Below are positions 1-33,858 of a stretch of DNA of 33,858 nucleotides, piece by piece. A model generated the notes under the pieces. That model was not told the origin of the DNA and did not search any database. It was given only the letters and a program-made list of their open reading frames with translations. Each line of letters opens with the position of its first letter. The stretch's first letter is position 1. Made by a program: the position numbers and the translations under genes. The stretch lies in IMG/VR virus record IMGVR_UViG_3300033146_000813, positions 1 to 33,858 of that record, one strand, 5' to 3'. This stretch comes from a virus.

Positions 1-350
1 CACTACAAGGAGAACTAATAGGTCCTCGTATTCAAGCTAACCATGAAAAAGTAAATGATTTAGAAATTCACATATATGATATATGGGATATTAAAAACCA
101 ACAATATTTAACACCTTCTCAGCGTGTAATATTTTTAGGAGTGTTTAATCTAAATATTCCTCATGTACCTATAATTAATTCTTCTATAAAAGTATTTAAA
201 ACCTGTAAAAATTTCGAAGAATTTCAAGAACGTGTTACAGGTGAATCATTTATGCCGGGAACTGTAAGTGAAGGTAGAGTATATAAAACATTAGACGGTA
301 AAATGTCTTTTAAATTAATAAGTAATGAATACCTTTTAAAGGAAAAATAA
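1..350 (+). CDS. ATP-dependent RNA ligase, C-terminal part (cut by left edge)
   Basis: The frame is open from base 3 to the stop at 348-350, so the true start lies outside the window; the internal GTG at 141 is not a credible start. The visible part carries late nucleotidyltransferase motifs of the RNA_ligase family: a GELIGPRIQ segment (motif IIIa region), EGRVYK (motif IV) and SFKLISN (motif V), ending shortly after in YLLKEK. The N-terminal motif I lysine is not in the window. Family members seal 3'-OH/5'-phosphate RNA breaks through an enzyme-AMP intermediate. The stop overlaps the ATG of the next gene (TAATG), so the two are translationally coupled. The neighbours (a metallophosphatase and RtcB) fit an RNA-repair role. 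The subfamily (Rnl2-like or DRB0094-like) is uncertain. Confidence 0.78.
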   Translation, partial: LQGELIGPRIQANHEKVNDLEIHIYDIWDIKNQQYLTPSQRVIFLGVFNLNIPHVPIINSSIKVFKTCKNFEEFQERVTGESFMPGTVSEGRVYKTLDGKMSFKLISNEYLLKEK

Positions 351-1008
351 TGCAAGTATTTGTAATAGGGGATATCCACGGAGAACTAAAACAAGAATAA
401 TTTTAGTTGGAGATCTTATAGATAGAGGCCCTAACTCAGAAGATGTTATTGATTTTGTAAGAAGTCATAATATAGAATGTGTTAAAGGTAATCATGAAGC
501 TATGTTAGAAGAATGTATTCCTTACATTGCAGCAAAAGATACTTGGGCAATAAGTGGTTCTGATTGGGGACTTAACGGAGGACACGATGTTATGTCTCAA
601 TATTCTTCTAAAAAAAAATTACTTAATGATGCATTATGGGTAAAAAAACTCCCTTATTATATTAAAACAGGTGTACGTAATAAAGATAATTTAGAACTAT
701 TAGTATCTCATGCATGGATAAGTAGGTACATTGACATTAAAAAAGCATCGGAAACATTTATGTTTGTATGGGATAGAAAACAACCTAAACAATTTAAAGA
801 CACACAATTTTATAATATCTATGGACATACTCCTACAAGCTACTTAAGTAAAGGACCTGATGTAGAACCTCCAAAACCTAGGTGGGACAATAATAGTGTT
901 AATATTGATACTGGATGTACTTACGCCTTAAAAGGTAGAGGATGGCTTACAGGAGTATTCTTTCCTTCATTAGAAGTAAAACAAATTAAAAGGATTGATC
1001 ATGAGTAA
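350..1008 (+). pseudogene. Metallophosphatase (lambda phosphatase/ApaH-like) with broken reading frame
   Basis: Translation from ATG 350 gives the first metal motif, FVIGDIHGELK, but stops at 398-400. The rest of the enzyme continues in another frame: ILVGDLIDRGP (about 401-433), VKGNHEAM, an SHAW histidine segment and YGHTP, running to a stop at 1006-1008. Family members have about 20 residues between GDIHG and the GDLVDRG block. Here almost none remain, so the sequence looks like an internal deletion of a length not divisible by three rather than a single-base slip. The intact family dephosphorylates Ser/Thr proteins, dinucleotides or RNA 2',3'-ends. Any product from the internal ATG at 502 would lack three metal ligands. 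A recent inactivation or an assembly error are both possible. It lies between two RNA ligases and NAMPT. Confidence 0.75.
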
Positions 1009-2434
1009 ATCTCCAATATATTATGGCGATAGTTATAAGTATGGACATTCAAAACAGTACCCACAAAATATGGTTGATATGTATGATTACATGTCAAGTA
1101 GAGGGGGTAAATACCCTGCTACTTTATTTGTTGGTGCACAAGGATTAATTAAACAATATCTAACAACTCCTGTTACAATTCAAGATGTAGAAAAAATATC
1201 TAAAAGAGCTGCTCTACATGGCATCCCTTTTGACAAAGAAGGATGGCTTTATATTGTAAGTGCTCATAAAGGATTTCTACCTATTGAAATTAAAGCAGTA
1301 CCAGAAGGTACTTTAATACCAACAGGTAATGTACTTATGACAATAGTTTCAACAGACAGTCAAGTACCTTGGGTGGTAGGATTTGTTGAAACATTACTTA
1401 TGAAAATATGGTACCCAACAACCATAGCAACTAAATCTTATTACGTTAAACAAATGCTACTTAAATATGGTAGTAAAGATTGGGCTAAATTTGCATATCA
1501 TGCCTTTGGAGATAGAGCTTGTACTTCTCCTGAATCGGCGGATATCGCCGGTTTTGCACATTTATCCGCGGGATTCTATGGTACAGATAACTTCGGATCT
1601 TTAGACTATTGTGAGCAATTTTATAATGTATCTGAAGAAGAACCTGCAGGTTATTCGGTATATGCTACAGAACATTCTACTACTACCTCACATACTAAAA
1701 AAGAAGAGGAAGCTTTTGTTTATAAACAACTACTAGATAATCCTGATAAGCCTATTATGTCTTTTGTAGCAGATAGTTACGATGTATACAATTTTACTAA
1801 TTTCTGTACTGCTTCTAATTCTCGTATTAGAAAGCTTATAGAAAGTAGGCCTCATCAAAAACTAGTACTTCGTCCAGATAGTGGAGACCCTATAGAAGTT
1901 TTAGAGGATATGCTAGATATCATGGAAGTCAATAAAGTAGACGTAATTCCTGGTAATAAAATACTATTTAAAGATTTTAGTATCCTATGGGGTGATGGTA
2001 TAACACCAGAAACTATAGAAGAAATTTTAGAGTATTTTACAAGCAAAGGTTTTGCTGCTGAAAATTTTGTATTTGGAAGTGGTGGAGATCTTATGCAAAA
2101 GGTAGATAGAGATACACAAAAATTTGCCATTAAATGTAGTAATATAACTATTGATGAAGGAAGTTCAATTGATACCCCTTATCAAAGGCCTATATGGGAT
2201 CCTTATTATGTAGAAGTACCTGTGTTTAAAGATCCAATTACAGATCCCGGTAAGAAGTCTTTAAAAGGTAAAATAGAAACTTACATAACACAAGATGGAA
2301 AATTTATTCTACAAGATATTACACAAGAAGTAGAAAAATATAATAGACCTATAATGAAAACCATATTTAAAAATGGTAAAACATTAAATGAAACTTCATT
2401 AAAACAAATAAGGAATACACATGAAAATAAGTAG
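1001..2434 (+). CDS. nadV: Nicotinamide phosphoribosyltransferase (NAMPT/NadV)
   Basis: Converts nicotinamide and PRPP to nicotinamide mononucleotide, the salvage entry to NAD. The 477-aa length matches the family. Visible signatures are ESADIAGFAHL near 179-189, the EHST catalytic-histidine segment near 225, VADSYDVYNF near 257, LRPDSGDPIEVL near 290 (the substrate-binding Arg/Asp pair) and FGSGGDLMQKVDRD near 358. I chose ATG 1001 rather than the in-frame TTG at 995 because AAAAGG lies at proper spacing upstream; the start overlaps the preceding gene by 8 bases. Phage copies are often paired with a PRPP synthetase, which may lie outside the window. A role in refilling NAD during infection or in countering NAD-depleting defence is inferred. 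Codons near 1540-1575 are unusually GC-rich for this genome. Confidence 0.93.
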   Translation: MSKSPIYYGDSYKYGHSKQYPQNMVDMYDYMSSRGGKYPATLFVGAQGLIKQYLTTPVTIQDVEKISKRAALHGIPFDKEGWLYIVSAHKGFLPIEIKAVPEGTLIPTGNVLMTIVSTDSQVPWVVGFVETLLMKIWYPTTIATKSYYVKQMLLKYGSKDWAKFAYHAFGDRACTSPESADIAGFAHLSAGFYGTDNFGSLDYCEQFYNVSEEEPAGYSVYATEHSTTTSHTKKEEEAFVYKQLLDNPDKPIMSFVADSYDVYNFTNFCTASNSRIRKLIESRPHQKLVLRPDSGDPIEVLEDMLDIMEVNKVDVIPGNKILFKDFSILWGDGITPETIEEILEYFTSKGFAAENFVFGSGGDLMQKVDRDTQKFAIKCSNITIDEGSSIDTPYQRPIWDPYYVEVPVFKDPITDPGKKSLKGKIETYITQDGKFILQDITQEVEKYNRPIMKTIFKNGKTLNETSLKQIRNTHENK

Positions 2435-3671
2435 TGATACTCCTTATAAAATATTTGGAGAACACATAGAAGAAAAAGCACTAGAACAATTTAATAATTG
2501 TTTAAATATGGATGGATGTGTTCAAGGCGCATTAATGGCAGATGCTCATACAGGCTATGTAGCACCTATAGGCTCCGTTTTAAAGTTCAAAGGCAAAGTT
2601 AGTCCTGCCTTAGTAGGTTATGACATAGGATGTGGTGTAGCATGCCTAGAATTAGATGTACATTATTCTAAAATAGATTTAAAAAAATTAAAAGAAGATA
2701 TATTAAAAAAAATTCCTTTAGGATTTAATGTACATAGTAAACCTCAAGATTCTTCTTCTTTAAATTTTACAGGAACCTCTACAAAACTACAAGATCTTTT
2801 CTCATTAAAAGGAAGAAAAGCATTAGGAACATTAGGAGGGGGTAACCATTTCATTGAAATAGGGTACTTAAAATCAAATGAAAATCTAGCTATAGTAATT
2901 CATTCAGGGTCTAGAGGCTTTGGACATGGCGTGGCTACATACTACATGCAAGAAGCTGCTAGTAATTATGCACATTTTAATTGGCATAATAAAGAATTAG
3001 AGATAGCAGAAGATTTTTATTTAAGAAATAAAAAATTCAAAGAAGCCAGAGAAAAAAAATATTATGAAGCATTACACAAATATATAGCAAAACAAAAAGA
3101 ACTTTATTTTAAATCTCAAAATATAGAAGGTAACTATGTATTAGATTTAAATTCTAAAGCAGGAAAACAATATATGATTGATCAACAATTCTGTTTAGAG
3201 TATGCTTTATTAAATAGAAAATTAATGATTAATAATATTAAAGAAAGTATTAAAACACAAATTAAATGTGAAGATTTAAATTTTATAAATAGAAATCATA
3301 ACCATGCAGAAATCAAAGATGGTTTTGTAATTCATCGCAAGGGTGCAACACATGCTGAAAAAGGTATGCTTGGCGTTATCCCTGGTAACATGAAAGATGG
3401 CTGTTTTATTGTAAAAGGCTTAGGTAATAATGAATCTATTAGCTCCTCTTCACATGGAGCAGGTAGAGTGCTATCTAGAGCACAAGCACGTAAAACATTA
3501 GATGCAGAAAAATTTAATAAAAGTATGGAAGGTATAATTACTAATCATACTAACGAACACTTAGACGAAGCCCCAAAAGCTTATAAAGATATTTATAAAG
3601 TAATGGAACTTCAAAAAGATCTTGTAACAGTAGTTACTCAAATAACACCTATACTAAATATAAAAGGATAA
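2421..3671 (+). CDS. rtcB: RtcB-type RNA ligase
   Basis: GTP-dependent ligase joining 2',3'-cyclic-phosphate or 3'-phosphate RNA ends to 5'-OH ends, typical of tRNA repair. All hallmark blocks are present in order: DAHTGYVAPIG at 41-51, GYDIGCG at 66-72 with the metal-binding Cys, LGTLGGGNHFIEIG near 135-148, HSGSRGFGHG at 161-170, NHNHAE near 292, IHRKGATHAEKG near 304 and SSHGAGRVLSRAQA near 343. The last includes the guanylated histidine, about residue 345. The 416 aa are within the range for short phage RtcB proteins. The start overlaps nadV by 14 bases. The gene ends in AAA GGA TAA, which doubles as the ribosome binding site of the next gene. The presence of a second, ATP-type ligase upstream suggests dedicated repair of host nuclease damage. 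Confidence 0.95.
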   Translation: MKISSDTPYKIFGEHIEEKALEQFNNCLNMDGCVQGALMADAHTGYVAPIGSVLKFKGKVSPALVGYDIGCGVACLELDVHYSKIDLKKLKEDILKKIPLGFNVHSKPQDSSSLNFTGTSTKLQDLFSLKGRKALGTLGGGNHFIEIGYLKSNENLAIVIHSGSRGFGHGVATYYMQEAASNYAHFNWHNKELEIAEDFYLRNKKFKEAREKKYYEALHKYIAKQKELYFKSQNIEGNYVLDLNSKAGKQYMIDQQFCLEYALLNRKLMINNIKESIKTQIKCEDLNFINRNHNHAEIKDGFVIHRKGATHAEKGMLGVIPGNMKDGCFIVKGLGNNESISSSSHGAGRVLSRAQARKTLDAEKFNKSMEGIITNHTNEHLDEAPKAYKDIYKVMELQKDLVTVVTQITPILNIKG

Positions 3672-3674
3672 AAA

Positions 3675-3965
3675 ATGAGAACACCAATTAAAAACAGAAG
3701 TAAATACCCAGAAGTATTCAAAACTGCGGCACTAGAAGAACTAAAAACTTCTTCAAAAACAATGGCAACTATTGCTAGAGAAAGAAATTTTAATCAAAAC
3801 ACTTTAAGAACATGGGCAATTGATGCAGGTATTCACACATCAACTCCTCGTAAAAAAACTAAAGCAAGTACACGAACTGCTACAGCAGTAAAAGAAGAAG
3901 TGCCTATTGTACAAGATGAAAATACTATTTATTATAAAGGTAAACTCTTTACAAGTAGAAGATAG
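3675..3965 (+). CDS. Small helix-turn-helix protein
   Basis: A 96-aa basic protein. Residues about 10-52 (FKTAALEELKTSSKTMATIA and onwards to TLRTWAIDAG) fit the HTH of transposase OrfA/Psq-type proteins, with the recognition helix near NQNTLRTWAIDAG. This is followed by a Lys/Arg/Thr-rich stretch (about 57-70) and a short C-terminal segment YYKGKLFTSRR. No transposase catalytic domain is nearby and no terminal repeats flank it, so a phage regulator or DNA-binding accessory protein is more likely than an IS remnant. Its start is four bases after the rtcB stop, with AAAGGA overlapping that stop. It is the last gene before a terminator-like hairpin and the structured intergenic element, which it could conceivably bind; that is speculation. 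Confidence 0.6.
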   Translation: MRTPIKNRSKYPEVFKTAALEELKTSSKTMATIARERNFNQNTLRTWAIDAGIHTSTPRKKTKASTRTATAVKEEVPIVQDENTIYYKGKLFTSRR

Positions 3966-3972
3966 TTATAGC

Positions 3973-4000
3973 ACAATAGCTAGATAAATTTAGCTATTGT
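3973..4000 (+). terminator. Intrinsic-terminator-like hairpin after the HTH gene
   Basis: ACAATAGCTA at 3973-3982 is perfectly complementary to TAGCTATTGT at 3991-4000, giving a 10-bp stem with an 8-base loop. It is followed by TTATTTATTA. It sits 8 bases after the stop of the HTH gene. The stem is AT-rich and the T-run is interrupted, so termination could be partial. The T-rich tail also forms the first arm of the long inverted repeat that follows, so pairing of that arm could compete with or modulate termination. Confidence 0.6.
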
Positions 4001-4023
4001 TTATTTATTAGTAGTGCTATGTA
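4001..4023. repeat. Left arm of 23-bp inverted repeat
   Basis: Reverse complement of 4194-4216 with one substitution (T at 4018 faces G at 4199, still pairable in RNA). The arms are separated by 170 bases. No matching target-site duplication is evident outside the arms, which argues against a simple MITE. Confidence 0.85.
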
Positions 4024-4193
4024 GCATTACTATTTAACAAAAGAATAGAGACGTATCGTCCTTGTTTACTCTCTTTTGTTGTTATATAGTAATTTATACT
4101 AAATTACTATATGTATCCCGGGTGCACAGGGAATTCCGGAATCCTCCCAGATCCGACCAGTGTTATTCTAATGGATGCTAAACAAAAAAAAAG

Positions 4194-4216
4194 TACATGG
4201 CACTACTAATAAATAA
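4194..4216. repeat. Right arm of 23-bp inverted repeat
   Basis: Partner of 4001-4023. It follows an A-rich stretch (4180-4192) and ends 17 bases before the ATG at 4234, so it may lie in the leader of the downstream mRNA and could affect its translation. Confidence 0.85.
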
Positions 4217-4233
4217 AATATTAAAGAAAGAAA

Positions 4234-5319
4234 ATGACTTATCAAGAAAATATAAAAGAATTATCAGAAAATAAAATAGTACAAAAAGAAATACAAGCAG
4301 TTTTAAAATTACATAATACTGTTCCTTATGGTAGAGAAGGCAGTAAAATGCTTTTAAAAGCCATAGAAGACACTAAAGGAGTAGTTAATACATACTTAAT
4401 TAACTATTTTCATGAAAGAAGAAACTCTCACAATTTAGTATATGCAGATTATCTAATTGTCAGAGATAAAGGTAAAAAAAACTTAAGTGAAATGGGAATA
4501 AATAAATTTACTCCTTTTTATCAAGATTTACCCGATAATATTTATAAAGCATTAATGTTAAAATCAGATACTTATAAAGAGTCTAAAAGAAGAGTAGAAG
4601 AAAAATTTTTAAACTCTGCAAAAAATCTTAAAGTCAATGCATTTTCTTATAATATATTTAAAGCCTGGATAGAACGACAGAAAAAAATAACAAGTGCAGA
4701 TGCATTAAGATATATAAAAGAATTATGTAAAATTAAATTAAACACAAATGCAGAAAAAGAAATATATGATAAATATATTAAACTATTATGGGACTACGCA
4801 CCTACTAAATCTATAAGCTTATCAGAATATTTAAAACTTATAGGTGCTACAAGAATTAAAAATGAAGCACATATAGAATATCCTTTTGTAGAGGTAACTA
4901 ATATAAAAAATTTACAAAAAGCTCCTATAACTACTAAATGGAACACACAAGTAGCTTTTGCATTTAACGGTATTAAAACATACGCTAGATTTAATAATAT
5001 AGGATTACTATCTGATAGTTTATATATTACAGAAAGGGATGTGCATGATTTTATAACAACAGTACCTAAAAAAAATAAACTCGCATCTTTCGATGTTTAT
5101 TTTATATTAGATAAAATTAAAATCTTTGAACATTTAAAACTACATAATAAAAATAAATGCCCTTACTATAATTTAGCAAGTCAGCAATTAATAGCAGAAT
5201 TAGAAGATCCTCGTAATAAAAGAGCTGTTCAGGAAGTTTTTAAAACTTTAGACAGTACAATAGAACAAGCAGAAAAAAATACATTTGAAATCATCAAAAA
5301 AATTAAAGGAAACATATGA
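4234..5319 (+). CDS. Unrecognised protein heading the AAA+/VWA cluster
   Basis: 361 aa, not recognised. It is Lys-rich and looks mostly alpha-helical, with segments such as KIVQKEIQAVLKLHN near the N-terminus and a C-terminal amphipathic stretch, FKTLDSTIEQAEKNTFEI. No signal peptide, membrane segment, P-loop or cysteine cluster is visible. It is preceded by AAAGAAAGAAA rather than a clear AAGGA. The stop overlaps the start of the AAA+ ATPase gene (ATGA), indicating coupled translation and probably a shared function with that ATPase, as a partner, adaptor or substrate. It is the first gene downstream of the structured element, which may lie in its leader. Confidence 0.8.
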   Translation: MTYQENIKELSENKIVQKEIQAVLKLHNTVPYGREGSKMLLKAIEDTKGVVNTYLINYFHERRNSHNLVYADYLIVRDKGKKNLSEMGINKFTPFYQDLPDNIYKALMLKSDTYKESKRRVEEKFLNSAKNLKVNAFSYNIFKAWIERQKKITSADALRYIKELCKIKLNTNAEKEIYDKYIKLLWDYAPTKSISLSEYLKLIGATRIKNEAHIEYPFVEVTNIKNLQKAPITTKWNTQVAFAFNGIKTYARFNNIGLLSDSLYITERDVHDFITTVPKKNKLASFDVYFILDKIKIFEHLKLHNKNKCPYYNLASQQLIAELEDPRNKRAVQEVFKTLDSTIEQAEKNTFEIIKKIKGNI

Positions 5320-6509
5320 ACAAAACTATAATAAAAATACTAACAACAAACATTGAAGGACAACTAAAAGGCGCAGATATAGGTGGAGGAATTTGTATAG
5401 CTGGAGCACCTGGTATTGGTAAAACTTACCATATGTATGCAATTGCTAAAGACTTAAATATGCATATGATTCAAGTCAGTATTCCAGAAGTAAGTACTGA
5501 AAATCTTTCAGGTATCCCAGAATTTATTCCTGCTCCTCATATGGATAAATACTCTACTATAGATACTAGTGGTTCATTAGGTACAAAGTGGTCAGTACCT
5601 CAAATTATTGAAACAGCTAATAGATTAGCAGAAGATCCTGATAAAAATGGTTGTATCTTATTTATAGATGATTTACATAGAGTTAATATGGCTGTTGCTC
5701 CTTATTTGTACGGTCTATTAGGAGAACGTAAACTAGGAGCATTTACATTAGGAGATAAAGTAGCACTAATGGGTGCTATGAACGATTCTGATGAAGCAGG
5801 CTTCTCTGGAGTGGATTCTCCAATTAAAGACAGACTAGGAATCTTACCTGTAGCATTTGACTTTGATTACTGGTACAAACAATTCGGTAAAAAATTACAT
5901 TTCTATATTTCTTCTTTCTTAAAAACACACGCTAGTTATGTACAAGAAGAAGAAAGTACTATGATAGAACAATTCGGTACACCTAGATCATGGACACATT
6001 TAGCTAATGAATTTAATTTATATGACTTACCGTTTATTCAAGAACATGCTACATTATTAGCTAAACAAAAAGTATCTAAAGCTGCAGCAAATGAGTTAAG
6101 TAAACATATAGCATATATAGAGGCTATTGATTTTAGTGATTTAATTGATAGAAAAATTAAAATTAAAATTGAAAATTTAAAGCCTATAGACCAAATTTTA
6201 TATGCTTATATGATTAACTATGTAGAAACTGTAGAAGATGCTAAGTATGTTATGGAACTTATTGATAGTAATATTAAATCTTCAAACTTTGTAGGATTTA
6301 TTGTAGGAGAACTTTATACTAAATTTCTTATTAAACAAGATGGAGCTAAACTAACAAAAGGTGTAGAAGTGCTTACATCTAAAATTCTACAAATAGATTA
6401 TGAAGGTACAGAACCGCTAACAGCTAAAGAAAAAACTTTATACAATAAGTTGACATTTGAAAATCAAACCACTATATTAACTATTGCGTCAGAATTTATA
6501 AACGAATAA
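5316..6509 (+). CDS. MoxR/CobS-like AAA+ ATPase
   Basis: 397-aa ATPase with GAPGIGKT (Walker A, 30-37), ILFIDDLHR (Walker B, 114-122), a GAMND sensor-1 segment (153-157) and an arginine-finger-type DSPIKDRLG (167-175). The core occupies about residues 20-260, followed by a helical C-terminal part. MoxR/CobS-type ATPases normally act with a VWA-domain protein to remodel or load metal onto a client protein; the VWA protein encoded at 7227-8687 is the obvious partner. The start forms an ATGA overlap with the preceding gene. Phages of the N4 group carry a comparable ATPase/VWA pair whose role is poorly known. The target here is unknown. Confidence 0.88.
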   Translation: MNKTIIKILTTNIEGQLKGADIGGGICIAGAPGIGKTYHMYAIAKDLNMHMIQVSIPEVSTENLSGIPEFIPAPHMDKYSTIDTSGSLGTKWSVPQIIETANRLAEDPDKNGCILFIDDLHRVNMAVAPYLYGLLGERKLGAFTLGDKVALMGAMNDSDEAGFSGVDSPIKDRLGILPVAFDFDYWYKQFGKKLHFYISSFLKTHASYVQEEESTMIEQFGTPRSWTHLANEFNLYDLPFIQEHATLLAKQKVSKAAANELSKHIAYIEAIDFSDLIDRKIKIKIENLKPIDQILYAYMINYVETVEDAKYVMELIDSNIKSSNFVGFIVGELYTKFLIKQDGAKLTKGVEVLTSKILQIDYEGTEPLTAKEKTLYNKLTFENQTTILTIASEFINE

Positions 6510-6514
6510 ATTTT

Positions 6515-6766
6515 ATGGATAAGTTTCAATTTAAACTTATGTATGCGGTATTAAATAATAAAGAAAATTGTCTCTCTTTAGATACTATACATAATTATAT
6601 AGATATTCTTACAACTATGGATTATTATTATATGGATTTTAAATATACTAATAATAAAACAAGGTTAGTAAGTATTCTATTGAATAATAAAATTAAAATA
6701 GATTCCGAGAAAATTAAAAGGTTTAGAACCTTATTAAAGCAGCAAAAATGGATAATTTCAAATTAA
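6515..6766 (+). CDS. Small protein, M-[DN]-[KN]-F type (1)
   Basis: 83 aa, not recognised, Lys/Tyr/Asn-rich and predicted helical. It begins MDKFQFKLMYAVL; a similar opening (M, D/N, K/N, F, then alternating hydrophobic residues) recurs in the proteins starting at 6748, 6978 and 9219. There is no clear Shine-Dalgarno sequence before ATG 6515, so translation may depend on coupling to the ATPase gene ending at 6509. It overlaps the next ORF by 19 bases. Function unknown; the position between ATPase and VWA genes suggests an accessory or adaptor protein. Confidence 0.65.
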   Translation: MDKFQFKLMYAVLNNKENCLSLDTIHNYIDILTTMDYYYMDFKYTNNKTRLVSILLNNKIKIDSEKIKRFRTLLKQQKWIISN

Positions 6767-6981
6767 CTATACTTAAAGCAAAAATAAAAATCACTTATGA
6801 TGAAAAAGAATTATTAAATATTCTAAAAATACATTTTAGATCTGGTATTAATAAACAAATTAAAAAAGAAATAGCAACTTTAATATTAAATCAAAGTAAA
6901 AAATTAAATGTAAATTTTTTATGGACAATAAAATATAAAGAAATTTTAACGGAAAGAATTCCTTTAAAAGGATGGAAATGA
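6748..6981 (+). CDS. Small protein, M-[DN]-[KN]-F type (2)
   Basis: 77 aa, not recognised, strongly basic (many Lys and Ile). It begins MDNFKLTILKAKI, resembling the starts of the neighbouring small ORFs. It starts inside the preceding gene with only a weak AAAG upstream. A reverse-strand ORF over the same bases (6860-7204) is a shadow, because same-strand overlap and coupling continue through the cluster. No motif supports a function. Confidence 0.6.
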   Translation: MDNFKLTILKAKIKITYDEKELLNILKIHFRSGINKQIKKEIATLILNQSKKLNVNFLWTIKYKEILTERIPLKGWK

Positions 6982-7223
6982 ATAAATTCGAAAGAAAAAT
7001 ACTAGAAAGTAATTTAATGAGTTCGAAGTCTATGTTAAGTATGGACAGCTTAATAATATTAACTAAAAAAGTTATAGATTCTACATTAAATAATAGAGTT
7101 AAAATGCAGTACATACAATTGATACAAGCATATTTAGCTAAGCCTTCACAAAGAACAGAAGAAGAAGGAAAAAAAGTAATACAAATTACTGAACTAATTA
7201 TCAAATTTTACGCAACAGGATAA
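6978..7223 (+). CDS. Small protein, M-[DN]-[KN]-F type (3)
   Basis: 81 aa, not recognised. Two in-frame ATGs exist, at 6972 and 6978. The second is chosen because AAAAGG ends six bases before it, whereas the first abuts that site; this also gives the family-like opening MNKFERKILESNL. The start codon overlaps the stop of the preceding gene (ATGA). It is helical, with a C-terminal segment KVIQITELIIKFYATG. It lies directly before the VWA-metallopeptidase gene (3-base gap). Confidence 0.65.
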   Translation: MNKFERKILESNLMSSKSMLSMDSLIILTKKVIDSTLNNRVKMQYIQLIQAYLAKPSQRTEEEGKKVIQITELIIKFYATG

Positions 7224-7226
7224 GCA

Positions 7227-8687
7227 ATGGAAACTACATTTATAAAAGAAACTGAAAACTTTATATACAAAGAAATCGCAAAAAATACTAATAAATTATT
7301 TGGCAAAAATAAGACAGCTTCTTTAAGTACAGGTATATTTTTAAAGTTGCCTATTGAAATTAGACTAGAAAAAGTAAAAGAACCTTTACCAAGGCTCTAT
7401 AAAGATTTAAAAACTTTCTTTCCTACTTATTTTAGTGCACATGTAGAATATAAAAATTCTGCAACAGTATACTTTACTTTTTTCTACCATTCAGAAAAAG
7501 AATTAAAAGCTTTAACTAGAGATATGCATTATAGAGGAATGTTTTATACATTTACTTACTTACATGAATTACAACACATTTTAAGAAAACATAACACAGT
7601 TGCATATAAAACTCTTATGGAGAATATTGCAAAGAACACTAGTAACCCACACGAACTAGCAAATGTAGCAGAAGATTATGCTATAAACTACTCGCTTAAA
7701 GATTTATTTATATTAGCTAAAATGAAATCACAATGGCTAGAAATTGAAGCCTGTGTTTTATACAATAGTACATACCATACAGAAAAATTATCAGATATAG
7801 AAATCTTAAAAAAATTAGTAGAAGATTTACCTACAATTAGCGCCCAAGAAGAAAATGGCTGGATGAAAATTGAAGTAGAAGGTAAAAGCTTCAAAGAAAA
7901 AATTCAAGAAGATGCTGCCGAAGGAGACGCTGAAGGCGAAGATACAAGCAAAGGTACAGGCGGTAAAGATAAAACATCAACAACAATAGATGATTCAGAT
8001 ATCTCTAAATCAGATTTAGCTGATGCTATTCAAGATATTATTACAAATAGTACTAAAGGAACTGCTGCCGGAGACTTGATAGAAGAACTTTTTAATTCTA
8101 TAAAAGTTGAAACAGGATGGTTTAAAAAGATTAAAGCAGCCTTTAAACGTCAAGTTTATTATAAAACTCACGATTACTCTACTAGCTGGTCTAACATGAA
8201 TAATACATATAGAAGAATATATAAAAGCCCTAAAAAGTTTTTCTTTGATAATAAAATAGATATAATTTTATCAGTAGATCATAGTGGTTCTATGGCTACA
8301 ACAGATTTACAAAAATTATTATATTTAATAGAATCTGAAAGTACTAAAATTAGTAAACTTACAGTATTGATACATGATACACGAGTTGTAAAAACATTTA
8401 CAATAACAGATGATTATGATATAACAAACTCTCCTGATTTCATAGAAGCACTAGCTACAAGACATGTGGTAGGTGGAACTAGTCATGACGATGTGTTTAG
8501 AACAATAGAAGAAATGAAAATAGTAGATAGAGATAAAGTAATATATATGAGCTTTAGTGATAATCAAAGTGATATTGAACAAACTATAGGTAAGTATCCT
8601 ATTATGCAAAAATTAACAAAGTATTGGATATGTGCAGGGATAAATAAACCAGTTAAAACATCTGGTACAAATATATTTATGGTGTAG
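7227..8687 (+). CDS. VWA protein with N-terminal metallopeptidase-like domain (DUF2201 type)
   Basis: 486 aa in two parts. The N-terminal half contains YLHELQHILRKH (about 112-122), a zincin HExxH with a further His, and NVAEDYAINYSL (about 147-157), which could supply the third ligand. An acidic Gly/Glu/Asp/Lys linker spans about 224-262. The C-terminal half is a VWA-like domain with the MIDAS motif SVDHSGSM (349-356), a VGGTSHDDVF threonine loop (about 415-424) and VIYMSFSDNQSD near 438. The order matches the putative metallopeptidase plus VWA-like architecture of DUF2201 proteins. Such proteins partner with MoxR-type ATPases, encoded here at 5316-6509. The zinc site could be catalytic or structural. 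It is probably cytoplasmic, since there is no signal peptide. Confidence 0.85.
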   Translation: METTFIKETENFIYKEIAKNTNKLFGKNKTASLSTGIFLKLPIEIRLEKVKEPLPRLYKDLKTFFPTYFSAHVEYKNSATVYFTFFYHSEKELKALTRDMHYRGMFYTFTYLHELQHILRKHNTVAYKTLMENIAKNTSNPHELANVAEDYAINYSLKDLFILAKMKSQWLEIEACVLYNSTYHTEKLSDIEILKKLVEDLPTISAQEENGWMKIEVEGKSFKEKIQEDAAEGDAEGEDTSKGTGGKDKTSTTIDDSDISKSDLADAIQDIITNSTKGTAAGDLIEELFNSIKVETGWFKKIKAAFKRQVYYKTHDYSTSWSNMNNTYRRIYKSPKKFFFDNKIDIILSVDHSGSMATTDLQKLLYLIESESTKISKLTVLIHDTRVVKTFTITDDYDITNSPDFIEALATRHVVGGTSHDDVFRTIEEMKIVDRDKVIYMSFSDNQSDIEQTIGKYPIMQKLTKYWICAGINKPVKTSGTNIFMV

Positions 8688-8691
8688 TATA

Positions 8692-9012
8692 ATGAATGTT
8701 AGAAAACGTAATTGGAAAATATTTAGATTAAGAGGTATTTTGCCTCAAGTAATTAATTTAATTCCTACGGATATTGCAGAAAGATTGCCTCATAATACCT
8801 TATTGAATTTAAATACTGCAATTCAAGATATTACTAAAGTAATAAATGAAAGAAAAAGAAAAAATTTCACATGTGCACTATGCTCAGATATCTCAACATT
8901 AAAAATAACAAAAAATAAAAAAGCTTTTACATGTGATATATGTAATAATTATGCTGAAAAACTTTATTTAATAAAGGACCCCTATGCTGCCAATACAAAT
9001 AATAGTCAATAA
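8692..9012 (+). CDS. Zinc-ribbon protein
   Basis: 106 aa. Two CxxC knuckles, FTCALCSD (Cys 61 and 64) and FTCDICNN (Cys 81 and 84), separated by 16 residues, form a classic treble-clef or zinc-ribbon pattern. The N-terminal 55 residues are basic and helical. It could bind nucleic acid or act as a protein-protein adaptor. It begins four bases after the VWA gene and overlaps the next by 29 bases, so it belongs to the same coupled cluster. No family recognised beyond the zinc ribbon. Confidence 0.65.
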   Translation: MNVRKRNWKIFRLRGILPQVINLIPTDIAERLPHNTLLNLNTAIQDITKVINERKRKNFTCALCSDISTLKITKNKKAFTCDICNNYAEKLYLIKDPYAANTNNSQ

Positions 9013-9226
9013 TAAACATATAAATTTATTAGATACTTTACCACAAGAAATTAATAGTTTGAATATAGCAATATTAATGCCTATTAGAGTTAGACCTGAA
9101 GCTATTTTTGCAATAAAAAAATGGTTAAATGCTTTAGCTAATAATATTACTTGTGATTTTATAACCTATAATAATGTATTAATAAATACAAACGAAATTA
9201 AACTTTTTAAGGACTTAAATGAATAA
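8984..9226 (+). CDS. Small unrecognised protein
   Basis: 80 aa, not recognised. ATG 8984 is preceded by AAAGGA at ideal spacing inside the zinc-ribbon gene, which supports it as a real overlapping gene. The sequence has alternating hydrophobic and polar segments (IQIIVNNKHINLLDTL near the start, AIFAIKKWLNALANN in the middle) and no cysteine cluster or membrane helix. It overlaps the following gene by 8 bases. Confidence 0.6.
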   Translation: MLPIQIIVNNKHINLLDTLPQEINSLNIAILMPIRVRPEAIFAIKKWLNALANNITCDFITYNNVLINTNEIKLFKDLNE

Positions 9227-9908
9227 ATTTGAATACACTTTACTAATTGATAAAATAGAAAAAATGAAAACGTTAAAAGATAAAGAAGCATTGCTACGTA
9301 AGTTAGCTAAAGATTACAGTAAAGACTTACACCAATATACTTGGGGTAATTTACAAAATCTAGACGTGGTACTTCCATATAAATGTTATGCTAAAACTTT
9401 AAAGGCTTATGATGGGAAATATTTGCCATTATTTTTACAAGATACTTATAAAGATACTTCTACTGTATTATTAGATTATGCCGTAGAAAATAAAATTGAG
9501 TATGACCAACTATGTGATATGTTTGAATTTACTGATACAATACGAATGTCTTCTAGTTATTTATTAAGATTTGTACCTACTTTAGCTTTAATAGTTAAAG
9601 ATAGAGAGTTGCCTTTTAAAATTAAATATAATTTTTATACTGATAGTAAATATAATGCACTAATGACTGTAGACAAAAACAATAGATTTATACCTAACTT
9701 TACAGAAATTATAGAACTAGAAGAAGTAAAAAGAAGCTTACCTTCAGATATAAAATATACTATTATTGAAGAACTATTAGAAGAACGTTATAAAAATATA
9801 AACGCTCCTGATACTACTCATCATACTGCAACCTTAATTAAACAATATGCAATAAATTTAAATACTGTTATAGACACTGTAATAACAAAAATGAAAGGAT
9901 TAAAATGA
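9219..9908 (+). CDS. Unrecognised protein with M-N-K-F start
   Basis: 229 aa, not recognised. It begins MNKFEYTLLIDKIEKM, sharing the opening pattern of the small ORFs at 6515, 6748 and 6978, but is longer, with an added ~190 residues of mixed helix and strand (for example TYKDTSTVLLDYAVENKIEY and TIIEELLEERYKNI). AAGGA lies upstream of ATG 9219. The stop overlaps the next ATG (ATGA), and the sequence AAAGGATTAAAATGA serves as ribosome binding site, C-terminus and start at once. The shared N-terminus suggests a common docking or targeting element within this cluster. Confidence 0.75.
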   Translation: MNKFEYTLLIDKIEKMKTLKDKEALLRKLAKDYSKDLHQYTWGNLQNLDVVLPYKCYAKTLKAYDGKYLPLFLQDTYKDTSTVLLDYAVENKIEYDQLCDMFEFTDTIRMSSSYLLRFVPTLALIVKDRELPFKIKYNFYTDSKYNALMTVDKNNRFIPNFTEIIELEEVKRSLPSDIKYTIIEELLEERYKNINAPDTTHHTATLIKQYAINLNTVIDTVITKMKGLK

Positions 9909-10330
9909 GAGTAATAGAAGTAACTTCTGTGTACTATCATGTACAACTAAATCTATTACCAAAAGACCTGAGAAAATTTATAAGCAAACAAGTAGATGCT
10001 GATAAATTTTATTTAGTATTTGATAATACAGGGCTACCGGCAGGAGGTTTTGGAACAACCTCACAAGGGTGGCTACTAGGCTTATTTAGCCTTAAAAAAC
10101 AACTAGGTGACTCAATACTTGACTTAGGAATAGAACAGCTTAAAATCGATTCTCAGGAAGATGTGATGAAACTTTTTTGTACAGGAGAATTCTTACGTAA
10201 AATGTATTTTAAAAAAGGATTTGATGTCTACTCTATTGTAGAATGGGATAAGAGAGAAGCGCCTAAAGATTGGAATTATAAAAAATACGGCAGTCCTCCC
10301 TTATACTTTATGAGAAAAACAAAGGATTAA
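9905..10330 (+). CDS. GNAT-like acetyltransferase-fold protein
   Basis: 141 aa with a GNAT-like layout: a central strand with a substrate-type remark (FYLVFDNTGLPAGGFG near 36-51), a glycine-containing turn region followed by a long helix (LFSLKKQLGDSILDLGIEQL), a strand ending in FCTG, then LRKMYFKKGFDVYSI, the typical tail in which a Tyr/Phe precedes KxGF, and a C-terminal DWNYKKYGSPPLYFM. The classic acetyl-CoA loop R/QxxGxG/A is not clear, so catalysis is unproven. Many phages encode GNAT-like proteins of this kind. It sits between the AAA+/VWA cluster and DNA polymerase, overlapping upstream by 4 bases. Confidence 0.6.
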   Translation: MRVIEVTSVYYHVQLNLLPKDLRKFISKQVDADKFYLVFDNTGLPAGGFGTTSQGWLLGLFSLKKQLGDSILDLGIEQLKIDSQEDVMKLFCTGEFLRKMYFKKGFDVYSIVEWDKREAPKDWNYKKYGSPPLYFMRKTKD

Positions 10331-10331
10331 T

Positions 10332-11660
10332 ATGTTACTAGCTCCTTATACTATACCTAATTCTAAACATTATAAAAATAATAAGACTAAAATTATAGGA
10401 GTTAAAAAAATTAAATGGTTTACAACTCCTCATAGAACTATTTTTGTACATAAAGAAGGGGTTTACCAAAATATTAAATATGAAGAATTTAATCCAGGTT
10501 CAAGAAATCATATTAAACTTTGGATGGAGCATGACTTTGGATATAAGTTCCCTTACTACACCCCTAAAGGCGGTGTCAAGGTAGATGTAGAATCTTTAGA
10601 AAATATGGAACACCCTGCAGGTAAACTACTTAAACGTTATTTAAAAGTATCTAAAGACCAATCCCAAATCGGAGGAGCAGATGGTAGTTTAATTAAAAAC
10701 TACAATCCTGATATTCACGGAGTAACTTCTAGAGTAGATATTAATGGTACAGTTACAGGAAGATTTACAAGTAGTTCTATTAATTTAAATCAAATACCTA
10801 GCCAACAAGAATTCAGAGAATTATTTACTGCACCTAAAGGGTGGAGTTTTTTAGGAAGTGATTTTGATGGCCAAGAAAATGTAGTACTTGCAGAACTACT
10901 TCTTCCTTATGATAAAGGTAGATTAAGAGATATCATTGTGTCAGGAGATAAAGCTAAAGGCACAGATCTACATTCTATTAATGCAAAAGCCTGCCACGTA
11001 ACACGTTCACAGAGTAAGCCCTTGTGGTTTGGATTCTTATTTGGGTCATCCCCTACTTTAACAGGATATACGTTATTAGGAGATGATGAGTATACTAAAT
11101 ACACACAAGAAGAATTTAAAGCTATGGATAAAAAGTTGAAACGTAGAATTATTACAATGAACAATAAAAAATTTTATCCTATAAAAAAAGATGCTCTTAT
11201 TCCTTATAATAAACATGTAGTAGAACAAGCAATATTTGGTAAACACACCCAAGAAAAGCTAATTAAATCTACTACAGGGTTAGCTGAACTAATTAAAGAT
11301 TTAAAAATTAAAGCAAAGAGAGATGGGTATCTCATAATGCCTGGTGGCCGTCGAGTTCAAGTACGTCATGAACATGCGGCTTTAAATAGTGCAACTCAAG
11401 GTGCTGGGGGAGAAGCTATGAAATATTTTCTAACTACTGTTATGGAAAGAGCAGAAAAAGCAGGATTAATTCATGGTGAACATTTTAAACTTCAAGCAAC
11501 TATATACGACGAAACTGATTATATAGTAAAAGATGATAAGATAGAAATATTAACTGAAGTTATAGCAGGTACTTATGAAGCAATCTCTAGAAAATTAGGA
11601 ATGACCTGTACATTTACCGGAGAAATTTTAGTTGGACCTGACTGGTGGAGTTGCCATTAA
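10332..11660 (+). CDS. Family A DNA polymerase, polymerase domain only
   Basis: 442 aa. FNPGSR at 53-58 and VTGRFTSS near 141-148 mark the T7-like thumb/palm entry. Motif A is LGSDFDGQENVVLAE (Asp 177), motif B is RSQSKPLWFGFLFG (Arg 225, Lys 229, Phe-Gly repeats), QGAGGEAMK follows near 356, and motif C is TIYDETDY near 390 in place of the usual HDE. The polymerase active site therefore looks intact. The N-terminus starts only ~50 residues before FNPGSR, so the 3'-5' exonuclease domain found in T7 or Pol I enzymes is absent from this ORF, and no exonuclease-like ORF is adjacent. AAGGATTAAT precedes ATG 10332. The upstream frame carries a different gene, so this is a genuinely separate ORF, probably half of a split polymerase. 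Confidence 0.9.
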   Translation: MLLAPYTIPNSKHYKNNKTKIIGVKKIKWFTTPHRTIFVHKEGVYQNIKYEEFNPGSRNHIKLWMEHDFGYKFPYYTPKGGVKVDVESLENMEHPAGKLLKRYLKVSKDQSQIGGADGSLIKNYNPDIHGVTSRVDINGTVTGRFTSSSINLNQIPSQQEFRELFTAPKGWSFLGSDFDGQENVVLAELLLPYDKGRLRDIIVSGDKAKGTDLHSINAKACHVTRSQSKPLWFGFLFGSSPTLTGYTLLGDDEYTKYTQEEFKAMDKKLKRRIITMNNKKFYPIKKDALIPYNKHVVEQAIFGKHTQEKLIKSTTGLAELIKDLKIKAKRDGYLIMPGGRRVQVRHEHAALNSATQGAGGEAMKYFLTTVMERAEKAGLIHGEHFKLQATIYDETDYIVKDDKIEILTEVIAGTYEAISRKLGMTCTFTGEILVGPDWWSCH

Positions 11661-11677
11661 ATTAAATAAGGAGCAAT

Positions 11678-11944
11678 ATGACAGATTCAATTAGAGCTAA
11701 AGGAACACATGTAAAAGTTAAATCAACTTCAAGAATACATGAAGGCGTTGAAGGTATTGTAGATAAATGTTACAATAAATATACATTTAGTGAAACAATA
11801 CAAATAAAACTAGATAAAAAATATATAAAACATAGAGCAGGTTATAAAAGTAGAATACCTTATTCTAAAGAACTTAGAGAAGGAAAATTTATTATGACTT
11901 ATGCTAAAGACTTAAGAGAAATACCAAAGGAAACAAATGGGTAA
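11678..11944 (+). CDS. Small basic protein, possibly KOW/SH3-like
   Basis: 88 aa, highly basic. The N-terminal half (IRAKGTHVKVKSTSRIHEGV followed by GIVDKCYNKY) has the spacing of small barrel domains that begin with a G-x-x-V-x-V strand and a V/I-x-G-x-V turn. This is a fold guess only. A strong AAGGAG lies at the right distance before ATG 11678. It overlaps the HTH-metallophosphoesterase gene by 8 bases, so a nucleic-acid-related role beside the polymerase is plausible but unproven. Confidence 0.6.
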   Translation: MTDSIRAKGTHVKVKSTSRIHEGVEGIVDKCYNKYTFSETIQIKLDKKYIKHRAGYKSRIPYSKELREGKFIMTYAKDLREIPKETNG

Positions 11945-13100
11945 AACATATAATAAAGAAATTGAAAATTGGCAAGACCTTTTAAAAGAATTTGCTGAAG
12001 GTGCCAGTTTAACAGAACTTTCAAAAAAGTATAACATTCATAAATCAAGTTTAAAGTATAAACTAGCTAAAGCTGGAAAAACAAAAGATTCTAGATTTAA
12101 AGGAAAAGTAGATATTTTAAGAGATGCTCCTGAAGGACAATTTATTAAAAAAGTATCTTCTTTATTGGATGCTGATGGTAATGTTAAAATACAATGGGTC
12201 AGTACAAATAAAAAAGATGAAGATAGATATAAAGCATTTAAACAAGCTATCGAAAGTGTTACTACTCAAATTACACCTGCCTCTCCACGTAAACATACTA
12301 AACATACTAATAAAGATATGATGACAGTTTACTCAATAGGAGATGCACATATTGGGTTACTTGCACACCACTTAGAAACTGGTGAAGATCACGATCTAAA
12401 AATAGCAGAAGAAGATTTATTAAAAGCTATGGGAATGTTAGTTACACAATCATTACCTACACAAACTGCATTTATTGTAGATGTAGGAGATTTCTTTCAT
12501 GCAGATAATGCTTTAAATGAAACAGCAGCACATGGTAATAAGTTAGATGTGGACGGTAGATACGCTAAAGTACTGGATATAGGTTTAAACCTAACAGTTA
12601 AATTGGTTGAAGAAGCATTAACAAAACATAAGAATGTAATTTGGAGAAGTGCTATTGGTAACCACAATGAACATAGTGCTATTATGATGTCTGCATTTTT
12701 AAAAGCTTGGTTTAAAGATGAGCCTCGTGTAACAATTGCAGATACTCCCAACATGTTTTACTACCATACATTTGGAAAAAATTTAATAGGTGTAACACAT
12801 GGGCATACTGTAAAAGCAGAAAAACTAGGTGAAGTTATGTCTGTTGACTGTAAAAGTAAATGGAGTGAAACTAACCATCGTTACTGGTATACAGGACATA
12901 TACACCATCAATCGGTTAAAGAGTTTACTAACTGTATAGTAGAAACATTTAACACATTGGCAGGTAAAGATGCTTGGCATAGTTCTTATGGTTATAGAAG
13001 TAAACAGTCTATGAAAGCTATAACACTCCATAAAGAATTTGGAGAAGTTAGTAGAAACACTGTAACTCTTGCTATGGTTAGAAATACAAAGAGTAAATAA
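11937..13100 (+). CDS. Metallophosphoesterase with N-terminal HTH
   Basis: 387 aa. Residues about 12-48 form a resolvase/Psq-like HTH (ASLTELSKKYNIHKSSLKYK). The calcineurin-like phosphoesterase domain spans about 128-385 with SIGDAHIGL (136-138 metal ligands), DVGDFFHAD (184-190), IGNHNEH (240-246), THGHT (287-291) and YTGHIHHQS (318-326), so the di-metal centre is complete. Proteins of this type are common in phage replication regions and may be nucleases or phosphodiesterases of the Mre11 superfamily; the substrate is unknown. The start overlaps the previous gene, and the stop overlaps the next start (TAATG). Unlike the phosphatase at 350-1008, this gene is intact. Confidence 0.87.
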   Translation: MGKTYNKEIENWQDLLKEFAEGASLTELSKKYNIHKSSLKYKLAKAGKTKDSRFKGKVDILRDAPEGQFIKKVSSLLDADGNVKIQWVSTNKKDEDRYKAFKQAIESVTTQITPASPRKHTKHTNKDMMTVYSIGDAHIGLLAHHLETGEDHDLKIAEEDLLKAMGMLVTQSLPTQTAFIVDVGDFFHADNALNETAAHGNKLDVDGRYAKVLDIGLNLTVKLVEEALTKHKNVIWRSAIGNHNEHSAIMMSAFLKAWFKDEPRVTIADTPNMFYYHTFGKNLIGVTHGHTVKAEKLGEVMSVDCKSKWSETNHRYWYTGHIHHQSVKEFTNCIVETFNTLAGKDAWHSSYGYRSKQSMKAITLHKEFGEVSRNTVTLAMVRNTKSK

Positions 13101-13354
13101 TGTATATGTTTATACTCATGTTCGGTTTACAGCTAGCCTTTCAACTAACTAGAACATTAGGAACTAGAGTTATTTCTAAAGACCACTTAACTTTAACTAT
13201 TATTACAACAATAATAATACAAGCCTTATGGCTTGTAACAACAGCTATGGGAGTGCACGCAGCTTTTGAACTAGACACTGCTCAAATTGTTGCATATATG
13301 TTAGGTGGTACTATGGGAGCATACATAGCTATGAAAATAAAATTTTTAAAATAA
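13100..13354 (+). CDS. Small inner-membrane protein, three predicted helices
   Basis: 84 aa with three hydrophobic segments: FILMFGLQLAFQLTRTLG (about 4-21), LTIITTIIIQALWLVTTAM (about 32-50) and IVAYMLGGTMGAYIAM (about 63-78). A short basic end KIKFLK predicts an internal C-terminus. No holin-like dual-start or lysis neighbour is present, so a lysis role is not supported. The start overlaps the stop of the metallophosphoesterase gene (TAATG). It may tether a replication component to the membrane, but that is only a guess from its position. Confidence 0.7.
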   Translation: MYMFILMFGLQLAFQLTRTLGTRVISKDHLTLTIITTIIIQALWLVTTAMGVHAAFELDTAQIVAYMLGGTMGAYIAMKIKFLK

Positions 13355-13362
13355 GGAATTAG

Positions 13363-14769
13363 ATGTTAAAACTATATAGACAAAGTCTAGAAGAAGCTGG
13401 ATGCTTTAAAGATACTTTTCCAAAAGCATTTGAAGCAACAGCTAAAGCAATTCCTGGCAATATTCCTTATAGAATGAAAGTATTAATGGCCGCTACAGAA
13501 TTAATAGTATATGCAGGGCATTTACGAAAATCTATAGACTGGCATGGTACTAGTATACCGGTTAATATAATTTCATTCTTAATTGGAAAAAGTGGATCAG
13601 GAAAAGGAATGTCTATTAAAAACATAAATAATGTATTAATAGATGGATATAAAAAGATAGATGAACATAGAGAAACTCAAGCAAGAGTAGTAGCGATTGA
13701 AAATGCAGAAGCAGATGGTAAGAAAGCAAAAGAATGGCGTAAATACTATTCAAAGCCTAGAAGCCTCAAAGCAGGCATTTCTACCTTACAAGGTATGATG
13801 AAACACCTTGCTACTCTAGAAGCCGGTAAACTCGGTGCTGGATACCTTTATGTGGATGAAATAGGATCTGAGTTAGCAAGTAATAAAGATCTTGCAGAAA
13901 ATATAGTAGCATTAGCAGTAGGGTATGATACAGGAGAAATAGCTCCTAAATTACTTAAAGATGATACTAATCAATTAGATCCTATAAAAAATTTACCTTA
14001 CTCTGCTTTATTGTTTGGGTCACCTGCAAATATCATATACGATGAAGTAGTTAAAAAGAAATTTAAAGAAGAATTTGATACAAAATTAAGTAGAAGGTCT
14101 GTTTTTGTATTTATTAAAGATAAACCTAAAATTCCTGTATTCAAATCTACAGCAGAATCTAGAGAATTTTTTAGAAAAGAATTCGAAGAAGCAGAAGAAA
14201 CTATAACTAAATTAAAACCTTATTTTACTTCTCTAGTAGATTCCACAACTCACGTACCTCTAAAGGTTAGTAGAGAAGTAGAAGATTTATTTAGTGATTA
14301 TAAAGGGTATAATGAGTGGTTCGCAGAAGAAATGTCTAAACAGTATCCAACGTCTATTTTACATAGACAACACCTACAATGGAAAAGTTTAAAAATTGCT
14401 GGAGCACTAGCCATTTTAAACGGGGATAATGAAATAAATAAAGGACATTTTGTAGAAGCAGTAAATTTTTCTGAAATATATGCAAAAGATATGCAAGAAT
14501 TTGAAAAAGAATTAAGTAAAGAACCTTATGAAATATTTTGTGATTATATGAAAACAATATCTCAAAAAGGTTACGCTAGTATATCTGTCCATAAACTTAA
14601 AAAAATGGGATTCATAAAAGGAGCAGGAGCAATACAAAATAAAATAATTGAACTTGTCTCTTTGGCTAAAACATATGACGATGTTAATACTTACGAAGTA
14701 TCTAATAATTATATTCATTTTTATGAAGGAGTGGAAGAACTTACTACAGAACGAGATGAATTATTATAA
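13363..14769 (+). CDS. Phage DUF3987-like P-loop ATPase, probable replicative helicase
   Basis: 468 aa. A helical N-terminus is followed by a RecA/AAA-type core with IGKSGSGKG (Walker A, 74-82), LYVDEIGSEL (Walker B, about 162-171), LLFGSPANI (sensor-like, about 217-224) and KLSRRSVFVF (candidate arginine finger, about 241-250). The C-terminal ~100 residues look like a small winged-helix-type module (VHKLKKMGFIKGAGAIQNKI). The adjacent primase and upstream polymerase point to a replication role, most likely DNA unwinding or loading. DUF3987-type assignment is from pattern recall, and helicase activity is inferred. Confidence 0.75.
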   Translation: MLKLYRQSLEEAGCFKDTFPKAFEATAKAIPGNIPYRMKVLMAATELIVYAGHLRKSIDWHGTSIPVNIISFLIGKSGSGKGMSIKNINNVLIDGYKKIDEHRETQARVVAIENAEADGKKAKEWRKYYSKPRSLKAGISTLQGMMKHLATLEAGKLGAGYLYVDEIGSELASNKDLAENIVALAVGYDTGEIAPKLLKDDTNQLDPIKNLPYSALLFGSPANIIYDEVVKKKFKEEFDTKLSRRSVFVFIKDKPKIPVFKSTAESREFFRKEFEEAEETITKLKPYFTSLVDSTTHVPLKVSREVEDLFSDYKGYNEWFAEEMSKQYPTSILHRQHLQWKSLKIAGALAILNGDNEINKGHFVEAVNFSEIYAKDMQEFEKELSKEPYEIFCDYMKTISQKGYASISVHKLKKMGFIKGAGAIQNKIIELVSLAKTYDDVNTYEVSNNYIHFYEGVEELTTERDELL

Positions 14770-14778
14770 GGATTAACC

Positions 14779-15678
14779 ATGCTACACGGAGTTTCATTAG
14801 TACATGTAAATAATGATGATATACAAACAGCTATAAAAAATAATGCACATCCTGATATTATTGCCAAGTTAAAAGGACAAGTAGCCTTTGGCTGTGTAAC
14901 TGGATTTGAATATCATGAAGTGCCTTTTAAAGATTTACGTAACTTATTATCTAATGATGTAGGGTTTAATAACTTTAAATTTAAAAAAGCTGAAGATGCT
15001 ATATATGATAAACAAAAGCACCCTAACGCTCAAGGCAGAATAAGAGGATTAGCAAATATAGAAGGTGGGTGTAGTTGGCTTTGGATTGATGTTGATGATA
15101 CATTAGTAGAAGCTAAAAAAATGCATAATATACTTAATAATATTAACCACCATTTAGCACTTACATCTAATAGAAATAATAAATATAAATATAGAATAAT
15201 AGTAGAACTAGATAGAAAACTAACTATTACAAGAGAAGAATGGAAACCATTCATGCAAGCCATCTCTAGGTATTTAGGCGTAGGTAAAATAGATAAATTA
15301 GCAATGTCACAAGTTGCATTTGGATATAAATCTCGAACTGTTTTATCAGTATTACACGGAGAAAAAGTTAATCCTACTAATGCATTATTAAAAGCTAAAG
15401 CGGAAGTCGCAAAGAAAGCTGAAGAAGATGCAGTTACATATAATATCTCTTCTAAAGAAGCTCAAAGAGCTTTAGATAACCCTTTTAGTACTTTTGAATT
15501 TGCTTATACAGCTCAGGTCGGAGATAGATGGAGTACATCTATGGCGGCAATAAGTAAAGCAAAAAAACTAGGAGCAAGTAAAGAGTATATTAAAGAATTA
15601 ATGTATAAAATAAATAAATTTTTAGATGTACCTAAATCAAGAGAGTTAGTTGAGAAATCTTTATTCTCAGCTATTTAA
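14779..15678 (+). CDS. AEP-type DNA primase
   Basis: 299 aa. SWLWIDVDDTL (about 99-109) supplies the metal-binding DxD of archaeo-eukaryotic primases. LALTSNRNNKYKYRIIVEL (about 126-144) matches the small-residue plus Lys/Arg-x-x-hydrophobic segment that follows. MSQVAFGYKSRTVL near 176 fits the third conserved block. The C-terminal ~60 residues (RWSTSMAAISKAKKLGAS and on) resemble a PriCT-like helical module. It would synthesise primers for the polymerase at 10332. AAGGATTAACC precedes the ATG. The helicase-like ATPase is the immediately preceding gene, giving a separate-polypeptide primase/helicase pair. Confidence 0.75.
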   Translation: MLHGVSLVHVNNDDIQTAIKNNAHPDIIAKLKGQVAFGCVTGFEYHEVPFKDLRNLLSNDVGFNNFKFKKAEDAIYDKQKHPNAQGRIRGLANIEGGCSWLWIDVDDTLVEAKKMHNILNNINHHLALTSNRNNKYKYRIIVELDRKLTITREEWKPFMQAISRYLGVGKIDKLAMSQVAFGYKSRTVLSVLHGEKVNPTNALLKAKAEVAKKAEEDAVTYNISSKEAQRALDNPFSTFEFAYTAQVGDRWSTSMAAISKAKKLGASKEYIKELMYKINKFLDVPKSRELVEKSLFSAI

Positions 15679-15688
15679 GGAAATTAAA

Positions 15689-15751
15689 ATGGCAATAAAA
15701 AAAGTAACAGCTACTCTAGCTTTTAAATATAAACATATCGGAAATTATTAA
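15689..15751 (+). CDS. 20-aa leader or coupling peptide
   Basis: Very short ORF translated as MAIKKVTATLAFKYKHIGNY. It has a good AAGGA before ATG 15689, and its TAA overlaps the ATG of the RusA gene (TAATG). The RusA start has no ribosome binding site of its own that is better than this arrangement, so the peptide probably couples RusA translation to the upstream message. It may have no function as a protein. Confidence 0.45.
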   Translation: MAIKKVTATLAFKYKHIGNY

Positions 15752-16191
15752 TGTCTAGTAACACACATGTACAAATAACTCTTCCTGTATACTATACTCA
15801 ACGTTTCAAAACAAAAAAAGATAAAACTTTTTTAGTAGGAATGAATTGGTATAGAGTAGCATTTTATCATATTAAAAATGAAGTTAAAAAATGGTTTACA
15901 GAAGAAATATTAAAACAATTAAATAAAATGAAAGCACGTCCTATTAAGGGCAGTTATGAAATAGCTATAGTGTACTACTATAAAAACCCTGTATCAGACT
16001 TAGGCAATGTATGTAGTTTAGCAAGTAAACATGCTAATGATGCTTTTGAAAAATATGGGCTAATATCTAACGATAATGTAAAATATTGTAAAAAAGAAGC
16101 TTACTACGTAGGGGTACAAGATAAAGAAAATCCAAGAGTGGAAATTTTTGTCAGAGCATTTAAAGAAAAGGAAAAAAATGAAAGCAAATGA
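15751..16191 (+). CDS. RusA-family Holliday junction resolvase
   Basis: 146 aa. RusA signature: NPVSDLGNVCSLASKHANDA (Asp 83, Lys 93, Asp 97), then YGLISNDNVKYC (Asp 108) and DKENPRVEIFV at the C-terminus, matching the family pattern of three catalytic aspartates and the closing NPRVEI strand. It would resolve four-way or branched DNA arising in replication and recombination, helping debranch DNA before packaging. It is preceded by a 20-aa coupled ORF and overlaps the nuclease gene by 14 bases. The N-terminal half is less conserved, as is usual in this family. Confidence 0.85.
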   Translation: MSSNTHVQITLPVYYTQRFKTKKDKTFLVGMNWYRVAFYHIKNEVKKWFTEEILKQLNKMKARPIKGSYEIAIVYYYKNPVSDLGNVCSLASKHANDAFEKYGLISNDNVKYCKKEAYYVGVQDKENPRVEIFVRAFKEKEKNESK

Positions 16192-17017
16192 ATATTCGGC
16201 ATTATTTAAATATAATGATGGAACCAAAGAACTACCTGAAGGGTGCTTTAAAATATCCCCATCAGGAGCAGAAAAATTCTTTAGTGATAAAGTAACATGG
16301 TATAAAGAAAACTTATTAGGGGAACCTAAAAAATTTACAGGCAGTACTAGCACAGTTTTAGGAACTGTTGTACATGCTTGTGCAGAGGTAGTAGCTAATT
16401 CACTACAAACTAATACAGCATACGATAAAGAAGAATTAAAAATAGCAGTAGAAAAATATATATACGAGTACGAAGATGATCCAGAATATAATACTGAAAA
16501 AATCAGAGAACTATGGTACGATATGTCTACAGAATTAATACGAGATTTTGTATTATCTGCTAATACGATAGCTACAGAAAATTTCATTTCATATGAATTG
16601 AGAGATAATATATTTGTAGGTGGTACTTATGATGCTATAACATCAACAGTGCCTAATGATAATTTATTAAAACCTGTAGGGCAATTAACGTTAAGAGATT
16701 ATAAAACAGCAACATCTAAACCGACTAGCTTTAGTTGGGCATATACATTACAAGCATACACATATGCATATATTCTTTCTAAAAAAGGAATTAACATTTC
16801 TAATGTAGAATTATGTTATGTAATTCAACCAACTAAAACATTACCTATCAGAACATTTAACTTTGTTAAACCTTTTGATACACAGGCTTATAATTTAATT
16901 GAAGGAATACTTAATTTAATAGCTGACTCTGTCTTCTGTTTTAAAGGATACCCAGATTTACAATACCTATTAATGGGAGATTATCGTTTAAAGAAAAACG
17001 ACGTACCAGCTCCTTAA
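16178..17017 (+). CDS. PD-(D/E)XK nuclease (RecB/Cas4-like)
   Basis: 279 aa from ATG 16178, chosen because AAGAAAAGGAAA lies upstream; a TTG ten codons earlier has no such site. Motifs: ISPSGAEKFF near 26-35, GTVVHACAE (62-70, the G-x-x-x-H block), VGGTYDAI (147-154, containing the first catalytic Asp), LRDYKTATSK (172-181, the D/E-x-K core) and QAYTYAYIL (192-200), the Q-x-x-x-Y helix. This is the full RecB-type nuclease set. A partner in recombination is likely because a Sak4-like ATPase and an SSB-like protein follow, giving exonuclease, annealing or strand-exchange factor, and ssDNA binder in a row. Confidence 0.85.
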   Translation: MKANEYSALFKYNDGTKELPEGCFKISPSGAEKFFSDKVTWYKENLLGEPKKFTGSTSTVLGTVVHACAEVVANSLQTNTAYDKEELKIAVEKYIYEYEDDPEYNTEKIRELWYDMSTELIRDFVLSANTIATENFISYELRDNIFVGGTYDAITSTVPNDNLLKPVGQLTLRDYKTATSKPTSFSWAYTLQAYTYAYILSKKGINISNVELCYVIQPTKTLPIRTFNFVKPFDTQAYNLIEGILNLIADSVFCFKGYPDLQYLLMGDYRLKKNDVPAP

Positions 17018-17091
17018 TAAAATGACCAAAGATGATGTCTTAAAAAGCTTTCAAATAAATAATCTGGTAGTGCGGATAAAAAGGAGCCATT

Positions 17092-17757
17092 ATGGCGGCA
17101 AAATTATTAATTAGTGCACCAAGTAATTCAGGAAAAACAACTTTACTGAAAGACTTAAAGGATGCTCTTGTTATCTCAATAGATGGGAAAAAATTTCCAT
17201 ATGCTATCCCACATGTTAATGTAACTACTTTCGATTCTATGAAAGAATTTACAAGTTTAATAACAAGTAAAACTTTAGCTTACAAAGACAAAATGGGAAA
17301 AATGCCTGCAACTATCGCTATAGATTCTGTTTCAAGAGTTTTTGAAACTGCATCAAACAACTGTAATAATAAATTTACAGGATTCAATGTTTATACAGAA
17401 TTAAACAAAGAAGTAGCAATATTAACAGCGTATTTAGAAACTATAGTAAACTCAGGAACAAACCTTGTAATCATTTCTCATAGTGTATATGACAAAGATT
17501 CAGGTAGATATGTACTAGTAGATCAAGGCTCATTCAGCAAATCTGGAGGATTCCTTTCAGTAGTAGATAATGCAGTAGCTATAGAAGTAAAATCAAATAA
17601 ACGTGTTGTACATCACAGAAGCCCTAAAATGGCAGCGAGAACAATACTTACAGTAGAAGAACTAGAAGACCAAACAACTATGGAAGATTATAATCTTCAA
17701 ACACATATAGAACTACTAGCTTCTAAACATGACGAGGTTGCAGAGTTTATACTCTAG
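17092..17757 (+). CDS. Sak4-like RecA-fold ATPase
   Basis: 221 aa. Walker A is SAPSNSGKTT (8-17) and Walker B is TIAIDSVSR (74-82), followed by LVIISHSVYDKDSG (about 126-139). Length and layout match the phage AAA_24/Sak4 group of short RecA-like recombinases, which promote single-strand annealing together with a phage SSB. The next gene encodes an SSB-like protein, as expected for that pair. A strong AAGGAG precedes ATG 17092. The 74-base gap upstream holds no convincing gene. ATP-dependent recombination is inferred from family and context. Confidence 0.78.
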   Translation: MAAKLLISAPSNSGKTTLLKDLKDALVISIDGKKFPYAIPHVNVTTFDSMKEFTSLITSKTLAYKDKMGKMPATIAIDSVSRVFETASNNCNNKFTGFNVYTELNKEVAILTAYLETIVNSGTNLVIISHSVYDKDSGRYVLVDQGSFSKSGGFLSVVDNAVAIEVKSNKRVVHHRSPKMAARTILTVEELEDQTTMEDYNLQTHIELLASKHDEVAEFIL

Positions 17758-17810
17758 CCTTAAACCCTTGCTAAGCAAGAAAATAAATAATTAAATATTA
17801 AAGGATAAAT

Positions 17811-18461
17811 ATGGCTTTTTTAATTGTAAAAGAAGAAAACGTAAAAGCGGCAGAAGGTAGTTCATATATTCAAACATCAGGAATTTATGACCTAACTCTA
17901 AAACACGCAGAAGTAGTAAACACTACAAATGGAGCAGTACAAATTAATTACTTTTTTGACAAATGTATGTCATATGGTAATAACATTATAGGAATCCAAG
18001 GACAACATACATTTGGGTATAAAATCCTAGAAGCTTTGGCAACAGTAATTGGAACTGATGAACTATCAGATCCAGAAGTAACTACAGTTACATTTAAAAA
18101 GGGAGCTAAAGAACTTAACTGCATCCCGGAATTAAATGATATAGCAGTAAAAGCTTGGATCCAAGTAGGTTACAGAATGTATAAAGGAGAAATCCAAGAA
18201 AGCGTATCTGTTAAACGTTTCTACAGAGAAAAAGATGGAGCTTCAGGTTCAGAAATTTTGTCTGGTGAAAATATAGGGGAACGTATTACTAAAGATGCTG
18301 ATGTTGCTTCAGAAGTTAAATACGAAGACGGTGTTACACCAGAAGCAGTTGCAGCTTGGAAAAAATCTAAGCAAGGCGGTAGCGCTCCTACAGCGGCTCC
18401 TAAAGCAGCAGCAGAAGCAGCAGGGTTCCCTGGGACTCAATCAGGATTTCCTTCAGCATAA
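17811..18461 (+). CDS. Single-stranded DNA-binding-like protein
   Basis: 216 aa. The first ~150 residues are strand-rich, as in OB-fold or DUF669-like phage SSBs (GIYDLTLKHAEVV, QINYFFDKC, FGYKILEALATVIG, VKAWIQVGYRMYKGE). The C-terminal ~50 residues are low-complexity Ala/Pro/Gly (APTAAPKAAAEAAGFPG), ending GFPSA without the acidic tip of bacterial SSB. Position directly after the Sak4-like gene supports the assignment. AAAGGATAAAT precedes ATG 17811. A 5-bp hairpin (17767-17779) lies in the leader. Confidence is moderate because sequence motifs are weak. Confidence 0.68.
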   Translation: MAFLIVKEENVKAAEGSSYIQTSGIYDLTLKHAEVVNTTNGAVQINYFFDKCMSYGNNIIGIQGQHTFGYKILEALATVIGTDELSDPEVTTVTFKKGAKELNCIPELNDIAVKAWIQVGYRMYKGEIQESVSVKRFYREKDGASGSEILSGENIGERITKDADVASEVKYEDGVTPEAVAAWKKSKQGGSAPTAAPKAAAEAAGFPGTQSGFPSA

Positions 18462-18498
18462 GCTGTAGGATTCAATCACTAAATTAAAAGGAAAATAC

Positions 18499-18678
18499 AT
18501 GGAAAAATTGACACAAATTAAAATGGATATGGATATTGTTAGCGGAATGATCGAAAATTATGACAATAAGCCTACAAAAGTAATGTCAGCTAGAATACGT
18601 AAAGTTCTAGGAAGTGTTAAAAATCAAGTAACTGCAGTAAGAGCAGCACTTGTGGCAGCGGATAAAGCAGGATATTAA
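18499..18678 (+). CDS. 59-aa basic helical protein, histone H1-like
   Basis: The ORF is short but has AAAAGGAAAATAC before ATG 18499 and fills the gap between the SSB and nrdA genes. The C-terminal part (SARIRKVLGSVKNQVTAVRA) is a basic amphipathic helix. The layout, an acidic N-terminal helix followed by a PTK-x-x-S-x-R-x-RK segment, resembles the small histone H1/Hc1-like proteins seen in many phages. No cysteines or membrane segments. DNA compaction or nucleoid binding is a guess from resemblance. Confidence 0.6.
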   Translation: MEKLTQIKMDMDIVSGMIENYDNKPTKVMSARIRKVLGSVKNQVTAVRAALVAADKAGY

Positions 18679-18705
18679 TTAACTTAAAGCGATTAAAGGA
18701 AATCA

Positions 18706-20934
18706 ATGATAAATATTAAAAAACGTTCAGGCATGCTTGAACCATTAAACATAGAAAAGATACATGATTCTTTAGAATGGGCAACAGAAGGCATTAAAGG
18801 TGTCTCTGTTTCTCAGATCGCTTTTTCTGCAAAACTACATTTCTATGAAGGTATGCCTACTACAGAAATTCACCGTATAATGATTAAAACAGCTAAAGAC
18901 ATGATATCACTACGTACTGCTAATTACTCGCAAGTAGCGGCTAATTTATTAGTACAAGAAGTATATAAAACAGTATTTAATAGTACTACACCTTCTCATT
19001 TAAGACATGCTATTAGAGCCAATATCATAGCTGGACATTACACTCCAGAATTAGAAAGTGCATTTACTTATGACGATATAGAAGAGCTGGAAAAAGAAAT
19101 AGAACACAATAGAGATTTTAACTTTTCTCATGCTGGGCTAGAACAATTAATAGATAAATATATTATAAAAGATAAAGAAAATAAAATGGTGGAGAGCCCA
19201 CAACATATGTTTATGGCTATAGCCATGGACGCATTTAGAGATTACTCTGAAGATAGGCTATCACATATAAAATATATGTACTACCTTTTATCTACTTTTA
19301 GAATAAGTTTACCGACTCCTGAAATGAAGTCTTTACGAACCATTAGAACAAACTACGCTAGTTGTGTAGCATTAAACATAGGGGACAGTATAGATTCATG
19401 GACATCAGGTAAAGAAGCTATAATGAAACATACAGTAGCAGGAGCAGGCATTGGAGTAGATATCTCTGAAGTCTCTTCTATTAATGACAATGTTAAAAAC
19501 GGTCTTATTAAACATTCAGGAAAAATAAGATTAATGAGAGCTATTGATGCAGATATACAAACTACTACTCAAGAAGGTAGAAGAGGGCAAGCAGTTACTT
19601 ACGTAAACTTCTTTGACCCAGAAATAGAAAATATATTAGCATTAAAATCACCTAGAACTGAAACAGCACAAAGAATTAATGACTTAAAACATTGTATTAA
19701 AATGAATAAAGTTGTATATGATAGAGCTAAAAAAGGTGAAATGATATCTCTATTCAGTACACGTAAACATCCTGAACTTCTTAAACTATTTAACAGCGAT
19801 AAAGTAGAAGAATTCCAAGCACTATATGAAAAATTAGAAGAGGAAGAAAAGTACTCAGAACAAATAGATAGTAGGGAATTTTTTAACCTATTTACAGCAG
19901 AACGTTTTGAAAATGGTATATACTATTTAATAAACATTGATGAAGCAAATAGTAATTGTTCTTACACAGAACCTATTACACAAAGTAACATATGTGTAGA
20001 GTTCTTGTCTCCTACTAAACCTATTACTAAAGATTCTACAGAACCTGATATAGGTATTTGTATTTTATCAAATATCAACCAAGGATTAGTAGGACTAGAA
20101 GAGTTAGAAGGTGTAACAAATTTACTAGTTAGGTTTTTAAATAATATTATACACCGTCAAGAACACCCTACACAAGCTGCTAACGCCTTTGTAGAGCAAT
20201 ATGCAAGCTTAGGTATAGGATTTAGTAATCATGCTTATTTCCTAGCAAAGAATGGTGTTAAGTATGGGTCTGAAGAAGGATTGCTTCTACATGATGAGTG
20301 GATGGAACATTTTCAATACTATTTATTAAAAGCATCCAACAAAATAGCTAAAAATACTAAAAAGGTACATTTATTTAATAAAACAACATATGCATCTGGT
20401 ATTATGCCAATAGACAGGTACAATAAAAATGTAGATGAACTAGTACAAAGAACTCTTACATTAGATTGGGAAATGCTAAAAAATGATATAGTAACATACG
20501 GACTAGCTAATGCAGCTCTTTCAATGGTTCCTCCTTCCGAAACAAGTTCAGTTATAGGCAATCAAACAAGCGGAATGGAACCTATTAAAGACTTGCTTAC
20601 CATTAAAGGTAGTAAGACTAATATTATGTATCAACTAGCACCAGAAGCTATAGCTTTAGCAGATAAATATGATTTCGCTTTTGATAGAAAAATAACTAAA
20701 GATTATTTAAAACATGTAGCAGTAACACAAAAATGGATTGACCAATCTATTAGTGCTAATACATTTTATAATCCAGAATTATATGATGATGAAAAAGTAG
20801 ATCAAAAAGAATTAATTGAAGACATCTTCTACGCTAAACATTACGGGCTAAAAACTTTATATTATAATAATACTAAAACGCCAGATAATACAATAGCAGA
20901 AGAAGTTTGCAGTTCAGGAGGATGTAGTGTATAA
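18706..20934 (+). CDS. nrdA: Ribonucleotide reductase class Ia, large subunit
   Basis: 742 aa. An ATP-cone occupies about residues 1-90 (NIKKRSGMLEPLNIEKIHDS). Active-site elements: NYASCVALN (Cys 220), SNICVE (Asn 428, Cys 430, Glu 432) and GICILSN (Cys 452). The C-terminal CSSGGCSV provides the redox Cys pair that regenerates the active site. It reduces ribonucleoside diphosphates to deoxy forms for phage DNA synthesis with the NrdB encoded next. The presence of the ATP-cone suggests that allosteric activity control is retained. No glutaredoxin or thioredoxin gene is visible in the window, so a host reductant is probably used. The end overlaps nrdB by 8 bases. Confidence 0.95.
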   Translation: MINIKKRSGMLEPLNIEKIHDSLEWATEGIKGVSVSQIAFSAKLHFYEGMPTTEIHRIMIKTAKDMISLRTANYSQVAANLLVQEVYKTVFNSTTPSHLRHAIRANIIAGHYTPELESAFTYDDIEELEKEIEHNRDFNFSHAGLEQLIDKYIIKDKENKMVESPQHMFMAIAMDAFRDYSEDRLSHIKYMYYLLSTFRISLPTPEMKSLRTIRTNYASCVALNIGDSIDSWTSGKEAIMKHTVAGAGIGVDISEVSSINDNVKNGLIKHSGKIRLMRAIDADIQTTTQEGRRGQAVTYVNFFDPEIENILALKSPRTETAQRINDLKHCIKMNKVVYDRAKKGEMISLFSTRKHPELLKLFNSDKVEEFQALYEKLEEEEKYSEQIDSREFFNLFTAERFENGIYYLINIDEANSNCSYTEPITQSNICVEFLSPTKPITKDSTEPDIGICILSNINQGLVGLEELEGVTNLLVRFLNNIIHRQEHPTQAANAFVEQYASLGIGFSNHAYFLAKNGVKYGSEEGLLLHDEWMEHFQYYLLKASNKIAKNTKKVHLFNKTTYASGIMPIDRYNKNVDELVQRTLTLDWEMLKNDIVTYGLANAALSMVPPSETSSVIGNQTSGMEPIKDLLTIKGSKTNIMYQLAPEAIALADKYDFAFDRKITKDYLKHVAVTQKWIDQSISANTFYNPELYDDEKVDQKELIEDIFYAKHYGLKTLYYNNTKTPDNTIAEEVCSSGGCSV

Positions 20935-22027
20935 TTTACAAAACTTAATAGCAGATAAACAAATAGATTTTACTAAAGAGCCTTTATTTTTAGGCTCTGG
21001 TAGAAACATAATTAGACTAGATCTAAATGTAGAGCAATGGATACAAAAAGCTACAGATAGGGCACTAGGTCTCACGTGGTTTAAACATGACTTTAGCTAT
21101 ACACAAGACGCTAAAGACTTTGAACAATTAACACCAGAGCTTAAAGTGCTATATTTAAAGAACTTAAAATTTCAACAATTTTTAGATTCCTTAGCTACAC
21201 GTACAGTAACAGAAGTATTTAAACCTGTAACTACAAATCCGCAATTAGAATCTTGGTGGACAATTCATGGATTCCAAGAAGATATCCATCACCAATCATA
21301 CGCTGAACTAATTAAAGCGTTACCAGTAAACAGTACAAAAATCTTTGATGATATTATGATAAACCCTCATATTCTTAAAAGAGGTAAAATTATTGTAAAT
21401 TGTTTTGAAGACACTATTGTACATAACGCTAAAATGAGTTTACAATTAGAAGATTATAATGTAGAAGACCATAAACGGTCTATTATAAAAAGTCTATATG
21501 CATTAAACATACTAGAAAATGGATTATTCCAAACAAGTTTCATAACCACTTTTGCTTTTGCAGAAAACGGTATAATGGAATCTTCTGGAAAATCTATGGG
21601 TAAGATAGCTAAAGATGAAGACAATCATGCAGCAATGACAGTATACTTAATTAATAGATTAAAGAAAAACGATGATTGGAAATACTTATTTAAAGAACTT
21701 GAAGAAGAAGTAACTGGTATGTACTTAAATGCTTATGAAGCAGATAAGTTATGGATCGAATATTTATTTGAAGAACATGCAAGGTTATTAGGACTAAGTG
21801 ACAAAGTACTCTTAGAGTATTCTACTTATAACATACATAAAGCTATGGCAGCAGTAGGGCACCCGCAATTTGTAGAAAAAATTAATAACAATCCTTGTTC
21901 ATGGGCTGTTAAATACACAAAAACTTCAAATCTTCAAGTAGCTCTTAATGAATCAGATGGTGTTAACTATCTATTAGGAGCACTCAATAAAGATATGACA
22001 GAATCAGATTGGAAAGGTTTAAAATGA
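20927..22027 (+). CDS. nrdB: Ribonucleotide reductase class Ia, small subunit
   Basis: 366 aa. Di-iron ligands are visible: Asp 87 (QQFLDSLA), Glu 118 and His 121 (FQEDIHHQSY), Glu 213 (TFAFAENG), Glu 231 and His 234 (KDEDNHA). The radical tyrosine is Tyr 125, four residues after His 121 as in E. coli NrdB. It generates and stores the tyrosyl radical used by NrdA. The start is GTG 20927: AGGAGG ends five bases before it and no ATG in frame is closer. Start and ribosome binding site lie inside the nrdA C-terminal codons, giving tight coupling and balanced subunit synthesis. Confidence 0.95.
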   Translation: MYNLQNLIADKQIDFTKEPLFLGSGRNIIRLDLNVEQWIQKATDRALGLTWFKHDFSYTQDAKDFEQLTPELKVLYLKNLKFQQFLDSLATRTVTEVFKPVTTNPQLESWWTIHGFQEDIHHQSYAELIKALPVNSTKIFDDIMINPHILKRGKIIVNCFEDTIVHNAKMSLQLEDYNVEDHKRSIIKSLYALNILENGLFQTSFITTFAFAENGIMESSGKSMGKIAKDEDNHAAMTVYLINRLKKNDDWKYLFKELEEEVTGMYLNAYEADKLWIEYLFEEHARLLGLSDKVLLEYSTYNIHKAMAAVGHPQFVEKINNNPCSWAVKYTKTSNLQVALNESDGVNYLLGALNKDMTESDWKGLK

Positions 22028-22284
22028 TTGATGTTGAAAAAATTCAGAAAATGAAAGTAGTTAAACAAAGTCCTAACTCTAATATTATTTATTTAGATGG
22101 ACTACAAATACTACAATCATATGGAACTACAATAGCAATTATTGATCAAGATGACAATGTTACACTTACAAAGGATTGGGCTGCAAGCCCAACTACTTCT
22201 AAACATAGGAATTTATTTCTAAATGAAGATATAAGTGAAACTAGAAATAAAATTATTAATGGTCAATACAAACTTATTAATTAG
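22024..22284 (+). CDS. Small conserved-type phage protein (DUF8033-like)
   Basis: 86 aa. ATG 22024 is taken instead of the TTG at 22009 because GGAAAGG precedes it and it gives an ATGA overlap with nrdB. The pattern SYGTTIAIID, then DWAASPTTSKHRNLFL, resembles a small phage family in which a SY-x-T-x-IA strand is followed by a TTSKHRN turn (DUF8033 by recollection). Role unknown. It lies between ribonucleotide reductase and dNMP kinase. Confidence 0.65.
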   Translation: MIDVEKIQKMKVVKQSPNSNIIYLDGLQILQSYGTTIAIIDQDDNVTLTKDWAASPTTSKHRNLFLNEDISETRNKIINGQYKLIN

Positions 22285-22292
22285 GAGCAATA

Positions 22293-22835
22293 ATGAAAGT
22301 TATACTAATAGCAGGAAAGAAAAGATCTGGTAAGGATACTTTTGCAGATATGCTTTCTAAAGAGTTTGAGGCATTAGGAAAAACTGTAGAGATATCAAAA
22401 TTTGCAGATCCTATGAAAAGAATTCTAGCTGTTACCTTAGGAGTAACCGAAGAACAATTAGAAGATATGAAAAATAATAGTCAATACGCTCATAGAAAGT
22501 ATTTACAACGATTTGGATCAGAAGGCATGAAGCCTTATTTTGGGGATGATGTATGGGTTAAATTAATGAACAAAAAAATAGATAGATCAGATGCAGATAT
22601 TTTTTTAATACCTGATTTTAGATTTCCTATTGAGTTTGCAAACTTAATAAAACTCCCTTTTACAGTAAATATTGTAAATAAAAATTTAAATGTAGATTTA
22701 AATCCTCATATAAGTGAAAGAGCTTTAGAAGAATTTACTTTTAGTACTGAAATAGATAATTCTAGTACTTTAAGCGATTTACAAAAATCTGCAAAAACAT
22801 TCGCAAAGAAAATAAAGGATATGACAAATGAATAG
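22293..22835 (+). CDS. Deoxynucleoside monophosphate kinase
   Basis: 180 aa P-loop kinase. Walker A is IAGKKRSGKDTFAD (6-19). The central RKYLQRFGSEGMKPYFGDD (about 69-87) and IPDFRFPIEF (about 108-117) match the phage dNMP kinase / T4 gp1 type fold, and HISERALEEF follows. It phosphorylates dNMPs to dNDPs, complementing NrdAB in dNTP supply. AGGAGC lies before ATG 22293. A dephospho-CoA-kinase-like enzyme is a less likely reading. The end overlaps the next gene by 8 bases. Confidence 0.8.
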   Translation: MKVILIAGKKRSGKDTFADMLSKEFEALGKTVEISKFADPMKRILAVTLGVTEEQLEDMKNNSQYAHRKYLQRFGSEGMKPYFGDDVWVKLMNKKIDRSDADIFLIPDFRFPIEFANLIKLPFTVNIVNKNLNVDLNPHISERALEEFTFSTEIDNSSTLSDLQKSAKTFAKKIKDMTNE

Positions 22836-23190
22836 ATACGAAGAAATTTTAATAGAAATAATTGAAGATAGAGATAAGTTACTATCTGAAATTACTGATT
22901 TAGAAGACAATACAATAACATTGCAAAACACAATAGCAAACCAGCAACAAGTGATAGGCAATTTAAAAAAAGAATTAGAAAGAGTCTATGCTCAACTTGA
23001 CAGTTTACCAAATACTGCGAAAGATGGGAAAGAGGGCAGAGTAGAAGTAGTGCCTTTTTTATCAACAGTAGATTCTATTATTGCAAGAAATTTAAAAGAA
23101 TTAGATCAAGGGAAAAAGAGTCTACTGACTCCTAATGATATACAGCAACTACTTACTTGTAAAATACTATGGCAACAATCTAAAGGATAA
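22828..23190 (+). CDS. Coiled-coil protein
   Basis: 120 aa. Residues about 5-58 form a heptad-rich coiled coil (ILIEIIEDRDKLLSEITDLE and NTIANQQQVIGNLKKELE), probably mediating dimerisation. The C-terminal half contains LLTPNDIQQLLTCKILWQQ. No enzymatic motif. The gene ends AAA GGA TAA, serving as ribosome binding site for the DNA ligase gene two bases later. Function unknown. Confidence 0.7.
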   Translation: MNRYEEILIEIIEDRDKLLSEITDLEDNTITLQNTIANQQQVIGNLKKELERVYAQLDSLPNTAKDGKEGRVEVVPFLSTVDSIIARNLKELDQGKKSLLTPNDIQQLLTCKILWQQSKG

Positions 23191-23192
23191 TT

Positions 23193-24284
23193 ATGAAGTT
23201 GAAGACACTATATAAAACTACGACCAAAGGTGCAATTCAGCAATACGATATTGAAACTATTGATGATACTTATATAGTGTCTCAAGGTCAAATTAACGGA
23301 AAGAAACAAACATATACTACACAATGTACACCTAAAAATGTAGGGAAGAAAAATGAAACAACAGGAGTAGCACAGGCAAAATTAGAAGCCTTAGCTAAGC
23401 ACGCAAAACAAATTAAAAAAGGCTATTCTACATCCCCAACTGCTCCTGTGACAGTCAATCTCCCACAAAAGGTACAAACATACTCAAAGCATAAGAAGAA
23501 GGTTATTTACCCTTGTTACGCTTCACCAAAGTTAAACGGAGTAAATGCTACTTATAGACTATCTAATGGTACAGTAGAACTTACTTCTAGAGGTGGGGAA
23601 CAGTATCCCTTAATAGAACAACATATTGACGATGTTAAACAAATTATGCAGTTACTAAATACGGATGAACTGAATGGAGAAATATACATTCATAAAGAAC
23701 ATTTACAAAATATAACTGCAGCTGTTAAAAAATATAATGAATTAACACCTTTATTAGAATTTCATATATTTGAATTGCCTAATATAGCATGTGATTATCA
23801 AAAGAAAATCAACATGTTAAAAGGAATCCAAGAAACAAATTTCGTTAAAGTTACTGACATTAGAGTGATGAGAAGTGAAAATGAAATTGATGCATACCAT
23901 ACATTATGCACTTTAGGAGAGTCCTATGAAGGCATAGTTATAAGAAATGGTAAAGGTGTATATAAACATAATCAAAGGTCTAATGACGTTTTTAAATTAA
24001 AGAAAGCATTAGACGCAGAATTTTATGTATCTACACATAAACTAGATAAACATGGACATGCAGTATTCTTGTGTCAAGCAGATATAGACAATCCTGAAAG
24101 AGTGTTTTGGGTTAAACTAAAAGGCACTAATGAAGAACGTTTAGAAATGGCAAAAGATGCACAACAATATCATGCTGAGTGGTTAACAGTTGAATATGAA
24201 ATGCTATCGAAAGATAATATCCCATTAAAGCCTGTAGGATTACATTTTAGAAAATGTAATGCTAATGGTAAGCCTTTAGAATAA
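23193..24284 (+). CDS. ATP-dependent DNA ligase with N-terminal WGR-like domain
   Basis: 363 aa. Residues about 1-78 resemble a WGR-type domain (YDIETIDDTYIVSQGQING, then KNVGKKNETTGVAQAKLEAL). The nucleotidyltransferase core begins with motif I, SPKLNGVNA (Lys 113; Asn replaces the usual Asp of KxDG). It continues with TSRGG (131-135), LNGEIYIH (160-167, motif III), YEGIVIRN (245-252, motif IV) and FKLKK (267-271, motif V), then an OB-fold ending in GLHFRKCNANG. It seals nicks on phage DNA, for example between lagging-strand fragments. The N-for-D change occurs in other phage ligases to my recollection, so activity is still expected. The WGR-like part may recognise DNA ends. Confidence 0.88.
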   Translation: MKLKTLYKTTTKGAIQQYDIETIDDTYIVSQGQINGKKQTYTTQCTPKNVGKKNETTGVAQAKLEALAKHAKQIKKGYSTSPTAPVTVNLPQKVQTYSKHKKKVIYPCYASPKLNGVNATYRLSNGTVELTSRGGEQYPLIEQHIDDVKQIMQLLNTDELNGEIYIHKEHLQNITAAVKKYNELTPLLEFHIFELPNIACDYQKKINMLKGIQETNFVKVTDIRVMRSENEIDAYHTLCTLGESYEGIVIRNGKGVYKHNQRSNDVFKLKKALDAEFYVSTHKLDKHGHAVFLCQADIDNPERVFWVKLKGTNEERLEMAKDAQQYHAEWLTVEYEMLSKDNIPLKPVGLHFRKCNANGKPLE

Positions 24285-24293
24285 AGGAAGTGT

Positions 24294-24821
24294 ATGAAAC
24301 ATATTAATTTATTCGGAGGGCCAGGTGTTGGGAAAAGCGTTACAGCAGCAAGTATCTTTGCAGACATGAAAATAAAAGGATATAAGGCAGAATTAGTAAC
24401 GGAGTTTGCAAAAGAATTAGTTTACTCTGAAGATTGGACTACCTTAAATAACCAGTTTATAGTAACTGCCACTCAACATCATAGGTCATTTTTATTAGAA
24501 GATAAAGTAGACTATGTAGTGCATGACAGTCCTATACTATTAGGAGTGGTTTACTCTACATTTAAAAATGAAACTAAAACACATTATGAAAATTTCATAG
24601 TAAGTCTATTCAAAGAGTTAAACTCGATAAACATATTTTTAGAGAGAGATTTAAAAAATACATATCAAGCGTATGGTAGAAGTCAATCAGTAGATAAAGC
24701 TATTGAAAAAGATAAAGAAATACTAGCATTGTTAGAAAAACATAAAATTGATTTTATAAAAATTCCTATAAAAAATGCTACAGAAATAATACAAGAAATT
24801 GTAAATAAAAATAAAGGATAA
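24294..24821 (+). CDS. P-loop kinase-like protein (NadR/AAA_28-type)
   Basis: 175 aa. FGGPGVGKSVTA (7-18) is the Walker A. VTEFAKELVYS (about 39-49), ATQHHRSFLLEDKVD (about 62-76) and VVHDSPILLGVVYS (about 78-91) match the AAA_28/NadR-like nucleoside-kinase layout, with FLERDLKNTY as the lid-type segment. In NadR this fold phosphorylates nicotinamide riboside. The phage copies are usually annotated only as ATPases. Coexistence with NAMPT makes an NAD-salvage link worth considering, but a nucleotide kinase or other role is equally possible. It ends AAA GGA TAA, forming the ribosome binding site of the next gene. Confidence 0.7.
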   Translation: MKHINLFGGPGVGKSVTAASIFADMKIKGYKAELVTEFAKELVYSEDWTTLNNQFIVTATQHHRSFLLEDKVDYVVHDSPILLGVVYSTFKNETKTHYENFIVSLFKELNSINIFLERDLKNTYQAYGRSQSVDKAIEKDKEILALLEKHKIDFIKIPIKNATEIIQEIVNKNKG

Positions 24822-24823
24822 AT

Positions 24824-25432
24824 ATGGTTGGACTAGAAATTGGAGGGCAAGCACCTAAATGCTCTATATGGGAACAATATGTACCTATTATAAAAAATGG
24901 TATACATACAGATGTCTATTTAACAGCACCTATAGAAGCTCCTGAAGAGTATAATGAGCTATGTTATAGATTAAACCACGCTTATGAGAATGAAACTATC
25001 ACTATTCATATTAATAATGGTGGAGGATGGATAGACTCAGGCTTCATGATAATTGATGCTTTAAAATCTACTAAAGCTAAAGTAACTGCAAAGTTATCAG
25101 GAACAGTGGCTTCTGCTTCTACTATAATTGCATTAGCATGTGATGAAGTAATAACAGCAGATCATACAGCATTTATGATTCATAACTACTCAGGACAGGC
25201 TTCTGGTAAAGGTAATGAAATTAAAGCACAAATGGAGTTTACTGATAAATCTTTAAACCAAGCATTTATGAGTATCTATGGAGGATTCTTAACAGAAAAT
25301 GAAATGGAACTTGTTATTGCAGGTAAAGACTATTGGCTAACGAAAGAAGAAGTGGAAGACAGATTAAAAGCTAGAAAACATGGGGATAAGGAAGAACTAG
25401 AAAAATTGGCTAAAGCTTACAAGGATAAGTAA
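24824..25432 (+). CDS. ClpP-like serine protease
   Basis: 202 aa of ClpP/crotonase fold. HINNGGGWIDSGFMIIDAL (62-80) is the oxyanion-side segment. SGTVASASTIIAL carries the nucleophile Ser 97 (G-x-x-A-S). MIHNYSG provides His 120. GKDYWLTKEEV near 167-177 provides a likely catalytic Asp (169), in the position of the D-x-x-x-T/S-x-x-E/A helix. There is no signal peptide. Phage ClpP-like proteins often act as prohead proteases, but those lie in capsid operons; here the gene is within the nucleotide/accessory region, so regulation or degradation of a host or phage protein is a reasonable alternative. Start two bases after the previous stop. Confidence 0.82.
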   Translation: MVGLEIGGQAPKCSIWEQYVPIIKNGIHTDVYLTAPIEAPEEYNELCYRLNHAYENETITIHINNGGGWIDSGFMIIDALKSTKAKVTAKLSGTVASASTIIALACDEVITADHTAFMIHNYSGQASGKGNEIKAQMEFTDKSLNQAFMSIYGGFLTENEMELVIAGKDYWLTKEEVEDRLKARKHGDKEELEKLAKAYKDK

Positions 25433-26814
25433 TGGAAACAAAATACAAAGTATTAGATACTAATATTCTTTTATTAGATGCAAATAATATCCATACATTG
25501 GGCGCTGATCAATCTATTATAGTACTTCCAGAAACTGTTTTGGATGAAGTAGATGCAAAAAAATCTGGGTATGGAGAACTTGCCTTTCAAGCACGTTCTG
25601 TAGGGAGACTACTAACTGCAGCAACGATGCTAGGTAAAATAAACATAGCAGATTTAAATATCAGTAAGATGCAATCTGGTAATACAGAAATATGGGTCGT
25701 ATCTTCAACTAATTATCCAGACTATAGTAGAGAAGATCCTAAAATTATTAATGATAGAAAGATCATAAATATAGCTGAACAATTGGTTAGAGTTGGTAAA
25801 AATATAACATTTATTTCAAATGATGTAATGTGTAGATTACGTGCCGATTCTTTAGGGCTACCTATAGGGGACATTAAAGATATTGAAAGTGTTGCATTTG
25901 AGTTTACGAAAAAATTAAAAGTACCTCAAAAAGTATTTACTAATGTGCATGGCACACCTATTATTCAAATAGACAATAAGTACAAACAAGAAATTTATAA
26001 CTATAAGTTTACAAGCGAAGAAACTTCACAAGTAAAACTAGCAATTATAAAAAATGGACTTATTAATGTTATAGGTAAAGATAGTGAAGCAGAGCTTAGA
26101 AGACAAGATATAAACCCTAAAAATTCAGGGCAATTATTCATGTCTAAAGCTATTCAAGATTCTTCTATAGATATAGTAGTTTGTGACGCTAAAGCAGGAT
26201 CTGGTAAAACACTAATAGCTTTATCTAATGCTATAAGACTTATAGGAACAAACTCTCCTTATGAGTCTATAACATATGTAAGGGCTTCTGTGAACGATGT
26301 GGAAGACCAAGAAGAAGTAGGGTTTTTGCCAGGGACTGTAGAAGAGAAGAATGCAATATATCTCCATCCTTTACATGACTCATTAGATTTTATAGTCCGT
26401 AGTAAATACACTAAAGGTAAATTAAAAGGTGCCGAGCTAGATGAAAAAGTAGCAGAAAATGTAAATAAACTAGTAACTAAGTGTGGAATTGTAGGAATGA
26501 CAGGACTGGGTATGAGAGGGCGTACTTTTCATAACACAGTAGCTATCATAGACGAAGTACAAAACATGTCTAAAAGTTCTCTACAAAAAGTACTAACTAG
26601 ATTCGGTAAGAATTGTAAACTAATTATAATAGGTTCTAATAATCAAATTGACCATCCATACTTAAACAAGTACACAAATGGTTTAAGTGTTATATTAGAT
26701 GCCTGTACACGTACTCACGGGTTAATTACTATGCATGCTGTAACATTAAGCAGAGTTGTTAGAGGTAAGATTTCAGAATTTAGTGAAAACTTATTTACCA
26801 GTGAAAAAACATAA
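25432..26814 (+). CDS. PIN-PhoH protein (PhoH2 type)
   Basis: 460 aa with two domains. The N-terminal PIN nuclease domain (1-150) has KVLDTNILL (Asp 9), VLPETVLDEVD (31-41) and FISNDVMCRLRA (128-138), providing the acidic cluster. The C-terminal PhoH ATPase (about 235-460) has CDAKAGSGKT (251-260, Walker A), EEVGFLPGTVEEK near 294-306, GMTGLGMRGRTF (355-366), AIIDEVQNMS (371-380, Walker B) and IIIGSNNQID. The combination matches PhoH2-type RNA helicase/ribonucleases. A role in RNA turnover during infection is inferred. The start overlaps the ClpP-like stop (TAATGG). Confidence 0.88.
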   Translation: METKYKVLDTNILLLDANNIHTLGADQSIIVLPETVLDEVDAKKSGYGELAFQARSVGRLLTAATMLGKINIADLNISKMQSGNTEIWVVSSTNYPDYSREDPKIINDRKIINIAEQLVRVGKNITFISNDVMCRLRADSLGLPIGDIKDIESVAFEFTKKLKVPQKVFTNVHGTPIIQIDNKYKQEIYNYKFTSEETSQVKLAIIKNGLINVIGKDSEAELRRQDINPKNSGQLFMSKAIQDSSIDIVVCDAKAGSGKTLIALSNAIRLIGTNSPYESITYVRASVNDVEDQEEVGFLPGTVEEKNAIYLHPLHDSLDFIVRSKYTKGKLKGAELDEKVAENVNKLVTKCGIVGMTGLGMRGRTFHNTVAIIDEVQNMSKSSLQKVLTRFGKNCKLIIIGSNNQIDHPYLNKYTNGLSVILDACTRTHGLITMHAVTLSRVVRGKISEFSENLFTSEKT

Positions 26815-26838
26815 CAAGAATATAGAAAAAGGAAATAC

Positions 26839-27339
26839 ATGATAAAAAACCCAATAGAAGGCATTATCGAATTCAATGAAAAAGCAGGACTACTTGACAA
26901 AGGATTAGACAGTTTTAATGAAGCAGCCTATATCTTAGAAGAAGGAATAGAAGGATTTGAAGCAGCATTTAACGGTGCTAACGATGATGGCACAATGGTT
27001 AAACCAGGAGACAAAAACTGGGTATCAGCAAGACAATGGGCATTAAGTTTAATGAATCAGATACATCAAGCATTTGAAGCACGTAACTTAGAGATGCCGT
27101 CTGAAGTTGCAGAGTTTGACAAAGCCATAGATGGTATCGTATTTAATGTAGGTAAACTCGCTAAAATGGGACTTACAGCAACAGATATAGTTAATGGAAT
27201 TAATGTTGTTAACGAGTGTAATATAGCTAAACTAGGAGGCCCTAAAGATGAAAAAGGTAAACAATTAAAACCTGAGAACTGGGTTGGGCCAGAAAAAGAG
27301 CTACAGCAAATACTAGACTTAAGGGCTACAAATGAGTAA
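26839..27339 (+). CDS. MazG-like all-alpha nucleotide pyrophosphohydrolase
   Basis: 166 aa, all helical. AAYILEEGIEGFEAAF (29-44) gives the E-x-x-x-E type metal-binding helix. EFDKAIDGIVFNVGKLAKMG (about 94-113) gives the second acidic helix (Asp near 100). The end, NVVNECNIAKLGGPKDEKGK and WVGPEKELQQIL, is the asparagine/lysine-rich tail typical of phage MazG/PRA-PH-like enzymes. Such enzymes hydrolyse NTPs, dNTPs or related nucleotides to monophosphate and PPi. Phage forms may trim dNTP pools or remove signalling nucleotides. AAAAGGAAATAC precedes ATG 26839. Substrate unknown. Confidence 0.7.
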   Translation: MIKNPIEGIIEFNEKAGLLDKGLDSFNEAAYILEEGIEGFEAAFNGANDDGTMVKPGDKNWVSARQWALSLMNQIHQAFEARNLEMPSEVAEFDKAIDGIVFNVGKLAKMGLTATDIVNGINVVNECNIAKLGGPKDEKGKQLKPENWVGPEKELQQILDLRATNE

Positions 27340-27550
27340 ACAAGAAATTAAAGGGTATAGAACCCTAACAAAAAAAGAAATAGAGCTTATTAATGAAGCT
27401 AAAGAAGTAGCTGTAGAAGTAGGAAAATTATGTGATAAAGTTGCATCATTTTCTACAACAGACCGAAGATGGTCTAGTATAGGTACTACAGATCTACAGA
27501 AGGGCTTTATGTCCTTAATTAGATCTATTGCTCAACCAGAAACATTTTAA
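27332..27550 (+). CDS. Acb2/Tad1-hairpin-like small protein (putative anti-CBASS sponge)
   Basis: 72 aa. GYRTLTKKEIELINEAKE at the N-terminus, a helical middle, and DRRWSSIGTTDLQKGFMSLI followed by RSIAQPETF at the C-terminus match the small phage family (formerly DUF7681) that I recall as the Acb2_Tad1_hairpin domain. Acb2 (T4 Vs.4 type) sequesters cyclic oligonucleotides and so blocks CBASS immunity. The match is by remembered pattern only, and ligand-binding residues were not verified. It overlaps the MazG-like gene by 8 bases. The MazG-like and Acb2-like pair may both act on nucleotide signals. Related proteins of unknown function exist, so activity is inferred. Confidence 0.62.
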   Translation: MSKQEIKGYRTLTKKEIELINEAKEVAVEVGKLCDKVASFSTTDRRWSSIGTTDLQKGFMSLIRSIAQPETF

Positions 27551-27559
27551 AGGACTAGA

Positions 27560-27760
27560 ATGAATAAACATGACGTAGAAGTAACAGATACACAGATTAA
27601 AAGAGGAATGAGTAGAGAAGAGGCGGCATATAGAGCTAAAGCTATTATGAACCAATACCAACAAACTCTTCGTAAAAATTTCTTTGATAAGTGGCTTCAT
27701 ACATTAAATTGTACAGAAGTAGTTAAACGCCTTGAAGACAGAGGCGCTATTAAACGTTAG
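27560..27760 (+). CDS. Small unrecognised protein
   Basis: 66 aa, not recognised. It is charged and helical (GMSREEAAYRAKAIMNQYQQ), with a C-terminal CTEVVKRLEDRGAIKR. AAAGGACTAG precedes ATG 27560. It follows the Acb2-like gene closely and precedes a hairpin, so it is the last gene of that transcription block if the hairpin terminates. Small size and position are typical of accessory, possibly host- or defence-directed, phage proteins. Confidence 0.65.
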   Translation: MNKHDVEVTDTQIKRGMSREEAAYRAKAIMNQYQQTLRKNFFDKWLHTLNCTEVVKRLEDRGAIKR

Positions 27761-27765
27761 TATAT

Positions 27766-27787
27766 AGTATCTTCTTAGGAAGGTACT
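27766..27787 (+). terminator. Weak hairpin between the 66-aa gene and helicase
   Basis: AGTATCTTC (27766-27774) pairs with GAAGGTACT (27779-27787) with one U-G pair and a TTAG loop, giving a 9-bp stem. The sequence after it (GTTATATTAATATAAG) is AT-rich but not a T-run, so it could be a weak terminator, an RNA-processing site or a stabilising hairpin. Confidence 0.35.
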
Positions 27788-27804
27788 GTTATATTAATAT
27801 AAGT

Positions 27805-27810
27805 TATAAT
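27805..27810 (+). promoter_or_regulatory. Possible sigma70-type -10 box before helicase gene
   Basis: A consensus TATAAT occurs at 27805-27810, 34 bases before the helicase ATG and after the hairpin. No good TTGACA-like -35 lies 16-18 bases upstream. In DNA this AT-rich a chance match is likely. Confidence 0.25.
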
Positions 27811-27844
27811 AGAATATAAGTAAATAAAATAATAAGGCCCTTTA

Positions 27845-29281
27845 ATGGCATCAACAAAAGAACAACAAGTAGCTATAGATAGTGCGGTTACTTTATTTAA
27901 TGAAGATAAAGAACAACTATTAAAAATAGCAGCAGTAGCAGGTGCAGGTAAAACTTACACTTTAATAGAATTATCTAAAGCTATCTCTCCAACTACAGGA
28001 CTATATTTAGCATATAATAAATCAATACAATTAGAAGCAGCAAAAAAGTTTAAAGGAACTTCTATCGTATGTAAAACGATACATGGGTTAGCGTATGGCT
28101 CTATAGTGAAAAAATATAATATTTCAGTAAAGCCTTTTACAGTAAGAGATATAAAAGAAAAACTAAGTATAGGTAGTAAACAATTCATAGTAGACATGCT
28201 AGAAAAATTCTTTCTATCTAACTCTACAGATATCACTCAATTTCTAGCAAGCAATAAGTTACCGAAAGAAACAACAACATTAATTTTAAAATACTACAAG
28301 CAAATGCTAGACGGTAAAATAGGAGGAGGGCATAGCTTATATTTAAAGCTATACCATATCTTTTTATCTAATGGAGAAATTAAACCACCACAAGTAGAGT
28401 TGCTCATGTGCGATGAATTTGGAGATATTACAGCATTAACAATAGAAATTTTTAAATTATTGAAAGCTAGGTTAAAAGTAGCAGTAGGAGATGCAGGTCA
28501 AAATATATATAGTTTTACACACACTATAGACGGATTTAAAGCATTAAAAAATACAGGTACACTATGTAAACTTACGCAATCATTTAGAGTGTCAAACTCT
28601 ATAGCAAAACAAATAGAAGTATTTTGTAAAGAAACTTTTGACCCTGAAATGGAGTTCAAAGGGAGAGATTTACCTAAAAATACTCCTATTGATTCTCACG
28701 CATACATTGCCAGAACAAATGCTACACTGATAAATAAGATGTTTGAATTAGATTCTTTAAATATAAAATTTAACGTAACAAGAGCTCCTTCTAATATATT
28801 CAGTTTAATCCTAACCTTGTCAACTTTAAAAGTAGGTAAACCTGTTTTTGATACTAATTTAAAATGGTTAGAAAGCGTTGCACGTAAGCATAATGAATTG
28901 CTAAAAATAAAAGGTGCACCTCAGTCTCTTTTACAATATATAAAGAAAGAGTACTCAGAAGACCGGGGAATTCAAGGAGCTATTTCTATAATCTTTACAC
29001 ATGGCACTGGTGAATTGTTTAGGATCTATAATGTAGCTAAGGATAATGAAAGTACTAAGCATTATACAACACTTACATCTGCACATGCTGCTAAAGGATT
29101 AGAGTTTTCGAAAGTTACTTTAATGGAAGATATGAATCTAGCAGTAACAGAAAGTAAAGAAAAGTTACGGACAGAAAAAAATCCTGATAAAATAGATAAG
29201 CTAGAAGAAGAATTTCGATTGTACTACGTGGCAATTTCGCGTAGCATGGTTGAATTATGTAATGCTAAACACCTTAAATAG
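27845..29281 (+). CDS. UvrD/Rep-like superfamily 1 helicase
   Basis: 478 aa. Motif I is AAVAGAGKTYTL (29-40), motif Ia is LYLAYNKS with a following KTIHGLAYG, motif II is LLMCDEFGD (186-194), motif III is VAVGDAGQNIYSF (212-224), motif IV is LTQSFRVSN (about 241-249), motif V is TSAHAAKGLEFSKV (about 412-425), and motif VI is LYYVAISRSM (about 462-471). The set is complete for a UvrD-type 3'-5' helicase. It is shorter than bacterial UvrD (~720 aa), lacking large inserts, as is common in phages. Likely roles are replication-fork restart or recombination. It is transcribed after an 84-base gap with possible regulatory signals. Confidence 0.88.
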   Translation: MASTKEQQVAIDSAVTLFNEDKEQLLKIAAVAGAGKTYTLIELSKAISPTTGLYLAYNKSIQLEAAKKFKGTSIVCKTIHGLAYGSIVKKYNISVKPFTVRDIKEKLSIGSKQFIVDMLEKFFLSNSTDITQFLASNKLPKETTTLILKYYKQMLDGKIGGGHSLYLKLYHIFLSNGEIKPPQVELLMCDEFGDITALTIEIFKLLKARLKVAVGDAGQNIYSFTHTIDGFKALKNTGTLCKLTQSFRVSNSIAKQIEVFCKETFDPEMEFKGRDLPKNTPIDSHAYIARTNATLINKMFELDSLNIKFNVTRAPSNIFSLILTLSTLKVGKPVFDTNLKWLESVARKHNELLKIKGAPQSLLQYIKKEYSEDRGIQGAISIIFTHGTGELFRIYNVAKDNESTKHYTTLTSAHAAKGLEFSKVTLMEDMNLAVTESKEKLRTEKNPDKIDKLEEEFRLYYVAISRSMVELCNAKHLK

Positions 29282-29311
29282 TATATTAATATCTTAATAG
29301 AAAGGAGGGCC

Positions 29312-29503
29312 ATGGATAATATAAAAGCGGTTGCTTACGCAGTTATAGCTGGTATTACATTAGTAATAGTTTTATATATTTCTTATATTGCAATACCATT
29401 AATCATACTTTCAATAGTTATGGTAGCTGTGTTCACGTTTAACAAAACACCATCATCAACATCAACAAGTAAACAAAATTTAAAAGTTCAAGTCAACTGG
29501 TGA
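29312..29503 (+). CDS. Small membrane protein
   Basis: 63 aa. A long hydrophobic region (VAYAVIAGITLVIVLYISYI, then IPLIILSIVMVAVFTF) forms two predicted helices, with a polar Ser/Thr/Lys-rich C-terminal tail. A strong AAAGGAGGG precedes ATG 29312. Its stop abuts, with no spacer, the stop of the converging gene on the other strand. Two-helix topology and high expression signals would fit a holin or an inner-membrane effector, but no lysis enzyme is next to it, so the role is open. Confidence 0.65.
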   Translation: MDNIKAVAYAVIAGITLVIVLYISYIAIPLIILSIVMVAVFTFNKTPSSTSTSKQNLKVQVNW

Positions 29504-29521
29504 TTAAAAACCATCCAGTTG
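29494..29521. repeat. Inverted repeat at convergent gene junction
   Basis: CAACTGG (29494-29500) pairs with CCAGTTG (29515-29521) across a 14-base loop that holds both stop codons. It lacks a following T-run on either strand, so if it acts as a bidirectional terminator it is atypical. Confidence 0.45.
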
Positions 29522-32377
29522 AGCGTAAGGAGCAGTAACTAAATCCATAGGATTAGAAACTAAATAACCATGGTATGCTTTACTAAATACATCCGAACCA
29601 TACATATTAAAAGATGCTCCCATGTAGTTCTCCCAAGCCATTTGACCTGCAACAGAAACTGGAGTATGAATAGCTAAGCTACCTATTACCCTTGTAATTC
29701 TAACAAAGAAAGAAGGGTAAGGAAGAACATATAAATCACTTAAGAACTGTAAAGAAGAAGGTAGCTCTTCCTTATAGTCTGGAAGGCTTAATAAAGCATC
29801 TTCTACTGCTGCTTGTTCTGACATACCTTTATCTATATTATGTCTATAAATAACCCATCTAGGTATTAAGTCTGCCAATACAGTAGCTGCACTTCCTAAC
29901 TTTACTAAATTACTATTAGGAGAAGCTATTAACTCTGCTACATACGCTGACATATCATCTGCATTCTTAATAGTCTCCATATGGCTCTTAAAGCCGTTAA
30001 GTACTTCAGCCTCACTCTTACTCCCTTTATTGTCTAACAACGTTCCTAAGGCCCCGTAGAGGGTCTCAATAGCGAATGCTTTACCTCCAAAGTTAGCAGC
30101 CTTCTTAATAGCATCATTCAATGGTGTTGACTTACCTTCTTTAACCATATACTTTCGTATAGTGTGTTCTATAGTAGCTTCCAATCCTTTAGAAGAAGTA
30201 CCATCTTGATGAATTAGTTGAGTACCTAGTGACTGAATGAACCCATTAGCATACGCAGGATTAAAAGGATGTTCATACATTTCTAAATTAATAGCTGCTA
30301 TCTGGTCCTCAATAGTTTTATACCCTTTACTCCCTTCAGGTAATGCTGCTTTTTTAAACATAAGATCAGAACGTTTATTACGTAATGCTGTTACCTCTTT
30401 ACTTCCTGTATAAGCTTCTTTAGTATAGTCTATCATTTGTCTTATACTTGCCCCTTTAGCAGAAGCCACACTCATCCCACTAGCAATATCAATACCAATT
30501 TTAGGTACATTTAATACAATATTATTAATTTTAAACCATCTTATTAAGTCTTTTAATTTCTTATGGTGTACATTTGCAGAATGATTGTTAGTAAATAACC
30601 CTCCTTGTCTATAACCAAATATCCCCTCGCCTAAATCTTTCCTAACCAATACCGCATTACTATCAAAATTACCTATATTAGATAATAGAGACCTGTCTAT
30701 TAACATATATTTATCTTTAACCTCTTTACTTAATTTATCGTAATCAGAAACTTTCCAATTAGCTACATCAATAAGAGCAGGATGATCATTACTATCTATA
30801 AGAGATGGGATTGCTAAATCTATCTGATCTGATCTATTAAATCTAACAGTAAAAGAATCCATTAGAGTGTTTCTAATTTCTTGTGTTTCTAACAACATTA
30901 AGTTGTGAGCATACGAACGGATTAAAGCAGTAACAGGGCTTTTAGAATATCCTAATGTTTTACGCTGAGCAGAAGTTAAAGATATAGCGTAAGCATCTGT
31001 TCCTTTTCTATTAGGTCTTGCAAAGACTGAGTTAGATTTACGTAATGTTGCTATCTTTCCTTCTACAACATCCCCATCTAAATTAGAAGTATATTTAAGT
31101 GGGATATTAATACCTGTTTTCATATACCCTACGTTAGTAGCTATTCCTCCTCTAATAACTTCAGTATTCTCTCTATAGATAATACCAAGTTCTCCGTTTT
31201 TACCAGGCTTATGTAGTGTTTTCCACCCGTACTCTTCTGAAAGAAGGTGGTCATGCTCAGCATCATGTGCAGAAACAACTCGTAACTCGTGGTCTTCTGG
31301 TCCTATATCCTCTATTAAATTCCCTCTTTGGCTATTGTACTCTTTACTACTTCTTAAATGTACTTGATTTGAAATTTTATCACTTACAGCTTTAGCAGTT
31401 ATAGATAACATAATCATATCTGTATATAATTCTTTATCATTTTTATACAAATCTACTAACATATTAACACTGCCTTTAGTGTTTTTTAAAGAGTACAAAG
31501 ATGCTAATGCTTCTACAGTTTCTAATGTTTTAGAGCCTAAAGTAAGCCCATACCCATTAGCGTTAGACTGTACATTTTTACCTCTTAAATCACTATTTGT
31601 ATATAGTAAAGATAAATCTTTTGCATTTTGTATAAGCTTAGGACCATCTTTTCCTAATGAAGCCTCTGCTTCTGTGATTAAAATGTCTATAGAAGTATTC
31701 TCTTCAGTCAATCTTCTTAACATCCCATTATTAGCAATTCCAAATAATGCACTTTCTGCAAAAGTTGTATACGCTAAATCTCTCTCTTTATCTGTTTTAT
31801 ACTTGGCATCAAATCTTTTACCTATCTCTGCTTCTGCTTTTTCTATCCTAGCAATTTGATCTTGATGTGACGCTTGCTTTATAGAACGTAAATTACTTAA
31901 TCTGTAATGGAATTTTTTATCTGGAAAAGTGTATTGTCTAATAAGCTGTACTTGCTCACTTCCATTCCATATACCTGTTAATGCATCCATAGCATCAGTA
32001 TACAAAGGCCCTGTAGTTTCACGTTCCTTTAAGAAGTTATGTAAGTACGTTAAAGCCTCTCTTGTAGGCCCTTCTGCTTGCTCGCCTGCAGTAATAAAAG
32101 CATGAGACAGTAAATCATTACCTCTAGCAAGAGCTATGGTTAAAGGGTCCATATGCTCTGATTTTGCTACAGGTGTCTTATAAGGGATTTTTATTGTTTC
32201 AGCGTTTGTTCTTTTATCGGCATCAGGCACTACTTCCCCTGTTAGTATATGCTCTGCAGTGTCCCTAGCTAACTCTACAGCTTTCTCGTGAGGTAGTTGT
32301 GGGTTATCCTCCTTTATCTCTTTCAATAAATCTCTTACTAATTTACTTTTTATTTCTGCCTTAGTTTTACAAGCCAT
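29504..32377 (-). CDS. Large virion-type protein, probably ejected/internal
   Basis: 957 aa, no enzymatic motif found. Helical N-terminus (KAEIKSKLVRDLLKEIKED). The middle is rich in short repeats of charged helices. A central glycine-containing strand region (about 390-450) follows, then a C-terminal ~110 residues with LADLIPRWVIYRHN, EDALLSLPDYKEELPSSLQF and VLPYPSFFVRITRVIG. That C-terminal part resembles, from memory, the tail region of very large virion or polyvalent proteins that enter the host with phage DNA. A family A/T7-type RNA polymerase signature was sought and not found. It starts at ATG 32377 with AAAGGATAATT upstream, overlapping the end of the preceding gene's stop region. 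Structural or ejected-protein role is inferred from size, strand and context. Confidence 0.6.
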   Translation of the reverse strand: MACKTKAEIKSKLVRDLLKEIKEDNPQLPHEKAVELARDTAEHILTGEVVPDADKRTNAETIKIPYKTPVAKSEHMDPLTIALARGNDLLSHAFITAGEQAEGPTREALTYLHNFLKERETTGPLYTDAMDALTGIWNGSEQVQLIRQYTFPDKKFHYRLSNLRSIKQASHQDQIARIEKAEAEIGKRFDAKYKTDKERDLAYTTFAESALFGIANNGMLRRLTEENTSIDILITEAEASLGKDGPKLIQNAKDLSLLYTNSDLRGKNVQSNANGYGLTLGSKTLETVEALASLYSLKNTKGSVNMLVDLYKNDKELYTDMIMLSITAKAVSDKISNQVHLRSSKEYNSQRGNLIEDIGPEDHELRVVSAHDAEHDHLLSEEYGWKTLHKPGKNGELGIIYRENTEVIRGGIATNVGYMKTGINIPLKYTSNLDGDVVEGKIATLRKSNSVFARPNRKGTDAYAISLTSAQRKTLGYSKSPVTALIRSYAHNLMLLETQEIRNTLMDSFTVRFNRSDQIDLAIPSLIDSNDHPALIDVANWKVSDYDKLSKEVKDKYMLIDRSLLSNIGNFDSNAVLVRKDLGEGIFGYRQGGLFTNNHSANVHHKKLKDLIRWFKINNIVLNVPKIGIDIASGMSVASAKGASIRQMIDYTKEAYTGSKEVTALRNKRSDLMFKKAALPEGSKGYKTIEDQIAAINLEMYEHPFNPAYANGFIQSLGTQLIHQDGTSSKGLEATIEHTIRKYMVKEGKSTPLNDAIKKAANFGGKAFAIETLYGALGTLLDNKGSKSEAEVLNGFKSHMETIKNADDMSAYVAELIASPNSNLVKLGSAATVLADLIPRWVIYRHNIDKGMSEQAAVEDALLSLPDYKEELPSSLQFLSDLYVLPYPSFFVRITRVIGSLAIHTPVSVAGQMAWENYMGASFNMYGSDVFSKAYHGYLVSNPMDLVTAPYAQLDGF

Positions 32378-32379
32378 AA

Positions 32380-33858
32380 TTATCCTTTACAGTTTTTAAG
32401 TTCTTCTGAAACTTTTTTAATATTCTTTTTTAGTATATTACCCATATCTACATTATATTCTTCTGCTATCTGTTTTCCTTTTGCAGATAGAGTTGGTTCT
32501 TTTTCTGAAATTTTTAATGGTTTTGTATCTACCACTTTAACAGCTTCTGAGTTTAAAATAATCATAGAGTCAGTACCTTTAAATGAGCCTTCATCTTTTG
32601 CTTGGTTTTTATATACAACAGCATCGTATCCTAGCTCAACTAATGCTTTATTAATATCTTGTAATGTTTTAACTTTACTTGGTAATTTAATATCATGTTT
32701 CTTGTATAATTCTCTTTTTATATAATTAACATCCCATCCACCTTCTTTATCGTTTACTCTGTCAGTAAGCTCTAAAGTTTTAAGGTCTTTAGTATTTTCA
32801 ATTACTTTTGTAGACTTAGCCTTTTTCTTGCTTAGTACATTTTTACCATAATTTGTATGGACTACATCGGTACCTACATGAAACCCTAACTCATTACTTG
32901 TATCTACTTTAGAATCTTTCCAAGTTTCATCAGTAGCATGAAAGTTAGTCTCACCTTTTTTAGTTGTGACCTCTGTTCTGTTTAATCTATTATACAAAGG
33001 AGTAGCATCTTTTCCTCCAAATTCTTTAGAAGAATCAAGCGTTACCAATTCTTGTAACATCTGCTCAAACCCTACTTCTTTATCTGCTTTCTTACCAAAT
33101 ATTAATTCTTGTATAGCGTCTAATATGATTTTAAATAAAGACCTTGTATCTTTGATAGGGTTCTTTTTCATAGCTTCTACAATTTCACCATTAGTAAACA
33201 CCTCTGCTATAAACTCGTGTAGACTTGTTTGCCAATAATTACTAGCAGTTTCTAAAGAACCGTCTGCTACTTTACTTAGTAAGCTATCATAAGCTTTTTG
33301 CATTGTTTTAGTAAATTTACTGTTAGGATTATTCTCTACTTCCCAATAAGAAGCAGCATGTACTAGCTCATGTGATATATTGTATAATATTTCATTTATA
33401 TTATAAAGAGAATCTTCACTTACTGTAACCGTATTTGTATCTCCGTTATATAGCCCAACAACTCCTTCTTCTAAAGTACCTATTTTTAAAGTAGGTTTAC
33501 CACTCTTTTCAAATAAAAAATTTATAAGTTTGTAATATTTACTATCTTTTACTTGTTGCATATCTTCGTTTAAAAATAAATTATTTAAAAAAGAATCTAC
33601 TTCTTTATGTGTAGAAGTGTTTTCAATTTCTGAAGGTATACTTTTTAAATCCGGTGTTAAGTTTTTATAGTACTCTGCTGTTATTTCTTCATTACCATAT
33701 AAAGGAAGTTTATGTTTACTTTCATGATTCTCTAGTATACGTCTTGAAATCACCGCACCACTTACACTATCTCTTATTATAGTACTAGCTTCTTGTGTTG
33801 GATGTTCTTCTTTAGTTTTATCTATAGGGTTATTATCATACTCTTTTAAAAGTATAGG
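32380..33858 (-). CDS. Polyvalent-type protein with metallopeptidase and ADP-ribosyltransferase-like domains (cut by right edge)
   Basis: On the minus strand the frame is open to the window edge, so the N-terminus is missing; the GTG at 33751-33753 is an internal codon, not a start. Counting from that codon, NISHELVHAASYW (about 125-137) is an HExxH zincin motif. SLHEFIAEVFTN (about 177-188) fits the downstream helix with the third ligand, as in MPTase domains of polyvalent proteins. Near 270-400, NFHATDETW, ELGFHVGTD and ELGYDAVVYKNQ plus a C-terminal SMIILNSEAVK match ART-like domains of polyvalent proteins. Such proteins are carried in virions and modify host targets after entry. It ends AAA GGA TAA, the ribosome binding site for the 957-aa gene. 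Catalytic activity is inferred only. Confidence 0.68.
   Translation of the reverse strand, partial: PILLKEYDNNPIDKTKEEHPTQEASTIIRDSVSGAVISRRILENHESKHKLPLYGNEEITAEYYKNLTPDLKSIPSEIENTSTHKEVDSFLNNLFLNEDMQQVKDSKYYKLINFLFEKSGKPTLKIGTLEEGVVGLYNGDTNTVTVSEDSLYNINEILYNISHELVHAASYWEVENNPNSKFTKTMQKAYDSLLSKVADGSLETASNYWQTSLHEFIAEVFTNGEIVEAMKKNPIKDTRSLFKIILDAIQELIFGKKADKEVGFEQMLQELVTLDSSKEFGGKDATPLYNRLNRTEVTTKKGETNFHATDETWKDSKVDTSNELGFHVGTDVVHTNYGKNVLSKKKAKSTKVIENTKDLKTLELTDRVNDKEGGWDVNYIKRELYKKHDIKLPSKVKTLQDINKALVELGYDAVVYKNQAKDEGSFKGTDSMIILNSEAVKVVDTKPLKISEKEPTLSAKGKQIAEEYNVDMGNILKKNIKKVSEELKNCKG

Follow-up and report, generated by a model that had tools for sequence, protein, structure and literature searches.

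A stem-closed intergenic element ahead of the AAA+/VWA gene group of an N4-like phage

What is the intergenic stretch, closed by a long inverted repeat, that stands before the AAA+/VWA gene group of an N4-like phage, and would it act as RNA or as DNA? The sequence analysed is IMG/VR record IMGVR_UViG_3300033146_000813, classed as linear, whose 33,858 nt are referred to throughout as the window. An initial annotation, made from the letters and their open reading frames, had singled out positions 4001-4216 as a structured noncoding RNA of no recognised class, lying in the only sizeable gap of the first 27 kb. The window carries an N4-like gene set comprising the AAA+ gene (phrog_1297), the VWA gene (phrog_1314), a family A DNA polymerase, an exonuclease (phrog_704), a primase and a helicase (phrog_1967), together with a weak match to virion RNA polymerase (E 1.7e-5). 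In gene order, its AAA+ and VWA genes are the counterparts of gp24 and gp25 of phage N4.

The gap and its genomic surroundings

The gap extends from the stop of a small HTH gene (3965) to the ATG of a gene for a 361-aa protein (4234), and at 268 nt (3966-4233) it is the largest true gap, in agreement with the earlier description: positions 351-501 read as part of a broken phosphatase gene and 18462-18705 contains a 59-aa ORF. The element was also rightly placed ahead of the AAA+/VWA cluster, the 361-aa gene, the AAA+ gene and the VWA gene following it in that order on the + strand (Table 1). The searches gave no family match for the 361-aa protein, and its predicted structures, which were of low confidence, were left out of the analysis.

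Relatives were sought through the genes for the 361-aa protein, AAA+, VWA and exonuclease, the last of these searches yielding 67 loci. Only two IMG/VR phages, G001 (locus L005, 90.8 kb, AAA+ 65% identical) and G002 (locus L012, 102 kb, AAA+ 69% identical), retain the order HTH gene, gap, 361-aa-like gene, AAA+, VWA; in G020 the AAA+ and VWA genes are present with other neighbours and no gap. The HTH protein shares 33-34% identity with the products of the same-position genes in L005 and L012, orthologues that stand before the corresponding gap there as well.

Several other features of these genomes were recorded. The NinI-like phosphatase gene (window 350-1008) reads MQVFVIGDIHGELKQE up to a stop and then continues in another frame (VGDLIDRGPNSEDVI...), with about 20 residues apparently absent between the short inverted arms AACTAAAA/TTTTAGTT; the gene may be broken or the assembly faulty here. 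A reading frame that runs in from the left edge of the window (3-350) terminates in SEGRVYKTLDGKMSFKLISNEYLLKEK; by eye this is similar to the C-terminal end of an RNA ligase, and the phage may carry two RNA ligases, RtcB (2421-3671) being the other. The genes for nicotinamide phosphoribosyltransferase (NAMPT) and the RtcB RNA ligase are neighbours (window 995-3671); an RtcB C-terminus, 60% identical, also lies at the contig end of G002, and RtcB was not detected in G001. In G002, group I introns (Rfam RF00028) at L012 3506-3878 and 9641-9937 interrupt the AAA+ gene and, judged by position, the DNA polymerase gene. DNA polymerase A is apparently split in G001, with the 3'-5' exonuclease part (L005 5277-6068) upstream of the gap and the polymerase part (13012-14445) downstream.

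Table 1. Features in and around the element (window coordinates unless a locus is named)
Feature	Position	Strand	Remarks
Small HTH_Tnp_1-type protein	3675..3965	+	96 aa; Pfam HTH_Tnp_1, 6.4e-8
Terminator-like hairpin	3973..4000	+	12 pairs, 4-nt loop, T-rich tail; adjoins left arm; z -4.1
Left arm of closing stem	4000..4023	+	
Alternative local hairpin	4009..4032	+	10 pairs (one G.U), -11.5 kcal/mol; competes for left arm
Interior hairpin with nested small stem-loop	about 4035..4081	+	
Interior perfect hairpin	4084..4112	+	13 bp, 3-nt loop; z -5.2
GC-rich core	4113..4178	+	Weak closure by GTATCC/GGATGC; no other robust fold
Right arm of closing stem	4194..4217	+	
Putative ribosome-binding segment and ATG of 361-aa gene	4222..4236	+	Purine-rich, by sequence; begins 5 nt past right arm
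361-aa protein	4234..5319	+	Homologues at equivalent place in L005 and L012
AAA+ ATPase (phrog_1297)	5316..6509	+	
VWA/DUF2201-type protein (phrog_1314)	7227..8687	+	
Orthologous 21-25-bp stem of relatives	L010 7028-7142	-	
Orthologous 21-25-bp stem of relatives	L015 13346-13466	-	

Fold and internal anatomy of the element

The inverted repeat had been given as 23 bp and proved to be one base longer on each side, pairing 4000-4023 with 4194-4217 over 24 bp; its sole imperfection, T4018.G4199, pairs as G.U on the + strand. When the whole window was shuffled 60 times with its dinucleotide composition preserved, the longest arm to arise was 17 bp (at most one mismatch, span below 300). Folded as RNA, 4001-4216 has a minimum free energy of -66.9 kcal/mol, with z values of -7.1 for the + strand and -6.5 for the - strand. 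In a scan of 469 segments of 216 nt the element had both the lowest energy and the lowest z (-9.5, the next being -5.0), these z values being rough because only 16 shuffles were made per segment. The best fold without the closing stem reaches -50.1 kcal/mol, the stem contributing about 17 kcal/mol.

Within this stem the nested hairpins described earlier are present, the perfect one having 13 bp rather than 12, and by count 4117-4162 is indeed GC-rich, at 63% G+C vs 31% for the window. On its own, 4112-4180 folds no better than shuffles (z +0.24), and the stability of the element therefore comes from the closing stem and the two hairpins. The longest ORF within the core has 32 codons and was dismissed as a gene, no convincing homologue being found. 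A branched fold closed by a stem, with a core of this composition in a genome of 31% G+C and this short coding capacity, is compatible with a noncoding RNA that acts in trans as a discrete molecule of about 170-220 nt, in which the long stem would protect or release the molecule, the hairpins would form a scaffold and the weakly paired core would be the functional part. The shuffle-like folding of that core argues against such an RNA, as does the lack of a promoter or terminator of its own: a sigma-70 scan found promoter-like sites no more numerous than in shuffles, and the terminator-like hairpin sits 5' of the element. Its absence from the collections searched and from the equivalent gap of both relatives, described below, weighs in the same direction, and a discrete RNA is considered doubtful. 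In a separate search, promoter-like motifs common to gene starts showed no enrichment.

Two hairpins that the initial annotation did not contain bear on how the region would fold. One is the terminator-like hairpin at 3973-4000 (terminator-like sites in 3600-4500 numbered 2, vs 0.2 in shuffles); the other, at 4009-4032, is a rival for the left arm. When folds of the growing transcript are followed, the 4009-4032 hairpin appears first and is displaced by the closing stem only once the RNA reaches about 4200. A left arm common to two mutually exclusive folds, in a multi-branched domain whose P1-like closing stem lies beside a start codon, recalls a riboswitch or attenuator, that is, a ligand- or protein-sensing leader toggling between the local hairpin and the closing stem. 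However, neither fold pairs the putative ribosome-binding segment, Rfam gives nothing above threshold and chance-level matches only at E up to 10, and the bias of 17 kcal/mol leaves little room for a reversible switch, which makes this reading very improbable.

Wherever pairing is imperfect in the four near-perfect helices inspected (closing stem, terminator-like hairpin, local hairpin and the base of the hairpin at 4035-4081), the + strand has a G.U pair, which fits the expectation for + strand RNA, the evidence being weak because transitions alone would fairly often yield the same. Folding with DNA parameters places the 216-nt stretch as far from its shuffles as RNA folding does (z -7.05), and repeats of a different kind run through the arms. 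The segment 4198-4227, comprising the 3' arm and the bases that follow, repeats 4022-4051 directly in diverged form (70% over 30 columns, p 0.0015), and the motif TAGYAYTACTA occurs in three copies, inverted and direct (4010-4020, 4023-4033 and 4198-4208), two of them as direct repeats. These copies could be operator half-sites in a DNA-level control region, perhaps for the adjacent HTH protein, whose gene lies directly upstream in all three phages; the long inverted repeat would then be a by-product of site duplication. Yet a near-exact 24-bp arm far exceeds what repetition of an 11-bp half-site would call for, the gaps of the relatives do not share the motif, and the interior hairpins and consistent + strand G.U imperfections are left unexplained. 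An operator region is on this evidence unlikely.

Searches for homologues and the equivalent gap in relatives

That the element belongs to no recognised RNA class was upheld by a search with the Rfam 15 covariance models, in which no family attained its gathering score; the best sub-threshold match was snoZ162, at 20.4 bits vs 45. ARAGORN found no tRNA or tmRNA. Searches of phages, plasmids, E. coli, IMG/VR and GTDB brought up no DNA homologue: blastn in phages returned insignificant matches only (E about 8 among those listed) and nothing in plasmids and E. coli, a 37-mer of the core had zero matches in IMG/VR, and a GTDB search with a 20-mer gave none. Shorter words did return candidates. A 15-mer matched 18 IMG/VR loci, which were rejected as homologues and ascribed to chance because their flanks are all unlike the element, and the one GTDB match of a 19-mer, again with unlike flanks, was discarded as chance.

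The 216-nt element is missing from the equivalent gap of G001 and G002, which measures 136 and 158 nt, respectively, vs 268 nt in the window, and mutual alignment of the three gaps is no better than that of shuffles. Each gap nevertheless holds a strong, terminator-like hairpin (12 bp in the window, 13 in G001 and 11 in G002), and between this hairpin and the next ATG lies a second stem; it is therefore the arrangement that is conserved at this site and not the sequence.

Near-perfect terminal inverted repeats and a gap length that varies among phages could also reflect insertion of a small MITE-like mobile element with a TA target duplication. TA does occur at both sides, which is trivial because the AT-rich arms are symmetric, and nothing beyond this symmetric TA marks a target duplication. 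Against an insertion, the element occurs once in the genome record, the DNA searches described above revealed no copy elsewhere, and the repeats do not enclose the HTH gene, which is conserved in the relatives although they lack the element. No transposon end or origin was recognised; terminal repeats of the MITE or transposon kind are present, but in a single copy, with none elsewhere and no informative target duplication. We regard an insertion as quite improbable.

Long stems at proposed operon boundaries

G001 and G002 carry other inverted repeats, of 25 and 21 bp (at most one mismatch), in orthologous position behind a small gene starting MAFN (loci L010 and L015; Table 1); each genome also has a paralogue of this MAFN-type gene. 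These are the only stems of such length in the two relatives. In 923 kb of loci from more distant relatives there was one inverted repeat of at least 19 bp (L045, intergenic), and such stems are therefore not background. The stems resemble the element in their length, in the hairpin that precedes each, in ending 20-27 nt ahead of the SD/ATG (AAAGGAAATT[AC]ATG) and in belonging to the same phage clade; they differ in locus, in sequence and in their simple loop of about 30-50 nt. A covariance model of the stem found nothing in the window, and the MAFN-site stem, at a different locus, is not homologous to the element. In the aligned stem 4 of 21 pairs are compensatory, 2 are one-sided (GC to GU, + strand) and none is broken, which, with two sequences only, is suggestive but not conclusive and points to selection acting in this clade on a long leader stem as RNA.

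The best-supported reading of the element is accordingly that of an RNA-level operon-boundary and leader structure on the + strand, better supported than a discrete RNA, a DNA operator, an insertion or a switch. It is put forward tentatively, with a probability a little short of even. An inverted repeat and a fold far above chance speak for it, as does the order of hairpin and second stem common to the three gaps, and action at the RNA level is favoured because the four near-perfect helices inspected have only + strand G.U imperfections and the relatives' comparable stem is compensated. The earlier proposal of a noncoding RNA is thus favoured as regards the RNA level and is weakened as regards a discrete molecule, since the closing stem stops 17 nt short of the start codon of the 361-aa gene, with a purine-rich segment in between, as would befit a leader. 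Against the operon-boundary reading, the element has no homologue in the collections searched and the covarying stem of the relatives lies at another, non-homologous locus; promoter-like sites do not exceed shuffles, and the DNA-level fold is as extreme as that of RNA.

As an operon-boundary leader, the element would form part of a + strand transcript, downstream of the RtcB/HTH genes and upstream of the 361-aa/AAA+/VWA group. The hairpin at 3973-4000 would end or attenuate the upstream unit, and right after it the local hairpin at 4009-4032 would fold first. Once the 3' arm had been made, this hairpin would be exchanged for the closing stem of 22-24 bp around the two hairpins and the GC-rich core. 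The long duplex would most likely determine where the downstream mRNA begins and how stable it is, either as an RNase III-type cleavage site or as a protective 5' structure, and control of the cutting or protection of the mRNA of the downstream gene group is the most likely role of the element. RNase III targets have a minimum size of 22 nt (PMC5371410), and the element offers an intergenic duplex of 24 bp with one G.U. RNase III processing sites are found in phage operons, in T7 and T3 mRNAs and in lambda (cited in PMC5371410), which the element resembles in placing a duplex of 22 bp or more between the genes of a putatively polycistronic phage transcript; it differs in its far more extensive interior (170 nt, comprising two hairpins and the GC-rich core) and in that its cleavage is predicted.

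Two further systems invite comparison. The DNA-hairpin promoters of the N4 virion RNA polymerase (Schitoviridae) are brought to mind by the N4-like gene set and by the hairpins with 3-nt loops inside the element. N4-type promoters are short hairpins of 4-7 bp, accompanied in N4 by a GC-rich heptamer, and occur only in the early region, on the left of the genome (PMC4496689, PMC3715699), whereas the stems of the element are 13-24 bp, AT-rich and genome-internal; compared by inspection with these descriptions, the element does not show the 4-7-bp stem with a 3-nt purine-centred loop and a GC-rich heptamer, upstream of early genes, of such a promoter. Y RNA and YrlA-type RNAs near RtcB likewise have their ends paired in a long stem with an RtcB gene nearby, but the element has no Rfam match and no TROVE domain was found in the neighbouring genes. 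There is a slender chance that the element represents a new class of phage noncoding RNA, in which a closing stem would surround two hairpins and a core, rich in GC, that serves for recognition, and which might form a ribonucleoprotein with the 361-aa, AAA+ and VWA proteins or be circularised by the neighbouring RtcB after cleavage of the closing stem.

Should the operon-boundary reading be correct, this phage group would use long RNA stems as recurrent punctuation before operon start codons, one instance of which, in two relatives, would display compensatory selection. It would also provide a testable handle on the partitioning of transcripts in uncultured N4-like phages and on the poorly understood AAA+/VWA group. 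The element is an orphan, and its immediate reach is therefore small.

The repeat in L045 closes an intergenic element of its own (13480-13652, span 173, 19-bp arm) in a distantly related phage of 57% G+C. It had no match in Rfam or in the phage database, and its arm motif, ATGACCATACATG, occurs a second time just downstream.
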